From the NCBI GenBank assembly GCA_947306365.1, contig CAMZGD010000007.1, positions 1 to 64,000 on the forward strand: a stretch of DNA of 64,000 nucleotides. The letters run 5' to 3'. A program made the position numbers and the translations under genes. Below are positions 1 to 64,000 of the stretch, piece after piece. How positions within the stretch are numbered: the stretch's first letter is position 1; every line of letters starts with the position of its first letter. The notes beneath the pieces are model-generated. The model was given only the letters and a program-made list of their open reading frames with translations, had not been told where the DNA came from and did not search any database. The DNA comes from an uncultured Bacteroidales bacterium. Lineage in GTDB: Bacteria; Bacteroidota; Bacteroidia; Bacteroidales; UBA932.

Positions 1-2
1 GC

Positions 3-431
3 GCCTACGACTCGATCCTCGACTTCGGCTTCAAGATTCCGCTCTACGGCGACCACATGTCGCTCTTCGCCCTGCTGATGGGTATCTCGATGTGGGGCTA
101 TTCCAAGATGACGATGTCGCAACAGCCCAGCACGCAGACGATGCCGGGCATGGAATTCATGCAGGTCTGGCTGATGCCGATCATGATGGTGTTCATCTGC
201 AACAACCTCTCGGCCGGTCTGAGCTACTACTACCTGCTCTCGAACATCATCACCATCGGACAGAACTGGGCCATCCGCAAGTGGTTCGTCGACGAGGACA
301 AGATCTACGAGAACCTGAAGAAGAAGGCCAGTTCCAAGGAGCCGCCCAAGAAATCGAAGTTCCGGGAGCGCCTCGACGCCGCCTACAAGGCCCAGCAGGA
401 GCAGATGAAGCAGCAATCCAAAAAGAGATAA
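3..431 (+). CDS. yidC: membrane protein insertase YidC, C-terminal part (5' end outside window)
   Basis: This is the last 142 codons of a gene that enters from before base 1; the frame is open from base 3. YidC inserts and folds inner-membrane proteins, alone or with SecYEG. The visible part holds the last transmembrane segments of the conserved 60KD_IMP core (for example around LMPIMMVFICNNLSAGLSYY) and a Lys-rich cytoplasmic tail ending QQSKKR, as is usual for this family. A Met at base 57 is internal, not the start, because conserved residues (ILDFGFKIPLYGDH) precede it. yggS begins 4 bases after the stop. Confidence 0.93.
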   Translation, partial: AYDSILDFGFKIPLYGDHMSLFALLMGISMWGYSKMTMSQQPSTQTMPGMEFMQVWLMPIMMVFICNNLSAGLSYYYLLSNIITIGQNWAIRKWFVDEDKIYENLKKKASSKEPPKKSKFRERLDAAYKAQQEQMKQQSKKR

Positions 432-435
432 GGAC

Positions 436-1080
436 ATGTCCGTCACCTCCGCGCTCCGACAATTGAGAAACGAGCTGCCATCAACCGTCAAGTTGGTGGC
501 AGTTTCCAAATTCAAGCCCGTCGAGGACATCCTGGAGGCCTACCGGGCCGGACAGCGGGCCTTCGGCGAAAACCGGCCGCAGGAACTCGCCGCCAAGGCG
601 AAGGTGCTGCCGGCCGACATCGAATGGCATTTCATCGGTCACCTGCAGACCAACAAGGTCAAGCTGGTGCTCCCCTTCGCCTCGCTGATCCAGTCGGTGG
701 ATTCCGAGCGCCTGCTCGCCGAAATCGACAAGACGGCCCGCGCGCTCGGCCGGACGGTCGACATCCTGCTGGAGATCCACATCGCGGAAGAAGCCACGAA
801 GCAGGGACTCACGCCCGAGGAAGCACTTTCGCTGGCCGCACGGATGGCGGAATTCCCGAATGTCCGCCTGCGCGGCGTGATGGGGATGGCCACGTTCACC
901 GACGACACGGACCAGGTGCGGCGGGAGTTCCGTTCGCTCAAGACACTGTCGCAGCGGCTTTCCGGGATTCCAGGGTGCGACCAGGTCTCGATGGGGATGT
1001 CGGAAGACTGGCGGATCGCCGTCGAGGAGGGCACGACTCTTGTTAGGATCGGTACGGCCCTTTTTGGAAAAAGACAATAA
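436..1080 (+). CDS. yggS: PLP homeostasis protein, YggS/PROSC family
   Basis: A 214-residue pyridoxal-phosphate-binding protein of the alanine-racemase-like TIM-barrel fold. YggS proteins control free PLP and amino/keto-acid balance in the cytoplasm and have no known catalytic reaction. The PLP lysine is Lys25 in LVAVSKFKP. Other family motifs are FGENRPQEL, WHFIGHLQTNK, RGVMGMAT and the C-terminal SMGMSEDWRIAVEEGTTLVRIGTALFG. Length is close to the usual 220-230. ATG at 436 follows the yidC stop, with an AAGGA stretch overlapping that stop, so translation is probably coupled. Confidence 0.95.
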   Translation: MSVTSALRQLRNELPSTVKLVAVSKFKPVEDILEAYRAGQRAFGENRPQELAAKAKVLPADIEWHFIGHLQTNKVKLVLPFASLIQSVDSERLLAEIDKTARALGRTVDILLEIHIAEEATKQGLTPEEALSLAARMAEFPNVRLRGVMGMATFTDDTDQVRREFRSLKTLSQRLSGIPGCDQVSMGMSEDWRIAVEEGTTLVRIGTALFGKRQ

Positions 1081-1093
1081 AAGAAAATCGAAT

Positions 1094-1831
1094 ATGAAAC
1101 GACTCCTGTTGCTCCTGCTGACGGTGCTTTCGACCGTCGCCTGCAAGAAAATCACGACCGAAGAACGGATATCACAGATCGCCGACTACTTCGACAAGCA
1201 AGAAAACACGTTCGCCGGGAAGCTGGAAGGCTATGAAGGCACGAAACGCCTGGACTACCTGACCCTCACGCTGGTCAAGGAACTGGGTGCCGACGACATC
1301 TGGACGCTGGAGAACGGAGACGGAGCGTCGCTGGTCGCCGAATTCCCCGGGAAAAGCAAGCAGACCGAAAAGTTCTCGGTCATCTCCGCCTCGCTCGACG
1401 ATCCGGCCGGCTGCACCGTGGCGCTGGAAGTCATTCAGGCGCTCAAGAAGCTGAAGATCCGTCCCGAAAACGGCGTCCGCGTCCTTTTCTACAGTCTGGC
1501 GCAGGACAGCACGGGCCGGACCGGACTGGGAGCCGTCGCCCACGAATTCGCCGTTTCGGACGAAATGATCACTTACAACCTCGAGCTGACCGCCCGCGAC
1601 TCGCTGGCACCCCGCACGTTCCGCGTGGAAGACCGTCCGGTCTTCGCCAAGCAGCTGATGGAATTGTTCCCGCCCTATTTCGAATCCCTGGGCGACTATC
1701 ACTTTGAAAAAGGGAAATTCCCCAATCCAAACTGGCCGCTTCGGACTACGGTGTACCGCTATGCCGTCACCCCCGGCGAACTGAAGAAGGACGCCGCCGC
1801 CGTTACGACTTTCGCTTACCTGCTCAATTAG
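1094..1831 (+). CDS. lipoprotein with a degenerate M28 peptidase-like domain
   Basis: A 245-residue protein with a signal peptide and lipobox ending TVAC (Cys17), so it is probably a lipoprotein. The central part (residues about 97-150) resembles M28 zinc aminopeptidases: LDDPAGC followed by a helix, then RPENGVRVLFYS and TGLGA. The family's HxD metal ligand position is Ser-Leu-Asp, and the Glu-Glu general-base/metal pair is replaced by AQDS (Gln137). Catalysis is therefore unlikely by inference; a binding or scaffold role is possible. ATG 1094 is chosen because it begins the signal peptide; upstream in-frame starts lie inside yggS. Its stop is one base from the convergent tamL stop. Confidence 0.7.
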   Translation: MKRLLLLLLTVLSTVACKKITTEERISQIADYFDKQENTFAGKLEGYEGTKRLDYLTLTLVKELGADDIWTLENGDGASLVAEFPGKSKQTEKFSVISASLDDPAGCTVALEVIQALKKLKIRPENGVRVLFYSLAQDSTGRTGLGAVAHEFAVSDEMITYNLELTARDSLAPRTFRVEDRPVFAKQLMELFPPYFESLGDYHFEKGKFPNPNWPLRTTVYRYAVTPGELKKDAAAVTTFAYLLN

Positions 1832-1832
1832 C

Positions 1833-4046
1833 TTAGAACGGATAGCCGATTCCGAAGTGAAGCGCGCTGTTCCCGGTAGCCCAGTCGTTGACACCCATCC
1901 ACTGCCGGCTGCCCGGGTCGTAGAGTTGCAGGCCGAGGTCCAACCGCACCAGGATCAGTCCGAAATCGAGCCGCAGGCCCAGGCCCCAGTCCAGGGCCGT
2001 GCTCTCGGCCAGGTTGCTGAACGAGAACAGGCTGCGCGGGTCGCGTGACGCACCGTCCAGGTCGGCGCCGCCGATATTCCAGACATTGCCGGCATCCACG
2101 AAAACGGCACCCTGCAGTTTCGAGAACATCGGGAAACGGAATTCGACATTGGCTTCCAGGTGCATGTCGCCCGACTGGTTGGCGATGACGAAGCTCGTGT
2201 CGCGCGGCGCCATGCCCGGGCCGACCGCCCGCGCCCGCCAGCCGCGCATGCTGCTCGCACCGCCGGCATAGAACAGTTTCTCGAACGGCAGCGACACCGA
2301 ATTCCCGTAGGCGTATCCCACTCCGGCCAGCAGCCGCCCGGCCAGGGCGAACTGGTCGTCAGCGCCGAGCCGCAGCGTCTCCACGGCCTGGATTTCGCCC
2401 CGTACATACTGCGAGTACGGCAGGCCCAGGATCGTCCGTTCGTTCCGCTCCGTCTGCCGGTTCTTATCGCCGCCCAGTAAACTGTCGAACAGGGAGACCA
2501 TATTGCCGGAAAGGTCGAACTGGAAACGGGTGTAGAAATACGACACTTTCGGATTGACGGTCGAATTTGTGGTATAGTACAGCATACCGCCGCCGCCCAG
2601 GTCCAGGTGGCTGCGGAACGAATTCTTCAGGTACGGGTCCAGGATCGACGCGTAGAAGGAAGGGTCCATGCGCGTCGTATTGACGGCGCTCATCTGCAGC
2701 GGATAGAGCTGATAATAGAAGCGCTTGTCCACGTTCCAGCTGAAGCCGTAGCTGCCCGATGCGATCTGCCGGGTGTACTCGGGCCGGTTCTGGTAACTGA
2801 ACGAGAAGTTGATGTCCATCTGCGGCAGGTTGATCCGCGACATCTTCCAGAGGAACGACGGATACCAGGGGATGCCCAGGCCGGTCGATACGGAAAACTC
2901 GTTGGCGCGGACCGGGTCCTTGAGCATGAACTGGAAATTGCCGCGGAAGCCCAGGGTGAGGACTTCACCGCCGCCGAACAGGTTCTTGTGGCTGTACGAC
3001 AGGGACGGCGTGACGCCGAACAGGCCGGTGGAATTGAACGATCCCTCCAGGTTCAGCTTCACCGACTGGAGGCGGGCCTGCTGCAGGAGGATGCTGCAGT
3101 CCACGGCGGACGAATCGGTTGCGGACTCGCGCAGCAGCATGTTGACGCTGCTGAAGAACGGGATGCTGGCGAACCGGTCGTAGGTCTGGTTGATGCGCGA
3201 CTCGCGGTACAGTTCACCGGGCTGAAGCTGGTTGAGGTTATGCAGGAACTTCTGCCGCACTTTCATCCCGGGCTGCGGGATCAGCGCCACGTTTCCCATG
3301 TGATAGCGCCGGTGCGGCCGGGCGGCATCTTCCGTTTCGTTGCGGGTATAGTCTTCGATCCGGACAATCAGGCTGGCGGTGTCGCGCACGGTGGTCGTAT
3401 CGGCGAAGAAGAAGAAATAGTTCTTCGAAAAGCCCCAGTATCCGTTGTCGCGGAAATACTGGGCGATGCGTTCGCTCTCCCGTTCCAGCGAGGCTTCCGA
3501 CAGATAGTCGCCGGGACGGACGGTGAAACGGGCCGAGTCGGCGGCCAGCAGTGCGGCGAGCGTGGTATCTTTCACCTGGTAGTCGATGTCGGAGATCGGG
3601 AAGCGCTTGCCAAGGGTCACGTCGTAGGTGACTTTTGCAATCTTCCGCTTGATCCGGGGCGTGGGCTCGATGCGGGAATCGTACCATCCTTCATACGTCA
3701 GGTGATCGAGCATGCTTTTGACGGAATCGTCCACGAGGTCTTCATCGAACACCACGGGGGCCTGGCCGAGTTTCTGGCAGAATCTGTCCCAGGCGCCGCC
3801 TTTCCCGTTCTGCCAGTTGTAGACATACAGGAAGGGATTCACGCCCACGAGCCAGGTGCTGTTTTCCTTCTGCTTGATATAGGGTTCCAGGGAGGCTGCG
3901 CTGTACTTCTCCCCTTTCGGCTCGCCGCCGGTGACCACGACCTTGTTCTCGGCGAGGCGGGCTTCGTCTTCCGAGAGCAGTTTCGTGGTGGAGCATCCGG
4001 CGGACAGCGCCAGGAGCAACACGGTCAGCAACCCGATTTTCTTCAT
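1833..4046 (-). CDS. tamL: TamL: lipoprotein version of TamA/BamA outer-membrane assembly factor
   Basis: A 737-residue outer-membrane protein. Residues 1-18 form a signal peptide with lipobox SAGC, which is unusual for Omp85 proteins but typical of the Bacteroidota TamL subgroup. POTRA-like repeats follow (about residues 40-320, including RFPISDIDYQVKDTT), then the surface-antigen/D15 beta-barrel with the hallmark motif near GGASSMRGWRARAVGPG and a C-terminal strand ending FGIGYPF. It should work with TamB, whose gene is about 30 kb away (34368-38801), in outer-membrane assembly or lipid transport. ATG 4046 is chosen; a TTG nine bases upstream lies inside the promoter. Confidence 0.9.
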   Translation of the reverse strand: MKKIGLLTVLLLALSAGCSTTKLLSEDEARLAENKVVVTGGEPKGEKYSAASLEPYIKQKENSTWLVGVNPFLYVYNWQNGKGGAWDRFCQKLGQAPVVFDEDLVDDSVKSMLDHLTYEGWYDSRIEPTPRIKRKIAKVTYDVTLGKRFPISDIDYQVKDTTLAALLAADSARFTVRPGDYLSEASLERESERIAQYFRDNGYWGFSKNYFFFFADTTTVRDTASLIVRIEDYTRNETEDAARPHRRYHMGNVALIPQPGMKVRQKFLHNLNQLQPGELYRESRINQTYDRFASIPFFSSVNMLLRESATDSSAVDCSILLQQARLQSVKLNLEGSFNSTGLFGVTPSLSYSHKNLFGGGEVLTLGFRGNFQFMLKDPVRANEFSVSTGLGIPWYPSFLWKMSRINLPQMDINFSFSYQNRPEYTRQIASGSYGFSWNVDKRFYYQLYPLQMSAVNTTRMDPSFYASILDPYLKNSFRSHLDLGGGGMLYYTTNSTVNPKVSYFYTRFQFDLSGNMVSLFDSLLGGDKNRQTERNERTILGLPYSQYVRGEIQAVETLRLGADDQFALAGRLLAGVGYAYGNSVSLPFEKLFYAGGASSMRGWRARAVGPGMAPRDTSFVIANQSGDMHLEANVEFRFPMFSKLQGAVFVDAGNVWNIGGADLDGASRDPRSLFSFSNLAESTALDWGLGLRLDFGLILVRLDLGLQLYDPGSRQWMGVNDWATGNSALHFGIGYPF

Positions 4047-4052
4047 AGTCTG

Positions 4053-4060
4053 CAAATATA
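4053..4060 (-). promoter_or_regulatory. -7 promoter element TATATTTG for tamL
   Basis: An exact match to the Bacteroidota TAnnTTTG element on the minus strand, directly touching the TAG stop of the upstream methyltransferase gene and only 6 bases before the tamL ATG. If it is used, the mRNA would have essentially no leader. Confidence 0.6.
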
Positions 4061-4771
4061 CTAAAAATACCGTCTGCGGAATTCGCTGCAGGCGATTGCG
4101 GAGGCGACGGCGACGTTGAGGGACTCGCCGGTGCGTGCGTCTTTCGGGAAGGGCGGGATGAAGAGCCGGCAGGACACGCAGGCGGCGGCTTCTGGCGAGA
4201 TGCCGCGGGCTTCGGATCCCATCACGAGGATGCCGCCGCGGGTCAGCGGAGCCTCATAGATGTCGTCGCCGTCGAGGAACGTTCCGTAAACGGGCGTCTG
4301 TCTTCCGTAGGCTTCCAGCATAGCCGCCAGATCGCCATACTGCACCCGCACACGGAAGATGGCGCCCATCGTGGCCTGCACGACTTTCGGGTTGTAGAGT
4401 TCGACGGTATCGCGGGACGCGAGTACTTTCCGGATGCCGAACCAGTCGGCGATGCGGAGAATCGTGCCGAGGTTGCCGGGGTCGCGTACGCCGTCGAGGG
4501 CGAGAACGAGTTCGTCCCGTTCCGCGGTGACGGGCACGGCGACGGGCTGTCGGACGACGGCCAGGGCGGGCGACGGATGGGTGAGCTGGCTGATGCGGGC
4601 CATCGTTTCTTCACCGATGTCGGCCGTACGGTAGCTGGCCACGATTTCGAATCCGGAACGGAGGGCTTCGTCGACGAGCTTCTCGCCCTCGACGACAAAC
4701 AAACCCCGCTCGTCGCGAAACTTCTTCTGTCCCAACGCCCGGATTTCCTTTATATCGTTTTTCGACAACAT
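4061..4771 (-). CDS. RNA 2'-O-methyltransferase, TrmH/SpoU (SPOUT) family
   Basis: A 236-residue SPOUT methyltransferase that uses SAM to methylate a ribose in tRNA or rRNA; the target cannot be told from the sequence. The N-terminal substrate-binding part (LSKNDIKEIRALGQKKFRDERGLFVVEGEKLV) is followed by the SPOUT motifs LDGVRDPGNLGTILRIADWFG, LVMGSEARGIS and the C-terminal RTGESLNVAVASAIA that forms the knot and SAM pocket. ATG 4771 is chosen because an upstream extension would translate the palindromic intergenic repeat. It lies between rfbB and tamL on the same strand. Confidence 0.9.
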   Translation of the reverse strand: MLSKNDIKEIRALGQKKFRDERGLFVVEGEKLVDEALRSGFEIVASYRTADIGEETMARISQLTHPSPALAVVRQPVAVPVTAERDELVLALDGVRDPGNLGTILRIADWFGIRKVLASRDTVELYNPKVVQATMGAIFRVRVQYGDLAAMLEAYGRQTPVYGTFLDGDDIYEAPLTRGGILVMGSEARGISPEAAACVSCRLFIPPFPKDARTGESLNVAVASAIACSEFRRRYF

Positions 4772-4787
4772 AGTCTTATGCTCAAAC

Positions 4788-4847
4788 GCGCGGCAGAACC
4801 TTTTCGGTCCCGGCGAGGGAGCCCGGGCCCGAAAGAACCTGCCGCTC
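4788..4847. repeat. intergenic imperfect palindrome between rfbB and the SpoU gene
   Basis: A GC-rich inverted repeat: the left arm 4788-4813 (core CGGCAG, then TTTCGG, then CCCGG) pairs imperfectly with 4822-4847. It fills most of the 109-bp gap after the rfbB stop, and a further GC-rich tract runs to 4880. It could act as an mRNA 3' hairpin for rfbB or be a mobile palindromic repeat; sequence alone does not decide. Confidence 0.55.
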
Positions 4848-4880
4848 CCCCAGGCCCGCGCGCGTCCGCGCACGGCTTCA

Positions 4881-6104
4881 TCAGCGGTTCTTGTACATAT
4901 CGTCGTAGTAACGCTGGTAGTCGCCGCTCGTCACGTTGTCCATCCATTCCTGATTGTCCAGATACCAGCGTACTGTCTTTTCTATTCCTTCTTCGAACTG
5001 CAGCGAAGGTTCCCAGCCGAGTTCCTTCTGCAGTTTCGTACTGTCGATCGCATACCGGAGGTCGTGGCCGGCCCGGTCGGTCACATAGGTGATCAGGTGG
5101 TCGCTCGTGCCTTCGGGATTGCCCAGCAAGCGGTCCACCGTCTTGATCAGCACCCGGATCAGGTCGATGTTCTTCCACTCGTTGAAGCCGCCGATATTGT
5201 AGGTTTCGGCCACTTTCCCTTCGTGGAAGATCAGGTCGATGGCCCGGGCGTGGTCTTCCACGTAGAGCCAGTCGCGCACGTTCTCGCCCTTTCCATAGAC
5301 GGGCAGCGGTTTGCCGTGCCGGATATTGTTGATGAACAGCGGGATCAGTTTCTCCGGGAACTGGTACGGGCCGTAGTTGTTCGAGCAGTTGGTCACCACG
5401 GTCGGCAGGCCGTAGGTGTCGTGGTAGGCGCGCACGAAATGGTCGGAGCTGGCTTTGGCGGCGCTATAGGGGCTGTGCGGCTGGTATTTGAGGTCTTCGG
5501 TGAAGAACCGGGTGCCATAGGCCAGATGGTGCTGTCCGCTCGAGGCTTTCGTCGTGAACGGCGGTTCCACGCCTTCGGGGTCCGTGATCTCCAGCGCACC
5601 GTACACTTCGTCGGTCGAGATATGATAAAAGCGGCACTCCGTTGCGGGAGAGGGCCCTTCACATCCGCTACGGCTGTCCGCACGGGCCTCCCCGCAAAAA
5701 CTCCGTGAAGGGCCCTCTCCCACAGCAGGCAGCCGATATGCATGGGGTTCCCAGCAGAGCTTCGCGGCCTGAAGGAGCGTCAGCGTTCCCATCACGTTGG
5801 TCTTGGCGAAGGTGAACGGATCCTTGATGCTCCGGTCCACGTGGCTCTCCGCCGCCAGGTGGATGATGCCGTCCACTTTCTCTTCCTGCAGCAGGTTCAC
5901 GACACCCTCGAAATCGCAGATGTCCATCTTCACGAACCGGTAGTTCGGCTTGTCTTCGACATCCTTGAGGTTGGCCAGGTTGCCGGCATAGGTCAGCTTG
6001 TCCAGGTTGATGATCCGGTAGTCCGGATACTTGTTCACGAAAAGCCGGACAACGTGGCTGCCGATGAATCCGGCGCCGCCGGTGATGAGGAGGGTGCGTT
6101 TCAT
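4881..6104 (-). CDS. rfbB: dTDP-glucose 4,6-dehydratase with an in-frame palindromic insertion
   Basis: A 407-residue extended short-chain dehydrogenase that converts dTDP-glucose to dTDP-4-keto-6-deoxyglucose on the way to dTDP-rhamnose for surface glycans. It shows the NAD-binding GGAGFIGSH (residues 9-17), LAAESHVDRSI, the catalytic STDEVYG (near 163-169), the YSAAKASSDH Tyr-Lys pair and NNYGPYQFPEKLIP. Between LLQAAKLCWEP and FYHISTDEVYG, where related enzymes have a loop of about 10 residues, residues about 121-157 are encoded by a palindrome (see the repeat at 5644-5723). The frame stays open. ATG 6104 starts the Rossmann strand. The other rml genes are not in the window. Confidence 0.93.
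   Translation of the reverse strand: MKRTLLITGGAGFIGSHVVRLFVNKYPDYRIINLDKLTYAGNLANLKDVEDKPNYRFVKMDICDFEGVVNLLQEEKVDGIIHLAAESHVDRSIKDPFTFAKTNVMGTLTLLQAAKLCWEPHAYRLPAVGEGPSRSFCGEARADSRSGCEGPSPATECRFYHISTDEVYGALEITDPEGVEPPFTTKASSGQHHLAYGTRFFTEDLKYQPHSPYSAAKASSDHFVRAYHDTYGLPTVVTNCSNNYGPYQFPEKLIPLFINNIRHGKPLPVYGKGENVRDWLYVEDHARAIDLIFHEGKVAETYNIGGFNEWKNIDLIRVLIKTVDRLLGNPEGTSDHLITYVTDRAGHDLRYAIDSTKLQKELGWEPSLQFEEGIEKTVRWYLDNQEWMDNVTSGDYQRYYDDMYKNR
5644..5723. repeat. palindromic element inserted in frame inside rfbB
   Basis: 19-base arms 5644-5662 and 5705-5723 are inverted copies (18 of 19 match, core GGGAGAGGGCCCTTCAC) around a 42-base loop containing CCGCTACGG and GGGCCTCCCCGC. Read on the rfbB strand, both arms give a Gly-Glu-Gly-Pro-Ser-like peptide (GEGPSR and CEGPSP). 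The segment sits in a surface-loop position just before the catalytic motif and introduces no stop or frameshift. Confidence 0.8.
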
Positions 6105-6134
6105 ACTGGATAGGTTCAAATCGTCTATTTCAGA

Positions 6135-6142
6135 CAAATATA
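6135..6142 (-). promoter_or_regulatory. -7 promoter element TATATTTG for rfbB
   Basis: An exact TAnnTTTG match on the minus strand, 30 bases before the rfbB ATG, in an AT-rich patch. No convincing -33 TTTG at the expected distance was found. Confidence 0.6.
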
Positions 6143-6375
6143 CGTTATTTTTTGCATAACTTGGCCAAGAATCATTCCCGAACCCTTTCCTCCATGAAGA
6201 AGCCACACGCTGGGCATCCAGCGTGGCCGGAAGTTCATGAAGACTCATTCGTAATCTTTAAGTTTAGGCAACACTCTAACAGAGTAAACACCCAAAAATG
6301 CGCGAAAGTGGGCGAAAAGGTGTCTTTTTTATCGATTTTCGCCCCTCAACACCTCTTTTCCTTATAGGCGAGTAG
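6143..6375. other. non-coding stretch with two small hairpins
   Basis: No convincing gene. An 8-bp stem with a 4-base loop lies at 6206-6225 (CACGCTGG/CCAGCGTG). A second inverted repeat, GGGCGAAAA (6310-6318) with TTTTCGCCC (6336-6344), flanks a T-rich run. They may be leftovers of a transcript end or of an insertion boundary; composition changes towards the AT-richer accessory region here. Confidence 0.35.
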
Positions 6376-6468
6376 CACTCAGACGAGGCCGAAGGCATCT
6401 ACCTGACCCACGACTACGTATACGGCGTCTTCCATACCACCATCAAGCCACGCCACGCGAAGCTCTGA
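6376..6468 (+). pseudogene. 3' remnant of an unrecognised gene
   Basis: An open stretch of 30 codons preceded by an in-frame stop and ending in TGA. It reads HSDEAEGIYLTHDYVYG then VFHTTIKPRHAKL, with protein-like composition and GC content nearer the housekeeping genes than the AT-rich operon beside it. It has no start codon. The best reading is the tail of a gene truncated when the neighbouring accessory block arrived. The family is not recognised. Confidence 0.35.
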
Positions 6469-6566
6469 CAGTTCAGTCCGAAATAAACGCGAAATACCCG
6501 GTCGGAGCTGGGCCTCTCTTAGAATAGCTATTCCCCAATACTGAGAAGGACAAACCATTAATCGCA

Positions 6567-7037
6567 TTATCCATACCAAGGCATAGGAGGAATCGAGTAG
6601 TCGAATAGCAATTCAGTAGAACCCTCTTCAATTATGTTATCGATTTTCCACTCGCCATCTTCCTTGACTAAGACGAGTATCACTCCATGAATGGTTATGT
6701 CTTCTCCATATTTCACCTTCCACTCAACATGATAAGCATTATCCGGTACAGGAAGCTTTGTAAACTTTGGTTCGGGCAACACACCATAGCTATATGCATC
6801 TTGCGTTTGATAAATAGGATCATAGTCACACTCTTCACCCGCATATTCGATAAAACGCTCCGTTGCATAAGCTCCCCAGCTAGGATCTGCGTCTAGAGAG
6901 TTCGGATAGATAGTTTTTAAAAACATCAAAACATCTTTATCGATGTTATTATCATTTTTCTTGCTTCCGCAAGATAATACTATCATGCTCAAACCAAGCA
7001 GGAGCATTGCTGCATAGAAACTCTTCTTCATGTTCAT
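6567..7037 (-). CDS. small lipoprotein of unknown function (last gene of the envelope operon)
   Basis: A 156-residue protein with a signal peptide and lipobox ending VLSC (Cys23), then an Asn/Asp/Lys-rich linker. The mature part (FLKTIYPNS, later EWKVKYGE, LVLVKEDGEWKIDNI) has the strand pattern of small NTF2-like/DUF3828-type lipoproteins, but the match is only by appearance. It starts by ATGA overlap with the stop of the upstream gene at 7034, so it is translationally coupled and is the sixth gene of the operon. It is AT-richer than the flanking housekeeping genes. Confidence 0.75.
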   Translation of the reverse strand: MNMKKSFYAAMLLLGLSMIVLSCGSKKNDNNIDKDVLMFLKTIYPNSLDADPSWGAYATERFIEYAGEECDYDPIYQTQDAYSYGVLPEPKFTKLPVPDNAYHVEWKVKYGEDITIHGVILVLVKEDGEWKIDNIIEEGSTELLFDYSIPPMPWYG

Positions 7038-7525
7038 TCTTTATTGGAATTCAACTGCTTAAAAAAGATAAACACCTGACGGCCAGAAGCAGCAGGAAAA
7101 TTAGTTAACTGCTCCATTTGCTTGATATAACCGATAGAATGTTCACGGATATCTTCCATAATCCATGTATCACTAGAACCATCTGGAGCTTCCTTGGTAC
7201 GAATAATCATTTCCGAAGTAATGTTGGATCCGTTGAAATAACGGCTCGCTTCCGACATAGCCTTGACGCTCGCAACGCGATTGAGCGCACTCTCATTCGG
7301 ATACTTTGAGCGGTCAAGGGAGATTACTGAAAGTAGATATGTATTCTCGTAGTCCGTTACGACCCTGACACCTTCAAACGGTTCGCTCTTGTACATCCTG
7401 GTGAGAAAATCACTAAGTTCCTTGCGCTCCGCGTTAAAACCCTGTGCAGATACTTCTTGCACCAAACCGAACAAGAGCAGAGCGAATACAACGAGCATTG
7501 CCCGCTTCTCCTTAAAGATTACCAT
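7034..7525 (-). CDS. secreted protein of unknown function (envelope operon)
   Basis: A 163-residue protein with a typical signal peptide (LVVFALLLFGLVQEVSAQ, cleavage after SAQ) and no membrane span afterwards, so it is probably periplasmic or surface-exposed. No family recognised. The mature part has a helical start (ELSDFLTRMYKSEPFEGV) followed by mixed strands. Its start overlaps the end of the preceding gene by 7 bases and its stop overlaps the next start, so it is firmly part of the operon. Confidence 0.75.
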   Translation of the reverse strand: MVIFKEKRAMLVVFALLLFGLVQEVSAQGFNAERKELSDFLTRMYKSEPFEGVRVVTDYENTYLLSVISLDRSKYPNESALNRVASVKAMSEASRYFNGSNITSEMIIRTKEAPDGSSDTWIMEDIREHSIGYIKQMEQLTNFPAASGRQVFIFFKQLNSNKE

Positions 7526-8526
7526 AGCAAAATCGTATTATTGTAAATCACATCCGGCTGATTCCGTGCATATTCCACCGCCACTTGCCGTGCCGCTTCA
7601 ATCTCCTGCTTGCGAATAGCGGCATTGCGGACGTCTCGTGCCTCGCGTGCCTCAAAATCGCGTTGCTCACGGGCTTTCGCGTCTTCATATTGTTTCATTT
7701 TGAATTCCCACTGACGGCGTTCATCCGCAACCAATTTGTTCGTGATCTGCTTCAAAAAGGGATCTACCTCCTTATAACAGGAAGCGGACGGCTTAATGGA
7801 GGCAATCAACGGATAGACGGCTTCTGCCCCGGATGCATTTGGGTTCTTCGCCCAAGCCGCTTTTGCCCGGGAAAGCAACGACTGTCCCTCAGAATCAATC
7901 TTCAACTGATTAATCTCCAACATTCTTTCTTGGCAATGCTCATAACAAGCGCCACAAGCATCCGGAACCATTGCTAACCCATAGAGAGCCTCATCGAAAC
8001 GGCCCTCAGAAGCCAAAACGTCCGCATCTCGAAGAATCTTGGCTTCATTGTCCCAATAATAGTTGACAATCTTCGTCTTGGAACGATCTATGAACTGCGT
8101 CATCCCCGGATCACTTACTTTGACCGTCTTGATAGCTTGCTGAATAGCATGATCCTCATTCAATCCGATACCGGTCAATGAAAGCACATAGGTTCCATAC
8201 TTGATATTGTCCAATACGTCTCCAATAATGAATGTCAGTTCAATCTGTTCAGATATTCGAGATGGTGAACCGGCAATAATGTCCTTGTTCAATACATTAG
8301 CCTTTGCCGTAAGAACGAACCGATTGGAGGGCATATCCTTTGCGATACCGTTCAGCGTGAGTATCTGGGTCATCTTCGTCTGTAACAGACGGCACGATGC
8401 CGCGTTCAGGTATTCTCTCTCCGGCTGCTGGACTCTAATCGAAAGTGCAACGACATCCGAATTTTGGGCAAAAACCGAAATGGAGAGCACTAAGCTCAGC
8501 AATAATAGCACAAATCTCTTCATCAT
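7519..8526 (-). CDS. secreted protein with Cys motif and charged helical tail (envelope operon)
   Basis: 335 residues. The signal peptide ends VFAQ. The N-terminal half (VVALSIRVQQPE, ASCRLLQTKMTQILTLNGIA, IELTFIIGDVLDN) alternates strands and helices. A CGACYEHCQERM motif lies near residue 190, and a long charged helix (about residues 262-315) precedes a conserved-looking end YNNTILLW. I recall similar uncharacterised proteins in Bacteroides with the same C-x2-C-x3-C centre and aromatic end, but this is memory, not a search. ATG 8526 overlaps the upstream stop by 4 bases. Confidence 0.78.
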   Translation of the reverse strand: MMKRFVLLLLSLVLSISVFAQNSDVVALSIRVQQPEREYLNAASCRLLQTKMTQILTLNGIAKDMPSNRFVLTAKANVLNKDIIAGSPSRISEQIELTFIIGDVLDNIKYGTYVLSLTGIGLNEDHAIQQAIKTVKVSDPGMTQFIDRSKTKIVNYYWDNEAKILRDADVLASEGRFDEALYGLAMVPDACGACYEHCQERMLEINQLKIDSEGQSLLSRAKAAWAKNPNASGAEAVYPLIASIKPSASCYKEVDPFLKQITNKLVADERRQWEFKMKQYEDAKAREQRDFEAREARDVRNAAIRKQEIEAARQVAVEYARNQPDVIYNNTILLW

Positions 8527-9476
8527 TTCTCCCCCAAAATCAAATTGGCCTCACCCAGACCCCGCAACATAATCTTGGCTGGTATTCCATAAGGAGGTTT
8601 TGCCAGCCATTTCCGTAAGTCTGCCACAAAAGAGCGAGCATCTACAGCTTTCCCTTTCTCATCAAACAGAGGGATGCACACTTGTTCGAATTGAGCGAAG
8701 TTTTCCGTTGCATCCGAGAGATTGAAGACACCGCCGACCGTATTCTCATGCAACCAGTTCTGAATGCAATCTAGCAATTCCTCTCCGTCGAATTCCGTTT
8801 CCAGATCATTCTCCCAATTATCCCATATTCTTACTGTCAAGACTATTTCGCGTCCGTTCAGTAGCATATCTTGATAATACTGGACCATTTGGAAATCAAA
8901 TTCCGGAATATGCTCCATTACGGCCTGTTCCAACATCACGGGTACAATCTCGTTGGATACGTTTCCTGTTCCAGAAGATGTAGCGATCCGTTTACTAGTA
9001 TAGGCATCGAAAGCTTCCAACACGAACGAGACCGAACGTCCAGCCGGTTCCTTGTTGACTTTCCACCAGATTTGAATCAGGACATCCATCTTAGCCCTAC
9101 GCTTGATCATGTCCAACGGACTCTCTGAAATGGAAGCTCCAGAGGACTTGCTCATGGTCAAATTGTCCTCTGCCATCCTAGAGAAGACCGTTTTCGTTTC
9201 CATCTCCGCATCTTTCACGGAATAGCCTCGAGCCGTAAGAATACCACCGATCTTACTGATAACCAGCGGCAATTCTGAATCTTCAACAAAAGCCTGCTGA
9301 TAGTTCGGAGTCTTTACCCGCATCCCCTGATTCTCATAAGTCGTCATAAAATACCGCGACTCACACCAGTTGTCACTGGGGAGAATCATCAGGGTCGGTT
9401 TCTTATCTTGAGCGAAAGCCACCAAACTATAAAAGCAACAGATTAATAATACTAGAACCTTGTTATTGCTTTCCAT
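8523..9476 (-). CDS. secreted DUF6175-like protein (envelope operon)
   Basis: 317 residues with a signal peptide ending AFAQ. The mature N-terminus KPTLMILPSDNWCESRYFMT and the following EDSELPLVISKIGGILTARGYSVKDAE match my memory of the Bacteroidota DUF6175 family, of unknown function. The fold looks like the TolB/CsgG/LpoB type of alternating beta-alpha N-domain (ILPSDNW, VLIQIWWKVN, SFVLEAFDAYTSKRIA). A periplasmic, outer-membrane-associated role is inferred. The start overlaps the upstream membrane-protein gene by 14 bases. Confidence 0.75.
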   Translation of the reverse strand: MESNNKVLVLLICCFYSLVAFAQDKKPTLMILPSDNWCESRYFMTTYENQGMRVKTPNYQQAFVEDSELPLVISKIGGILTARGYSVKDAEMETKTVFSRMAEDNLTMSKSSGASISESPLDMIKRRAKMDVLIQIWWKVNKEPAGRSVSFVLEAFDAYTSKRIATSSGTGNVSNEIVPVMLEQAVMEHIPEFDFQMVQYYQDMLLNGREIVLTVRIWDNWENDLETEFDGEELLDCIQNWLHENTVGGVFNLSDATENFAQFEQVCIPLFDEKGKAVDARSFVADLRKWLAKPPYGIPAKIMLRGLGEANLILGEK

Positions 9477-10221
9477 ATACTGACGAAAGATGTTTTAGTC
9501 CTTTATAGTGTTCATTTATTTCATTCTGAAGTTGGGTTAATAATATCCAACCTTCTTTATATAGATTATCTCTTAGTTCGATTCGAGCATTATCATTATA
9601 AATATTATAATACGTATCCCTTAAAGCAATCATTGCCTCATCCAAAGACCTTTGCTCACGTTGTGCCTTTAGTTCGTTCTCAAGGATCTCGCTCTTATTC
9701 GTATAAAAAATATTAATTGATTTAAGTGCATTGAGATATGAGAGATAAAGAGGATTATTATCATGGCTGATTCTAAAAAAAACGACTTCCCTAAGTTTAT
9801 TAAAATACTCTAAATACTTCTCTTCTGCGCCAATTCGATCTTTCTCATAATAGCTAATAATAGCTGATAATTGATAGATCGTGTGCAACTCCTCATTTGC
9901 CTTAATTATTTCTTCTGTCTTCAAATACTCGTTTTCAAGACGATTAATCTTATTTTGAATATAGTTTCTTCTTCGTTCATTAATACTACTGAATAATGCA
10001 ACAGCCGCAGCAGTAAAAGTTCCTATTGCAGCCAAATAAGATCCCCAGAAATGAAGCCATCCCAAAGGGGCATTGCTGCCCCCAATGACATTCTTTAATG
10101 GCGATTCTTTCTGGAGGACAGAATTCAATAGCAGCGGAATTCCGATGATAACAAAAAGTACCAGAAAGAGAGAGAAACAAATCCGGCAAAATCTGCAAAA
10201 ACACTCTTTAGATTTTCTCAT
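9463..10221 (-). CDS. two-helix membrane protein with a long cytoplasmic coiled coil (envelope operon)
   Basis: 252 residues. Transmembrane helix 1 is at about residues 14-34 (ISLFLVLFVIIGIPLLL-like) and helix 2 at about 56-78 (LHFWGSYLAAIGTFTAAAV). The remaining 170 residues are strongly helical and charged (RRRNYIQNKINRLENEYLKTEE). WGSYLAAIGTFTAAAVALF followed by a coiled coil is an architecture seen in many uncharacterised accessory-region membrane proteins. It is the only inner-membrane member of the operon and has the lowest GC of the set. It could be the energy- or signal-coupling part, or a later insertion. Function not recognised. Confidence 0.75.
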   Translation of the reverse strand: MRKSKECFCRFCRICFSLFLVLFVIIGIPLLLNSVLQKESPLKNVIGGSNAPLGWLHFWGSYLAAIGTFTAAAVALFSSINERRRNYIQNKINRLENEYLKTEEIIKANEELHTIYQLSAIISYYEKDRIGAEEKYLEYFNKLREVVFFRISHDNNPLYLSYLNALKSINIFYTNKSEILENELKAQREQRSLDEAMIALRDTYYNIYNDNARIELRDNLYKEGWILLTQLQNEINEHYKGLKHLSSVYGKQ

Positions 10222-10260
10222 ATCAAAACTAAATTATGTTTTGCTTCCTTTTCAACCTAT

Positions 10261-11808
10261 CTAATAATCCCACCTTACTTCGAAGTTTTTTAGATCTTGA
10301 ACTTCATCATTAAAGAAGAATAGGTCAAAGGATAAATAAAAAGACCAACGATCATCAGAGGAGGGTTGAAAGAGTTTCATCCTCTGACCATATGGAGTAC
10401 TAGATAATTTATCCTTAGGTATGTAGTTATTAATATAATCTTCTACGAAATAAGAGCATAAAACCAAGCCATTGTCTTCGGACCACCAGAAATCTAGTGG
10501 AATATCCGAATTAATAGAGAGTTCATTCATTGTTAGAAAAGCGTGTTTCGTACTAGTTTTGACATAACAACAGTACTTATCTGCCCAATTATCTCTTTGG
10601 GTATATAGCTTTCCAAAAGGACGCTGCGAAGAATAACCATGAAGTAGAATATCTTTCGCAGTACGATTAATTTTAATAGTAACCGTATGCTCCCCACTAT
10701 TGATATCAATTATCAAATGATCAACCCAGTCATTTAGAATATTGACACACCCAGCCAGACTCTCTTCGCATTCCATATTTGAATAGACCCCATACATGTT
10801 ACGCATTATATAGGATTTATTAAGGAATCTACAATTGAAAGTATTAATATTATTTGCATTCAAAGCCTTCCGTTCATCTGGACTTACAGATATAACATCC
10901 ATCGTTGATTCTACTTCTTTCAACCATTGATACAAATTGTCTGTTGGAGTAATTTGAATACAAAACGGAATACAATAGCCCTCGTGATCCAATTTTTCGC
11001 TGTCATAATAAAGATGTGACTTAGCTGGTGTCCCTACCTCAACTGAGCAGTCATATAATATAGGTTGAATGGCCTTCAGTTTCTCATATAGATTTCGCAT
11101 GGCTGCCGCTTCATTTTTCTTATTCAATTCCTGCATACGCATATTCATCATAAACGTCTGACCAGCAAACTCTGCAGAGCCACCGTGCGCTTGAGCATAC
11201 TGCACTAGTTTCCCAATAGAGACAACCGTAGAAAGCGAAACAGAAGTGTTTCCATTAGGTAGTTGCGTCGTTGAAATCTCGCGGTACGATTTGATGTTTC
11301 CGGAAGCCACGGTTGCGATTTCATCTCTTACCAATTCATCGTTCACAATCGATGTATTTGCAGAAACAAATGTCCCATAAGCCTGTTCAATGGCACTCCG
11401 CAAAGCATTATTTGTCGCCTCTGTCTTGTTGGGCCCTTCCCCATTGACAACGAGAGCGATATCGTCTTGCTCTCTTTTGGCATTTACATCGCCTTGAGAA
11501 TCGGCAACTGACTTATTCTTGTTTTTGTCTTTCGTTTTTTGTGATTCGGTCGATTTGCGTGTCTGATCCGCTCGGGATGCTTTCTCCTTTTCTGCATTAT
11601 CTCTCTCAGCCCGTCTCTTCGCATCCTGATACATTTGTTTAAGATTGCTTTGGCTATTGTTTCTTTGGTTTCTATTCTGATTTCCAGAAGACTTCTTAAC
11701 CTCCTCCATAAACTTACCTAACCCATTGCGGTTCTGCGATGCAAGATCGAACGGTATTGTGCTTAATATGACACAAGCTAACAACATTATTAACCTCATT
11801 CTTCTCAT
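10261..11808 (-). CDS. secreted protein with a low-complexity linker and LPP20/FlgT-N-like domain (first gene of the envelope operon)
   Basis: 515 residues. A signal peptide (about residues 1-25, ending near DLASQ) is followed by a highly charged Asn/Gln/Lys/Arg-rich linker (about 30-115). Then comes a compact domain (about 118-215) reading ALVVNGEGPNKTEATNNALRS and continuing to LPNGNTSVSLSTVVSIGKL. That domain has the beta-helix-beta pattern of LPP20/FlgT-N proteins, which occur in outer-membrane motility and secretion structures. The C-terminal 300 residues are unique, with a final YLSFDLFFFNDEVQDLKNFEVRWDY-like strand region. It is the promoter-proximal gene; 39 bases separate it from the next. 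No exact TAnnTTTG upstream. Confidence 0.75.
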   Translation of the reverse strand: MRRMRLIMLLACVILSTIPFDLASQNRNGLGKFMEEVKKSSGNQNRNQRNNSQSNLKQMYQDAKRRAERDNAEKEKASRADQTRKSTESQKTKDKNKNKSVADSQGDVNAKREQDDIALVVNGEGPNKTEATNNALRSAIEQAYGTFVSANTSIVNDELVRDEIATVASGNIKSYREISTTQLPNGNTSVSLSTVVSIGKLVQYAQAHGGSAEFAGQTFMMNMRMQELNKKNEAAAMRNLYEKLKAIQPILYDCSVEVGTPAKSHLYYDSEKLDHEGYCIPFCIQITPTDNLYQWLKEVESTMDVISVSPDERKALNANNINTFNCRFLNKSYIMRNMYGVYSNMECEESLAGCVNILNDWVDHLIIDINSGEHTVTIKINRTAKDILLHGYSSQRPFGKLYTQRDNWADKYCCYVKTSTKHAFLTMNELSINSDIPLDFWWSEDNGLVLCSYFVEDYINNYIPKDKLSSTPYGQRMKLFQPSSDDRWSFYLSFDLFFFNDEVQDLKNFEVRWDY

Positions 11809-11853
11809 ACTTTTATAGACTTAATAATATCCACTTTATGATAATTGAAACTA

Positions 11854-11894
11854 AGGGGAATAGAGACTAATGTTTGTTAGTTCCTATTCCCCCT
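11854..11894 (-). terminator. hairpin after the two tiny genes
   Basis: A strong imperfect hairpin: 11854-11870 (AAGGGGAATAGAGACTAA-like) pairs with 11877-11894, with a 6-base loop, followed on the minus strand by a T-rich tract. It lies between the end of the 11904 gene and the start of the six-gene operon, so it probably ends the small upstream transcript. Confidence 0.6.
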
Positions 11895-11903
11895 CCATGA
11901 GAG

Positions 11904-12098
11904 CTAATGTGCATGAATTGTTTTTTCCTTTTTCTTTTTCAATTCTGCAATTATCAGATCCAACTCTTTTTTGCACTCATCACAATCAAAGGAATCCCTT
12001 ATTGCTTCCAAAACATTAATAATAAGATTGAAAGTCAATGGCTCTTTTTGTGAGATAAAGCCTTCAATTGTTTGTACAATAGCCTTAATGTTCTGCAT
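11904..12098 (-). CDS. 64-residue protein of unknown function
   Basis: A short, mostly helical, soluble protein (QNIKAIVQTIEGFIS, NLIINVLEAIRDS) with a CDECKKELD motif near the middle and a Lys-rich, His-ending tail. ATG 12098 follows the stop of the 58-residue gene by about 70 bases, and a hairpin terminator lies 10 bases beyond its stop, giving a promoter-gene-gene-terminator unit. No family recognised; it could be a small regulator or a spurious frame. Confidence 0.45.
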   Translation of the reverse strand: MQNIKAIVQTIEGFISQKEPLTFNLIINVLEAIRDSFDCDECKKELDLIIAELKKKKEKTIHAH

Positions 12099-12167
12099 TG
12101 CTCTAATAGATTAGCCACGGCCCCCAGCGGCTGATTAATGGTACAAAAGAAAAGTGTGGAGCCCTGC

Positions 12168-12344
12168 TTATTTGATTGGAGGTTCCGGTAAGACCCTGAA
12201 ACGAATAAGCAATACCCCACACCCGTATGGATGGCGGCGCAAGAAAGCGCCGGAGCATTCATACCCGGTGAGAAGTGGTTTGCCGTCCTCGTTCCATTGA
12301 AAATTTACCGGATTTCCAATCAAGGAGAAAGCATACACTTTCAT
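12168..12344 (-). CDS. 58-residue protein of unknown function
   Basis: ATG 12344 to TAA 12168. It has protein-like composition (MKVYAFSLIGNPVNFQWNE, DGKPLLTGYECSGAFLRRH, PYGCGVLLIRF) and an exact TAnnTTTG element 34 bases upstream. The central codons SGAFLRR lie in a strong DNA hairpin (12222-12268 region, GGCGC/GCGCC loop), so the alternative explanation is a structured RNA rather than a protein. It contains the left arm of a 15-bp inverted repeat. Confidence 0.4.
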   Translation of the reverse strand: MKVYAFSLIGNPVNFQWNEDGKPLLTGYECSGAFLRRHPYGCGVLLIRFRVLPEPPIK

Positions 12345-12443
12345 CTATATGTCAATCGATTCCGGGGAATCGACCTTACAAATATAAACAATTCTTTTCT
12401 ATAATACAAAAAAGAATCTGCACCCTGTGGTGCGGGGTATTGC
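12209..12443. repeat. 15-bp inverted repeats flanking a 205-bp segment
   Basis: 12209-12223 (GCAATACCCCACACC) and 12429-12443 are inverted copies with one mismatch. The enclosed segment contains the start of the 58-residue gene and its -7 element. Sequence outside the arms (GACCCTGAAACG and the inverse of CGTTGTCAAGTC) is also weakly similar. The geometry is that of a phase-variable invertible promoter, but no recombinase gene is seen in the window. Confidence 0.4.
12379..12386 (-). promoter_or_regulatory. -7 promoter element TATATTTG upstream of the tiny genes
   Basis: An exact match to TAnnTTTG on the minus strand, 34 bases before ATG 12344, inside the inverted-repeat-bounded segment. Confidence 0.5.
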
Positions 12444-12641
12444 CGTTGTCAAGTCTCTATTAGTCTTTACAAATGTATAGAATACCGTCGTAACCTCGGC
12501 CATCCATATTGTCCATTTCACCAACTTCGCATCGGCCGATACAAATCCATATAACAAATTGCTTTTTTGTCGGACCGATAAGGAATCGGGGATGTATATT
12601 TGTTGCACGAGACAAAATTAGCTTATATGTTAAACTTTTAT
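12387..12641. other. AT-rich intergenic region without a convincing gene
   Basis: It holds a minus-strand terminator-like hairpin (GCACC 12420-12424, GGTGC 12429-12433, then a T run to 12407), a minus-strand TACATTTG at 12470-12477, a perfect palindrome ATCGGCCGAT at about 12531-12540, and a plus-strand TATATTTG at 12595-12602 that could be an upstream promoter for the toxin-antitoxin pair. Minus-strand frames over 12460-12605 are open but neither is convincing. Confidence 0.4.
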
Positions 12642-12649
12642 TATCTTTG
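12642..12649 (+). promoter_or_regulatory. -7 promoter element TATCTTTG for the toxin-antitoxin operon
   Basis: An exact TAnnTTTG match ending 6 bases before ATG 12656, so a leaderless or nearly leaderless toxin mRNA is possible. Confidence 0.6.
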
Positions 12650-12655
12650 TAACGA

Positions 12656-13135
12656 ATGAAAAAGAAGGCATCCTTGGAGAGAATTGCGGAATCGAGTAAG
12701 ACAACACTGTATTCCATCAGCTTTGAGATGGATGGCACTACGGAATTCGAGAAATTTGTAGCAGAGTTCGAAATGAATGCCAGCTACAACAAGGACTACC
12801 AACGCATCATCGCAGCATTACAGGCCATCTTGAAGATTGGAGCGTTAGAACGCTTTTTCAGACCGGAGGGTAAAATGAATGATAATGTCACTGCGCTTCC
12901 GATTGATGGAGGAAAACTACGGTTGTATTGTTTGCGGATTTCCGAACAGATTGTCATTTTGGGAAACGGCGGCATTAAAAACTCCCGATCCTACAATCAA
13001 GATCCCAAGTTGTTTGGATACGTACTCGACCTGCAGCGTTTTGAGACAATTCTTAAAGAAAACCTTGAAAAAGGCTATGTCAGCATCGAGGAGAAGGAAT
13101 TAGTTGGCGTAGATGAATTATCTTTTGAAATATAA
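12656..13135 (+). CDS. RelE/HigB-like toxin of a type II toxin-antitoxin pair
   Basis: 159 residues. The core FEKFVAEF, YQRIIAALQAILKIGALERFFRPEG and LRLYCLRISEQIVILGNGGIK follow the RelE/ParE strand order of HigB-type mRNA interferases, with a basic patch around the C-terminal strands. The N-terminus (KKKASLERIAESSKTTLYS) is longer than in minimal HigB. The gene precedes an XRE-type antitoxin by 9 bases, the toxin-first order typical of higBA. Likely target: ribosome-bound mRNA (inference). It lies at the right edge of the AT-richer region. Confidence 0.7.
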   Translation: MKKKASLERIAESSKTTLYSISFEMDGTTEFEKFVAEFEMNASYNKDYQRIIAALQAILKIGALERFFRPEGKMNDNVTALPIDGGKLRLYCLRISEQIVILGNGGIKNSRSYNQDPKLFGYVLDLQRFETILKENLEKGYVSIEEKELVGVDELSFEI

Positions 13136-13144
13136 CCTATCGCT

Positions 13145-13414
13145 ATGGACAACAAACAAGAATGGTTCAATGAGAAGGTAGCGGTTGTGCCTCAGGAAGT
13201 ATTGTCCGAGGTACAACTTTCTGCCGACATCATTGCCCGAATCGATGCCCTACTGAAAGAAAAGAACATGACACAACGCGATCTTGCCCGCAAACTGGGC
13301 AAGAGTGAAGCCGTGGTTTCACGATGGACAACCGGTTTCCCAAACCTGACGTTGAAATCCATTGCTGCGCTATCCGTCGCTTTGGGCGAACCACTTGTAA
13401 CGGTCGTTCAATAA
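13145..13414 (+). CDS. XRE-family antitoxin (HigA-like)
   Basis: 89 residues. A helix-turn-helix at about 45-80 (MTQRDLARKLGKSEAVVSRW, then FPNLTLKSIAALSVALG) belongs to the Cro/C1 class. The N-terminal 40 residues are the presumed toxin-neutralising segment. It follows the toxin gene by 9 bases and probably represses the shared promoter at 12642. Length and order fit HigA. Confidence 0.75.
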   Translation: MDNKQEWFNEKVAVVPQEVLSEVQLSADIIARIDALLKEKNMTQRDLARKLGKSEAVVSRWTTGFPNLTLKSIAALSVALGEPLVTVVQ

Positions 13415-13428
13415 TCTCTCTTTTTTCC

Positions 13429-13983
13429 ATGATCTTCTCTTCCCCCATCCGCCAAGCGTTCGAGCAGGTTTTCGGGCAGGCGCTGCGCTATCCGGGCGAC
13501 TTTACTGCGCTGTCGGAGGATGTTTTCGACAAGACGCGGGAACGTGTGTCGGTCAATACCATGAAACGGCTCTTCGGGATTATCGGGCCCGAAGTGGAGC
13601 CGCGCCAGTCCACGCTCGACATCCTGGCCCGGTATCTGGGCGAGGACGATTGGGCGGCCTTCCAGGCGCGGCTTTCCGGCAAGGGGAACTCTGATTTCGA
13701 GAAGGATCCGCGTAGTGTGGATGCGGCAACCCTGGCCGTGGGCGCCCAGGTATCGTTCCGCTATCATCCCGACCGAAAGGTCACGATGGAACATCTCGGC
13801 GCGGGACGGTTCCGCATCATGGCCAGCGAAAACAGCAAACTGAAAGCGGACGATATCGTCACGGTGCGCAGTTTCTGTCCCGGATATCCCCTCTCCGCCA
13901 ACTCCGTGGTCCGCGACGGCGTGGACCTCGGCCCTTTCGTGGCCGGCAAAGTCGCGGGTCTGGCGGACTTGCACATCGACTGA
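13429..13983 (+). CDS. Bacteroidales HTH-like domain protein coupled to a kinase
   Basis: 184 residues without a signal peptide. The N-terminal 75 residues (FEQVFGQALRYPGDFTALSED, VSVNTMKRLFGIIG, STLDILARYLGEDDWAAF) match a small helical domain found at the N-terminus of many uncharacterised Bacteroidales proteins; its SVNTMKRLFG helix looks like a recognition helix. The C-terminal part (about 95-184) is a beta-rich domain (VGAQVSFRYHPDRKVTMEHLG). ATG 13429 begins the helical domain. The kinase gene starts 1 base after its stop, so the pair probably acts together, perhaps as kinase and substrate or regulator. GC returns to the housekeeping level here. Confidence 0.75.
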   Translation: MIFSSPIRQAFEQVFGQALRYPGDFTALSEDVFDKTRERVSVNTMKRLFGIIGPEVEPRQSTLDILARYLGEDDWAAFQARLSGKGNSDFEKDPRSVDAATLAVGAQVSFRYHPDRKVTMEHLGAGRFRIMASENSKLKADDIVTVRSFCPGYPLSANSVVRDGVDLGPFVAGKVAGLADLHID

Positions 13984-13984
13984 C

Positions 13985-15109
13985 ATGGAGACTTCCGAAT
14001 TCATCCGTCCGCCACAAAAGGCCGATGCACTGGCCCTTACACCCGTTTCCAGCGGCGCGACGTGCGAGACTTTCAAGTACCAGCAGTGGAACAAATGGTT
14101 CCTGCTCAAGCGTCTGCGGCCGGAACTCTGCAGCGACCCCGCGGCCATCGCCGCCTTTGAAAAGGAGTTCGACCTCGGCATCCATCTGGATCATCCGGGC
14201 ATCGTGCGGTATTTCGAAAAGGGAATCGACGCCGAGGGTATCTATCTGGTGGAAGAGTATATCGACGGAGAAACACTGGACACTTTTTCAGCGCAACATA
14301 GTCCGCTGCCGGTCAGCGAAGTGCGCCGGATCTTCAGCGAACTTGCCGACGCCGTCGCGTATCTTCACGCACAAGGCATCGTCCACGCCGACCTCAAAGC
14401 GGACAACGTGCTGATCACGCAGCAGGGGCATCACCCGAAACTCATCGACCTGGGTTTCTCCGGGCAATACAGTTACGCCTCCCTGTCGGAAAAAGACAAG
14501 GACACGCGTTCCGATGTGCTGGCGCTCGGAAAGATGCTGGATATTCTGGCACCCGGCCGATTCCGGAGAATCGTCCGGAAGGCCACGGCGGAGCAGCCCA
14601 GCAGGCGGTATCCGACGCCGGAAGCCATGGCCGCTGCGGTGAATCGAAAGCCAGGACGATGGATAGCTGCCGCTGCAGCCGTTCTTTTGCTGCTGGCCGG
14701 AGTCTCACTTCCCTTTCTCAGGCATCCAACTATGACGGTTGTCCATACTGCATCAGCATCTGACGGCCCGGCCGACTCAATCCAAACGGCCGTCACAGAA
14801 GCTTTCCGCGCAACCTTCCGACAGGAAGTCGACCGAATCTTCGGTCCGTTCAACGCCTCGTTTGACGCCGTAAACGAAGAGAACTTCGGAAGGCTGCTAC
14901 ACCAATACCAAGACCATTTCGACGAACTGACGGACACCATGGAACGCCTGATCCGGGAATGGTCGGAGCAATATCCGGAACTATCCACCGATTTCGAAAC
15001 GATCGCCGCGCACGAAACCAATGGCGCCGTGAATCATTTCAACCGAGAGACGCAGCGCTGGCAAAACGAAGTCCGGGCATCCTATTTCAGCACGACTGAA
15101 GAGCCATAG
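13985..15109 (+). CDS. compact membrane Ser/Thr protein kinase (Hanks type)
   Basis: 374 residues. The cytoplasmic kinase domain (about 15-215) has Lys42 in WFLLKRL, an acidic helix C (AAFEKEFDLG), catalytic-loop HADLKADN (134-141; Ala replaces the Arg of HRD) and metal-binding DLG (155-157). The activation segment is very short, with no clear APE motif, before RSDVLALG (175-182). One transmembrane helix lies at 226-244, followed by a 130-residue exported domain rich in charged helices. Asp136, Lys138, Asn141 and Asp155 are present, so activity is plausible. The outer domain may sense an envelope signal. Confidence 0.82.
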   Translation: METSEFIRPPQKADALALTPVSSGATCETFKYQQWNKWFLLKRLRPELCSDPAAIAAFEKEFDLGIHLDHPGIVRYFEKGIDAEGIYLVEEYIDGETLDTFSAQHSPLPVSEVRRIFSELADAVAYLHAQGIVHADLKADNVLITQQGHHPKLIDLGFSGQYSYASLSEKDKDTRSDVLALGKMLDILAPGRFRRIVRKATAEQPSRRYPTPEAMAAAVNRKPGRWIAAAAAVLLLLAGVSLPFLRHPTMTVVHTASASDGPADSIQTAVTEAFRATFRQEVDRIFGPFNASFDAVNEENFGRLLHQYQDHFDELTDTMERLIREWSEQYPELSTDFETIAAHETNGAVNHFNRETQRWQNEVRASYFSTTEEP

Positions 15110-15231
15110 TCGCACGGGATTCAACGCTTCGCCCAAAACAACAGGACATCACAACCAAATATCATCAAAAACGGGGAGATGCCCGGTCGAGGCCGGGAGT
15201 TCATGGAGTCCAACGGCGCGCCGGAGATACC
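15110..15231. other. convergent intergenic gap with a GC hairpin
   Basis: Between the ends of the kinase and amylase genes. It contains the stem-loop CCCGG (15182-15186)/CCGGG (15193-15197) in a GC-rich patch and a GGCGCGCC palindrome near 15214. It probably serves transcript ends from both sides; no gene seen. Confidence 0.35.
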
Positions 15232-16707
15232 TTACTTCGAGACGTCGATGCGGGTGTAGTCGCGGGCACCGACGTGGAAATGGACGGGATGGCCGGGATT
15301 TGACATGCCGAAGTATTCGAAGGCCTCCTTCGGAATGAAGACGTCTACGTCGACGGGGTGGTCGGCGAAGTTGGCGACGATGGCCATGGCGCTGCCGGCG
15401 TAGCCGCGCATCCAGGCGAACTGGCAGGCGGCGTCGAAATGGCCGGAGGTCGGATTGGCGTACATCAGGTCGAACGTGCCGCCCCTGGAGAAGATGGCGT
15501 CGGCCGTGGCAATCTTCAACAGCCGGCAGTATTCCTTGTAGACCACGGTTTCCTCGACGGAAAGATGTCCGGAAAGCCAGCGGCGCACCGACGGCACGCA
15601 GCAGTAATCGAAGATCGACGTGCGGCCGTCGCGCCGGCTGAAGCCTTCGACCTCCATCCCCTGTTCTCCGAACTCCTGTCCGAAATAGAGCATGAACGAC
15701 GCGGTGTTGAACAGCAGCGCCACCGCGAAGGCCGCCAGGCCGCCACGGCCGCTGCGCGCGATCCAGTCGCACGCCAGCCGCTGTTCGTCGTGATTCTCCA
15801 GGAAACGGAGCATCCGCGGCTGCAGGTCACCCTGGAACTGCCATTCCTGCGTCAGCGAAGACGCCGGCCGTTCGCCCCGGATGATGCCGCGCAGGGCGTC
15901 ATAGAAACCGGACTTGTCGTAGAGCAGGTCGAAACCGGCATCCGCATACTTCCGGTAATTCTCCTTGCCGTAGACTTCCGCTATGAAGAACAGCCCGGGA
16001 CGGTCCGCGCGCAGCGCGTCGAAGGCCCAGCGGAAGAATTCGGCGGGCACGAGCTCCACCATGTCGCAGCGGAAGCCGTCCACGCCCTTGTCCGCCCAGA
16101 ACTTCAGGACCTGCAGCATCTTGCTCCAGGTGCTGCGGCTCCCGTAGTTGAGCTTGACGGTGTCGTACCAGTCGTTCAGGGAAGGCCACGCGTGGAAAAC
16201 GTCGTTGCCGGTGGCCAGGGCCGGCTCCTCGACATAGTGGCTGTGCAGCGATTCCGGCAGATGGAGGGGCCCGTCGAGCGGATAGAAGTTGTCGTCGGTG
16301 AAATAGCTCCGGTATTCGCGGTACACGTGGTTCGGCACGAAGTCGAGGATGACTTTCATCCCCGCCCTGTGCGTGCGGGCGACCAGCGCCTCGAACTCCG
16401 CCATGCGGTTGTCGAAGTTCACCGCGAGGGCGGGATCGACGTCGAACCAGTTTCGGATGGCATAGGGCGAGCCGGCCTCCCCCTTGACCAGTGAAGGATC
16501 GCAGTCGGCGATAGTCGGGAACGACGTCCGGGTGGCGTGGGAGATCACGCCGGTGTACCATACGGCACCGACGGAAAGCTTCTTGAGTTTCAGGAGCACC
16601 TCGTCGGTGATGTCGTTGAACTTTCCCGACCCGTTCTGCGCATAAGAGCCTCCGGGGACACAAGGCCGGTTCCCGAAGGCTCTAAGCAACAGTTGATAAA
16701 TAATCAC
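15232..16707 (-). CDS. GH13 alpha-amylase-family glycosidase
   Basis: 491 residues, no signal peptide, so probably a cytoplasmic enzyme acting on alpha-glucans or maltodextrins. GH13 motifs: DFVPNHV (region I), DGFRCDMVE with the nucleophile Asp (II), FFIAEVYG with the acid/base Glu (III) and FLENHDEQR with the third acid (IV). The C-terminal 80 residues form the small beta domain. It starts with GTG one base after the phosphofructokinase stop, so it is coupled to that glycolytic gene. Whether it hydrolyses or transfers glucan is not clear. Confidence 0.88.
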   Translation of the reverse strand: MIIYQLLLRAFGNRPCVPGGSYAQNGSGKFNDITDEVLLKLKKLSVGAVWYTGVISHATRTSFPTIADCDPSLVKGEAGSPYAIRNWFDVDPALAVNFDNRMAEFEALVARTHRAGMKVILDFVPNHVYREYRSYFTDDNFYPLDGPLHLPESLHSHYVEEPALATGNDVFHAWPSLNDWYDTVKLNYGSRSTWSKMLQVLKFWADKGVDGFRCDMVELVPAEFFRWAFDALRADRPGLFFIAEVYGKENYRKYADAGFDLLYDKSGFYDALRGIIRGERPASSLTQEWQFQGDLQPRMLRFLENHDEQRLACDWIARSGRGGLAAFAVALLFNTASFMLYFGQEFGEQGMEVEGFSRRDGRTSIFDYCCVPSVRRWLSGHLSVEETVVYKEYCRLLKIATADAIFSRGGTFDLMYANPTSGHFDAACQFAWMRGYAGSAMAIVANFADHPVDVDVFIPKEAFEYFGMSNPGHPVHFHVGARDYTRIDVSK

Positions 16708-16708
16708 C

Positions 16709-17947
16709 CTATCTTTCCCAGTTCAGGATCTTGTAGAAGTCGTATTCCTCGGGATTGGGGACATACTGCTTCGCAGCCTCGTATTCCCTCGGCGTGATGT
16801 AGTTGAGCAGGTGCCTGAACACCATCTGGGCCTGGTCGCCGTTGATGTCGACCAGCCGCGGCAGGATCTTGCCCGTCTTGGGGTCTTGCAACTCTTCCAG
16901 GTAAAGCGGACGGATGGTGCCCATCTGGTCGACATAGACCATACAGCCCGTCTCGCCCTTGATGAAGAGCTCATACACGCCGGCGCCCAGCTGCGAGCAA
17001 TAGAAGAGGTCGTAGGCAATCGGCTGCTGGCAGCGGATGTCGTAGCCGATCTCCACCGGGCGGGTCTTGACCTTCATGCCGAGCTCCTTGAGCTTGATCT
17101 CGAGCATATCGTTGAACAGCTGCGCCTTGGAGATCTTGCCGAGTTCCGGGTGACCGTGGTCGTCGTAGGTGAACTTGATGCCGGTCTCCTTGAGCTGTTC
17201 GTCGCTGAGCATATGGAACACGCCCTCGGAGACGATGATGCCTCCGTAGGCGATGCCGCGGAGCTTGCGCTTGATGATGGCGCTGACGGAGAGGTTGACG
17301 ATCTTGTCGACCGTGATCTCGGTCTTGTTGAACATCTCGGGGATGATGATCATCGGATAGTGGCACGAAGCGCCGATACCCATGGCCAGGTGGCCGGCGG
17401 AACGGCCCATCGCGGAGACGATGAACCAGTTGCCGGAAGTGCGGGCGTCTTCATAGACCGTGGTGCCGATTCGGGTACCCTCGGCCTTGGCGGAGTTGAA
17501 GCCGAAAGTCGGGGTGTTCATCGGCAGCGGAAGGTCGTTGTCGATGGTCTTGGGCACGTGGATATTCTGAACCGGGTAATGATTCTCCCGCATGAACTTC
17601 GAGATGCGGTTGGCCGTCGAAGCAGTATCGTCGCCGCCGATGGTCACCAGCAGCCGGATGTTGTTCTCCTGGAAGAATTTCAGGTTGAAGTACCGGTCAA
17701 AGTCTTCCTGCGTGGGCTTGTAACGGCTCATCTGCAGGAACGAGCCGCCGCGGTTGAAGATGGAGTCCGCCAGCGCGAAATTGAATTCGATGAAATTGGG
17801 GGACGCCGAGAAAAGCCCGGAATAGCCGCCGTGAAGACCGAGGACGCGGTATCCTTCGGCCATGAATGCCTTGGCGATGGTTCCTTCGACGGTGTTGATG
17901 CCCGGAGCCGGGCCGCCGCCGGCCAGAATGATGATGGATTCCTTCAT
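16709..17947 (-). CDS. pfp: 6-phosphofructokinase, probably pyrophosphate-dependent
   Basis: 412 residues. It phosphorylates fructose 6-phosphate in glycolysis. The phosphoryl-donor site reads GGDDT (104-108) instead of GGDGS, and the catalytic loop is PKTIDND (132-138) with Lys instead of Gly; both are the known signature of PPi-using enzymes, which makes the step reversible. MGRSAGHLA and PEMF substrate motifs are present. Length is close to PPi-PFK clade members and longer than the 320-residue E. coli PfkA. ATG 17947 is chosen because GGGPAPGIN must lie near the N-terminus. Donor assignment is by motif only. Confidence 0.88.
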   Translation of the reverse strand: MKESIIILAGGGPAPGINTVEGTIAKAFMAEGYRVLGLHGGYSGLFSASPNFIEFNFALADSIFNRGGSFLQMSRYKPTQEDFDRYFNLKFFQENNIRLLVTIGGDDTASTANRISKFMRENHYPVQNIHVPKTIDNDLPLPMNTPTFGFNSAKAEGTRIGTTVYEDARTSGNWFIVSAMGRSAGHLAMGIGASCHYPMIIIPEMFNKTEITVDKIVNLSVSAIIKRKLRGIAYGGIIVSEGVFHMLSDEQLKETGIKFTYDDHGHPELGKISKAQLFNDMLEIKLKELGMKVKTRPVEIGYDIRCQQPIAYDLFYCSQLGAGVYELFIKGETGCMVYVDQMGTIRPLYLEELQDPKTGKILPRLVDINGDQAQMVFRHLLNYITPREYEAAKQYVPNPEEYDFYKILNWER

Positions 17948-17991
17948 AGTATGGGTATTTTTAACTTTCCTGACTCGTTTCATTGATATCG

Positions 17992-17999
17992 CAAAGATA
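17992..17999 (-). promoter_or_regulatory. -7 promoter element TATCTTTG for the pfp-amylase operon
   Basis: An exact TAnnTTTG match on the minus strand, 44 bases before ATG 17947, in the 99-bp divergent gap to ligA. Confidence 0.55.
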
Positions 18000-18021
18000 T
18001 TACTTTTTGATAAATAATCGT

Positions 18022-18029
18022 TAAATTTG
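18022..18029 (+). promoter_or_regulatory. -7 promoter element TAAATTTG for the ligA operon
   Basis: An exact TAnnTTTG match, 17 bases before the ligA ATG. A TTTG at 18006-18009 is too close to be the -33 element. Confidence 0.55.
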
Positions 18030-18046
18030 TAGTTTATTGAAGGTAT

Positions 18047-20074
18047 ATGGCAAGGATCGGACAAACTGAGGCGAAACAGCGGATCGACTTCCTGAAACAG
18101 GAACTCGAACGGCACAACCGCAACTACTACGTGCTCAACGCGCCCACCATTTCAGACTTCGAGTTCGACCTGCTGATGGCCGAACTTCAGGAGCTGGAAC
18201 GGCGGTTCCCGCAGTTTGCCACCGAAGACAGCCCCACGCGCCACGTGGGCAGCGACCTGGCCGCGGGCAAGGGCAGCGAATTCGCCCAGGTGGCCCACCG
18301 CTGGCCGATGCTCTCGCTCGGCAACACCTATGCCCGCGAAGAACTGTACGACTTCGACCAGCGCATCCGCAAGGCCGTCTCCGCGCCCTACTCCTTCTCC
18401 TGCGAACTCAAGTTCGACGGTACGGCCATCTGCCTGACGTACCGCGACGGCCGGCTGCTCCGCGCCCTGACGCGCGGCGACGGGACCAAGGGCGACGACG
18501 TCACCCGCAACGTGGTGAACATCCCGGCGATTCCCCGCCTCCTCCACGGGACGGACATCCCGGCTGAATTCGAGATCCGCGGCGAAATCTATATGCCCTA
18601 CGAAGCGTTCGACCGGCTCAACGCGGAACGCGCCGCGGCGGAGCTGGAGCCTTTCGCCAACCCGCGCAACGCGGCTTCGGGCAGCCTGAAGCTCCAGGAT
18701 CCGGAGGAGATGCGCACCCGCGGCCTGGACTGCGTCCTGTATCACGTCCTCGGGGAAGACCTCCCGTTCAAGACCCACCTCGAAGCCCTCGAAGCCGCCA
18801 GCCGCTGGGGGCTTCCTGTTTCCGCCTACAGCCGCCGCGCCGAAAGCATCGACGAGGCGGTCGCCTATATCGACGCCTGGGACACGCGCCGCAAGACGCT
18901 CCCCTTCGCCACCGACGGCATCGTCATCAAGGTCAACGAACTCGACCTGCAGCGGCAGCTCGGCTTCACGGCCAAGTCGCCCCGCTGGGCGACGGCCTGG
19001 AAATTCAAGCCGGAACAGGCGCTCACCCCGCTCCTTTCGGTCGACTACCAGGTAGGGCGCACCGGCGCCGTCACCCCCGTGGCCAACCTGGAGCCCGTGC
19101 AGCTCTCGGGCACCGTGGTCAAGCGGGCGTCGCTCCACAACAAGGACCAGATGGACCTGCTCGACATCCACATCGGCGACTATGTCTACGTGGAGAAGGG
19201 CGGCGAGATCATCCCCAAGATTACCGGCGTGGAACTGTCGAAGCGCCCCGCCGGCGCACCCCGGCCCGACTTCCCCGTCCGCTGTCCCGACTGCGGCACG
19301 CCGCTCGTGCGCGACGAGGACGAAGCCCGGCACTACTGCCCCAACCGGGAATCCTGCCCGGTGCAGATCAAGGGCCGCTTCGTCCATTTCGCCGGCCGCA
19401 AGGCGATGGACATCCTGGCCGGCGACGCCACCATTGAAGCCCTGTACAACAAAGGATACATCCACACCCTGCCCGACCTGTACGCACTCACCCGCGACCA
19501 GCTCATCTCGCTGGACGGCTGGCAGGAAAAATCGGCCGACAACTTCCTCGCCAGCCTCGAGGCCAGCCGGAACGTGCCGTTCGAGCGCGTGCTCTATGCC
19601 CTGGGCATCCGGCACATCGGCGAACAGACCGCCAAGATGCTGGCCCGCCATTTCGGCTCGATCGATGCGCTGGCCGCCGCTTCCCGCGACGAGCTGCTCC
19701 AGATCGAGGACATCGGTGACACCGTGGCCGACTCGATCCTGGCCTATTTCGCCTCGGAACCGGGCCGGGAAACGGTCCGCAGGCTGCGCGAAGCGGGCCT
19801 GCAGATGGCCGTCGACGCAGGGGCCCGGCAGCAGCTGTCCGACACGCTCGCCGGCAAGACCGTCGTGATCTCGGGCAACTTCTCCATCTCGCGCGAGGCG
19901 ATGAAGGCGCTCGTGGAGGCCCACGGCGGCAAGAACACCGGCTCGGTGAGCGGCAGCACCTCCTACCTGCTGGCCGGCGAGAAGGCGGGACCCGAAAAAT
20001 TGAGGAAGGCGGAGAAACTCGGGATCCCCGTCCTTTCTGAAACGCAGTTCAACCAACTGATCGGAAAGGAGTAA
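18047..20074 (+). CDS. ligA: NAD-dependent DNA ligase LigA
   Basis: 675 residues, full family length. Seals nicks in replication and repair using NAD. The adenylated lysine is Lys122 in CELKFDGTA. The NAD-binding Ia domain (NRNYYVLNAPTISDFEFD) is intact, as are the nucleotidyltransferase and OB domains, a four-Cys zinc finger (CPDCGTPL, then YCPNRESCP), the helix-hairpin-helix region (ALGIRHIGEQTAKMLARHFG) and a C-terminal BRCT domain (TVVISGNFSISREAMKALVE). First gene of a six-gene operon reaching ispG; yihY starts 3 bases after its stop. Confidence 0.97.
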   Translation: MARIGQTEAKQRIDFLKQELERHNRNYYVLNAPTISDFEFDLLMAELQELERRFPQFATEDSPTRHVGSDLAAGKGSEFAQVAHRWPMLSLGNTYAREELYDFDQRIRKAVSAPYSFSCELKFDGTAICLTYRDGRLLRALTRGDGTKGDDVTRNVVNIPAIPRLLHGTDIPAEFEIRGEIYMPYEAFDRLNAERAAAELEPFANPRNAASGSLKLQDPEEMRTRGLDCVLYHVLGEDLPFKTHLEALEAASRWGLPVSAYSRRAESIDEAVAYIDAWDTRRKTLPFATDGIVIKVNELDLQRQLGFTAKSPRWATAWKFKPEQALTPLLSVDYQVGRTGAVTPVANLEPVQLSGTVVKRASLHNKDQMDLLDIHIGDYVYVEKGGEIIPKITGVELSKRPAGAPRPDFPVRCPDCGTPLVRDEDEARHYCPNRESCPVQIKGRFVHFAGRKAMDILAGDATIEALYNKGYIHTLPDLYALTRDQLISLDGWQEKSADNFLASLEASRNVPFERVLYALGIRHIGEQTAKMLARHFGSIDALAAASRDELLQIEDIGDTVADSILAYFASEPGRETVRRLREAGLQMAVDAGARQQLSDTLAGKTVVISGNFSISREAMKALVEAHGGKNTGSVSGSTSYLLAGEKAGPEKLRKAEKLGIPVLSETQFNQLIGKE

Positions 20075-20077
20075 GCG

Positions 20078-21067
20078 ATGCGACTGTTCCTGGCCAGAAT
20101 CAAGGATATCATCAAGATGTTCGTCAAGTTCCTGACGAAGGACATCTGGGTGCTCGACTTCAGCGAGCTGAGCGACGCCCGCAAGCGATTCGTCCGGAAC
20201 GCGCAGGCCTTCCTCCTGACGGCCAAGGGCTTCGCCAAGGAACGCATCGGCCGGGAAGCCATCGCCCTGAGCCGCTTCACGACGCTCGCCTTCATCCCGA
20301 TGATCGCCGTGATCCTCTTCATCACGCACGGTTTCGGGCTCGACAGGATCCTGTCCGACACGCTCCTGGCGTCGTTCCCCACCAGCACGCAGCTGATCCA
20401 CGTGATCATGGAATATGCGATGAACCTCGTCAAGGCCACCGAGAGCGGCGCCTTCGGCTGGATCTCCTTCCTGAGCTTCGTCTGGACCATCGTGTGGCTG
20501 ATGATCAATGTCGAGATCGCCTTCAACCGCATCTGGCAGGTCAAGGAGCCCCGCAAGCTGTGGCAACGGATCGCCGTCTATTTCGCCATCCTGCTGGTCA
20601 CGCCGTTCGTGCTCATCCTCCTGTTCTCCGGATGGGCCTGGTACGCCCGGTTCATCGGCCTGCTCAAAGGGCACCTGGGGGCCTTCAGCTTCATCACGAC
20701 CAATATGTTCTGGCTCGCCTTCTACGGCATCGCCGTCCTGGCGATGTCGGTGATGTACAAGTTCATTCCGCACGCGAAGGTCCGCTACGGCTCCGCCCTC
20801 AAGGCGGCGCTGATCGTAGGGGTGCCCTTCGTGGTCATCCAATATCTCTATATGGGAACCCAGGTGATGGTGACCCGCCTGAACGCCGTGTACGGCGCCC
20901 TGGCCTTCATCCCGCTGTTCATGATCTGGCTCAACCTGTGCTGGCAGGTCATCCTGTTCGGCGCCGAGCTGTCGCGCGGCTACACGCTGGTGGACTACCG
21001 GGAAGCGAAGGAACGCGGCCTGACCGACCTGACGGAGGAAGAGGCCGTCCAACTGAAAAAACACTGA
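20078..21067 (+). CDS. YihY/BrkB-family inner-membrane protein
   Basis: 329 residues with six probable transmembrane segments (for example FIPMIAVILFITHGFG, LSFVWTIVWLMINVEIAF, YFAILLVTPFVLILLFSGW and FIPLFMIWLNLCWQVILFGAEL). The last span, IWLNLCWQVILFGAELS, is the best-conserved YihY feature. Function of the family is unsettled; transport or envelope roles have been suggested. It is packed between ligA and the ppGpp gene with gaps of 2-3 bases. Confidence 0.9.
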   Translation: MRLFLARIKDIIKMFVKFLTKDIWVLDFSELSDARKRFVRNAQAFLLTAKGFAKERIGREAIALSRFTTLAFIPMIAVILFITHGFGLDRILSDTLLASFPTSTQLIHVIMEYAMNLVKATESGAFGWISFLSFVWTIVWLMINVEIAFNRIWQVKEPRKLWQRIAVYFAILLVTPFVLILLFSGWAWYARFIGLLKGHLGAFSFITTNMFWLAFYGIAVLAMSVMYKFIPHAKVRYGSALKAALIVGVPFVVIQYLYMGTQVMVTRLNAVYGALAFIPLFMIWLNLCWQVILFGAELSRGYTLVDYREAKERGLTDLTEEEAVQLKKH

Positions 21068-21069
21068 CT

Positions 21070-23301
21070 ATGTTAACGGAAGAGGATTATGCACTGATAG
21101 AACGGGAATTTGCGGGACTGCGCGAGTCCAGCCGGAAGCGCTGCGCCGATGAAGCGCAGTACCAGCTGGTCCTCAAGGCTTTCGAGTTCGCCAACGAAGC
21201 CCATAAGGGCGTCAGGCGGCGGTCCGGGGAGCCCTACATCCTGCATCCGATCGCCGTGGCCAAGATCGTCGTCGACGAGATCGGGCTCGGCTGCAAGTCG
21301 ATCTGCGCCGCGCTGCTGCACGACGTGGTGGAAGACACCGACTTCACGGTCGAGGACATCCAGCGGCTCTTCGGCGACAAGATCGCCTCGCTGGTGGACG
21401 GCCTCACCAAGATCAAGACCGCGCTCGACAACGACAACAAGAACAAGAACCAGGCGAATCACGTGAGTCTCCAGGCCGAGAACTTCCGCCGGATCCTGGT
21501 CACGCTCAACGACGACGTTCGTATCGTGCTCATCAAGCTGGCCGACCGGCTCCACAACGTGCGCACGATCCAGTTCATGCCCGAGTACAAGCGCGACAAG
21601 ATCCTCAGCGAGACGATGTACCTCTTCATCCCCCTCGCCCACCGGCTCGGCCTCTACAGCATCAAGTCGGAGATGGAGAACATCTGGCTCAAGTACCGTG
21701 AACCCGCCGCCTTCGATTCCATCGAAAAGCAGCTGGGCAAGATCATGGAGGAGCGGGACTCGCTGATCGACAACTTCATCGACCCGATCCGGCAGGAGCT
21801 CGACAAGGCCGGATACAAGTATACCATCCTCAAGCGCCTCAAGACGCCCTACTCCATCTGGAAGAAGATGACCGCCAAGAACATCCCGTTCGAGCAGATC
21901 TACGACATCTACGCCGTGCGCATCATCTTCGAGCCGAAGCCGGGCTTCAGCGAACGCGAGCAGTGCTGGTACATCTTCTCGGTGATCACCGGCCTCTACA
22001 AGTACAAGCCCGACCGGACCCGCGACTGGGTGGACAAGACCAAGGCCAACGGCTACGAAGCCCTCCACCTGACCGTGATGAGCCGCAGCGGAAAATGGGT
22101 CGAGGTGCAGATCCGTTCCCAGCGGATGAACGCCATCGCGGAACGGGGCATCGCCGCCCACTGGCTGTACAAGGACGCCGAAGGCGGCGCGGACAACGAG
22201 ATCGAGCACTGGCTGCAGCAGGTCCGGGAGATCCTGGAGAATCCCGACATCGACGCGATGCAGTTCCTCGACGAGTTCCATCAGGAACTGGTCACCTCTT
22301 CCATCTACGTCTTTACGCCGATGGGCGAGTCGAAGAGCCTGGCCAAAGGCGCGACAGCGCTCGACTTCGCCTACAGCATCCACTCCGAGGTGGGCAGCCA
22401 CGCCATCGCGGCCAAGGTGAACCAGCGCCTTGTACCGCTCTCCCAGGTCCTCACCAACGGCGACCAGGTCGAGATCATCACCTCCGACAGCGGTCGGCCC
22501 AAGCGCGAATGGCTGGACTTCCTCCAGACCAACCGGGCGCGCAACGTGGTGATGGACTACCTCAAGTCCGACAAGAAGAACAGCATCAAGGAGGGCATGG
22601 CACTGCTCGACAAGAAACTTGACGAACGCAACATCACCGAACGGAGCCGCGTCATCAAGAAACTGATCGACTACTACCGCATATCGGGCGGCAAGGACGA
22701 ACTCTACAACAAGATCGGCGTCGGCGTGATCGACCTCAGCGACCTCGACAAGGCGCTCAAGACCAACGCCGAACGGCGCAGCGTCCAGATGTGGGGCGTG
22801 AAGCTCCTCAATCCGGTCCGAAACGGCAACATCAACAAGAAGAACGAGTTCCTGCTCCAGGAAGACATCGACCAGGGCACCATCTCCTTCAACATCGCCG
22901 AATGCTGTTCGCCGATTCCCGGCGACAGCGTCGTCGCCTTCATCGAGGACGACGGCACGGTCACCATCCACAAGAAGAGCTGCCCCGTCGCCATCGACCT
23001 GGCCTCGAAGGAAGGCCACCGCATCGTATCGGCAAAATGGAGCAAGCACTTCATGATGTCGTATCTGGCAAGGATTTCGCTGGAAGGAATCGACCGGGTC
23101 GGCGTGCTGAGCGATCTCACCCGCGTGATCTCGCTGGTGCTGGGCGTCAATATGCGCAAGCTGCACATCGAGACGCACGACGAGATCTTCGAAGGATTCA
23201 TCGACCTGTACGTACACAACACCGACGACCTCGACAAACTGATCCGCGCGCTCTCCAAAGTCAAGGGCATCGAACGTGTAAAACGTGTTGAAATCAACTG
23301 A
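21070..23301 (+). CDS. bifunctional (p)ppGpp synthetase/hydrolase, RelA/SpoT family
   Basis: 743 residues. The N-terminal HD hydrolase is intact (AHKG, ILHPIAVA, LLHDVVEDTD with His84-Asp85), so ppGpp breakdown is expected. The synthetase domain follows (LKTPYSIWKKM, YDIYAVRIIFE, KANGYEALHLTVM), then TGS (YVFTPMGESKSLAKGATALDFAYSIH) and zinc-finger/ACT regions (ISFNIAECCSPIPGD and a C-terminal ACT ending in KGIERVKRVEIN). The single long Rel typical of Bacteroidota carries both activities. ATG 21070 is 2 bases after the yihY stop; upstream in-frame sequence is an out-of-frame reading of yihY. Confidence 0.95.
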   Translation: MLTEEDYALIEREFAGLRESSRKRCADEAQYQLVLKAFEFANEAHKGVRRRSGEPYILHPIAVAKIVVDEIGLGCKSICAALLHDVVEDTDFTVEDIQRLFGDKIASLVDGLTKIKTALDNDNKNKNQANHVSLQAENFRRILVTLNDDVRIVLIKLADRLHNVRTIQFMPEYKRDKILSETMYLFIPLAHRLGLYSIKSEMENIWLKYREPAAFDSIEKQLGKIMEERDSLIDNFIDPIRQELDKAGYKYTILKRLKTPYSIWKKMTAKNIPFEQIYDIYAVRIIFEPKPGFSEREQCWYIFSVITGLYKYKPDRTRDWVDKTKANGYEALHLTVMSRSGKWVEVQIRSQRMNAIAERGIAAHWLYKDAEGGADNEIEHWLQQVREILENPDIDAMQFLDEFHQELVTSSIYVFTPMGESKSLAKGATALDFAYSIHSEVGSHAIAAKVNQRLVPLSQVLTNGDQVEIITSDSGRPKREWLDFLQTNRARNVVMDYLKSDKKNSIKEGMALLDKKLDERNITERSRVIKKLIDYYRISGGKDELYNKIGVGVIDLSDLDKALKTNAERRSVQMWGVKLLNPVRNGNINKKNEFLLQEDIDQGTISFNIAECCSPIPGDSVVAFIEDDGTVTIHKKSCPVAIDLASKEGHRIVSAKWSKHFMMSYLARISLEGIDRVGVLSDLTRVISLVLGVNMRKLHIETHDEIFEGFIDLYVHNTDDLDKLIRALSKVKGIERVKRVEIN

Positions 23302-23303
23302 TT

Positions 23304-25091
23304 ATGAGAAGAATCACCGCAACGGTCATCCTCCTGGCACTGTTCGTGGCCTGCTGCCTCTCCAGCCATTCCTGCGCCAATACCACCACGCCGCCGAGCG
23401 GCGGGCCGAAGGACACCCTTCCGCCCGTGCTCGTCAAGGTGACGCCGGAGGCCGGCAAAACCGGCTTCCCCGTCACGGAGGGAAAGATCACCCTGCTCTA
23501 CAACGAATACACCGTCGTCAAGACGGCCTCTGACATCCTCCTCTCCCCGCCCACGCGCCGCAAGCCCATCGCCAAGGTCAAGGGCAAGAACATCATCATC
23601 ACGATGCAGGATACGCTCAAGGCCGACCGCACCTATACCCTCGACCTCGGACAGGCCCTGGCCGACAACAACGAAGGCAACCTCGCCCCGCGGATGGTCT
23701 ATACCTTCTCGACCGGCGAAACCATCGACTCGCTGTATTTCACCGGATCGGTCATCAACAGCAAGACCCTGGCGCCCGTCAAGGGCATCCTGGTCGCCGC
23801 CTATGCCGACCAGTCCGACTCGGCCTGCTTCAACACCCTGCCCGACGCCATCGTCAAGTCGGACGACTGGGGCTTCTTCGTGCTGCGCAACCTGCGCGAC
23901 ACGTCGTACCGGGTGTACGCCTACACCGACGCGGACGGCGACTTCAAATACAATCCCGACGAAGACGAAGTGGCGTTCCTCGACTCGGTGTTCACGCCCA
24001 CCCGCGCCGTCAACGACTCGATCTACGAGCTGCATTCGTTCAACATGAAGGACACCGTCCTGTGCGCCCTGCGCGAAGCGATGGTCACGCTCCGTACGTT
24101 CAAGGAACTGCAGTCCGTCCAGTATCTCCAGAACAGCGGGCGGACGAGCGAAAAGCAGGGCTTCCTCAAGTTCAGCGCGGCCGACGTGCAGATCAACAGC
24201 CTGGAGTTCGTCGGCATCCCCGACACCGCCGTCCTGCTGCAGTACAACCTGACGCGCGACAGCATCGACTTCTGGATCAACACCGACTACCGGCTCGACG
24301 ACAGCCTGCTCATCCGCCTCAACTATATGAAGACCGACTCCACGGGCGTGCTCGCGCCTGCGGAAGAACAGCTCGCACTGGCCGTCAAGTTGGAAGAACA
24401 GCTGACGCTCTCCCAGGGAAAATCCTCGCCGGAACCCGACACGGCGTTTGTCCTGAAGGTTTCCGCACAGGATGAAACCGTGGAGCAGCTGGGCGTCCAG
24501 CTGGAATCGAACCTGCCCGTGATCCGCATCATCCGCGACTCCATCCGGCTTTGGGAGACGAACCCGAAAGGCCAGCAGTCCGAGAAAGCCTTCTTCTTCC
24601 GGCAGGACACCACCGACATCCGGAAATACGTCATCACCCCCGTGGAAGCGCTCATCAAGGGATACGACTATGAACTGGCCATTCCTCACGGCACGTTCAT
24701 CAACCTCGACAAACTGCCCAACCAGGCCGCTTCGGCCAAGTTCAAGGTGCCGCAGGACGAGAGCCTTAGCCTGCTCTCGGTGGCCCTGACCGGCATCCAG
24801 GACCGCTACATCGTCGAGCTGACTGATGAAAAGGGCGAGAAGGTGTACCGCACCTATTACCCCGACAGTCCGCAGACGCTCCTCTTCCCGTACCTGCAGG
24901 CCGGGCAATACATGATCCGCATCACCTGCGACAAGAACCGCAACCGGATTGCCGACACCGGAAACCTGCTCGAGCACCGGCAGCCGGAAATCGTGCTTTA
25001 CTACGAAAGTACGCCGGGCAACCGGATCCTCGAGATTCCCGAATCGGCCGAAATCGAGCAGACGATCGACCTCAAAAAGATGTTCCCATGA
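23304..25091 (+). CDS. lipoprotein with N-terminal Ig-like (SbsA/Big_5) domain
   Basis: 595 residues. A signal peptide is followed by a Cys in SSHSC (lipobox-like). The region about 35-125 (PPSGGPKDTLPPVLVKVTPE, ITLLYNEYTVV, RTYTLDLGQALADNNEGN) is the Big_5/SbsA Ig-like domain found in many Bacteroidota surface lipoproteins. A carboxypeptidase-regulatory-like segment follows (FTGSVINSKTLAPVKGILV, FFVLRNLRDTSYRVYAYTDADGD), and the C-terminus repeats similar folds (ITCDKNRNRIADTGN). It overlaps the next gene by ATGA. Probably on the cell surface or periplasmic side of the outer membrane; role unknown. Confidence 0.85.
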   Translation: MRRITATVILLALFVACCLSSHSCANTTTPPSGGPKDTLPPVLVKVTPEAGKTGFPVTEGKITLLYNEYTVVKTASDILLSPPTRRKPIAKVKGKNIIITMQDTLKADRTYTLDLGQALADNNEGNLAPRMVYTFSTGETIDSLYFTGSVINSKTLAPVKGILVAAYADQSDSACFNTLPDAIVKSDDWGFFVLRNLRDTSYRVYAYTDADGDFKYNPDEDEVAFLDSVFTPTRAVNDSIYELHSFNMKDTVLCALREAMVTLRTFKELQSVQYLQNSGRTSEKQGFLKFSAADVQINSLEFVGIPDTAVLLQYNLTRDSIDFWINTDYRLDDSLLIRLNYMKTDSTGVLAPAEEQLALAVKLEEQLTLSQGKSSPEPDTAFVLKVSAQDETVEQLGVQLESNLPVIRIIRDSIRLWETNPKGQQSEKAFFFRQDTTDIRKYVITPVEALIKGYDYELAIPHGTFINLDKLPNQAASAKFKVPQDESLSLLSVALTGIQDRYIVELTDEKGEKVYRTYYPDSPQTLLFPYLQAGQYMIRITCDKNRNRIADTGNLLEHRQPEIVLYYESTPGNRILEIPESAEIEQTIDLKKMFP

Positions 25092-25774
25092 AAAAGTGGT
25101 TCCTCTCCCTGCTGGCCCTCCTCCTGTTCTTCCCCGCCCGCGGACAGGACGACGTCTTCATTTTCGAGATGCCCGACGACTTCGCCCTGCTCGATACCCT
25201 CGAAGCGCCGGCCAAGTCCAAGAGCATCCATATGGTCGGTGTCTCGTACGGCGTCAACCTGAGCGGCGTGACCTCCTCCCCGAAGATCGGACAGGAGCGG
25301 GTCATTACCTACAACAATGTCGGCGTCTATTTCACCTATTACCACGCCCTCTGGGACTATCTGTTCAACTTCGGGCTCCAGTTCGGCGCCAAGCACGGCT
25401 ATGAGGGCTATACCTCCCCGATCGAGGGTTACGGGGAAACCTGCGAAGTCATCGAAGTCCCCCTGATTTCCCAGTTCAAGATCGACTTCTCCCGTTTCCG
25501 GCTGCTGGCGAACGTCGGCACCTACGGCGGCTACCGGCTTTCAACCGACCGGGAGGGCGGCTTCGACAAGTACGACCAGCGCGTGGACTACGGCTTCATC
25601 TTCGGACTCGGCCTGGCCGTGGTGTTCAAGCCGTTCGAACTGCACGTGGAAGGGAACTACAAGTATGCCGTGGCCAGCATGTACCAGACCAACAAGTACA
25701 GCGACATCTACTGGATGTACACCTATCCCCAGAACATCATGCTGAGCGCTTCGCTCCATATCCACCTATGGTAG
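25088..25774 (+). CDS. outer-membrane beta-barrel protein
   Basis: 228 residues with a signal peptide ending ARGQ. The rest alternates aromatic and polar residues in strands of barrel type (MVGVSYGVNLSGV, VGVYFTYYHALWDYLFNFG, FGLGLAVVFKPFELHVEGNYKY) and ends in a strand with terminal Trp (LSASLHIHLW). It resembles PorT/OmpX-like small barrels of Bacteroidota. Coupled by 4 bases to the lipoprotein before it and by 7 bases to ispG after it, so the lipoprotein and barrel probably work together. Confidence 0.82.
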   Translation: MKKWFLSLLALLLFFPARGQDDVFIFEMPDDFALLDTLEAPAKSKSIHMVGVSYGVNLSGVTSSPKIGQERVITYNNVGVYFTYYHALWDYLFNFGLQFGAKHGYEGYTSPIEGYGETCEVIEVPLISQFKIDFSRFRLLANVGTYGGYRLSTDREGGFDKYDQRVDYGFIFGLGLAVVFKPFELHVEGNYKYAVASMYQTNKYSDIYWMYTYPQNIMLSASLHIHLW

Positions 25775-27084
25775 TGCGTGACATTTCCTTCTCCATCGGC
25801 GGACGGCTTCCGATCGGCGGCGGCGCGCCCGTCATCGTCCAGACGATGTGCAACACGTCGACCGACGACATCGAAGGGTCGCTGGCCCAGTGCCGCGCGA
25901 TGGCGGCAGCGGGCGCGGGCCTGATCCGGCTCACCACCCAGGGACTGAAGCAGGTGGAATCGCTGCGCGAGATCAAGCAGCGGCTGCGGGCCGAGGGTAT
26001 CGGAACCCCGCTGGTAGCCGACATCCATTTCCTGGCCGACGCCGCCCTGGCCGCAGCCTCCGTGGCCGACAAGGTACGCATCAATCCGGGCAATTTCGCC
26101 CGGGAGCACGCGGTGGCCTGCGCCAAGTTCCGGGAACTGATCGCCCTTTGCAAGACGCACGGAACGGCCATCCGCATCGGCCTCAACCACGGTTCACTCG
26201 GCGAACGCATCACGCAGCGGTACGGCAACACGCCGCTGGCGATGAAGGAGGCGGTGATGGAATGGCTGCGGATGTGCACCGCGGAGGATTTCTACCGCGT
26301 GGTCGTCTCGCTCAAGGCGAGCAACACGTGCGTGATGGTGGAGGCCTACCGGCTGCTCGATGCGGCGATGCGCGAAGAATTGGGCTGCCGCTTCCCGCTC
26401 CACCTCGGCGTGACCGAGGCGGGCGGCGGCGACGAGGGACGCATCAAATCGGCGGTGGGCATCGGTACGCTGCTGGGCGAAGGCATCGGCGACACCATCC
26501 GTGTATCGCTGACGGAAGACCCGGTCCACGAGATTCCCGCTGGGGAACAGATCGTGGCGGCCATCGCCGACGGCTATTCGCCGCGCGGCGGACGCACCTG
26601 CGTCGAGGCGGACGGCTGGGACGACTTCATCATCAAGGGTTCCTGCCTGTGGGGACCTTCCCTGCTCGACCGGCGGATTGACGATTTTTCGCTGGAGGGG
26701 TCGACCATCGGCGGCAGCCCCGTGCCGGCGGCCGATGGCGAGAACTTCCGCGACCTGCTTCTGCAGGCCTGCCGGCGCCGGTTCACGCGGCCGGAATACA
26801 TCGCCTGCCCGGGATGCGGCCGGACGCTCTACGACCTGGAAAGCACCTTCAACGAAGTGAAGCGCCGCACCGGCCACCTGGCCGGCCTGAAGATCGCCGT
26901 GATGGGCTGCGTGGTGAACGGTCCCGGCGAGATGGCCGACGCCGACTACGGCTACGTGGGGGAAGGCCGCGGCCACGTGACCCTCTATCGCGGCAAGGAG
27001 CCCGTCCTGCGGCGCATCCCCCAGGAAGAGGCCATCGACCGGTTGCTGGAACTGATCGAGTCAGACACAAGAAGAGGCGGCTGA
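25768..27084 (+). CDS. ispG: 4-hydroxy-3-methylbut-2-enyl diphosphate synthase IspG (short form)
   Basis: 438 residues. Iron-sulfur enzyme that makes HMBPP in the MEP isoprenoid pathway. The TIM-barrel half is clear (IVQTMCNTSTDD, LVADIHFLADAALAAA, KVRINPGNFA, HLGVTEAGGGDEGRIKSAVGIGTLL). The C-terminal half has CPGCGRTLYDLE and MGCVVNGPGEMADADYGYVG, supplying three cluster cysteines. Bacteroidota, plant and chlamydial enzymes usually carry a large extra A* domain and run over 600 residues; here the stretch between the barrel and the cluster domain is only about 80 residues. ATG 25768 overlaps the preceding gene. Confidence 0.95.
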   Translation: MVVRDISFSIGGRLPIGGGAPVIVQTMCNTSTDDIEGSLAQCRAMAAAGAGLIRLTTQGLKQVESLREIKQRLRAEGIGTPLVADIHFLADAALAAASVADKVRINPGNFAREHAVACAKFRELIALCKTHGTAIRIGLNHGSLGERITQRYGNTPLAMKEAVMEWLRMCTAEDFYRVVVSLKASNTCVMVEAYRLLDAAMREELGCRFPLHLGVTEAGGGDEGRIKSAVGIGTLLGEGIGDTIRVSLTEDPVHEIPAGEQIVAAIADGYSPRGGRTCVEADGWDDFIIKGSCLWGPSLLDRRIDDFSLEGSTIGGSPVPAADGENFRDLLLQACRRRFTRPEYIACPGCGRTLYDLESTFNEVKRRTGHLAGLKIAVMGCVVNGPGEMADADYGYVGEGRGHVTLYRGKEPVLRRIPQEEAIDRLLELIESDTRRGG

Positions 27085-27102
27085 TTCGCAGCCGCCTCTT
27101 CT
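27070..27102. terminator. hairpin shared by ispG and rpmE transcript ends
   Basis: A perfect 14-bp stem (27070-27083 with 27089-27102, AGAAGAGGCGGCTG) with a 5-base loop. Its left arm overlaps the last codons and stop of ispG, and it lies 22 bases past the rpmE stop on the other strand. T tracts are weak on both sides. Confidence 0.7.
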
Positions 27103-27123
27103 GTATCCTTCGAAAAAGTACGA

Positions 27124-27375
27124 TTACTTCTTCTTCTGACCGTATCTCGAGTAGAATTTGTCCACGCGGCCGGCGGTGTCGACGAGTTTCATCTTGCCCG
27201 TGTAGAACGGGTGCGACGTGTTGGAGATCTCGACCTTCACCAGCGGGAAGGAGCGGCCGTCGATATCGATCGTTTCCTTCGTGTTGACGCAGGAACGGGT
27301 GATGAAGACGTGCTCGTTGGACATATCCTTGAATGCTACAAGACGGTAGGATTCGGGATGGATTCCTTTTTTCAT
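27124..27375 (-). CDS. rpmE2: 50S ribosomal protein bL31, type B
   Basis: 83 residues. N-terminal MKKGIHPESYRLVAFKD and central SNTSHPFYTGKMKLVDTAGR identify bL31. The zinc-binding CxxC motif of type A is absent (only one Cys, in RSCVNT), so this is the zinc-independent type B form. Monocistronic, with its own -7 element, ending at a hairpin shared with ispG. Confidence 0.95.
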   Translation of the reverse strand: MKKGIHPESYRLVAFKDMSNEHVFITRSCVNTKETIDIDGRSFPLVKVEISNTSHPFYTGKMKLVDTAGRVDKFYSRYGQKKK

Positions 27376-27409
27376 TGCCTGTCGTTTATTTAGTTTTCCA
27401 AACGGACCG

Positions 27410-27417
27410 CAAAAATA
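27410..27417 (-). promoter_or_regulatory. -7 promoter element TATTTTTG for rpmE
   Basis: An exact TAnnTTTG match on the minus strand, 34 bases before the rpmE ATG. Confidence 0.5.
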
Positions 27418-27441
27418 GGAAGTTTTTACAGAATCACAAAA

Positions 27442-28092
27442 TTATTTTGTCAATTTGAAGCCGGCGTACATCTGATCGTACTGGTTGAGGATGGAATTGA
27501 TGGTCGTCAGCGTCGAATTCTTGTAGACCGAAGTGACCGACTTGACGATCTTCATCATCGTGGTGGCGTCGAACAGCAGTTCCATCTTGCCGTTCTTCAC
27601 GGCGGCATAGCCCTTCATGTTGATGAAGGAGGCCATCTTCATATTGATCGTCGCCTTTTCGGTGTCCAGCGTCCAGGTGCCCGGGAAACTCCGGGATCCG
27701 TACTGGACGGCCATCGTGCCGTCTTCATTGAACGTAAAGCCGAACAGGCCTTCGGAGATGCCCACCTTCGCCAGGTAGCCGTCCAGCTTCTTTTCGATCG
27801 TGGACTGTGCCACGCCGCTGGCGATGTTGGAAAGCGCATTGTCGCTGGACTTGAAACTGATGGCACTGCCGGCATAGTTCCAGGTGCCCGCGATTGTCTG
27901 GGGCGTGAGGGCGCTCTTGCCGGAGATCAGGTCGGTGATGCTGGTGATCAGGGAACCGGCTGCCGAATCGGAGGATGTGGCATTGCCCGCCAACTGGCCG
28001 AGCTTGCCGAGAATGCCGCCCAGGCCGCTCTGTGCGGAGGCGGAGAAGGTCATCATCAGGATGGCGACGGCCATCAGGGAGAATTTTTTCAT
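27442..28092 (-). CDS. secreted DUF4923-like (lipocalin-like) protein
   Basis: 216 residues with a signal peptide ending SASAQ. The mature protein has a low-complexity start (GLGGILGKLGQLAGNATSS), then a lipocalin-like beta region (IAGTWNYAGSAISFKSS, GLFGFTFNEDGTMAVQYGSR, FPGTWTLDTEKATINMKM) and a helical end. It matches my memory of DUF4923 proteins, common and uncharacterised in Bacteroidales. Divergent from glmM across 48 bases. Confidence 0.8.
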   Translation of the reverse strand: MKKFSLMAVAILMMTFSASAQSGLGGILGKLGQLAGNATSSDSAAGSLITSITDLISGKSALTPQTIAGTWNYAGSAISFKSSDNALSNIASGVAQSTIEKKLDGYLAKVGISEGLFGFTFNEDGTMAVQYGSRSFPGTWTLDTEKATINMKMASFINMKGYAAVKNGKMELLFDATTMMKIVKSVTSVYKNSTLTTINSILNQYDQMYAGFKLTK

Positions 28093-28109
28093 GGAGTGCG
28101 TTATTTTTT

Positions 28110-28117
28110 TAACTTTG
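28110..28117 (+). promoter_or_regulatory. -7 promoter element TAACTTTG for glmM
   Basis: An exact TAnnTTTG match, 23 bases before the glmM ATG, in an AT-rich gap. Confidence 0.55.
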
Positions 28118-28140
28118 CAAGTTAGTAAAAATATCTTGAA

Positions 28141-29523
28141 ATGACACTGATAAAATCCATTTCCGGCATCCGGGGCACCATCGGCGGACAGATAGGCGAC
28201 GCGCTAACCCCCCTCGACATCGTCAAGTTCACGGCGGCATACGCCCGCCAGCTCCAGCAGAAGTTTCCCGACAGGGAACGCTGCAAGGTCGTCGTGGGAC
28301 GCGACGCCCGCATCTCAGGCGAGATGGTGGACCACCTCGTTTCGGGTACGCTGCTGGCCTGCGGCATCGACGTCGTCAACGCCGGACTGGCATCCACGCC
28401 CACCACGGAAATGGCCGTGATCTTCGAGAAAGCCGACGGCGGCATCATCCTGACCGCCTCGCACAACCCGAAACAGTGGAATGCGCTCAAACTGCTCAAC
28501 GAACGGGGCGAATTCCTGACCGACGAAGAAGGCAAGGCGCTCCAGCGCGCGGCCGAAACGGAGGATTTCGACTTCGTGGACGTCGACCGGCTCGGCACGC
28601 TGGAACGCAGGGATTTCACGCAGGCGCACGTCGATGCGGTGCTGCGCTGCCCGCTCGTCGACCGGAAAGCCATCCGCGAAGCCCGCTTCAACGTGGTGCT
28701 CGACGCCATCAACTCCGTAGGCGCCCTTTGCATGCCGGCGCTGTTCGAGGCGCTCGGCGTACGGTACACCCTTCTCAACGGCAATCCCGACGGCCGCTTC
28801 GCCCATAATCCGGAACCCCTTCCCGCCCACCTGACCGGCCTTTCCGAAGCCGTCGTGCGGCAGAAGGCCGACCTGGGCATCTCGGTCGATCCGGACGTGG
28901 ACCGGCTCGCCTTCATCTGCGAAGACGGCGTTCCCTTCGGGGAGGAATACACGCTCGTCGCCGTGGCCGACTACGTGCTCTCGCTGAAACCGGGACCGAC
29001 GGTCTCGAACATCTCTTCTTCGCGTGCGCTGCGCGACGTGACCGAAGCGCACGGCTGCCGCTACCACAGCTGCAAGGTGGGCGAAGTAAACGCTTCCACG
29101 ATGATGCGGGAAGTCGGCGCCGTCATCGGCGGGGAAGGCAACGGCGGCGTGATCCTGCCCGACCTGCACTACGGACGCGACGCGCTGATCGGAACGGCGC
29201 TGTTCCTGAGCCTCCTGGCGCAAAAGAAGCTGACGGCTTCGGCACTGCGCGCGACCTATCCCGACTATTTCGTGTCGAAGAACCGCATCGAGATGAGCGA
29301 TCCCGCCGAAATCGAAGCCGCCCTCGCCGCCGTCGAACGTTTCTACGCCGGCCAGTCCATCAACAAGCTGGACGGACTGCGCATCGATTTCGAGACGGAA
29401 CGGAAATGGTTCGTGCTCCGCAAGTCGAACACCGAACCGATCATCCGCATCTATGCCGAAGCGCCCGACGAAGCGGCCGCCGATGCGCTGGCCCGGGAAG
29501 TCATCCACATCATCAACGGATAG
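28141..29523 (+). CDS. glmM: phosphoglucosamine mutase-type phosphohexomutase
   Basis: 460 residues. Interconverts glucosamine 6- and 1-phosphate for UDP-GlcNAc synthesis. The phosphoserine is Ser107 in LTASHNP; metal-binding DPDVDR lies near residue 245; sugar-binding GGEGNGGVILPD and phosphate-binding RKSNTEPIIRIYAEA follow in order. Start MTLIKSISGIRGTIGG is typical of the Bacteroidota clade annotated GlmM; activity on mannose phosphates cannot be excluded. The next gene starts 2 bases after its stop. Confidence 0.9.
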   Translation: MTLIKSISGIRGTIGGQIGDALTPLDIVKFTAAYARQLQQKFPDRERCKVVVGRDARISGEMVDHLVSGTLLACGIDVVNAGLASTPTTEMAVIFEKADGGIILTASHNPKQWNALKLLNERGEFLTDEEGKALQRAAETEDFDFVDVDRLGTLERRDFTQAHVDAVLRCPLVDRKAIREARFNVVLDAINSVGALCMPALFEALGVRYTLLNGNPDGRFAHNPEPLPAHLTGLSEAVVRQKADLGISVDPDVDRLAFICEDGVPFGEEYTLVAVADYVLSLKPGPTVSNISSSRALRDVTEAHGCRYHSCKVGEVNASTMMREVGAVIGGEGNGGVILPDLHYGRDALIGTALFLSLLAQKKLTASALRATYPDYFVSKNRIEMSDPAEIEAALAAVERFYAGQSINKLDGLRIDFETERKWFVLRKSNTEPIIRIYAEAPDEAAADALAREVIHIING

Positions 29524-29525
29524 CG

Positions 29526-30626
29526 ATGTTCTCATTCCGGACGACACGGCTGCTCGACCAGGAAGACCTGGTGCTGCGCAAGGGGCGCGTGGGCGTGCTC
29601 TGCAACCAGGTGGCGTGGCATCCCGATACGGGGGAATACCTGTTCGAGAGCCTCGCGCGCCGCGGCAACCTCGCCCGCATCTTCACCCCCGAACACGCCC
29701 TCTACGGCCCGATGGTCCCGGACGTGGACACCATCGAGGTCAGCACCGTCATCGAAGCCGCCGACCTGGACGGGCTTGACGCCCTGGTCATCGAACTGCA
29801 GGACGCCGGCTCGCGCTACAGCAACTACACCACCCTGCTGTACAATCTCTTCAAGCGCCTGAAAGTCGGCGACTCCCAGCTTTCCGTCTTCCTCATCGAC
29901 CGCATCAACCCCTGCGGCCGCCAGATCGAGGGGACGCTGGGCATCGTCGGACTCCCCCACCGCCACGGCCTCACCCTCGGCGAGACGGCCAACCTGTTCT
30001 ACAGCGAACTGGGCGCCAGGTTCCCGCTCCACATCATCTCCGCCGCGGCGGAACCGGTCAACCGCGAACTGATGGCCTGGACCATTCCGCCGTTCTCCGA
30101 CTTTTCCGGCCTTTTCACGTCACATTTCTACAGCGGCCAGTGCCTTTGGATGGGGACCAACGTGAGTTACGGCCACGGGACTAACCGCCCCTTCGAGCAG
30201 TTCGGCGCCCCCTGGATGGAACGCCTCTTCGACTATCCCCGGCAGCACGGGCTACAGAACTGGAACGACCCGGACAGTCCCGTCGCGAATCCCGGCCTGC
30301 ACGTCCGGTGGACGCGGTTCGTCCCCTCCTACGGCATCTACTGCGACCAGACCTGCTTCGGATTCCAGCTGATGTTCATTCCCGGCGCCACCTACCACGC
30401 CCTCAACCACGCCCTGCAGTTGCTGCGGTTCATCCACGCCACCTGTCCCGAATTCACCGCGGAAGGTCTCGGCCGCTACCTGGAAGACGCCACGCTGGCC
30501 GGCTATGTGGAAGGCCGTATCGACTGGGAGAACACCCGGGCTTACATCCGGACGGAAGAGCAGAAATGGCTGCGCAAATCCAAGAAATACACCCTCTATG
30601 GTGACGATCCGTACAGGATCAAGTAG
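29526..30626 (+). CDS. DUF1343 protein related to exo-N-acetylmuramidase NamZ, without signal peptide
   Basis: 366 residues. DUF1343/GH171 motifs are FTPEHALYGP, ELQDAGSRYSNYTT, DRINPCGRQIEG, HRHGLTLGETANLFY and GTNVSYGHGTNRPFEQFG. Characterised NamZ releases terminal MurNAc from peptidoglycan fragments and is exported. This protein starts MFSFRTTRLL with no signal peptide, suggesting a cytoplasmic role such as wall-sugar recycling next to glmM (inference). ATG 29526 sits 2 bases after the glmM stop; starts further upstream lie in glmM. Confidence 0.85.
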   Translation: MFSFRTTRLLDQEDLVLRKGRVGVLCNQVAWHPDTGEYLFESLARRGNLARIFTPEHALYGPMVPDVDTIEVSTVIEAADLDGLDALVIELQDAGSRYSNYTTLLYNLFKRLKVGDSQLSVFLIDRINPCGRQIEGTLGIVGLPHRHGLTLGETANLFYSELGARFPLHIISAAAEPVNRELMAWTIPPFSDFSGLFTSHFYSGQCLWMGTNVSYGHGTNRPFEQFGAPWMERLFDYPRQHGLQNWNDPDSPVANPGLHVRWTRFVPSYGIYCDQTCFGFQLMFIPGATYHALNHALQLLRFIHATCPEFTAEGLGRYLEDATLAGYVEGRIDWENTRAYIRTEEQKWLRKSKKYTLYGDDPYRIK

Positions 30627-30634
30627 TATCTTTG
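30627..30634 (+). promoter_or_regulatory. -7 promoter element TATCTTTG for the zeta-like kinase
   Basis: An exact TAnnTTTG match directly touching the TAG stop of the DUF1343 gene and only 4 bases before the GTG start at 30639. Same TAG-TATnTTTG layout as at tamL. Confidence 0.5.
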
Positions 30635-30638
30635 CATT

Positions 30639-31214
30639 GTGTCAAGATTATACATCATATCGGGGTGCAACGGCGCGGGCAAGACCACGGCTTCCTATAC
30701 GGTGCTGCCCGACCTGCTGAACCTCCATACCTTCGTCAACGCCGACGAGATCGCGGACGAACTGTCGCCCCAGAGTCCTGAGCGGGAGATGATCCGCGCC
30801 TCCAGGCTCATGCTCGAACGGGTCGACCAGCTGATCGAACGCGGCGAAGACTTCGCCGTGGAGACGACGCTCGCCACCCGGACGCTGGCGGGGATGATCT
30901 CCCGGGCGCAGCACAAGGGCTATATGGTGGGGATCTTCTATTTCTGGCTCAAGAGCCCGGAACTCGCCGTCCGGCGGGTGGCCATCCGGGTTTCCGCGGG
31001 CGGACATTCCGTCCCGACGGAGACCATCGTGCGGCGTTACTGGCAGGGAATGAAAAACCTGCGCGACATCTACCTGCCGCTGTGCAACTACTGGGTGCTG
31101 ATCGACAACAGCGACCGGAAGGGGAAATGGATCGCCGAAGGCGGTCTCAGCACGGTAACGCGCATCTACAGCAAACGGATCTACAAACTCATAATGAATA
31201 CAGACAAATCCTGA
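30639..31214 (+). CDS. zeta-toxin-like P-loop kinase (COG4185 type)
   Basis: 191 residues starting with GTG; no in-frame ATG lies between it and the Walker A motif GCNGAGKTT (residues 9-17). NADEIADELSP and ETTLATRTLAGMI match the zeta-toxin/UDP-GlcNAc-kinase fold, where the catalytic Asp lies in the NADEI motif. The C-terminal RRYWQGMKNL is the usual Arg-rich nucleotide site. No epsilon-like antitoxin is next to it, as is common for chromosomal COG4185 genes. Possible substrate UDP-GlcNAc, made via the glmM product upstream (inference). Confidence 0.8.
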   Translation: MSRLYIISGCNGAGKTTASYTVLPDLLNLHTFVNADEIADELSPQSPEREMIRASRLMLERVDQLIERGEDFAVETTLATRTLAGMISRAQHKGYMVGIFYFWLKSPELAVRRVAIRVSAGGHSVPTETIVRRYWQGMKNLRDIYLPLCNYWVLIDNSDRKGKWIAEGGLSTVTRIYSKRIYKLIMNTDKS

Positions 31215-31219
31215 CAACC

Positions 31220-31753
31220 ATGACAATCCAAGATGAAAAAGTCGTCTCCCTGACCTATACGCTGCTGGTGGACGGACAAGTGAAAGACCAGGCTACGGAA
31301 GAGCAACCCCTCGAGTTCATCTACGGGCTCGGATACCTCCTGCCCAAGTTCGAGGAATACCTGCTGGGAAAGACGGTGGGCGACACCTTCGAATTCGTCC
31401 TGAGCCCGGAAGAGGGCTATGGGGTCTATGACCCGTCGGCCGTCGTGGAACTGCCCAAGCACATCTTCGAGATCGACGGCAAGATCCAGGAGCAGCTGCT
31501 CGTGGTGGGCCGCGTGATTCCGATGATGAACCAGGCCGGCGGCGTGATTCCGGGCAAGGTGGTCGAAGTCGGCGCCGAAAGCGTCAAGATGGACTTCAAT
31601 CCCAAACTGGCCGGCAAGGAGCTGCATTTCAGCGGAAAGGTGACCGCCATCCGCGATGCGACGGACAAGGAGCTCACCGACGGCCTCCACGGCGAACGGG
31701 CCGCCCAGGGATGCACGCACGACTGCTCAACGTGCGGCGGCTGCAGCAACTAG
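31220..31753 (+). CDS. slyD: FKBP-type peptidyl-prolyl isomerase, SlyD family
   Basis: 177 residues, cytoplasmic. Prolyl isomerase and chaperone. FKBP core: LTYTLLVDGQVKDQA, PLEFIYGLGYLLPKFEEYLLGK, SPEEGYGVYDPSAV. The IF (insert-in-flap) domain follows, then DFNPKLAGKELHFSGKV. The tail HDCSTCGGCSN carries the metal-binding Cys/His cluster typical of SlyD. ATG 31220 follows the zeta-like stop by 5 bases. Its 3' end overlaps the convergent FAD gene by 27 bases. Confidence 0.95.
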   Translation: MTIQDEKVVSLTYTLLVDGQVKDQATEEQPLEFIYGLGYLLPKFEEYLLGKTVGDTFEFVLSPEEGYGVYDPSAVVELPKHIFEIDGKIQEQLLVVGRVIPMMNQAGGVIPGKVVEVGAESVKMDFNPKLAGKELHFSGKVTAIRDATDKELTDGLHGERAAQGCTHDCSTCGGCSN

Positions 31754-33268
31754 GATGCCGTCGAGGGCGCTCGACACGATGCCGCCCGCATAGCCGGCTC
31801 CCTCGCCGCACGGATACAGGCCTTCGAGGCCTATGGCACACATCGTCTCCGGATCGCGCGGAATGCGCACCGGGGACGATGTCCTTGATTCCGTCCCCAG
31901 CACCAGCGCATCGTTGGTATAGTACCCGTGCATCTTCCGGTCGAACGCAGCCAACGCCACGCGCAGGCGTTCAAAGACGGCGGCGGGCAGCAGGTCGGAC
32001 AACGGCGCGTCGACCACGCCGGGCTGGTAGGAACTGCGCGGCAGCCCCTGCGAAGGTTTCCTGCGGCAGAAATCCACAAGCCGCTGCGCCGGCGCCCGGA
32101 GCGAGCCGGAAAACGCGAACATGTCCTGCTCCACCTTCCGCTGGAATTCCAGCAGGGAAAAGACGCCGTACCGGTCGAAGTCCGGCACGTCGCCGGGATT
32201 GACGGCACAGACGATGCCCGCATTGGCCCAGGGCGAATTACGCAGGGAGTTCGACATGCCGTTGAGCACCACCTCGCCCGGCGCCGTGACCGAAGGGACC
32301 AGGATGCCGCCCGGACACATGCAGAACGAGAAGACGCCGCGCCCGTCCACCTGCTCCACGAGCGCATATTCCGCCGCGGGCATTCCCAGTTGGAACCGGC
32401 CGTGATACTGGATCCGGTTGATGAGCGACTGGGGATGCTCCACGCGTACACCCAGCGCGAACCCCTTGGCCTCCAGCGGCCAGCCCTGCGCGGCGAAATA
32501 CCGGTACAGGTCGCGGGACGAATGGCCCGTCGCAAGGATCACCTGCGGGGCCGCATACACGGAACCGCCTTCGCAAAGCACCTTCCACCCTTTGTGCAAC
32601 CCGTCGCTGACCGGCTCGAGACCGGTCACCTTCTCGCCGAAACGATATTCCCCGCCGTGCTGCACGATGCAGCAGCGGATCTGTTCCACGATGCGGGGCA
32701 GGGCGTCGCTGCCGATGTGCGGATGCGCATCCACCAGGATATGCGGGTCGGCGCCGAAAGCCACCAGCTGGTGCAGCACTTCGCGGATGTCGCCGCGCTT
32801 GCTGGACCGCGTGAAGAGCTTGCCGTCGGAAAAGGTACCGGCCCCGCCTTCGCCGAAACAGTAGTTCGATACGGTGCTGACGCGCTGTTCCCGGTTGAGC
32901 GCCGCCACGTCGGCTTTGCGGCCGTGGACGTCCTTTCCCTGTTCCAGGATGACGGGCCGGCGGCCCTCCATCAGCAGGCGAAGGGCGGCAAACATGCCGG
33001 CCGGGCCGCTGCCGACGATGATGACCGGCGCCGCGCCGCGGACATCGCGGTAGGCGGGCAGGACGAACGGCGGAATCGATTCGCCCGACGCGGCAGCCTG
33101 TACGCGGTAACGGTAGAGGATATCGCCGCGCGCATCGACCGAACGTCGCACGACGCGCACTTCCGCCACCCGTTCAGGCTTCACGCCGAGGGCACGGCCC
33201 GCCGCCTGCCGGAGTTCGGCCTCGGAGGGTTCGTGCTGAATCGGGAAAGCGATCTCGAATTCTTTCAT
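31727..33268 (-). CDS. FAD-dependent dehydrogenase (COG2509 type)
   Basis: 513 residues, soluble. A small N-terminal domain (EFEIAFPIQHEPSEAELRQA to RYRVQA) precedes the Rossmann FAD site VIIVGSGPAGMFAAL (82-96). FGEGGAGTFSDGKLFTRS and DAHPHIGSDALPRIV are family hallmarks, and the C-terminus has GLYPCGEGAGYAGGI. Substrate and reaction are unknown for this widespread family. ATG 33268 gives the full N-domain. It lies 11 bases after the tsaD stop, so the two are probably co-transcribed. Confidence 0.88.
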   Translation of the reverse strand: MKEFEIAFPIQHEPSEAELRQAAGRALGVKPERVAEVRVVRRSVDARGDILYRYRVQAAASGESIPPFVLPAYRDVRGAAPVIIVGSGPAGMFAALRLLMEGRRPVILEQGKDVHGRKADVAALNREQRVSTVSNYCFGEGGAGTFSDGKLFTRSSKRGDIREVLHQLVAFGADPHILVDAHPHIGSDALPRIVEQIRCCIVQHGGEYRFGEKVTGLEPVSDGLHKGWKVLCEGGSVYAAPQVILATGHSSRDLYRYFAAQGWPLEAKGFALGVRVEHPQSLINRIQYHGRFQLGMPAAEYALVEQVDGRGVFSFCMCPGGILVPSVTAPGEVVLNGMSNSLRNSPWANAGIVCAVNPGDVPDFDRYGVFSLLEFQRKVEQDMFAFSGSLRAPAQRLVDFCRRKPSQGLPRSSYQPGVVDAPLSDLLPAAVFERLRVALAAFDRKMHGYYTNDALVLGTESRTSSPVRIPRDPETMCAIGLEGLYPCGEGAGYAGGIVSSALDGILVAAAAAR

Positions 33269-33279
33269 CGCAGGGAAGT

Positions 33280-34308
33280 TCAGTCACCGTATTCTGCGGC
33301 GCGGGAGAGCGGCGCGACATCGAGCGGCGCAAACTGTCCGGCCTGATACTTATAGTAGCCGGTGATGGCGATCATCGCGGCATTGTCGGTCGTGAACCGA
33401 AGTTCGGGGAGGAACGTGGTCCAGCCGCGCCGGCGTCCCTCCGCCACGATGCGGTCGCGCAGGCCGCTGTTGGCCGACACGCCGCCGGCGATCGCCACCT
33501 GGCGGATGCCGGTCTGCTTCGCGGCGAGCACCAGCTTCTTCAGCAGGATGTCGATCAGGTCTTTCTGGAACGAGGCGCAGAGGTCGGCCTTGTTCTGTTC
33601 GAGGAAGCCGGGATCCTCCGCGATGCGGTCGCGCAGGAAATAGAGCAACGAGGTCTTGATGCCGCTGAAACTGTAGTCCAGGCCGGGGATATTGGGTTTG
33701 GCAAAGCGGAACCGCTTTTCGTCCCCTTCTTTGGCGAGCCGGTCCACGACCGGGCCGCCGGGATAGCCGAGGCCCATCAGCTTGGCGCACTTGTCGAACG
33801 CCTCGCCCACTGCGTCGTCGATGGTGTGGCCGAGGATTTCGAAATGAAGCGGATCGTCAACCCGGACGATCTGCGTATGGCCGCCCGACACGAGCAGGCA
33901 GAGGAAGGGAAAGTCGGGACAGCGGTTGTCTCGGCCTTCCACCCGCACAAAATGCGAGAGGATATGACCCTGCAGGTGGTTCACTTCGATCATCGGCTTG
34001 TCCGTCGCCACGGCCAGGCCCTTCGTGAATGATGTCCCCACAAGCAGCGAGCCCAGCAGGCCCGGGCCGCGCGTGAAGGCGATGGCATCCACGTCGGCGA
34101 GCGTCACGCCGGCCTGCCGCAACGCCTCCGAGACCACCGGCAGGATGTTCTGCTGATGGGCACGGGAGGCCAGTTCCGGGATTACGCCGCCATACTGCCG
34201 GTGCACCTCCTGCGAAGCCATCACGTTGGACAGGAGATACGTGTCGCGCAGCACGGCCGCCGAGGTGTCGTCGCAGGAAGACTCGATTCCGAGGATAATG
34301 ATCGCCAT
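33280..34308 (-). CDS. tsaD: tRNA threonylcarbamoyladenosine synthase subunit TsaD
   Basis: 342 residues. Transfers the threonylcarbamoyl group to A37 of ANN-reading tRNAs, with TsaB and TsaE. ASKHA fold motifs: ILGIESSCDDTS at the N-terminus, PELASRAHQ, GPGLLGSLLVG, the metal-binding histidines in NHLQGHILSH, LVSGGHTQ and GGVSANSGLR. ATG 34308 gives MAIIILGIESSCDD; a TTG upstream lies in the promoter. The related mtaB, which thiomethylates t6A, is encoded at 39806. Confidence 0.96.
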   Translation of the reverse strand: MAIIILGIESSCDDTSAAVLRDTYLLSNVMASQEVHRQYGGVIPELASRAHQQNILPVVSEALRQAGVTLADVDAIAFTRGPGLLGSLLVGTSFTKGLAVATDKPMIEVNHLQGHILSHFVRVEGRDNRCPDFPFLCLLVSGGHTQIVRVDDPLHFEILGHTIDDAVGEAFDKCAKLMGLGYPGGPVVDRLAKEGDEKRFRFAKPNIPGLDYSFSGIKTSLLYFLRDRIAEDPGFLEQNKADLCASFQKDLIDILLKKLVLAAKQTGIRQVAIAGGVSANSGLRDRIVAEGRRRGWTTFLPELRFTTDNAAMIAITGYYKYQAGQFAPLDVAPLSRAAEYGD

Positions 34309-34323
34309 AGCCTGTATTTTGCG

Positions 34324-34331
34324 CAAAAGTA
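34324..34331 (-). promoter_or_regulatory. -7 promoter element TACTTTTG for tsaD
   Basis: An exact TAnnTTTG match on the minus strand, 15 bases before ATG 34308, in the 59-bp divergent gap with tamB. Confidence 0.55.
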
Positions 34332-34343
34332 GCAATAATTTCC

Positions 34344-34351
34344 TATATTTG
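34344..34351 (+). promoter_or_regulatory. -7 promoter element TATATTTG for tamB, with TTTG upstream
   Basis: An exact TAnnTTTG, 16 bases before the tamB ATG. A TTTTG at 34317-34321 lies 22 bases upstream, near the expected -33 position. Confidence 0.6.
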
Positions 34352-34367
34352 TAAGTTTAACGCCTGT

Positions 34368-37300
34368 ATGAAGAACTGGAAGAAGATAGTCCGCATCCTG
34401 GTGCTGGCGCTCGTCCTGATCCCGACGGCCGCCTTCATCGCCGTGCAGATCCCGGCCGTCCAGACGGCCCTGGTCGGCAAGGTGTCGCGCAAGCTGTCGA
34501 AGGACCTCGACGGGGACATCCGCGTCGGCAAGGTGCTGCTCTCCTTCCCCAACAACCTGATCCTGGAAGACGTGACCGTCGTCCAGGGCGACAGCGACAC
34601 CCTCGCGCAGCTGGGCAAGGTGCTGGTCAGCGTGAAGGCGTCATCGATGGTCTTTTCGAAGGAGGCGCAGATCCGGCGCGTCAGCATCGAGAACGGACGC
34701 GTCGCGATCCGTCACATCAACGACAGCACCACCAACCTGCAGGCGCTGCTCGCCCCGCTGAAGGAGCGTTCCCGGGAATCGTCGTCCGGACTGCCCTGGG
34801 ACAACATCCAGGCCGGGCGGGTGACCCTCAAGCACATCGACTTCTCGACCGACAGCCTCCAGCTGCAGGACATCAACCTGTCGGCCCGCAACATCCGATA
34901 CGGCGACGACGGGGCCGCCGTCCGCATCGACAACCTCACCCTGCGCGAAACGCAGCGCGGCCTCGACCTCCAGGAACTCTCCGGCAACGTGACCCTCGAC
35001 AGCACGGGTGTCAACGTACGCGACCTCCGCTACGACGACGGCCATTCGAACCTGAAAGGCGACGTGGCGCTCGGTTTTTCCGATTTCAGCGATTTCTCGG
35101 ACTTCCTCAATCGGGTGTCAATCGACGCGGCGCTGCAGGATTCCTACTTCGACACGCAGACGCTCGGCGCCATCACGGGCGCCAGCATCCCGTCCGGCGG
35201 ATACTGGATCGACGGCCGCGTACAGGGCCCGGTCAACGACCTCCGGAGCGACCGGCTGCACGTGGAATCCGCCTCCCAGCAAACCGCCCTCGACCTGAAA
35301 TTCCACGTCAAGGGCCTGCCCGACATCGACAACGCCCGCATCAACGCCGAAATCCTGAACGGCACGACCACCACGGCCGACCTGGCCGACATCCTCTCCA
35401 CGCTGCAACCCGGCTTCAACAAGGCGAGCCTTTCAAAGTACGCGCCCGGCGAACGGATCTCCCTTACGGCGAAGGCCGACGGCACGCTCGCCAGCCTGAA
35501 AACCACGGGCAGCCTGACGGCCGGATCTATGGGAACGGCGGACATAGACGCCCTGGTGTCGCGCAGCCACGGAAACCTGCAGGTGGAGGGCAACGTCTCC
35601 ACCGAGTCGCTCCAGCTCGGCCGCCTGATCGGCAACGACGCGCTGGGATCGCTCACCGCCCGGACCGACCTCTCGTTCTCATCTTCGAAGGACGGCTTCT
35701 CTGCGGCGGTCAGCCCGCTCGACATCGAACGCTTCTCGTTCCGCGGCTACGACTATCACGGGCTTCGCGTCTCCGGCCGGATGCGCGACGGCATGCTCCA
35801 GGCCGACATTTCCAGCGACGACCCGAACCTGCAGCTCGTCGCCCACGGCGACATCGACCTGGGCGGGAAAGGACGCGACAGGCGCTACCGCATCGGCCTC
35901 GACCTGGGCCACGCCGACCTGGACGCACTCCATTTCGATCCGCGCGACAGTTCGTCGATCCGCCTGTCGCTCGATGCCGACCTCATCCAGACGCCGCAGG
36001 GCGCATTCCTCGGCCAGGCAGACATCCTGGGCCTGCAGGCGATGCTCGGCGACAATGTCTACGACATCGGCGACCTGGCGCTCACGTCGACCCTCGAAGA
36101 CGAACGCTACGGCATGACCCTCGAATCGTCCGTCGCCCGCGCCACCTACGAAGGGAACCTCTTCTTCGCCGATTTCGTGGACAGGGCCGTCCACCTGATC
36201 ATGGAAGACAACCTGCTGCACCTGTTCGACGGCAAGCACGTCAAGAAGGACGACGAGCCGCATCCGGAAGATTTCGGTTCGCTGCAGCTGCGCACGCTCG
36301 ACCTGCAGCCCCTGCTCGACTTCTTCACACCGGGCATCTACGTATCGCGGGAAACCAACATCGGCCTGAACCTCATCAACGACGAGATACAGGGCACGGT
36401 CTCATCGGAACTCTCCGCCGTGGGCAACAACATCCTGCGCAACCTGCAGGGACGGTTCTACACCGAAGGGGAACGGCTGCGCGCACGCTTCGACGCCGAC
36501 CGGCTCCAGGCCGGCAGCCTGACCGCGGAAAACGTGAACGTCGATGCCGTGGCCGACAGTTCGTTCATCGACCTGAAAGCCGCTTTCCGAAACGAGGACG
36601 GCTCGGGGAACCGCGCCGTCCTGCACACGCAGTTCTCTTTCCTCAACCCTGAATCCGACGGCTTCAGGCTGAAGGCCGACATCCTCCCGTCCACTGTGAC
36701 CGTGGCCGGGAACGAATGGGAAATCCTCCCCGCCACCCTGCGGTACCGCGACAAGACCCTGCAGATCGACAACTTCATGCTCTGCAACGGGGAACAGAGC
36801 ATGATGGCCGACGGCGTGGTCGGCGAACGCCTGACCGACACCGTCCGCGTCCGGCTCAACGATTTCGACCTGGGGCTGGCCAATTCGTTCCTGTCCAAGC
36901 CTTTCAACCTGCAGGGCCTGCTGACCGGAGAGGGAGAGGCTTTCGCCCTGCTGGGACCGGAGAAAGGCATTCTGCTCAATCTGCGCGGACAGCAGATCTC
37001 CGCCGTCGGGCACGACCTGGGCGACCTCAAGCTGCTGAGCCGTTGGGACGACGCGTCAAAGCAGTTCAAATTCCTGGTAGACAATACGTTCGAAGGCCGG
37101 CATCCCATCAGCGCAACCGCTTTCCTGCGGCCGTCCGACAAACAGGCGGGCCTCGATCTTGAACTGGACCGGCTGGCCGTCGGCATCATCGAGCCGATCC
37201 TGGCGGACCTGGTCTCCGGCGTCGACGGTTCCGTCTCCGGACACATCAAGGCCCGCGGACCGCTCGACAGGCTTTCCGTCGAAAGCGACAGCGCCCGTTT

Positions 37301-38801
37301 CAACAACCTCAAGTTCAAGTTGCTGTACACCCAGGTCGATTACCTGGCCGACGGACCGTTCACCGTGTCCGATTCGGGCGTCACGTTCGACGATATCACC
37401 ATCTACGACACGTACGGGCACCAGGGACGGCTCACGGGCGGCATCCCCTACGACCATTTCAAGGACATCCGGCTCAACGCCCGCATCGACATGAAGAATG
37501 TCCATGCGCTCAATACGACCAGCCGCGACAACGACTCCTTCTACGGGAAGGCGTTCGCCGACGGGACCGTACGGCTCTCCGGACCGCTCAACAAGATCCG
37601 GTTGAACCTGAACCTCACGCCCAAGCCGAACACCTCCATCCACATTCCCCTGGGCAGTTCAGCCAAGAAGACCCAGTCCCTGCTCACTTTCATCAACAAC
37701 GAGGAGAAACGGCCCGGCCTGTTCGACTCCCTCGTCACGGCCAGGCAGATGATCCGGGAAAAGAAGCATTCTTCCGGCTCCGAACTGAGCGTGAATTTCC
37801 GCCTCAATGCCACACCCGACGCCGAAATCCTCCTCGAAATCGACAAGAACACCGGCGATATCCTCAAGGCGCGCGGCAACGGGCAGATCGGCATCACGTC
37901 GGTAAACGGCAGCTTCGACATCAAGGGAGACTACCGCGTGGACAGCGGCAGCTACCATTTCGGCATGCTGGGCTTCACCGCGCGCGACTTCTCCATCAAT
38001 CCGGGCGGGACCATCGACTTCAACGGCGACGTGATGCAGACCGACCTCGACCTGACGGCCACCTACCATACCAAGGCGTCCATCAGTCCGCTGATCGCCG
38101 ACTCCACCGCCGTGAACACACGCCGCAACGTGGAATGCGGCATCGGCCTGACCGGCAAGCTCGCGAACCCCGAGATCAAGTTCAACATCGAGATCCCCGA
38201 CCTCGACCCCACGACCCTGAGCCGCGTCCTGAGCGCCCTCAACACCGAAGACAAGCGGATGAAGCAGGCGCTGGCGCTGCTGGTCTCGGGCGGCTTCGTC
38301 CCCGACGAGCAGTCGGGCATCGTCAACAGCACCACGCTGCTCTACTCCAATGCGTCGGAAATGATGGCCAACCAGCTCAACAACATCTTCCGGCAACTGG
38401 ACATCCCGATCGACCTGGGATTCAACTACCAGCCCACCGAAACCGGACGCGACATCTTCGACGTGGCCGTCTCCACGCAGCTGTTCAACAACCGCGTCAG
38501 CATCAACGGCAACATCGGCAACCGGCAGTACCTCTCGTCGAGCACCAGCGACATCGTCGGCGACCTCGACATCGAAATCAAGCTCAACCGGCAGGGACAG
38601 TGGCGTCTGACGCTGTTCTCCCACTCGGCCGACCAATACAGCAACTACCTCGACCAGAGCCAGCGGAACGGCGCCGGCATCGTGTACCAGGAAGACTTCA
38701 ACACGATCGGCGAACTCTGGCGGAAACTTTTCCATATCAAGCGCGATGAAAGGCAGCCTTTTCCTGATTCCAACCCCCCTCGGCGCCCACGCACCGAGTA
38801 G
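34368..38801 (+). CDS. tamB: translocation/assembly module TamB
   Basis: 1477 residues, anchored in the inner membrane by one N-terminal helix (about residues 5-30, IVRILVLALVLIPTAAFIAV). The rest is a very long repetitive beta structure of AsmA/TamB type that spans the periplasm; the C-terminal DUF490 domain is clear (about 1180-1460, ITSVNGSFDIKGDYRVDSG, GGTIDFNGDVMQTDLDL, LALLVSGGFVPDEQ, GFNYQPTETG). It is thought to move lipids or help outer-membrane protein assembly with TamA/TamL, encoded at 1833-4046. A short SDFSDFSDF repeat lies near residue 240. Its last 56 bases overlap the next gene. Confidence 0.93.
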   Translation: MKNWKKIVRILVLALVLIPTAAFIAVQIPAVQTALVGKVSRKLSKDLDGDIRVGKVLLSFPNNLILEDVTVVQGDSDTLAQLGKVLVSVKASSMVFSKEAQIRRVSIENGRVAIRHINDSTTNLQALLAPLKERSRESSSGLPWDNIQAGRVTLKHIDFSTDSLQLQDINLSARNIRYGDDGAAVRIDNLTLRETQRGLDLQELSGNVTLDSTGVNVRDLRYDDGHSNLKGDVALGFSDFSDFSDFLNRVSIDAALQDSYFDTQTLGAITGASIPSGGYWIDGRVQGPVNDLRSDRLHVESASQQTALDLKFHVKGLPDIDNARINAEILNGTTTTADLADILSTLQPGFNKASLSKYAPGERISLTAKADGTLASLKTTGSLTAGSMGTADIDALVSRSHGNLQVEGNVSTESLQLGRLIGNDALGSLTARTDLSFSSSKDGFSAAVSPLDIERFSFRGYDYHGLRVSGRMRDGMLQADISSDDPNLQLVAHGDIDLGGKGRDRRYRIGLDLGHADLDALHFDPRDSSSIRLSLDADLIQTPQGAFLGQADILGLQAMLGDNVYDIGDLALTSTLEDERYGMTLESSVARATYEGNLFFADFVDRAVHLIMEDNLLHLFDGKHVKKDDEPHPEDFGSLQLRTLDLQPLLDFFTPGIYVSRETNIGLNLINDEIQGTVSSELSAVGNNILRNLQGRFYTEGERLRARFDADRLQAGSLTAENVNVDAVADSSFIDLKAAFRNEDGSGNRAVLHTQFSFLNPESDGFRLKADILPSTVTVAGNEWEILPATLRYRDKTLQIDNFMLCNGEQSMMADGVVGERLTDTVRVRLNDFDLGLANSFLSKPFNLQGLLTGEGEAFALLGPEKGILLNLRGQQISAVGHDLGDLKLLSRWDDASKQFKFLVDNTFEGRHPISATAFLRPSDKQAGLDLELDRLAVGIIEPILADLVSGVDGSVSGHIKARGPLDRLSVESDSARFNNLKFKLLYTQVDYLADGPFTVSDSGVTFDDITIYDTYGHQGRLTGGIPYDHFKDIRLNARIDMKNVHALNTTSRDNDSFYGKAFADGTVRLSGPLNKIRLNLNLTPKPNTSIHIPLGSSAKKTQSLLTFINNEEKRPGLFDSLVTARQMIREKKHSSGSELSVNFRLNATPDAEILLEIDKNTGDILKARGNGQIGITSVNGSFDIKGDYRVDSGSYHFGMLGFTARDFSINPGGTIDFNGDVMQTDLDLTATYHTKASISPLIADSTAVNTRRNVECGIGLTGKLANPEIKFNIEIPDLDPTTLSRVLSALNTEDKRMKQALALLVSGGFVPDEQSGIVNSTTLLYSNASEMMANQLNNIFRQLDIPIDLGFNYQPTETGRDIFDVAVSTQLFNNRVSINGNIGNRQYLSSSTSDIVGDLDIEIKLNRQGQWRLTLFSHSADQYSNYLDQSQRNGAGIVYQEDFNTIGELWRKLFHIKRDERQPFPDSNPPRRPRTE

Positions 38802-39456
38802 CGTGCTTCCGGCTTCCGTCCTGGATCGGATCCCCACCATCCGGCGCTGGTTCGTGGAAGAACTGCGCACCGCGCGGCGCTTCCTTTCCGAAGCCGGGCT
38901 CAAGGGACAGATCGACAGTCTGGAACTGTTCGAACTCAACGAACACACGACGCCCGAACAGGTTGCCGCGTATGCCGCCCTGCTGGGCGAACAGGATGCG
39001 GGCCTGATTTCCGAAGCCGGACTTCCGGCGGTCGCCGACCCGGGCGCCCAGCTGGTGGCGCTGGCACACGAGAAAGGCGTGAACGTGGTTCCGATGGTCG
39101 GCCCATCCTCCCTGATGATGGCGCTGATGGCCTCGGGATTCAACGGGCAGTGCTTCGCCTTCGCGGGCTACCTGCCGGTCAAGGCGCCGGCCCGTCGCGA
39201 GGCGATCGTTGCGCTGGAACGGAACGCCGCCCGGCTGAACCAGTCGCAGCTGATCATCGAGACGCCCTACCGCAACGATGCGCTGCTGGCCGACCTGCTG
39301 GAGGCCTGCCGGCCTTCGACCCGGCTGTGCATCGCCGCCGACATCACCTGCCCGGACGAACTGATCCGTACGAAGACCGTCGCCGACTGGCGCCAAGAAG
39401 TACGGAAAGGGTTCTCGATCGGCAAGCGGCCCTGCGTCTTCGTCCTTTCCAATTGA
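38746..39456 (+). CDS. short RsmI-like SAM methyltransferase (tetrapyrrole methylase fold)
   Basis: 236 residues. Family of 16S rRNA (cytidine-2'-O) methyltransferases. Motifs: SLFLIPTPLG at the N-terminus, ISEAGLPAVADPGAQLV, MVGPSSLMMALMASGF, FAGYLPVK and QLIIETPYRN. It is shorter than RsmI (about 280) and lacks its C-terminal extension; the GNLGD part of the RsmI N-terminus is replaced by an unrelated stretch (GAHAPSSVLP). Bacteroidota often carry such a short paralogue. The ATG lies inside tamB in another frame; the overlap is 56 bases. Confidence 0.82.
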   Translation: MKGSLFLIPTPLGAHAPSSVLPASVLDRIPTIRRWFVEELRTARRFLSEAGLKGQIDSLELFELNEHTTPEQVAAYAALLGEQDAGLISEAGLPAVADPGAQLVALAHEKGVNVVPMVGPSSLMMALMASGFNGQCFAFAGYLPVKAPARREAIVALERNAARLNQSQLIIETPYRNDALLADLLEACRPSTRLCIAADITCPDELIRTKTVADWRQEVRKGFSIGKRPCVFVLSN

Positions 39457-39465
39457 TTATCCGAC

Positions 39466-39813
39466 ATGGTACGACTCAACAACATGCAGTTCTTCGGGCA
39501 TCACGGATGCCTCGACAGCGAACGGCGCGACGGCAACTGGTTCCGCGTCGATTTCGCGTACGATTACGATATGCGCAAGGCGGTCCGGACCGACGACCTG
39601 CAGGACGCCATCGACTACGGCGCCATCTACGGACTCATCCGGAACGAGATGGAAGAACCCGCCAACCTGCTGGAACACCTGGCCGGCCGGATGCTGGACC
39701 GCATCACCGACCGGTTCCCGCGCATCGAATACGCCGAACTGACCGTCACCAAATACAATCCGCCGCTCGACGGGAAAGTCGAAAGCACATCCGTCACCGT
39801 CGTCTATGAATAA
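39466..39813 (+). CDS. folB: dihydroneopterin aldolase
   Basis: 115 residues, full length. Cleaves dihydroneopterin in folate synthesis. Motifs: LNNMQFFGHHGCLDSERRDGN (start of the tunnel fold), DDLQDAIDYGAIYGLI, NLLEHLAGRMLD and the catalytic-Lys strand VTKYNPPL. It follows the methyltransferase by 9 bases and overlaps mtaB by 8. Confidence 0.93.
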   Translation: MVRLNNMQFFGHHGCLDSERRDGNWFRVDFAYDYDMRKAVRTDDLQDAIDYGAIYGLIRNEMEEPANLLEHLAGRMLDRITDRFPRIEYAELTVTKYNPPLDGKVESTSVTVVYE

Positions 39814-41095
39814 ACGCGTCGCTTTCATCACCCTGGGCTGCAAACTCAACTTTGCGGAGACATCCACCTACGCGCGGCAATTCTCCGCCGAAGGATGGGA
39901 GGAGGCCAGGCCCGGGGCGGATACGGACCTGGTGGTCATCAACACCTGCTCCGTCACCGAGCACGCCGACAAGAAATGCCGCAATCTCATCCGCCGGCTC
40001 CACAAATGCGCGCCGTCGGCCCGAATCGCCGTCACCGGCTGCTACGCGCAACTCAAGCCGCAGGAAATCCTCGCCATCGAGGGCGTCGACCTGGTAGTGG
40101 GCACCCAGCGGAAAGGCGACCTGGTTCCACTGGCACTGGCGCTGTTCGCACCAGCATCCGGCGAAAGCGTCCGCGGTCCGCAAGGGTATTCCTGCGACAT
40201 CGCCGCCGTAGAGACGTTCTTCCCCGCCTATGCTTCGGGCGAACGCACCCGCTCGTTCCTCAAGGTGCAGGACGGTTGCGACTACCACTGCGCCTACTGC
40301 ACCGTGCCGCTGGCCCGCGGCAAGAGCCGCAATCTTCCCATCGCACAGCTTGCGGCGCAGGCCCGGGAGATCGCTGCGCAGGGCATCGTCGAGGTGGTGC
40401 TGACCGGAGTCAACACGGGTGATTTCGGCAAGACCACCTGCGAGAGCTTCCTTTCGCTGCTACAGGCACTGGACGCCGTGCCTGGCATCGAGCGCTTCCG
40501 CATCTCTTCCATCGAACCGAACCTGCTGACAGAGGAAACCCTGCGCTGGATCGCCACGGGGACGAAGTTCCTGCCGCACTTCCACATCCCGATCCAGTCC
40601 GGCTGCGACCGGACGCTGCGAGAGATGCACCGTCGTTACACGACCGCGCAGTTCGAGGCCAAAATCGCACTGATCCGCGACATCCTGGAATCCCCGGAAG
40701 AACGCGGTACGCGCGTCTTCCTGGGCATCGACGTCATCGTGGGGTTCCCGGGCGAGACGGATGAAGATTTCGTGGAGACGTACCGGCTGCTCGAACGTGT
40801 CCGGCCGGCATTCCTGCACATCTTCCCCTATTCGCGCCGGGCCGGGACGCCGGCAGCGGAGCGGCCCGACCAGGTACGGGAATCCGTCAAGACGGAGCGT
40901 GCCGCCCGGCTGCAGGCGCTGTCCGCCCGGCTGCACACCGAATTCACGGCCGCCAACCGCGGACGACACGCCAGGGTCCTGTTCGAGAGCAAGATGAAGG
41001 GAGGAATGATGTTTGGCTACACGGAGAATTACCTTCGCGTAGAACGGCCGTACGACAATGATTTGATCGGTAAAATTGTTGATGTTGTTTTTTAA
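39806..41095 (+). CDS. mtaB: tRNA t6A37 methylthiotransferase MtaB
   Basis: 429 residues. Radical-SAM enzyme that adds a methylthio group to t6A37. The N-terminal UPF0004 domain has three cluster cysteines (LGCKLNFAE, INTCSVTEHADKKC, VTGCYAQLKP). The radical-SAM motif is DGCDYHCAYCTVPLARG. A TRAM-like C-terminus ends MFGYTENYLRVERPYDN. KLNFAE in place of the MiaB/RimO KN.VDSE is typical of MtaB. The substrate is made by the TsaD pathway (33280). A large palindrome begins on its stop codon. Confidence 0.93.
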   Translation: MNKRVAFITLGCKLNFAETSTYARQFSAEGWEEARPGADTDLVVINTCSVTEHADKKCRNLIRRLHKCAPSARIAVTGCYAQLKPQEILAIEGVDLVVGTQRKGDLVPLALALFAPASGESVRGPQGYSCDIAAVETFFPAYASGERTRSFLKVQDGCDYHCAYCTVPLARGKSRNLPIAQLAAQAREIAAQGIVEVVLTGVNTGDFGKTTCESFLSLLQALDAVPGIERFRISSIEPNLLTEETLRWIATGTKFLPHFHIPIQSGCDRTLREMHRRYTTAQFEAKIALIRDILESPEERGTRVFLGIDVIVGFPGETDEDFVETYRLLERVRPAFLHIFPYSRRAGTPAAERPDQVRESVKTERAARLQALSARLHTEFTAANRGRHARVLFESKMKGGMMFGYTENYLRVERPYDNDLIGKIVDVVF

Positions 41096-41241
41096 GTGTT
41101 TACCTTCAGTGTTCGGGTATATGTCTTTCAGACCGACGCTTCGCGTCTCCCTCCCAAGCCATGCTTGGGCCCCTCCCGCTATCAACCGCGGGTGGTTAGG
41201 GTCTTCAAGACATATACCACTCACACTTCCGGTAAACACTT
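41094..41241. repeat. long inverted repeat with three internal hairpins
   Basis: Outer arms share AAGTGTTTACC (41094-41104 and inverted 41231-41241) and GTATATGTCTT (41117-41127 and inverted 41207-41217), with mismatches between. Inside lie three hairpins: GACGC/GCGTC (41135-41147), CCCAAGC/GCTTGGG (41153-41169) and CCCGC/GCGGG (41175-41192). The whole can fold as a branched, cloverleaf-like structure. It fills the gap between mtaB and the next gene and overlaps the mtaB stop. It could be a mobile palindromic repeat or an mRNA structure. Confidence 0.75.
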
Positions 41242-41256
41242 CTGCTAGATATACCG

Positions 41257-42033
41257 ATGGACAATAGCATCACATTCCTGGGGACGGGGACATCGCAGGG
41301 CATTCCGATGATCGGGTGCGATTGTCCCGTCTGTACATCGGCGGACCCGCGGGACAACCGCCTGCGCTGCTCCGCGCTCATCCGTTTCGAAGGCAAGACT
41401 TTTCTGATCGACGCCGGACCGGATTTCCGCCAGCAGATGCTGCGCGAAAAGATCGCGCATCTCGATGCCATCCTGCTGACGCACAACCACAAGGACCACA
41501 CCGGCGGCCTCGACGACGTACGTTCGTTCAATTACCTGGAACACCGTTCGTTCCCCATCTTCTGCGAGGCCCACGTCTTCGACTCGCTCAAGAAGGAATA
41601 CTATTACGTGTTCGACGAGAAACCCTATCCCGGGGCGCCCGAGATGGACATCCACCTGATCACCAGCCTGCCGTTCGCAATCGACGGCGTACCCGTCACG
41701 CCCATCCGGGCGATGCACTACAAACTGCCCGTGCTCGGCTTCCGGTTCGGCGACTGCGCCTACGTGACCGATGCCAACTACATCCCGGAAAGTGAATTCG
41801 ACAAGCTCCGCGGCCTGCAGGTCTTCGTCCTGAATACCGTCAAGCGCGGCCACCACATCTCACACTACGCCCTGGAAGAAGCCCTTGAAGTCTGCCGCTG
41901 CGTCGGCGCCCGACAGAGCTATCTCACGCACCTCTCCCATATGCTTCCCCGCCACGCGGAACTCACCGAAGAACTTGCGCGGCTTCCTTTCTCCGTCCGG
42001 CCGGCCTATGACGGGCTGACGGTGGCGTTCTAG
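41257..42033 (+). CDS. PhnP-like metallo-beta-lactamase-fold hydrolase
   Basis: 258 residues, cytoplasmic. N-terminal ITFLGTGTSQGIPMIGCDCPVC contains the structural-zinc cysteines seen in PhnP. Metal-binding THNHKDHTGG has His76, His78, Asp80 and His81. AMHYKLPVLGFRFGDCAYVTD and LTHLSHMLPRHAEL supply the remaining ligands. PhnP is a phosphodiesterase of phosphonate metabolism, but no phn genes are here, so the substrate is open (cyclic phosphodiester or similar). Its stop overlaps the convergent parE stop by 4 bases. Confidence 0.88.
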   Translation: MDNSITFLGTGTSQGIPMIGCDCPVCTSADPRDNRLRCSALIRFEGKTFLIDAGPDFRQQMLREKIAHLDAILLTHNHKDHTGGLDDVRSFNYLEHRSFPIFCEAHVFDSLKKEYYYVFDEKPYPGAPEMDIHLITSLPFAIDGVPVTPIRAMHYKLPVLGFRFGDCAYVTDANYIPESEFDKLRGLQVFVLNTVKRGHHISHYALEEALEVCRCVGARQSYLTHLSHMLPRHAELTEELARLPFSVRPAYDGLTVAF

Positions 42034-42338
42034 CGGCATTCCTGACCGCCCAGATGTCTTGCAAAACTCATTCTTTCATGCAGGATACGAACGATCCGGA
42101 TGTCGCAGGCTGTCGACCTGAAAAAAACAAAATGATGTCCGCAATGGGAGTAGTGATAGTCCTTGTATTCCGGGTAAGAGACGATGTCCTCCCGGCCCGG
42201 GATTGAAAAGCATTCGTCCAATAACAGATTCAGGTAGCGGACGGCTTGCTTGCGAGACCAGACGGATTCGGTGTGGATACGGATGTCGAAAAGGTCTTTC
42301 CTGGATCTATTGGAGAAAAGTACCGGCTTCATCTTCAA
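42030..42338 (-). CDS. parE: ParE/RelE-family toxin
   Basis: 102 residues. ParE fold: FSNRSRKDLFDIRIHTESVWS (helical hairpin), AVRYLNLLLDECFSIPGRED, YPEYKDYHYSHCGHHFVFF and the C-terminal RIVRILHERMSFARHL strand-helix typical of ParE toxins, which poison DNA gyrase. The ATG overlaps the parD end by 32 bases, the usual antitoxin-first arrangement. Two nearby in-frame ATGs (residues 1 and 3) are possible starts. Confidence 0.88.
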   Translation of the reverse strand: MKMKPVLFSNRSRKDLFDIRIHTESVWSRKQAVRYLNLLLDECFSIPGREDIVSYPEYKDYHYSHCGHHFVFFRSTACDIRIVRILHERMSFARHLGGQECR

Positions 42339-42555
42339 TCTCTTTGATCAGTTCTTCCTTTGTCATCATCGTATACCCACTCATCTCCCCTTCAAGAAGA
42401 GCTTCATCGAGTTGCTGCAGTGCCTTTTCCCGTTCTTCCAGCAATCTGACACCGGCCCGGATCACCTCGCTTACATTATTGTAACGCCCGGAAGCCACAG
42501 ACGCCTGAACGAACGCGTCCAGATGCGCACCAAGTGCTAAGGTTGTCGTCTTCAT
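42307..42555 (-). CDS. parD: ParD-family antitoxin
   Basis: 82 residues. The N-terminal ribbon-helix-helix (TTTLALGAHLDAFVQASV, GRYNNVSEVIRAGVRLLEERE) is the DNA-binding dimer domain, and the acidic C-terminus (EMSGYTMMTKEELIKEIEDEAG) is the toxin-binding tail. Just before the ATG lies a near-perfect 25-bp palindrome overlapping the -7 element, consistent with autorepression. Confidence 0.9.
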   Translation of the reverse strand: MKTTTLALGAHLDAFVQASVASGRYNNVSEVIRAGVRLLEEREKALQQLDEALLEGEMSGYTMMTKEELIKEIEDEAGTFLQ

Positions 42556-42559
42556 ACTG

Positions 42560-42585
42560 CAAATATAAGAATAGTTCTTATATTT
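42560..42585 (-). promoter_or_regulatory. parDE promoter with an overlapping palindromic operator
   Basis: A minus-strand TATATTTG at 42560-42567 lies 4 bases before the parD ATG. It is inside an inverted repeat with 11-base arms, 42561-42571 (AAATATAAGAA) and 42575-42585, separated by 3 bases. It fits a ribbon-helix-helix operator covering the promoter. The addA stop is only 9 bases further. Confidence 0.65.
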
Positions 42586-42593
42586 TGCAACAA

Positions 42594-45491
42594 CTAAACC
42601 CTGACGAATTCTCCGGCGGTGACGTACCAGAGCCAGCCTTCGACGGCGGGATAGCCCATCTGACGCATCAGCGACACATATTTCCGGACCTGGGCGTGAT
42701 GCCCGGGCTGCGGCTGCCCGAACTTGTAGTCAATGACGATGACGCGGCTTCCGTCGGGTGCGACAAGCACCCGGTCGGGGCGGCGGATCTCCCCGGAAGC
42801 ATCCACGATCGAGGCTTCGTTCATCACCCGGTAGGTGCCGTCGAACCAGTGGCGGCGGCCGCTGCGCGCTTCCAGGTCCGCATCGCACTCCACGCGGGCC
42901 ATTTCCCCGTGCTGCTCGATGCCCTTTCGGCGCGCACTCTTTTCCTGGGCGAAATAGTCCGCGCCCCGGAGCGACAGGCGCAGGCGTTCGTCCTGCATGG
43001 CAACGGCCGAGAACGCGGGCTGGGGATCGTCGATCAGGGACGAAGCCGACGGCTTGCGCTCAATAGGGCCACGGGTTCCGCTTTCAAAGACCCGGTCCTC
43101 GCCGAGCCGGGGTCCGAAGTGAAGGAACAGCGTATTCTCGATGCTGGCGGGCTTGTATCCTTCTCTCGACGGTTTCGCAAGCGGCGCATAGACCAGGAGC
43201 CGGCTGCAGGCCCGCGTAAACGCCACATACCAGGTATTGATGACATCGATATGCTGGAACACCCGCTCTTCCTCGTATTCTTCCTCGAAGCAACTGTTCT
43301 TCAGCGTAGAAGAGGCCTTGATCGGAATCAGGGACGGCCCGCCGAAGGAAGCCGGGCAACGGCACCAGAGGGTAGGTTGCCGCCAGCTTGTCGGCGTAAA
43401 TCCCTCCGAACAGAACGGAATGATCACAGCCTCGAGCGACAAGCCCTTGGCTTTGTGGATCGTCATCACCCGCACCGCATTCTGCCCGTCGGGCGCACAG
43501 ATAGCCTTCTTGCGGCCGCTCTCCTCCCACCACTTCACAAAGCCGCGGAGCGAGGAGCCGTATTTCTCCTGCCAGGCCAGCACTGCGTCGAGGAAAGCGT
43601 GGATAAACGGCAGGTCCTGTGCACCGTGCTGCAGCACACCACAACCAAGCAATTGTTCACACGTTTCGTAGAGCGACCCTGTCTTCAACGCGGGCAGGCT
43701 GTCCCGCAGTGCGCGCGACTGCAACTCGTTTACGGGATCTTCGGGGTCGACCAGCCAGCCGAGCAGCGACATCAGGTTCGCGATGCAGGGGGAGGCGCCC
43801 AGCAACAGCGAATCTTCGGTCAGCACACTGATACCGGCCTCGATGAGGGCGGCAGCAGCGGCAGCCCCTTCCCGGTTTCTGCGGACCAGGACGGTGATAT
43901 CCTTGTACGCATAGCCTTCCGCGAGGAGCGCCCGGATATCGGCGACCATCCGGTCCATGGCCTCTTCCTGCCACGTACCCGCACCAGTCCCGGCCTTCTG
44001 AAGGAAACTGAGCCGGACATAGCCTTCAGGAGCGCCCCGATGTGCCACAGGCTGCGTCTGGACGCAATCGGCATAGATCCGTTCCACTTCAGCGGAAAGC
44101 CGGGACCGGTCCGGATCCGTGGCCAGAACACCTCCGATATGGCTGAACACGTCGTTGTTGAACGCCATCACGGCATTCCCGCTCCGCCAGTTCTCAGAAA
44201 GCGTTTCTTCCCGGAGCTGACCGCTTGCAAGGTCGCGGAACAGATAATCGCGCATCAGCCGCCAGTCGGAACCACGCCAGCGATAGATCGACTGCTTGAT
44301 GTCGCCCACGACGAGATTGCAGCCGCCGGACGCCTGGCTGTTGCGGAAGAGCGGACGGAAGTTGTTCCATTGCATCAGGGACGTGTCCTGCGCTTCGTCG
44401 AGCATCAGGTGTTCGTAACGATTGCCGATTTTCTCATAGACGAAGGGCGTGTCGTCGTCAGCAATGATGCGGCTGAGCAGGTCGGTGGACAACTGGAGCA
44501 GCACGACGTTGTTCTCTTTCAGATAACTGTCCAGCGTATGCTGCAGGTCGCCGTAGATACCCAGCAGATAGATGTTCTTCCGGATGAGGCGGGCGCTGTT
44601 GCATAGACGGAGCGGTTCGCCGAGATGGGCCTTTGCCCGGTCGAACAACCGTTCCAGGGCTGCCGGATCGGGGAACCTGGCAAGGGCACCCTTGATCCGG
44701 GATTCCGACGGATACTTTTCTTCCAGGTTGCCTTCCGCCCATTTCTTGAACAGCATCGTCGGACCGTTCAATCCGTAAAACAATGCATCGGGCGTACAAC
44801 CGTTGTCTGCCAGCAACCGGAGCCCGTCGTGCCCGATGGCCGCCGCCTCGGCCGCAAAAGCGGTGATGACGGCATCCAGTTTCTTCAGGAATGCTTTCAA
44901 CGACACCTTGTCGCCCAACAGGTCCACCCGCCCCGCCTCACGCATCCGCAGAAGGAAGGATTCGTCCAGGAACTGCCGGGCCATCTTCTTGAGCGGACCG
45001 GAAATACTCCAGCCATCGCCCTGTTCCACGCGGTCGAAGGAATAATCCCTCAGCCATTCCCGCAAAAGGCCGTGCGCCGGGTCCTCGGTCGAGGCGATGA
45101 GCAGGTCCACCACTTCGTCGAGTACGGCATCGGTGTCGAGTTCCACCCGGTATGATGCATACTGGCCGATTTCGCGGGCGAAACTCCGCATCACCGTCTG
45201 GAAGAACTTGTCGATGGTGCTGACCGAGAAACAGCCATAGTCGTGCAGCATCCGTCGGAGCCGGGCGGCTGCCAGGGGCGCCTGCGGCCCGTCGCCTTTC
45301 GAAACTTCGTACAACGCCTCGATGACGCGCGACTTCATCTCGTCGGTCGCCTTATTGGTGAAGGTTACGGCAAGGATGTGCTTGTATCGCTGCTCATCGC
45401 CCTGCAGCAACAGGTCGATGTAATCGTGCGTGAGGCGATAGGTCTTGCCGCTCCCCGCCGATGCCTTGACGATACTTACTCCTTGTTGCAT
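42594..45491 (-). CDS. addA: UvrD/RecB-like helicase-nuclease (AddA-like)
   Basis: 965 residues. SF1A helicase for double-strand-break processing. Walker A is ASAGSGKTYRL (about 11-21), followed by AVTFTNKATDEMK (Ia), LDEAQDTSLMQW (II), VVGDIKQSIYRWRGS (III), ENWRS and VMTIHKAKGLSLEAVIIPF (V). The C-terminal PD-(D/E)XK nuclease shows the Asp and Asp-x-Lys ends in DRVLVAP and VIVIDYKFGQ. It is short for AddA (about 1,200), as is usual in Bacteroidota. ATG overlaps the addB-like stop by 16 bases; the two probably form a heterodimer. Confidence 0.88.
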   Translation of the reverse strand: MQQGVSIVKASAGSGKTYRLTHDYIDLLLQGDEQRYKHILAVTFTNKATDEMKSRVIEALYEVSKGDGPQAPLAAARLRRMLHDYGCFSVSTIDKFFQTVMRSFAREIGQYASYRVELDTDAVLDEVVDLLIASTEDPAHGLLREWLRDYSFDRVEQGDGWSISGPLKKMARQFLDESFLLRMREAGRVDLLGDKVSLKAFLKKLDAVITAFAAEAAAIGHDGLRLLADNGCTPDALFYGLNGPTMLFKKWAEGNLEEKYPSESRIKGALARFPDPAALERLFDRAKAHLGEPLRLCNSARLIRKNIYLLGIYGDLQHTLDSYLKENNVVLLQLSTDLLSRIIADDDTPFVYEKIGNRYEHLMLDEAQDTSLMQWNNFRPLFRNSQASGGCNLVVGDIKQSIYRWRGSDWRLMRDYLFRDLASGQLREETLSENWRSGNAVMAFNNDVFSHIGGVLATDPDRSRLSAEVERIYADCVQTQPVAHRGAPEGYVRLSFLQKAGTGAGTWQEEAMDRMVADIRALLAEGYAYKDITVLVRRNREGAAAAAALIEAGISVLTEDSLLLGASPCIANLMSLLGWLVDPEDPVNELQSRALRDSLPALKTGSLYETCEQLLGCGVLQHGAQDLPFIHAFLDAVLAWQEKYGSSLRGFVKWWEESGRKKAICAPDGQNAVRVMTIHKAKGLSLEAVIIPFCSEGFTPTSWRQPTLWCRCPASFGGPSLIPIKASSTLKNSCFEEEYEEERVFQHIDVINTWYVAFTRACSRLLVYAPLAKPSREGYKPASIENTLFLHFGPRLGEDRVFESGTRGPIERKPSASSLIDDPQPAFSAVAMQDERLRLSLRGADYFAQEKSARRKGIEQHGEMARVECDADLEARSGRRHWFDGTYRVMNEASIVDASGEIRRPDRVLVAPDGSRVIVIDYKFGQPQPGHHAQVRKYVSLMRQMGYPAVEGWLWYVTAGEFVRV

Positions 45492-48331
45492 AACCTTTTG
45501 AAATTACAATATCTGCACACCGAATGTTCCGGGTCCCCGTCGTTGTCCGGGCGCGGTTCGAACGGAATCGCCGGATCGAACAATGTTTCGATGGTCGAAA
45601 GCAGCAGCGTTTCAAATTCATCGAGCCGTTCAGGCGGAATCTCGTATGATTTGGGGTCTTCGGTAAAGATCGAGCGCAACGAATAGATGCAAGGCTCATA
45701 ACGGACCTCCTTCCCGGGATGCCGCCTGTTCATCAACAAGGCATAGAAATGCAACTGAAACGCCACGGAAGGCCGTCCTGCGCCCTTCGAGACGTCGAAC
45801 ATCTCTGCGATTTCCCGGCAGCCGTCCTTCTCCACCTTGCCGCTCTTGTAGTCCACCAGGCGCTGGACGCCGCCACGGACACTGTCGATGCGGTCGATGA
45901 CACCTTTCAGGCACACGTTCCGTCCTGAACGGGGCAGCGTCACAGGCAGGTATTCCTTCTGCTCGGTACCGATGAGATGGATGCCGCCCGATTCTGTGGC
46001 CAGACGCCGGTCCACAGCCACGGTACGTTTCACCAGATGTGCGACCAGCTCTTTCAGGATCAGGTTCTGTCCGGCGATTTCACGGATGTGCACTTCGGCG
46101 AAAGCGTCGTCGATCCACGCCTCGAGCCGTTCTCCTTTCGGGCCGAAAAGCCATTTCTCCTGCAGTTCCGTTTCCGAAACGACACGGCCGGCGAAAGGCT
46201 TGTAGACCGCCTCCATCACCCGGTGGAAAATGGTCCCGAAAAGACCGGCATCCACTTCTTCCACGACATCATCCTGCGCGCAAATGCCCTCGACGTATTC
46301 ATAGTAAAAACGAAGCGGGCAGTCAAGATAGGTATTCAGCGAACTGGCCGAAAACCGGCCGTCCCCCCGGACGAACAATTCGTCAAGCCGGGACAGCACG
46401 CCTTCATCCTTGGCGACATGGCACATCGGATTGTCGGCGCCTGTCCCGGAAAGGGCGTAGGTGGCAACCTTTTCGGTCATCGGCACCTTGTACAGATAAC
46501 GGAGCTGCTTGATGAAGCGGCTTTCCTCGCCGCTCTGAAGACCTTCCGTACGTGCATCGTACAACAGCCAGATACGCCGTGCCCGACAGATGCCGCGATA
46601 GAAATAATACGCCCAGATAGCGTCCTGCTGCTCGTAGGTCGGCAGACCGAAGCCCAGCCGAAGGTTATAGGGGATGAAGGAGGCGCTGACGCCGCGCGAC
46701 GGGAAGACGCCCTCGCCCACCGAAAGCACGATGACATTCTGGAAGTCGAGTGCGCGGGTTTCGAGCGGGCCCATGATCTGGAGCCCGGTGAGCGGCTCTC
46801 CCTCATAAGGGATCTTGACCAGCGAGACATACTGCATAAGCAGGCGGTACCAGGTTTTGGGCTCCATCGTCCCGAGCGGGAGTTCCACCTTCTCAAGGTC
46901 CGTCACACAGCGGTGGAAATGATACAGGAACTCGCGTTCCAGGACGGACTGCGACGGCTGCAGCGCCTCGATGGTTTCCAGCAGGTATCCGGGTATCGCC
47001 CTGGTTTCCGCAACCCGGCGGAAAACGACGGCATAGATGCCGCCGGCAACGCACAGTGCATCTTCCGGAATGAAAATCAGGTTCTCTTTCCGGATATGGT
47101 TTATCAGTTCAGACGTGATTGCCGCATCGGAAGCGGCGGCGAAATACGGATGCTCGAGCAGGCCGGTCACGTCGCGGTGATAGAACAGACAAACACCGTC
47201 TTTCTCCCGACAGTCGGCCTGCAGGCGTTCCAGCCACTGGAACAGGGACGCTCCGCTGCTGGCGGAAAGCGGATAGCCCATCGTCACGTTGACCTTCCCG
47301 ATGCCTTCCGGGATGGCCCCCAACATCGGGAACAGCAGGTTTTCATCGGGCAATACCACGGCGGTATGCTCAGGATGGTCCATCGCACCCTCCTGCTGCA
47401 ACGCCCGAAGCAGCTGCATCGCCTTGCGGGTCTGTCCTACGGCTGAAGGGACGCGGATGACTTCATATCGTTGCGTCTGCGGGTCAAGCGCCGGGCAGTC
47501 GAACGGTTCTTTCGGCGGATAGCGCCTGAGGTTCTCCCGGACGAAGCGGCCCGCCGGATTCTCGGGATCAGCCACCATCGCACCCGCCGTGTCCCAAAAG
47601 AAATCGGCACGGCCTTCTTTCCGCAAATGGTCGAGTAGCGCCTTCTCGCAGGCATTCAAGGCATTCAGCCCGATGAAAACGACCTCGTCGAACTGCGTGA
47701 GCAGCGTTCCGGCTTCGGGCAGCGATTCGGCGACGTCGCGATAGATCATTCCGGCATAAGCCAGGCCCTTCCCGACGAGCGAGGTCCGGAAGGCGTGGTA
47801 CAAGGGCAGCAGGACATTCCAGATCTCTCCGAAACTCCGCCGGCTCTCACCGGGCATCTCCCCGGCGAAAAAACTGCTGCAGAACGCCGCAATCGCCGCC
47901 TTCTGGTCGTCGGTCAGGAAATCGTAATCGACGCTGAGTGCCCGCAGGTCACGGAGGTTGACCAGCAGCCGGTCCACATCCACCCGATACTTGTCCAGGT
48001 CGTCGAAATCGCGGAGCAGGATGTCGCCCCAGTAGATGAACTGGTCGAAGGTCTCCGGCTCCCGGCCTTCCGGCAGCGGCATCAGCCGGACGTATTCCCG
48101 GTAGAGCACGTCAAGCAGACGCGCCTTCTCGCGGGTTTCCTCCATCCCGGCGATGCGGGCGAAGAGTTCGTCGATGGTCAGTACGTTCGGCACGAACACG
48201 GGCCTCCCCACCGTAATGCCGAGCCAGCGTTTGAAGAACGTTCCGGAACGCCGGTTCGGAAAAACGAAACAGGTCCGCTCGAGCGTGTCGCGCCCGGCGT
48301 ACCGCCTGGCCACTGCCTCCAGAAAGATCAA
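45476..48331 (-). CDS. addB: AddB-like PD-(D/E)XK nuclease subunit
   Basis: About 951 residues. An inactivated helicase-like N-terminal part (CFVFPNRRSGTFFKRWL, QFDEVVFIGLNALN) is followed by a nuclease domain with FSASSLNTYLDCPLRFYYEY and VDYKSGKVEKD. Cysteines CPLRFYY and the C-terminal CRYCNFKRLC are placed like the iron-sulfur cluster that ties AddB nuclease ends together. The likely start is TTG 48331, giving the tetranucleotide TTGA shared with the pgi stop; in-frame codons upstream only re-read pgi. Partner of the AddA-like protein downstream. Confidence 0.82.
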   Translation of the reverse strand: MIFLEAVARRYAGRDTLERTCFVFPNRRSGTFFKRWLGITVGRPVFVPNVLTIDELFARIAGMEETREKARLLDVLYREYVRLMPLPEGREPETFDQFIYWGDILLRDFDDLDKYRVDVDRLLVNLRDLRALSVDYDFLTDDQKAAIAAFCSSFFAGEMPGESRRSFGEIWNVLLPLYHAFRTSLVGKGLAYAGMIYRDVAESLPEAGTLLTQFDEVVFIGLNALNACEKALLDHLRKEGRADFFWDTAGAMVADPENPAGRFVRENLRRYPPKEPFDCPALDPQTQRYEVIRVPSAVGQTRKAMQLLRALQQEGAMDHPEHTAVVLPDENLLFPMLGAIPEGIGKVNVTMGYPLSASSGASLFQWLERLQADCREKDGVCLFYHRDVTGLLEHPYFAAASDAAITSELINHIRKENLIFIPEDALCVAGGIYAVVFRRVAETRAIPGYLLETIEALQPSQSVLEREFLYHFHRCVTDLEKVELPLGTMEPKTWYRLLMQYVSLVKIPYEGEPLTGLQIMGPLETRALDFQNVIVLSVGEGVFPSRGVSASFIPYNLRLGFGLPTYEQQDAIWAYYFYRGICRARRIWLLYDARTEGLQSGEESRFIKQLRYLYKVPMTEKVATYALSGTGADNPMCHVAKDEGVLSRLDELFVRGDGRFSASSLNTYLDCPLRFYYEYVEGICAQDDVVEEVDAGLFGTIFHRVMEAVYKPFAGRVVSETELQEKWLFGPKGERLEAWIDDAFAEVHIREIAGQNLILKELVAHLVKRTVAVDRRLATESGGIHLIGTEQKEYLPVTLPRSGRNVCLKGVIDRIDSVRGGVQRLVDYKSGKVEKDGCREIAEMFDVSKGAGRPSVAFQLHFYALLMNRRHPGKEVRYEPCIYSLRSIFTEDPKSYEIPPERLDEFETLLLSTIETLFDPAIPFEPRPDNDGDPEHSVCRYCNFKRLCNKE

Positions 48332-49626
48332 TATCCCGGTTTTTCCAACAGTTTGAACATATTCTTCTTGTAGGCCTCGACACCCGGCTGGTTGAACGGA
48401 TTGACACCCAGCACATAGGCGCTGATGCCGCACACCTTCTCGAAGAAGTAGAAGAGCTGGCCGAGGTTGTACTCGTCGAGCTGGCCGATGCGGATGTCGA
48501 TGTTCGGCACGCCGCCGTCGATGTGGGCCATCTTCGTACCGAGCTGGGCCATCCGGTTGCAATGCTCCACCCGCTTGCCGGCCAGGTAGTTCAGGCCGTC
48601 GAGATCCTGCGGGTCGGCGGGGATCGTCACTTCACGGTGCGCCTGTTCGACCGTAATCACGGTTTCGAACAGCATCCGTTCGCCTTCCTGGATATACTGT
48701 CCCATCGAATGGAGGTCGGTGGTGAAGATCACCGAAGCCGGGAAGATTCCCTTCCCGTCCTTGCCTTCGCTTTCGCCGAAGAGCTGCTTGAGCCACTCGC
48801 CCAGATACTGGAGCTTGGGATTGAAGCTGGCGAAGAGTTCGATTTTCTTACCCTGGTCATACAGCAGGTTGCGCATCGCCGCGTAGCGCAAGGCCGGATT
48901 GTCGGTGCCGCGCACGGCAAGCGCCTTCTCGGCATCCTGCGCGCCGCGCACCAGGGCTTCGATATCGAAGCCGGCAAGGGCGATGGGCAGCAGGCCGACC
49001 GGCGTGAGCACGGAGAAGCGGCCGCCGATGTTGTCTTCGATGACGAACGTGGAGTAGCCCTCCTGGTTGGAAAGCGACTTGAGGGCGCCGCGGGCCTTGT
49101 CGGTGATGGCGACGATGCGGTGCCTGGCTTCTTCCTTGCCGTAAGTCTGTTCGAGGTAGGCCTTGACCAGACGGAAGGCGACGGCGGGCTCGGTGGTGGT
49201 GCCGCTCTTGGAAATCACCACGCAGGCGGGATTGCGCATCCTGACGAGGTCGAGGAGCTCGGCGGTGTAGTCTTCGGAGAGGTTCTCGCCGGCAAAGACG
49301 ACTTTCGGTCCGCGGCCGCCGATATGGGCGGCGAACGTATGGCTGAGTGCCTCGATGGCGGCCTTGGCGCCCAGATAGGAACCGCCGATGCCGATGACGA
49401 CCACGAGGTCGATTTCCCGTTCGGCCCAGCGGTCCACTACATCGAGCAGCGCGCCGGTGTCGGCCTTTCCGATGGCGGAAGGCAGATGCTGCCAACCCAG
49501 GAAGTCGTTGCCCGCGCCCGTCTCTTCCTCCAGCACTTTCTGCGCGGTAATCGCCTTGTTCAGATATCCGTTGTATCGTTCCTTCGCGACGAAAGGATCA
49601 CAACCCGTAAGATCGATGTTAACCAT
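48328..49626 (-). CDS. pgi: glucose-6-phosphate isomerase
   Basis: 432 residues. Interconverts glucose 6-phosphate and fructose 6-phosphate, feeding the PPi-type PFK encoded at 16709. Motifs: VVIGIGGSYLGAKAAIEAL, ISKSGTTTEPAVAFR, IGGRFSVLTPVGLLPIALAG, and a C-terminal LGVNPFNQPGVEAYK with the catalytic Lys. Length matches the short Bacteroidota/Firmicutes type. ATG 49626 lies 24 bases after a -7 element; a TTG nine codons upstream would overlap that element. Confidence 0.95.
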   Translation of the reverse strand: MVNIDLTGCDPFVAKERYNGYLNKAITAQKVLEEETGAGNDFLGWQHLPSAIGKADTGALLDVVDRWAEREIDLVVVIGIGGSYLGAKAAIEALSHTFAAHIGGRGPKVVFAGENLSEDYTAELLDLVRMRNPACVVISKSGTTTEPAVAFRLVKAYLEQTYGKEEARHRIVAITDKARGALKSLSNQEGYSTFVIEDNIGGRFSVLTPVGLLPIALAGFDIEALVRGAQDAEKALAVRGTDNPALRYAAMRNLLYDQGKKIELFASFNPKLQYLGEWLKQLFGESEGKDGKGIFPASVIFTTDLHSMGQYIQEGERMLFETVITVEQAHREVTIPADPQDLDGLNYLAGKRVEHCNRMAQLGTKMAHIDGGVPNIDIRIGQLDEYNLGQLFYFFEKVCGISAYVLGVNPFNQPGVEAYKKNMFKLLEKPGY

Positions 49627-49650
49627 ATCGTTGTTGTTTTTCAGTTTGTA

Positions 49651-49658
49651 CAAATATA
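49651..49658 (-). promoter_or_regulatory. -7 promoter element TATATTTG for pgi-addB-addA
   Basis: An exact TAnnTTTG match on the minus strand, 24 bases before the pgi ATG and just after the recG stop. Confidence 0.6.
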
Positions 49659-49664
49659 CGAAAT

Positions 49665-51773
49665 CTATGAGATCTTTGAATAATCCTTGAAGGAGTCGTC
49701 GAGGCGGAGGGTGCGGAGCTGCTCGACGAGAAGACGGTTTTCGACGTGCTCGAGAAGCGGGTCGGCGGCGAGGATCCGTTCGCCGAGTTCACGGGCCTCG
49801 ACCAGCGCCGGGGAGTCCTTCGCCAGGTCGGCGATGTGGAGGTCGAAGGCCAGGCCGCTTTGCCGCGTCCCTTCGAAATCGCCCGGTCCGCGCATCCGCA
49901 GGTCGGCCTCCGCCAGTTCGAAACCGTCGCTCGTAGCGCACATCAGCTCGATGCGCTGCCGCGACTCGGTGCTGAGCTTGTAACCCGTCATCAGGATGCA
50001 GTACGACTTCTCGGCGCCGCGGCCCACCCGGCCGCGCAGCTGGTGGAGCTGCGACAGACCGAAGCGTTCGGCGCTCTCGATGACCATCACCGAAGCATTC
50101 GGCACATCCACGCCCACCTCGATGACTGACGTGGCCACCAGGATATGCGCCCGGCCCTTGGCGAAGAGCTCCATGTCATAGGCCTTGTTCTCGGCCTTCT
50201 GCTGCCCGTGGACCACCGCCGTCACGTACTGCGGGGCCGGAAAAGCCTCCGTGATGTGCATATATCCCTCTTCCAGGTTCTTGTAGTCCATCTTCTCGGA
50301 TTCCTTGATCAGCGGATACACCACGAATATCTGGCGGCCCAGCGCGATCTGCTGCCGCATGAAATTGTAGAGGTCGCCGCGACGGTTCTCCGTCCAATGG
50401 ACCGTCTCCACCGGCTTGCGGCCCGGCGGCAGCTCGTCGAGGACCGAGACGTCGAGGTCGCCGTAGAGCGTCATCGCCAGCGTGCGCGGGATCGGCGTGG
50501 CCGTCATCACGAGCACGTGCGGCGCCACGGCCGACTTCGACCAGAGCCGGGAACGCTGCTCCACGCCGAAACGGTGCTGCTCGTCGATGACCGCCAGGGC
50601 CAGCGACTTGAACTGTACCGTATCCTTGATCAGGGCGTGCGTGCCGACGATGATCTGGAGCGTACCGTCGAGCAGGCCCCGGTGAATCTCGTCGCGTTCC
50701 TTCTGCCGGGTGTTGCCTGTCAGCAGCGCGATGCGCGCCCCCGACGGCGCCAGGAACTTCTGTATGCTGTGGTAGTGCTGGTTGGCCAGCACTTCGGTCG
50801 GCGCCATCACACAGGCCTGATACCCGTTGTCGAGCGCCATCATCGCGGCGAGCACCGCCACCAGCGTCTTGCCGCTTCCAACGTCGCCCTGCAGCAGACG
50901 GTTCATCTGCTTGCCGCTGGCCACATCGCCGCGGATCTCCTTCAGCACCCGCTTCTGCGCCCCGGTAAGCGGGAACGGCAGCGCTTCATATGTCTTATTG
51001 AAATAGTCGCCGATCCGGCGGAACACGACGCCGCTGTCCGCCCGCATCCGGATGTTCTTCTGCCGCAGCAGCGAGAGCTGCAGATAGAACAACTCTTCGA
51101 ACTTGAGCCGGCGCTGCGCCCGGCCCAGGTCCTGCACCGAGGCGGGGAAATGGATGTGCTGCAGCGCAAACGTCAGCGGGACGAGATGCTTCTGTTCCAG
51201 GATATAGGCCGGCAGCGTCTCCTCCAGTGTGCCGAGCACCCGGTCCAGCAGCGTGGCCATCATCTTCTCGAAGAACTTGTTGGTGATGCCCGCGTTGTGC
51301 AGCTTCTCCGTACTGGAATAGACGCCCATCATCACGCCGACCTGCGACAGCTTCTCCTCCGTGGCCGGATCGACCTCGGGATGGACGAGGTTCCAGCTCT
51401 GTCCGAACACGGACGGCTTGCCGAAAACGATGTACTCCGGCCCCACCTGCAACTTCTCTTCCATCCATTTCAATCCCTTGAAGAACACCAGGTCGATGGA
51501 TCCGGTACCGTCGGTGAACCGGGCCACAAGCCGGACGCTGCGGCCCTTCCCCGTCTTGTCGATGCGGGTGATGCGGCCGCGCAGCTGGATGTAGGCAGAC
51601 GATGAATCGATCTCCCGCACGCTGTAGAAGCGGGAACGGTCGATATAACGGAACGGAAACGTATAGAGGAGATCCCTGAACGTACTGATGCCCAGTTCCT
51701 TGTTCAGCAGTTCCGCCCGCTTCGGCCCGACGCCCGGCAAATACTTGATATCACTCTCCAGAATCTGTGGCAT
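49665..51773 (-). CDS. recG: ATP-dependent DNA helicase RecG
   Basis: 702 residues. Reverses stalled forks and branch-migrates Holliday junctions. The N-terminal wedge/OB part (DIKYLPGVGPKRAELLNKELG, YIQLRGRITRIDKTGKGRS) precedes the helicase: Walker A LLQGDVGSGKT, VIDEQHRFGVEQRS (DEQH box), MTATPIPRTLAMTLYG, QQKAENKAYDMELFAKG, and the C-terminal TRIP-like LHQLRGRVGRGAEKSYC. ATG 51773 matches the usual N-terminus; further upstream frame is antisense to pdxA. Confidence 0.96.
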   Translation of the reverse strand: MPQILESDIKYLPGVGPKRAELLNKELGISTFRDLLYTFPFRYIDRSRFYSVREIDSSSAYIQLRGRITRIDKTGKGRSVRLVARFTDGTGSIDLVFFKGLKWMEEKLQVGPEYIVFGKPSVFGQSWNLVHPEVDPATEEKLSQVGVMMGVYSSTEKLHNAGITNKFFEKMMATLLDRVLGTLEETLPAYILEQKHLVPLTFALQHIHFPASVQDLGRAQRRLKFEELFYLQLSLLRQKNIRMRADSGVVFRRIGDYFNKTYEALPFPLTGAQKRVLKEIRGDVASGKQMNRLLQGDVGSGKTLVAVLAAMMALDNGYQACVMAPTEVLANQHYHSIQKFLAPSGARIALLTGNTRQKERDEIHRGLLDGTLQIIVGTHALIKDTVQFKSLALAVIDEQHRFGVEQRSRLWSKSAVAPHVLVMTATPIPRTLAMTLYGDLDVSVLDELPPGRKPVETVHWTENRRGDLYNFMRQQIALGRQIFVVYPLIKESEKMDYKNLEEGYMHITEAFPAPQYVTAVVHGQQKAENKAYDMELFAKGRAHILVATSVIEVGVDVPNASVMVIESAERFGLSQLHQLRGRVGRGAEKSYCILMTGYKLSTESRQRIELMCATSDGFELAEADLRMRGPGDFEGTRQSGLAFDLHIADLAKDSPALVEARELGERILAADPLLEHVENRLLVEQLRTLRLDDSFKDYSKIS

Positions 51774-51776
51774 ACA

Positions 51777-51784
51777 CAAATATA
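51777..51784 (-). promoter_or_regulatory. -7 promoter element TATATTTG for recG
   Basis: An exact TAnnTTTG match on the minus strand ending 3 bases before the recG ATG; a leaderless mRNA is predicted if it is used. Confidence 0.55.
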
Positions 51785-51795
51785 TAAAATTTTCG

Positions 51796-51802
51796 TATCT
51801 TG
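51796..51802 (+). promoter_or_regulatory. weak -7 element TATCTTG for pdxA
   Basis: One base short of TAnnTTTG, about 31 bases before the pdxA ATG, in the divergent gap with recG. Confidence 0.35.
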
Positions 51803-51833
51803 CAACGATTTTTACAAGCGAAAAACCATAGCA

Positions 51834-52913
51834 ATGAGAGACAAGATCGTGGTGGGCATCACCCAGGGTGACACAAACGGAATCGGATATGAAGTAATCA
51901 TCAAGTCGCTGGCCGATGCGCGGATCCTCGAGAACTGCGTCATCGTGCTCTACGGCTCCTCCCGCTTCTTCGGCATCTACCGCAAGTTCCTGCCGGAAAT
52001 CGAGCAGATCGCGACCAACGTGATCAATTCGGCCGAAGACGCGCGCTCGAAACGCGTCAACATCATCAATGCCGTGCCCGAAAGCATGGCAATGGAGATC
52101 GGGCAGCCCACGGCCGACGGCGCGAAAGCCGCCGTCCTGGCACTCAAGGCCGCCGTGGCCGACGCCAAGCGCGGCGCCATCGACGCCATCGTCACCGCCC
52201 CGTTCAACAAGCACACCGTCGCCGAACTCGGATTCGGATTCCCGGGCCATACCGAGTATCTCATCCACGAATTCGACCGGAAAGACGGCCTGATGCTCCT
52301 CTGTTCCGAGAACCTTCGGGTCGGCGTGGTCACCAACCACCTGCCGCTGGCGAAAGTCAGTTCCGCCATCACGGTCGAAACCATCCTGAGCAAGCTCCGC
52401 CTGATGAACGACTCGCTCCGCCGCGACTTCGGCGTCATCATGCCCAAGATCGCCGTACTGGGCCTCAACCCCCATGCGGGAGACGGCGGCTCGCTCGGCA
52501 CGGAGGAGATCGACACGATCATCCCGGCCGTCCAGCTGGCCGGCAAGGAGAAGATCCTGGCCTTCGGCCCCTACTCGCCCGACGGTTTCTTCAGCACGCA
52601 TATGCAGAGCAGCTTCGACGCCGTTCTGGCGATGTACCACGACCAGGGGCTCATTCCTTTCAAGGCGCTTGCTTTCGACAGCGGCGTAAACTTCACGGCC
52701 GGCCTGCCCATCGTCCGCACCTCCCCCGACCACGGCACCGGCTACGACATCGCCGGCAAGAACAAGGCGTATTCCGGACCGATGACGCGGGCCATCTACG
52801 CCGCCATCGACCTGAGCCACAACCGCCGCCGGTTCGATGAGATGAACGCAAATCCCCTCGAGGTGAAACGCTTCGAAGGTCCCCGGTACGAAAAGACCAT
52901 CCTGCCTGAATAG
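51834..52913 (+). CDS. pdxA: 4-hydroxythreonine-4-phosphate dehydrogenase PdxA
   Basis: 359 residues. NAD-dependent step of the deoxyxylulose-5-phosphate-dependent PLP route. Motifs: VGITQGDTNGIGYEVIIKSL, IVTAPFNKHTVAELG, FPGHTEYL (metal His), GLNPHAGDGGSLGTEE, AMYHDQGLIPFKALAF and TSPDHGTGYDIAGKN. The metal-binding histidines are all present. Its TAG stop shares a base with the GTG start of rnhA. Confidence 0.95.
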   Translation: MRDKIVVGITQGDTNGIGYEVIIKSLADARILENCVIVLYGSSRFFGIYRKFLPEIEQIATNVINSAEDARSKRVNIINAVPESMAMEIGQPTADGAKAAVLALKAAVADAKRGAIDAIVTAPFNKHTVAELGFGFPGHTEYLIHEFDRKDGLMLLCSENLRVGVVTNHLPLAKVSSAITVETILSKLRLMNDSLRRDFGVIMPKIAVLGLNPHAGDGGSLGTEEIDTIIPAVQLAGKEKILAFGPYSPDGFFSTHMQSSFDAVLAMYHDQGLIPFKALAFDSGVNFTAGLPIVRTSPDHGTGYDIAGKNKAYSGPMTRAIYAAIDLSHNRRRFDEMNANPLEVKRFEGPRYEKTILPE

Positions 52914-53377
52914 TGAACCGTCCCCCGATCCAGATCTATACCGACGGTGCCTGCAGCGGCAACCCGGGGCCGGGCGGCTTCGCCGTGATCCTGCGGTGCG
53001 GCAGCTATGAAAAGGAAATCTCGGCCGGCTATGCCGTCACCACCAACAACCGGATGGAACTGCTGGCCGTCATCACCGGCCTGGAAGCCGTCCGCTGGGA
53101 GCAGGCCGACGTGACCATCTGGAGCGACTCCTCCTATGTAGTAGATGCCGTGGAGAAAGGCTGGGTGTTCAGCTGGGAGCGGAAAGGCTTCGCCAAGAAA
53201 GCCAATCCGGACCTGTGGACCCGGTTCCTGGCCGTCTATCGCCGGCATCACGTCCGGTTCGTCTGGGTCCGCGGGCACAACGGGCATCCCGAAAACGAAC
53301 GCTGCGACCGCCTGGCAGTCGCAGCATCGCAAGGTCCCGGCCTGCTGACCGACTCAGGATACACGCAGGAACCGTAG
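52913..53377 (+). CDS. rnhA: ribonuclease HI
   Basis: 154 residues. Degrades RNA in RNA-DNA hybrids. Catalytic acids lie in IYTDGACSGNPGPGG (first Asp), NNRMELLAVI (Glu), TIWSDSSYVVDAV (Asp) and ENERCDRLA (Asp); the basic handle KGWVFSWERKGFAKKANPDLW is present. GTG 52913 overlaps the pdxA stop by one base (TAGTG), and no ATG lies before the first catalytic strand. Its 3' end overlaps the convergent VOC gene by 24 bases. Confidence 0.94.
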   Translation: MNRPPIQIYTDGACSGNPGPGGFAVILRCGSYEKEISAGYAVTTNNRMELLAVITGLEAVRWEQADVTIWSDSSYVVDAVEKGWVFSWERKGFAKKANPDLWTRFLAVYRRHHVRFVWVRGHNGHPENERCDRLAVAASQGPGLLTDSGYTQEP

Positions 53378-54415
53378 GGCCTTTACCATCCAGCGCGGGA
53401 GCGGACGGCGGTCGTCACGCTTCTTGAAATCGATGTAGCATCCCCATTTCTTGATCACGGGAATCCGGAACGTCTCAACGAATTCGATGAGCGTGCCGTC
53501 GGGATCCTCGATGTAAGTGAAATGGCCGTTGGCGTCGCCCATATCGAAATCGGCGCCGCTGTCGCAGACGAACGGATGGCCGAGGGCCTTGCAGTCGGCC
53601 TCCACGGCGTCCATGTTGCGGATGTCGAAGCACAGGTGGATGAAGCCCGGATCCCCCCAGAAGCGATTCGCATAGATCTTCACAGGCTGGTCGTCCAGCG
53701 CCTGGACGAGTTCGATATGCGAGGGGCCCATCAATTCGTGCAACGGTCCCGCGAAAGGTTTCGTACGGCCCAGCATCACGCGGCGTACCCGCCGGCTGCC
53801 GCCCGGCAGCGCCTTCAAGTCATCGAAGACACCCGTCTCGTCGGCCTGCACCGCATCATAGCCGAGCAGCTTGCCGTAAAAGGCGATGGAACGGCCCATG
53901 TCGCTGACGCCCAGCACGGCACCGCAGGTTCCTCCCGTGGTGAACGCCTTGGACCGGACCATCACATAAGCATCTTCCTCGATTTCCAGGAGGTTGTCCC
54001 ACGGATCGGCCATATAGAAATGCTTCACGCCGGCAAATGAAATGGACGGAGTCGAAAGCAGCCGGAATCCCTTGCGGGCGAAGGTGTCATAGGTAGCTGC
54101 TGCGTCGCGGCTCTTGATCTTGGCGATGAAGATGCCCAGGTCGCCGAGGCGGGGCGGCAGGGCCGGATAATTGAGTTCGCGGCCGCGCGGCTCCCAGATC
54201 TCCAGGCCGCCGCCGCTCTGGAGGCTTATGGCCAGGATGGCATAGCGGGGCTGGGGCTTGCCGCCCGTATAGGGAAGCATCCGTTCGGCGACGCCTTCAT
54301 CGGCTACGACGGGGATGTCGATGCCGAAGTTTTCACGATACCATTTCCACGTTTCGTCGGCATTCCTTACGCCGATGCCCACCTGCTGCAATCCACAAAT
54401 GACTTTCTCTTTCAT
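53354..54415 (-). CDS. two-domain VOC-superfamily (glyoxalase/dioxygenase-like) protein
   Basis: 353 residues with two VOC modules: residues about 6-155 (CGLQQVGIGVRNADETWKWY, VKHFYMADPWDNLLEIEED) and about 163-325 (GAVLGVSDMGRSIAFYGKLLG, FIHLCFDIRNMDAVEADCKA, FTYIEDPDGTLIEFVETF). Metal-ligand positions are only partly kept in module 1, more so in module 2 (SHIELVQ, HLCFDI, EFVE). Reaction unknown; relatives are glyoxalases and extradiol dioxygenases. It has its own -7 element, 17 bases upstream. Confidence 0.85.
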   Translation of the reverse strand: MKEKVICGLQQVGIGVRNADETWKWYRENFGIDIPVVADEGVAERMLPYTGGKPQPRYAILAISLQSGGGLEIWEPRGRELNYPALPPRLGDLGIFIAKIKSRDAAATYDTFARKGFRLLSTPSISFAGVKHFYMADPWDNLLEIEEDAYVMVRSKAFTTGGTCGAVLGVSDMGRSIAFYGKLLGYDAVQADETGVFDDLKALPGGSRRVRRVMLGRTKPFAGPLHELMGPSHIELVQALDDQPVKIYANRFWGDPGFIHLCFDIRNMDAVEADCKALGHPFVCDSGADFDMGDANGHFTYIEDPDGTLIEFVETFRIPVIKKWGCYIDFKKRDDRRPLPRWMVKALRFLRVS

Positions 54416-54432
54416 AGTTTAGCTTTATCTTA

Positions 54433-54440
54433 CAAAGATA
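54433..54440 (-). promoter_or_regulatory. -7 promoter element TATCTTTG for the VOC gene
   Basis: An exact TAnnTTTG match on the minus strand in the 73-bp gap after mqnC. Confidence 0.5.
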
Positions 54441-54488
54441 GCGTTTTTCTTCCAATGCTTCCCTTCAGGAATTATCCCGTCCACGTTA

Positions 54489-55598
54489 TTACGTGATTTT
54501 GTGGACGGAACGCGGTTGATACAATTGGTCGCGGAGCCAGGGCGTGAAGCCGGCCGCGGCGATGGCTTCGCGCATGCTCCGTACATTAAGCGTGTGATGC
54601 GCCCCGGCGGCGGAGACGACATTTTCCTCAATCATGATCGAGCCCATGTCGTCGGCTCCGGCGTGCAGGGCGCGCAGTCCCGTTTCCAGGCCGACGGTCA
54701 GCCAGGAAGCCTGAATGTGATCGACGTTGTCGAGAACAAGGCGGGCGATGGCGACGGTGCGCAGGAATTCTTCGTCGGGATGCCAGTGCGGCGGTTCGCC
54801 GGGGAGTGAGATGCCTTCTGGCAGGTTTCCGCCGGCAGCCAGCCGTTCCAGTGCGGTGCCCTTCAACTGCATCGGCCAGCAGATGAAAGCGCGGAAACCG
54901 GGGGCTCCCGTCGACCGCAGGTCTTGGAGCTCCCGCAGTTTCAGCAGATGGTCGATCCGTTCTTCCAGCGTCTCGATATGTCCATAGACCATCGTTGCCG
55001 TGGTACTTATCCCCAGGGCATGCGCTTCGCGCATCACGTCGAACCATTGCGTGGCCGTAGGTTTGGCCGGCGACAGGAAGCGGCGGACCCGGTCGGAGAG
55101 GATCTCGGCGCCGGCGCCGGGCAGCGTATCAAGTCCGGCGGCCTGCAGGCGTTGCAGCACCTCCCGATAGGACAGATGCGAAAGGCGGGCGATATGGGCG
55201 ATTTCCGGCGGACCCAACGCATTGAGCCGGAGCGACGGCTCGACCTCTTTCAGTCGGCGGAATAGGGTCTCATACCACTCGATGCCATACTTCGGATGCA
55301 ATCCTCCCTGCAGCAGCAACTGGTCGCCGCCCAGCGCTTTCATCTCGGCAATCTTCTGCAGATAATCTTCGAAAGCAAGGGTATAAGCATTTTCCGGCTC
55401 GTCGGGCCGACAATGAAAGTTGCAGAACTTGCAACCGGACAGGCAGACATTGGTGTAGTTGACATTGCGGTCGATCTGATAGCTGACGCGGCGCTCCGGC
55501 ACATGCCGATAGCGCTCGGCCTGCGCCAGCGCGCACAAATCGTCGAGCGGCGCCTCGCGATACAGCGTCAACGCCTCGTCTCTGGTCAGCCTATTCAT
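54489..55598 (-). CDS. mqnC: cyclic dehypoxanthinyl futalosine synthase MqnC
   Basis: 369 residues. Radical-SAM enzyme of the futalosine route to menaquinone. DRNVNYTNVCLSGCKFCNF holds the CxxxCxxC cluster; QGGLHPKYGIEWYE, LPGAGAEILSDRVRRF, TTATMVYGHIET and the C-terminal QASWLTVGLETG, GADDMGSIMIEENVVSAAG are MqnC-type and separate it from MqnE. ATG 55598 (MNRLTRDEAL) is chosen over a TTG upstream. No other mqn gene is in the window. It lies 151 bases after glnS. Confidence 0.9.
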   Translation of the reverse strand: MNRLTRDEALTLYREAPLDDLCALAQAERYRHVPERRVSYQIDRNVNYTNVCLSGCKFCNFHCRPDEPENAYTLAFEDYLQKIAEMKALGGDQLLLQGGLHPKYGIEWYETLFRRLKEVEPSLRLNALGPPEIAHIARLSHLSYREVLQRLQAAGLDTLPGAGAEILSDRVRRFLSPAKPTATQWFDVMREAHALGISTTATMVYGHIETLEERIDHLLKLRELQDLRSTGAPGFRAFICWPMQLKGTALERLAAGGNLPEGISLPGEPPHWHPDEEFLRTVAIARLVLDNVDHIQASWLTVGLETGLRALHAGADDMGSIMIEENVVSAAGAHHTLNVRSMREAIAAAGFTPWLRDQLYQPRSVHKIT

Positions 55599-55715
55599 AT
55601 AGCCCTGCAATGTACACAACTGTCCGCCAGGGATTTATGCAAACCACACCCCTCGAAATGGAGGGGAGATCTTTATCTAAATTATTGATTGTCAATTGCG
55701 TCCGTTGCAGCACAT

Positions 55716-55755
55716 TTGTAAGATCCGCGCGTCAGGCATGCGGATCATCTTACAA
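55716..55755 (-). terminator. hairpin at the end of glnS
   Basis: TTGTAAGATCCGC (55716-55728) pairs with 55740-55755 with a 3-base bulge and an 11-base loop. On the minus strand the stem begins within the glnS stop codon. No long T tract follows, so processing or weak termination is as likely. Confidence 0.5.
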
Positions 55756-57402
55756 CTTGAACGAATCCTTCAAACTGGTCGTCTTGTTCATCACCAGATG
55801 GCCGGGCGTCGAGTCAGGGTCTTTCTTGAAATAGCCCACACGCTCGAACTGGACGGCCAGGCCGGCGGGATCGTCGAGCAGCGCGGGCTCGGCCCAGCCG
55901 GTGCGGACCACCAGGCTTTCCGGATTGAGGAAATCCTTGTAGTCCTTGTCACAAGGCACCTGCGACATGTCTTCGAGCGTGAAGAGCCGGTCGTAGATGC
56001 GGCATTCGATTTCCTTGGCGAATGCCGTGCTCACCCAATGGATCGTTCCCTTGACGGAGCGCCACTGGCCGGAGGCCGGATGCGTCATCGGATCGTAGGT
56101 GCAGCGGAGTTCCACCACCTTGCCGTCCGCATCCTTGACCATCTCCTCGCATTTGATGATGTAGGTGTATTTCAAGCGCACTTCCCCGCCCGGACGCAGC
56201 CGGAAATACTTTTTCGGCGCATCTTCCATAAAATCGGCCCGGTCGATGAGCAGTTCGCCCGTGAAGGGAACACGACGCTTCGGGCCGTCGGGGGCGGCCG
56301 GGTTGAGCGGCGCTTCGAACCACTCCACGCGGCCCGGCTCCCAGTTGGTCAAAGTCACCTTGATCGGATCGTCGGAGACCACCATATAGCGGTTGCTGCG
56401 CTCATTCAGATCCTGGCGCACACACCATTCGAGCAGGCCGATGTCCATCAGCTGGTCGCGCTTGGACACGCCGATCTTGTCGCAGAACAGTTTGAGGGCC
56501 TCGGGCGTGTAGCCGCGGCGGCGCACGCCGCACAGCGTGGGCATACGCGGGTCGTCCCATCCCGAGACAAAGCCTTTCTCCACCAGTTCCAGCAGCTTCC
56601 GCTTGCTCATCAGGGTATAGGTAAGGTTCAGGCGCGCAAACTCATACTGATGCGAGGGATAGATGCCGAGCGTCTCGATGAACCAGTCGTAGAGCGGACG
56701 GTGGATGTCGAATTCCAGCGTGCAGATGGAATGGGTGATGTGTTCGATGGAGTCGCACTGGCCGTGGGTGTAGTCGTACATCGGATAGATGCACCACTTG
56801 TCGCCGGTACGGTGATGGCTGGCGTGCTTGATGCGGTAGAGGATCGGATCGCGGAACAGCATGTTGGGATGCGCCATGTCTATCTTCGCCCGGAGCACTT
56901 TCGCGCCGTCCGGATACTTGCCCGCTTTCATCTCACGGAAGAGGCGGAGATTTTCCTCGACCGACCGATTCCGCCAGGGGCTGTCGGTGCCCGGCGTCTC
57001 CACCGTGCCGCGGCCTGCGCGTATCTCTTCGAGCGTCTGGTCGTCCACATAGGCCAGGCCGCGTTCGATGAGCTGCTCGGCCCACGCGTACAGCTGGTCG
57101 AAATAATCGGAAGCGTAGCGTTCCTCAGCCCACTGGAAACCGAGCCACTTGATGTCCTCCTTGATGGCGTCGACATACTCCACGTCTTCTTTCGTGGGGT
57201 TGGTGTCGTCGTAGCGGAGGTTGGTCCGGCCGCCGTACTTCAGTGCAAGTCCGAAATTGATGCACAGGCTCTTGGCATGGCCCAGGTGAAGATAGCCGTT
57301 GGGCTCGGGCGGAAAGCGCGTGATGATGCTGTCGAATTTTCCGGCCGCGAGGTCTGCTTCGATGATCTCTTCGAGGAAATTGTTTCTCTTCTCTTCTTCC
57401 AT
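55750..57402 (-). CDS. glnS: glutaminyl-tRNA synthetase
   Basis: 550 residues. Class I synthetase. The HIGH motif is in FPPEPNGYLHLGHAKSLC, with YDDTNPTKE just after; the KMSKS equivalent is VMSKRKLLEL. The C-terminal anticodon-binding beta-barrels (ELRCTYDPMTHPASGQ, TIHWVSTAFAKEIECRIYDRLF) match GlnRS rather than GluRS. Direct GlnRS means glutamine charging need not rely on the amidotransferase route. ATG 57402 has a -7 element 21 bases upstream. Confidence 0.96.
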   Translation of the reverse strand: MEEEKRNNFLEEIIEADLAAGKFDSIITRFPPEPNGYLHLGHAKSLCINFGLALKYGGRTNLRYDDTNPTKEDVEYVDAIKEDIKWLGFQWAEERYASDYFDQLYAWAEQLIERGLAYVDDQTLEEIRAGRGTVETPGTDSPWRNRSVEENLRLFREMKAGKYPDGAKVLRAKIDMAHPNMLFRDPILYRIKHASHHRTGDKWCIYPMYDYTHGQCDSIEHITHSICTLEFDIHRPLYDWFIETLGIYPSHQYEFARLNLTYTLMSKRKLLELVEKGFVSGWDDPRMPTLCGVRRRGYTPEALKLFCDKIGVSKRDQLMDIGLLEWCVRQDLNERSNRYMVVSDDPIKVTLTNWEPGRVEWFEAPLNPAAPDGPKRRVPFTGELLIDRADFMEDAPKKYFRLRPGGEVRLKYTYIIKCEEMVKDADGKVVELRCTYDPMTHPASGQWRSVKGTIHWVSTAFAKEIECRIYDRLFTLEDMSQVPCDKDYKDFLNPESLVVRTGWAEPALLDDPAGLAVQFERVGYFKKDPDSTPGHLVMNKTTSLKDSFKL

Positions 57403-57423
57403 TGTTCAAGCTGTTTGAAGTTA

Positions 57424-57431
57424 CAAATATA
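57424..57431 (-). promoter_or_regulatory. -7 promoter element TATATTTG for glnS
   Basis: An exact TAnnTTTG match on the minus strand, in the 71-bp divergent gap with yicC. Confidence 0.55.
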
Positions 57432-57443
57432 TTAAAAATTCAC

Positions 57444-57451
57444 TATCTTTA
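57444..57451 (+). promoter_or_regulatory. -7-like element TATCTTTA for yicC
   Basis: Seven of eight bases of TAnnTTTG, 22 bases before the yicC ATG. Confidence 0.4.
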
Positions 57452-57473
57452 TAGTTTAAAAACCAAAGCGCCC

Positions 57474-58349
57474 ATGTTAAAATCCATGACCGGCTACGGC
57501 AAGGCCGAGTGCCAGCTGGGAGCCGACAAGTATCTGGTGGAAATCCGGTCCGTGAACGGAAAGAACGCCGACATCACCTTCAAGACGCAGCTCATCCCCC
57601 GCGACCGCGAAGTGGAGGTGCGCAAGTACATCGCCGACAGGCTGGGCCGCGGCAACATCGACCTGTTCATCACGGTCGAACGCGCCGAAGGCTCCGCAGG
57701 AAAGCAGATCAGCCGCGAAGCGTTCCTGTCCTACTACGGACAGCTCGAGGCCGTCGTCAAGGGAACGATATTCGAATACTGCGAGCCGGAAGCGATGTTT
57801 CAGTCGCTGATGCGTATGCCGGATATCCTGGAGACCCGCAGCACCGAGCTCACGGCGGCGGAATGGGAGACACTCTATGCCGCCATCCGCGAGGCCGTCG
57901 CCGCCCTCGACGCCTTCCGCAAGAAAGAAGGCGTCAGCCTGCAGAACGACATCCTTGCCCAGGTCGACAAGATCGAATCGTACCTCCCCGAGATCGAACG
58001 CTATGAACGCGAACGCATCACGTCCATCCGCGAACGGATCGACGCGCGCCTGAAAGAGATTGCGGCGCAGCCCGACGGCAACCGGCTGGAGCAGGAGATG
58101 ATCTTCTGGCTCGAAAAACTCGACATCAACGAAGAGAAGGTGCGGCTGCGCCAGCACTGCCGCTATTTCCGCGAGACCGTGGAAGAAGAGCCGCTGCCCG
58201 GCCGCAAGCTGGGATTCATCGCCCAGGAGATGGGACGGGAAATCAACACCCTCGGCTCGAAGGCGAACCATGCCGAAATCCAGAAATGGGTGGTCCGGAT
58301 GAAAGACGAACTCGAAAAGATCAAGGAACAAACACTCAATATCCTATAA
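57474..58349 (+). CDS. yicC: YicC-family endoribonuclease
   Basis: 291 residues. YicC proteins are RNA-degrading stress proteins. The N-terminal domain (LKSMTGYGKAECQL, VEIRSVNGKNADITFKT) and the C-terminal DUF1732 (EQEMIFWLEKLDINEEKVRLR, GRKLGFIAQEMGREINTLGSK, MKDELEKIKEQTLNIL) are both complete. ATG 57474 gives the conserved MLKSMTGYG. The protease gene follows after 4 bases. Confidence 0.94.
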   Translation: MLKSMTGYGKAECQLGADKYLVEIRSVNGKNADITFKTQLIPRDREVEVRKYIADRLGRGNIDLFITVERAEGSAGKQISREAFLSYYGQLEAVVKGTIFEYCEPEAMFQSLMRMPDILETRSTELTAAEWETLYAAIREAVAALDAFRKKEGVSLQNDILAQVDKIESYLPEIERYERERITSIRERIDARLKEIAAQPDGNRLEQEMIFWLEKLDINEEKVRLRQHCRYFRETVEEEPLPGRKLGFIAQEMGREINTLGSKANHAEIQKWVVRMKDELEKIKEQTLNIL

Positions 58350-58353
58350 CCGT

Positions 58354-61300
58354 ATGAAGAGAATCCTTCTGGTGCTGGCGGCGCTGATACCGCTGCTGGC
58401 CTCCGCGGCAGACCGCCAGGAAGCGCGTCTGCTCCGATTCCCTGCCGTTGGCGGAGACAACATCGTCTTCAGCTATGCAGGAGACCTGTACCGCGTCGGG
58501 ATCAACGGCGGAAACGCCGAGAAGCTCACCTCCCACGTGGGCTACGAAGTATTCCCCCGCATCTCCCCCGACGGAAAGACCGTCGCCTTCACCGGACAGT
58601 ACGACGGGAACACCGAAGTCTACACCATCCCGGTCACGGGCGGCGAACCCAGGCGCATCACGTATTCCGCGCTCGTGAGCCGCGACCTTGTCGGCGAACG
58701 GATGGGCCCCAACAACATCGTGATGTGCTGGACGCCCGACGGAAAACAGATCGTGTACCGCAGCAAGCAATGGTGCTTCAGCGGCCTCCGCGGCCAGCTG
58801 ATGAAGGTCGGCGCCCAGGGCGGAACGGCCGAAGAGATTCCGACCACCGAAGGCGGATTCTGCAGCTACTCGCCCGATGGCAAGTACCTGGCCATGAACC
58901 GGATGTTCCGCGAATTCCGCACCTGGAAATATTACCGGGGCGGCCAGGCCGACGATATCTGGATACACCGCGTAGGCACCACCAAGATCGAAAAGATCAC
59001 CGACAACGACGCCCAGGACATCTTCCCGATGTGGATCGGAAACGAGATCTACTACCTCTCCGACCGCGACCGGACCATGAACCTCTTTGTCTACGACACC
59101 AGGACCGAACAGTCGCGCAAGGTGACCGATTTCACGGAATACGACTGCAAGTTCCCTTCCTATTCCCAGGACTACGTGGTCTTCGAAAACGGCGGCTACA
59201 TCTACAAGTATGACGTCAAGGCCCGCAAGTGCGAGAAAGTGACGGTCTATCTCGAGAGCGACAACGTCTACAGCCGTCCCGAATACAAGAACGTGGCCGA
59301 CAAGATGTTCGCGTACAGCCTCTCACCCGACGGCGAGCGCGTGCTGATCATCGCGCGCGGCGACCTCTTCTCCCTCCCCGCCCAGCACGGTCCCGTGTAC
59401 AACGTGACCAGAACGCCCGGCGGTCACGAGCGCGAAGGCGTCTGGTCGCCCGACGGCAAGCACGTCGCCTGGTTCTCCGACAAGGACGGCGAATACCAGG
59501 TCTATGTCGCGCCCTCTGACAACATGGAAAACGCCCGGGCCCTGACGAAATTCAAGGACGGCTATCCGAGCGGACTCCGCTGGTCGCCCGACGGGAAGAA
59601 ACTCTACTTCTCCACGCTGAAGCGAGAAATCTACTGCGTGGACATCGAAGCGGGCTCCGCCAAACCCATCATCACGGGAAAGACCGGTTCGCCGCGCGGC
59701 TTCACCCTTTCGGCCGACGGCACCTGGGGCGCCTATACCCTGGACCTCGACAACGACGTGACCGCCGTGTTCCTGTATGACGTGGCTTCCGGGAAATCGT
59801 ATCAGGTGACCGACAAGTGGTACTCGGCTTCCAGCCCGCTCTTCTCCGAAGACGGCAAGTACCTGTTCTTCACTTCCTCGCGCGACTTCCGCTCGCAGTA
59901 TTCGCGTGTCGAATGGAATGCTTCCTACAACATCAACGACTACGTTTTCGTGATTCCGCTGGCAAAAGGCACGCCCGATCCCACGAAACTCTCGTCCGAC
60001 GAATACGGCAATGCCACCGCGAAACCCGCCGGTGGTCCGGACTTCAAGCCCGGTGACCGGCCGCAGTTCGGCGGCGACAAGCCGGCAGCCGAAAAGAAAG
60101 CGGCGTCGACCAAGGTCGATCTCGACGGCATCGCCCAGCGCGCCAGCGTGCTGCCGCTTCCGGCCGGCCGCTACCGCCTGATCCTGGCCGACAACGACAA
60201 ACTCTACTACAGCAGCTTCGGCGGCGGCATGCCGGGCATGGGCGGCATGCCCGCGCCCGGCGGACCCGGTAGCCGCGGCGGTGCGCCGGCGGCGGCCGTC
60301 AAGGTCCTCGACCTGAAGACGCTCAAGACCTCCGACGGTCCCAAGAACGTGCCGATGGCCTTCACGCCCGACCATAAGAAATGCCTCGTGCGCGAGGGCG
60401 GCAAGCTCTACGTCACGGGATTCGGCGGCCCCGCCCGGCTCGAGGACCCCGTGCCCACCACGGAAATGGACATGCTCATCGACCACGAAGCCGAATGGCG
60501 GCAGATCTACGATGAAAGCTGGCGCGTGACCCGCGACAACTTCTATGTGGAGAACATGCACGGCATCGACTGGAACGCCATCCACGACAAGTACGCCGTG
60601 ATGCTGCCCTACGTAAAACACCGCCACGACCTGACCTACCTCATCGGTGAGATGATCGGGGAGCTGACCATCGGCCACGCCTACATCACCTCGGGCGAAG
60701 TCCCGGAGATCCCGCGCATCGCCACCGGCCTGCTGGGCGGCAAGTTCAGCCGCGACGGCAAGACGGGGGCCTTCCGCATCGAGCACATCTTCAAGGGCGC
60801 ATCGTGGGACAAGTCGCTGGTCTCGCCGCTCGACGGCCCCGGCATCAACGCCAGGGTGGGTGAATACATCACCAAGGTCAACGGCACGCCCGCTTCGCAG
60901 CTGACCGACATCTACCAGGCGCTGGTCGGCAAGGTCGGCAAGACCGTTTCGCTTGAAATCGCCGAGAATGCCGCCGGAAAGAACGCCCGCACGGTGTATG
61001 TCAAGCCGGTGGCCGACGAGAGCCAGCTGGCCTACTATGAATGGGTGCAGAAGAACATCGAAAAGGTGGACAAGGCTTCGAACGGGGAAATCGGCTACAT
61101 CCACATCCCCGACATGAGCACCGAGGGCCTCGACATGTTCACCAAACTGTTCTACACCCAGCTCGACAAGAAAGCCCTGATCATCGACGACCGCATGAAC
61201 GGCGGCGGAAACGTCTCCCCGATGATTCTCGAGCGCCTGCAGCGCGAAGTATACCGGATGACGATGTCGCGGAACGGCGGCCGGAACGAGACGGTGCCGA

Positions 61301-61701
61301 ACCAGGCCTTCTATGGCCCGAAAGTGTGCCTCATCGACAAGTACTCGTCGTCCGACGGCGACCTCTTCCCCTACGGTTTCCGCAAGCTCGGACTGGGCAA
61401 GCTCATCGGCAAGCGCTCGTGGGGCGGCATCGTGGGCATCTCCGGCTCGCGCGCCTACCTCGACGGACAGGATATGCGTACGCCGTTCTTCACCTCCTAC
61501 TCGACCGACGGTGAATGGATCATCGAAGGCCACGGCGTCGATCCGGACATCGACATCGACATCAATCCGTTCGAGGACTACCAGGGCAAGGATGCCCAGC
61601 TCGACAAGGCCATCGAAGTGCTGAAGGAAGAGATGAAGAATTGGCCCGACCTGCCCGGCACCCCCGCCGCACCCGACAAGAGCAGGATCGGTTTGAAGTA
61701 A
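58354..61701 (+). CDS. exported tricorn-like S41 protease with PDZ domain
   Basis: 1115 residues. A signal peptide (residues 1-19, ending ASAA) is followed by WD40/PD40-type propeller repeats (ISPDGKTVAFTGQYDGNTEVY, WSPDGKHVAWFSDKDGEYQVY, WSPDGKKLYFSTLKREIY). A Gly/Pro-rich linker near 625-650 (GGGMPGMGGMPAPGGPGS) comes next, then the core: HDLTYLIGEMIGELTIGHAY, a PDZ domain (GPGINARVGEYITKVNGTPAS) and the S41 catalytic part (IDDRMNGGGNVSP, DKYSSSDGDLFPYGF with the likely nucleophile Ser). Probably periplasmic peptide degradation. The length matches Bacteroidota tricorn homologues; a terminator follows. Confidence 0.93.
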   Translation: MKRILLVLAALIPLLASAADRQEARLLRFPAVGGDNIVFSYAGDLYRVGINGGNAEKLTSHVGYEVFPRISPDGKTVAFTGQYDGNTEVYTIPVTGGEPRRITYSALVSRDLVGERMGPNNIVMCWTPDGKQIVYRSKQWCFSGLRGQLMKVGAQGGTAEEIPTTEGGFCSYSPDGKYLAMNRMFREFRTWKYYRGGQADDIWIHRVGTTKIEKITDNDAQDIFPMWIGNEIYYLSDRDRTMNLFVYDTRTEQSRKVTDFTEYDCKFPSYSQDYVVFENGGYIYKYDVKARKCEKVTVYLESDNVYSRPEYKNVADKMFAYSLSPDGERVLIIARGDLFSLPAQHGPVYNVTRTPGGHEREGVWSPDGKHVAWFSDKDGEYQVYVAPSDNMENARALTKFKDGYPSGLRWSPDGKKLYFSTLKREIYCVDIEAGSAKPIITGKTGSPRGFTLSADGTWGAYTLDLDNDVTAVFLYDVASGKSYQVTDKWYSASSPLFSEDGKYLFFTSSRDFRSQYSRVEWNASYNINDYVFVIPLAKGTPDPTKLSSDEYGNATAKPAGGPDFKPGDRPQFGGDKPAAEKKAASTKVDLDGIAQRASVLPLPAGRYRLILADNDKLYYSSFGGGMPGMGGMPAPGGPGSRGGAPAAAVKVLDLKTLKTSDGPKNVPMAFTPDHKKCLVREGGKLYVTGFGGPARLEDPVPTTEMDMLIDHEAEWRQIYDESWRVTRDNFYVENMHGIDWNAIHDKYAVMLPYVKHRHDLTYLIGEMIGELTIGHAYITSGEVPEIPRIATGLLGGKFSRDGKTGAFRIEHIFKGASWDKSLVSPLDGPGINARVGEYITKVNGTPASQLTDIYQALVGKVGKTVSLEIAENAAGKNARTVYVKPVADESQLAYYEWVQKNIEKVDKASNGEIGYIHIPDMSTEGLDMFTKLFYTQLDKKALIIDDRMNGGGNVSPMILERLQREVYRMTMSRNGGRNETVPNQAFYGPKVCLIDKYSSSDGDLFPYGFRKLGLGKLIGKRSWGGIVGISGSRAYLDGQDMRTPFFTSYSTDGEWIIEGHGVDPDIDIDINPFEDYQGKDAQLDKAIEVLKEEMKNWPDLPGTPAAPDKSRIGLK

Positions 61702-61720
61702 CTGTCATCCTGAAAAAACA

Positions 61721-61753
61721 AATCCCCTTCCGGTTAGCCGGAAGGGGATTTTT
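61721..61753 (+). terminator. Rho-independent terminator after the tricorn-like gene
   Basis: A 13-bp perfect stem (AATCCCCTTCCGG 61721-61733 with 61738-61750) with loop TTAG and a T run; it is preceded by an A run, so it can also serve the convergent aqpZ transcript. Confidence 0.85.
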
Positions 61754-61769
61754 ACTTGCCGCAAAGCAG

Positions 61770-62435
61770 TTACTTCGCCAGGGCTTTCCAGACCAGCGCT
61801 GCGAAGGCGCCGCCCACCATCGGGGCCAGGATGAACACCCAGACCACCTTGAGGGCTTCGCCGCCTGCGAACAGGGCCGGGCCGATGGAACGGGCCGGGT
61901 TGACGGACGTGCCGGTCAGGTTGATGCAGACCAGGTGGACCAGGATCAGGGTAAGACCGATGGCAAGGCCGGCGAGGTTGCCTGCACCTTTCTTTGCGTC
62001 GGTCGTTCCGAGAACGACGAGGACGAAGATGAACGTAGCGATGAACTCGACGAGGAGTGCGCCGCCCACGCCGCCTGCATTGGCGACGCCGTTGGTGCCC
62101 AGGCCGCCCGTGAGGTCGGGCGCCGCGACTACCTTCGATACGAGCAGCAAAAGGGCGCCGGCGACAATGGCGCCGACAAGCTGGCCGATCCAGTAGCCGA
62201 TTGCCTCACCCCATTTCATCCGTCCCGAAAGGGCCACGCCGAACGTGATGGCCGGGTTGATGTGGCAGCCGGAAATGCCGCCGATCGTATAGGCCATGGC
62301 CACGACGGTCAGACCGAAGGCGATGGCCGTTCCGACCACGCCTGCCGGCGTGTTGCAACCGAGGAACATTGCGGTTCCGCAGCCCAGGAACGTCAGGACG
62401 AACGTTCCGATGCATTCAGCAAAATACTTTTTCAT
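61770..62435 (-). CDS. aqpZ: aquaporin Z-like water channel (MIP family)
   Basis: 221 residues, six transmembrane helices. The two pore motifs are HINPAITFG and SVNPARSIGP. The selectivity filter looks water-type (narrow; Arg after the second NPA, His in the SGCHINPA helix region). N-terminal KKYFAECIGTFVLTFLGCG. ATG 62435 is chosen because the upstream frame is antisense to fabG. A -7-like element lies 35 bases upstream. Confidence 0.95.
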   Translation of the reverse strand: MKKYFAECIGTFVLTFLGCGTAMFLGCNTPAGVVGTAIAFGLTVVAMAYTIGGISGCHINPAITFGVALSGRMKWGEAIGYWIGQLVGAIVAGALLLLVSKVVAAPDLTGGLGTNGVANAGGVGGALLVEFIATFIFVLVVLGTTDAKKGAGNLAGLAIGLTLILVHLVCINLTGTSVNPARSIGPALFAGGEALKVVWVFILAPMVGGAFAALVWKALAK

Positions 62436-62470
62436 AGGCAAATTGATTTTGGAATTAGTACATTTTGCTA

Positions 62471-62478
62471 TAAAGGTA
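62471..62478 (-). promoter_or_regulatory. -7-like element TACCTTTA for aqpZ
   Basis: Seven of eight bases of TAnnTTTG on the minus strand, in the 65-bp AT-rich gap between fabG and aqpZ. Confidence 0.4.
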
Positions 62479-62500
62479 GGAAAAAAAACGCAATGTTGTA

Positions 62501-63247
62501 CTACATGCCCATCCCGCCGTCGACGAGGATCACCTGTCCGGAGACATACGAGGCAAGGTCCGAAGCCAGGAAGGTACACACCTTCGCCACTTCGGCCGGC
62601 GTCCCGCCGCGGCGCATCGGAATCCGGGATTCCCACTGCTTGAGCACGTCGGGCCCCAGCTGCTGCGTCATGTCGGTAAGGATGAAACCGGGCGCCACCA
62701 CATTGGCGCGCACGCCCTTCGGGCCGAGCTCGGCGGCGATGGACTTGGCCAGGCCGATCATGCCGGCCTTCGACGCGGAATAATTGCATTGCCCGGCGTT
62801 GCCGTGCACCCCCACGATGGAGCTGATGTTGATGATCGAGCCGCCCCGCTGCCGCAGCATCACGGGCGACACGGCGTGGATGAAGTTGAAGGCGCTCTTG
62901 AGGTTGACCGTCAGCACGGCATCCCACTGTGCTTCGTTCATCCGGAGCATCAGGGCGTCCTTGGTGATGCCGGCATTGTTGACGAGGATGTCGACGCGGC
63001 CGAACGCTTCGACCACCTGCGCCACGGCCTGGTGTGTCTGTTCGAAATCGGCGGCATTGGAGGCGAGGGCCAGCACGCGTACGCCGAAGGCTTCAAGCTC
63101 CCGCTTCGTCTGTTCCCCGGGTTCATCGATCACCAGGTCGGTGAAGGCGATGTCGGCGCCTTCTTCCGCAAACTTGAGGGCGATCTGCTTGCCGATGCCC
63201 CGCGCCGCGCCCGTGACCAGCGCGACTTTTCCTTTCAAAAGTTCCAT
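62501..63247 (-). CDS. fabG: 3-oxoacyl-[ACP] reductase FabG
   Basis: 248 residues. NADPH-dependent reductase of fatty-acid elongation. TGAARGIG cofactor site, NNAGIT, catalytic Ser in INISSIVG, NYSASKAG Tyr-Lys pair, and VAPGFILTDMT near the substrate loop; the C-terminus ASYVSGQVILVDGGMGM is typical of FabG. Could be another SDR, but the motif set fits FabG best. It lies 24 bases after rimO. Confidence 0.9.
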   Translation of the reverse strand: MELLKGKVALVTGAARGIGKQIALKFAEEGADIAFTDLVIDEPGEQTKRELEAFGVRVLALASNAADFEQTHQAVAQVVEAFGRVDILVNNAGITKDALMLRMNEAQWDAVLTVNLKSAFNFIHAVSPVMLRQRGGSIINISSIVGVHGNAGQCNYSASKAGMIGLAKSIAAELGPKGVRANVVAPGFILTDMTQQLGPDVLKQWESRIPMRRGGTPAEVAKVCTFLASDLASYVSGQVILVDGGMGM

Positions 63248-63271
63248 ATAGTCAATCTGTCATTATTTTCG

Positions 63272-64000
63272 TTACCGATCGGGATCCGCCGGCTCCGGAG
63301 CGATCTCCCCGATCAAATCATATTCGTCCGCTCCCGTGATGGAAACGTCGATGAACTGCCCGACACACTCATCCGGGCGGGCGTCGATCAGGATTTCTCC
63401 ATCGACTTCGGGCGATTCCGTCCGGGAACGGGCCACCAGAACGCCGTCCGTGAAACTGTCGACCAGGACGCGTTCGCGGGAACCGATGCGGGAACGGTTG
63501 TACGCCAGGGAAATGCCGCTCTGCAATTCCATCAGCCGGTCGTACCGTTCCTGTTTCACCTCCGGCGGAATCTCGTCCGGGTAATGCAACGCCCCGTAGG
63601 TCCCTTCTTCTTCCGAATACGGGAAAGCCCCCATCCGTTCGAAACGCGAGGCAGCCACGAAATCGAGCAGGTCGCGGAATTCCGCCTCCCCTTCGCCCGG
63701 ATGGCCGACGATGAGCGTCGTACGCAGGACGACGCCCGGCACCAGTTGCCGCATCCGGTCCACGAGGGCACGGGTCTGACGCCCGTCGATCCCGCGCCGC
63801 ATCATCGCGAGCACCCGGTCGGCGCTGTGCTGCAACGGAATGTCGATGTACGGACAGATCTTCGGATTGTCCGCCATCACGTGCAGCACGTCGTCGGGGA
63901 AACCCGCCGGATAACTGTAATGCAGCCGGATCCATTCGATGCCGTCGATCTTCGCCAGCTGCTCCAGCAAGCGGGCCAGACACCGCTTCCCATAGCGGTC
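63272..64000 (-). CDS. rimO: ribosomal protein uS12 methylthiotransferase RimO, C-terminal part (5' end outside window)
   Basis: 243 codons are visible; the gene runs past base 64000 (frame open, reading DRYGKRCLARLLEQL). RimO adds a methylthio group to an Asp of uS12. The visible part is the radical-SAM barrel end (WIRLHYSYPAGFPDDVL, YIDIPLQHSADRVLAMMRRG, LRTTLIVGHPGEGEAEF) and the TRAM domain (VLVDSFTDGVLVARSRTESPEVDGEILI). Family of MtaB (39806) but with the RimO-specific DIPLQH..D.VL.MMRRG pattern. Confidence 0.92.
   Translation of the reverse strand, partial: DRYGKRCLARLLEQLAKIDGIEWIRLHYSYPAGFPDDVLHVMADNPKICPYIDIPLQHSADRVLAMMRRGIDGRQTRALVDRMRQLVPGVVLRTTLIVGHPGEGEAEFRDLLDFVAASRFERMGAFPYSEEEGTYGALHYPDEIPPEVKQERYDRLMELQSGISLAYNRSRIGSRERVLVDSFTDGVLVARSRTESPEVDGEILIDARPDECVGQFIDVSITGADEYDLIGEIAPEPADPDR

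Follow-up and report, generated by a model that had tools for sequence, protein, structure and literature searches.

An in-frame palindrome inside rfbB of an uncultured Bacteroidales bacterium is one copy of a dispersed repeat, named here family A, which according to a covariance model (R1) built from 64 copies occupies about 75 sites, spread over 12 of the 40 genomes examined in one genus. The copies have in common a 42-nt loop and the inner arm; the outer arms vary between copies and yet are complementary within each. Family A is probably a small palindromic repeat, dispersed and carrying no genes itself, similar to the rickettsial palindromic elements (RPEs), spread by an enzyme supplied in trans and both perfected and flipped by template switching.

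The palindrome in rfbB

In the window, by which we mean the whole stretch of 64,000 nucleotides that was analysed, the host gene occupies positions 4881..6104 on the reverse strand and encodes 407 amino acids. Its open reading frame and a score of 457.8 bits to the dTDP-glucose 4,6-dehydratase profile TIGR01181 (cut-off 365.1) identify it as rfbB, and it is the single match in this genome at E<=1e-60. The palindromic element (5641..5726, reverse strand) encodes approximately residues 127-155 of RfbB and scores 101.3 bits to R1 over 5638-5729, this copy being itself among the 64 sequences used to build the model. Alignment and pairing divide it into arm 1 (5641..5662, CCCTTCAC), with a variable outer half and a conserved inner half, a conserved loop or core of 42 nt (5663..5704, ATCCGCTACGGC..CCCGCAAAAACTCC) and arm 2 (5705..5726), the complement of arm 1 and perfect over 5705-5721. 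Around the loop 19 of 20 bases pair, including perfect arms of 17/17 (5646-5662 with 5705-5721, 42 nt apart), and weaker arms of 31 nt with 81% pairing (5632-5662 and 5705-5735) have the same 42 nt between them. A search for inverted repeats with arms no shorter than 15 bp, an arm match of 93% and a loop no longer than 140 returned this one alone in the 64 kb and none in five Markov-shuffled windows. Folded as RNA, it has a predicted energy of -61.1 kcal/mol (z -6.9). A sequence-only reading had already placed an in-frame palindrome with a 42-nt loop in this gene, and our analysis confirms it there.

The same reading had described the frame and catalytic motif as intact, which holds: the 407-aa frame is open through the palindrome, the protein exceeds the TIGR01181 cut-off, and the STDEVYG codons (5598..5618, reverse strand; residues 163-169, counted from the translation) lie just downstream of the inserted loop. 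The insertion point is between a helix ending in ..LLQAAK.W and the strand FYHISTDEVYG. Comparison with relatives also bore out that the extra loop is lineage-specific, but the estimate of about 37 added codons was too high, since the window RfbB exceeds short-loop relatives (378 aa) by 29 residues and relatives that have a longer loop but no element (386 aa) by 21. Across 28 pairs, third positions of the rfbB flanks are 65% identical, compared with about 85% for all positions (the latter being the mean of the listed values). This lower conservation of third positions indicates that rfbB with its insert is under purifying selection; third positions of the loop itself are weak evidence, comprising 12 positions in a segment where 20 of 38 bases were fixed by the collecting pattern. 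In the genome of the window, the copy is most likely without a function in itself and adds a peptide loop to RfbB.

Family A in the genomes and genes of the genus

For alignment, 68 copies were gathered with a search pattern in which 20 bases of the loop are fixed. Of the 27 columns that are invariant in the resulting alignment (A1), 20 are therefore so by construction. A1 holds 64 copies, two others being cut by contig ends and two being tandem copies, and the element as delimited in this analysis measures 86 bp in 57 of the 64, with a loop of 42 nt. Independently of any pattern, BLAST with a 151-bp query matches best in the loop at other loci, which identifies the loop as the conserved part. 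R1 gave 98 matches; 23 are opposite-strand readings of the same palindrome, and 75 sites remain, a total that includes one loop-only match, two copies truncated at contig ends and tandem copies that overlap each other, and that may be low because most genomes offered several hundred candidates each, of which R1 scored 107. The sites are distributed among G015 (34), G063 (8), G018 (7), G008 (7), G029 (6), G023 (5) and G011 (3), and there is one each in the window's genome (G000), G004, G027, G028 and G034, in all five the rfbB copy.

Regarding host range, the 151-bp query matched 12 of 61 genomes (60 relatives and the window's own), all of one genus, with G007 matching by its rfbB flank alone, and none of 24 genomes from the same order outside that genus. 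A looser pattern was found in 12 of the 40 genus genomes, and its reversed control in none. When one genome per species was searched (84,980 species), the exact pattern occurred at 63 loci, all but one titled Bacteroidales or Bacteroidia and many bearing ruminant sample names. The exception (L104, titled Paludibacteraceae) was not counted as a second taxon, because its first 141 bp are exactly those of a contig of another MAG from the same sample. By these searches, family A has so far been seen in one Bacteroidales genus. Plasmid records (72,556) and phage records (50,697) yielded no match, and the viral contigs read among 15 that match a loose pattern have no palindromic arms; on these grounds a phage or plasmid origin was rejected. 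Eight viral contigs (L131, L133, L134, L137 and L139-L142) share an unrelated recurring sequence, CCGCTACGGCGGGTTTTTTAATACCCGCAAAAACT, and their flanks are similar too. The expectation of further copies inside and outside genes was realised in the relatives, but the window's genome, which is 87% complete, gave no other match with the 151-bp query or with R1.

Of the 68 collected copies, 11 fall in recognised genes and most others lie outside. Sixteen further ORFs of at least 125 aa, apart from rfbB, folC and mnmG, span a copy; Pfam recognises a single one of them, in which the element precedes the domains, and none of the other 15. Matches to rfbB were obtained in 35 of the 40 genus genomes, and 30 loci were read, one per genome. 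Eight of them (G000, G004, G015, G018, G023, G027, G028 and G034) have family A in frame at one and the same site and in the same orientation, G023 with two copies in tandem. In G011 the loop holds instead, likewise in frame, a palindrome of another family, B, with arms of 29/29, and by eye those of G007 and G013 hold palindromes of a CGTC type; the other 19 loci have shorter loops in which no repeat was recognised. In the element tree most rfbB copies cluster, together with one intergenic locus group. The G015 rfbB copy adjoins that intergenic group, which has the same arm sequence, and this position could reflect exchange between copies or a separate insertion. The simplest reading is that family A would have entered the RfbB loop once, in an ancestor of the carriers; the insert would have been kept because it left the frame open and because additional residues are tolerated in this loop. 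G015 also carries family A in frame in folC and, in the opposite orientation, in mnmG, and in other genomes these two loops contain other repeats in frame.

No clean empty site was found at folC, mnmG or one intergenic locus. Element-free alleles of folC and mnmG exist, but the loop around the insert has been rewritten by other repeats; at the intergenic locus the element is absent in 14 of the 18 genomes read; some of the 14 carry a different insert, and none offers a clean junction. MITEs are marked by terminal inverted repeats together with a target-site duplication; in family A, inverted arms were observed.

The same genomes contain neighbouring repeats. Family B palindromes, with a core similar to that of family A and differing perfect or near-perfect arms (L153:2260-2392, L093:3899-4054 and L030:937-1022), are matched in 24 of the 40 genus genomes, five times in that of the window. 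CGTC-type palindromes like CGTCATGCCCGGCTTGACCGGGCATCT (up to three mismatches) occur in 22 of the 40, with 93 in G007 and one in the window's genome, and in several of the listed variants both arms change together. They stand in frame in folC, mnmG and, by eye, rfbB, and a match at G036:C1:3348-3374, in the gap between two rfbB matches, indicates that the rfbB loop of G036 may carry one as well. The mnmG loop of G036 and G034 (L207 and L216) holds a further in-frame repeat unit, TGALPQTPPLRPAIAQGSPSRPPLAADAACH, in tandem in G034. At L357 and L360 (G034 and G004), another inverted-repeat insert, recognised by eye (GGCGGACC..GGTCCGCC), stands where four genomes carry family A. Among the 30 mnmG loci (L206-L235; for instance L208 and L221), 27 contain GTTCCACGTGGAAC, and 21 of these the full TGTTCCACGTGGAACA, a sequence resembling the parS site. 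In mnmG, GTTCCACGTGGAAC is mostly translated as VPRGT, and in G027 (L221) as MFHVEH, as if a DNA site were conserved in another frame.

The suggestion that the repeat is selected to be translatable found no support, as the copies have a mean of 3.5 open frames of six compared with 2.6 in shuffled palindromes, and 27% of the latter have four or more. The Gly-Pro-Ser peptide said to be encoded by both arms is present in this copy alone among the eight in rfbB, and we attribute it to the self-complementary GGGCCC.

Arm pairing and core inversion

Over 25 base pairs in the 64 copies, 91.9% of the cells are paired, against 70.3% after shuffling and 39-49% when the arms are slid; the sliding control corrects for relatedness and shuffling does not. 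Change on both sides is seen in 23 of the 25 pairs, amounting to 322 such cells versus 94.5 in the shuffled alignments. The same is observed at a single site: among the eight rfbB copies (without the second G023 copy), 13 of 22 pairs have changed on both sides, with 23 double-change cells versus 5.7 after shuffling and 96% of cells paired. In five of these eight genomes, which are 76-89% complete, no other family A copy was found. Taken together, single-site covariation and the lack of other copies in these five favour correction in place over pairing kept solely by selection during transposition, even if unseen donor copies in the five are possible at that completeness.

The core is found in both orientations. 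Loci were paired by comparing 400-bp flanks, a match being required on both sides, and 71 pairs of copies were obtained, 54 with the same core orientation (36 within rfbB, one being the tandem pair) and 17 inverted. There are eight locus groups besides rfbB, and six contain inverted pairs. In five of these (L018 versus L019/L020/L025/L081; L034/L035/L052 versus L083; L037/L039 versus L105, a group that also includes L048 with arms at 0.75; L042 versus L054; and L056 versus L084) the alignments have colinear flanks and arms, and the loop alone is reversed. The arms of these inverted orthologues are 0.86-0.98 identical, whereas the 1,891 other pairs average 0.68; 5% of unrelated pairs are at least as similar as the weakest (L042/L054 and L035/L083). 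Arm identity in the sixth group is 0.52-0.61, and its copies could be separate insertions. All inversions were seen between metagenome assemblies, not inside one population. Two contigs of one sample overlap by exactly 141 bp, which suggests that the assembly word length in that sample was above the element length; in general, some flips may be made by assembly.

We propose that the arms would fold into a hairpin or cruciform during replication, where the polymerase could switch template between them and copy one arm onto the other, at times also flipping the 42-nt loop; an enzyme supplied in trans would spread the element. Template switching was preferred because one process accounts for both arm homogenisation and core inversion. 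The accessible part of PMC8604942 describes template switching between inverted repeats as homogenising arms and inverting spacers, coding DNA included. Family A has the corresponding features, with homogenised arms and a spacer inverted in place, and the replication step itself is what we infer.

Among the alternatives, the one that survives best, which is possible though not probable, is that family A is of REPIN or MITE type and owes its movement to a RAYT (Y1 HUH) transposase for which a DNA hairpin is required, in which case selection on mobile lineages alone would keep the stem. TnpA-REP is an enzyme that needs hairpins. Excerpts of PMC8266576 name it as the proposed mobiliser of REPs. 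Matches to Y1_Tnp are present in 27 of the 40 genus genomes, and 17 of 68 family A copies have a CGTC-REP half no more than 60 bp away, compared with 53 of 2,876 random points. On the other hand, no family A copy was found at any of 30 Y1_Tnp loci examined out of 68 matches, with about 1.4 kb read on either side; at L248 R1 gave two weak hits of 17-20 bits without the core. G018 has seven copies and no Y1_Tnp match in a genome 87% complete, and the copies at the single rfbB site still co-vary.

A stronger version of the template-switching proposal, which we regard as unlikely, is that family A is a self-perfecting, micro-invertible family in which one arm is copied on the other, the 42-nt core flips and copies within genes reversibly recode a surface loop. 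If this is true, the loops of RfbB, FolC and MnmG could be recoded between sequences such as ..APSRSFCGEA.. and ..APSHPLRQSA.., and both orientations are usually open in frame 1. More doubtful is a micro-inverton, whose core would be flipped by a site-specific recombinase with the inner arms as its recognition sites. Invertons abound in Bacteroidales, conservation of the inner arm fits this reading and the five loci with an inverted core would be accounted for; a spacer of 42 bp, however, is short for recombinase synapsis, and recombination of this kind leaves the co-variation of the two arms unexplained.

It is more improbable again that family A is a structured RNA or regulatory hairpin whose stem is selected for folding of the transcript, as the strong predicted fold and arm covariation could suggest. 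Mismatches comprise 19 G-T and 22 A-C among 1,408 cells and, without the outer three pairs, 14 and 13 among 1,216 cells. Selection on RNA should tolerate G-U and not A-C, so that the equal frequency of the two classes indicates pairing maintained at the level of DNA. In addition, orthologous loci have the loop in either orientation, the hosts are three unrelated coding genes, unlike a leader, and Rfam returned no family at gathering score, microRNA models alone appearing, far below it. A GGC..GCC hairpin inside the loop was tested and has no covariation support. The equality of the mismatch classes was the ground for rejecting RNA selection. The equal mismatches and the inverted cores are the reasons for favouring template switching on DNA over selection on RNA. 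Finally, an ordinary variation in loop length with a palindrome arising by chance has practically no probability, for although loop length does vary among RfbB homologues, the DNA is common to about 75 dispersed sites and five shuffled windows hold no comparable palindrome.

Relation to known repeats

The resemblance to RPEs raised by the sequence-only reading stands for behaviour, as family A is dispersed, in frame, and located in and outside genes. According to the consulted part of PMC3767692, RPE-1 to RPE-7 and the Wolbachia palindromic elements are palindromes of 100-150 bp, some in ORFs with the frame preserved, and different RPE types occur near the same site of one gene, for which hot spots are one of two readings given. 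Like them, family A exists in many copies in the genus (a single one in the window's genome) and leaves the ORFs of rfbB, folC and mnmG unbroken. It differs in belonging to another phylum, in its size of about 86 bp and long conserved loop, in arms that diverge yet stay complementary and in a core present in both orientations. Compared by description, family A appears to work like an RPE.

The remark that such behaviour was not known to be described for Bacteroidota holds less well, and the case is less isolated than thought. As the available portion of PMC3733652 states, REPs are dispersed palindromes, mostly intergenic, with intragenic REP- or RPE-type repeats in coding regions of several phyla and CGTC-tagged repeats in Bacteroidetes, and REPs are listed for some Bacteroidota in an excerpt of PMC12306157. 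REPs measure 20-40 bp, with a short loop and an unpaired GTAG or CGTC tag, whereas family A has 86 bp and a loop of 42 nt, and in copies whose ends show GTAG or GTTG those bases are paired. Membership among the GTAG/CGTC REPs was rejected for its size, loop and tag. The linkage typical of REPIN/RAYT systems, in which the repeats flank or neighbour a RAYT gene, was not found at the 30 of 68 Y1_Tnp loci that were read.

Quasipalindrome template-switch mutation is reported to produce arm homogenisation as well as spacer inversion, coding DNA included (PMC8604942, PMC7202029). The cases described are individual native inverted repeats whose spacers change little, whereas here the process would act on a dispersed family with a 42-nt spacer; the yeast spacer inversions are substitutions of 2-5 bp, against a core of 42. 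The perfect inverted repeats reported inside functional protein genes of Nematomorpha mitochondria (PMC6649704, in part) have arms that encode conserved protein, while the family A insert is extra. Family A shares with invertons a segment present in both orientations between inverted repeats, here between genomes at five loci. Intragenic invertons are inverted repeats within a gene whose flip would recode the protein; family A is comparable in that frame 1 is open in 56 of 64 copies in one orientation and in 57 of 64 in the other. Chanin et al. 2024, on such invertons, is cited and mentioned in PMC11868660. Within the titles and abstract beginnings of open-licence papers, there is no report of family A, nor of a dispersed bacterial palindrome whose core flips.

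Intragenic palindromic repeats are already known elsewhere, and what is new here is family A, an RPE-like variant, by which the range of protein-invading palindromic repeats comes to include an uncultured Bacteroidota lineage. Its related and partly orthologous sites constitute a natural experiment on what keeps dispersed palindromes palindromic and how they spread. The three repeat families found across genomes in the rfbB loop (A, B and the CGTC type) show selfish DNA as a source of new protein segments.
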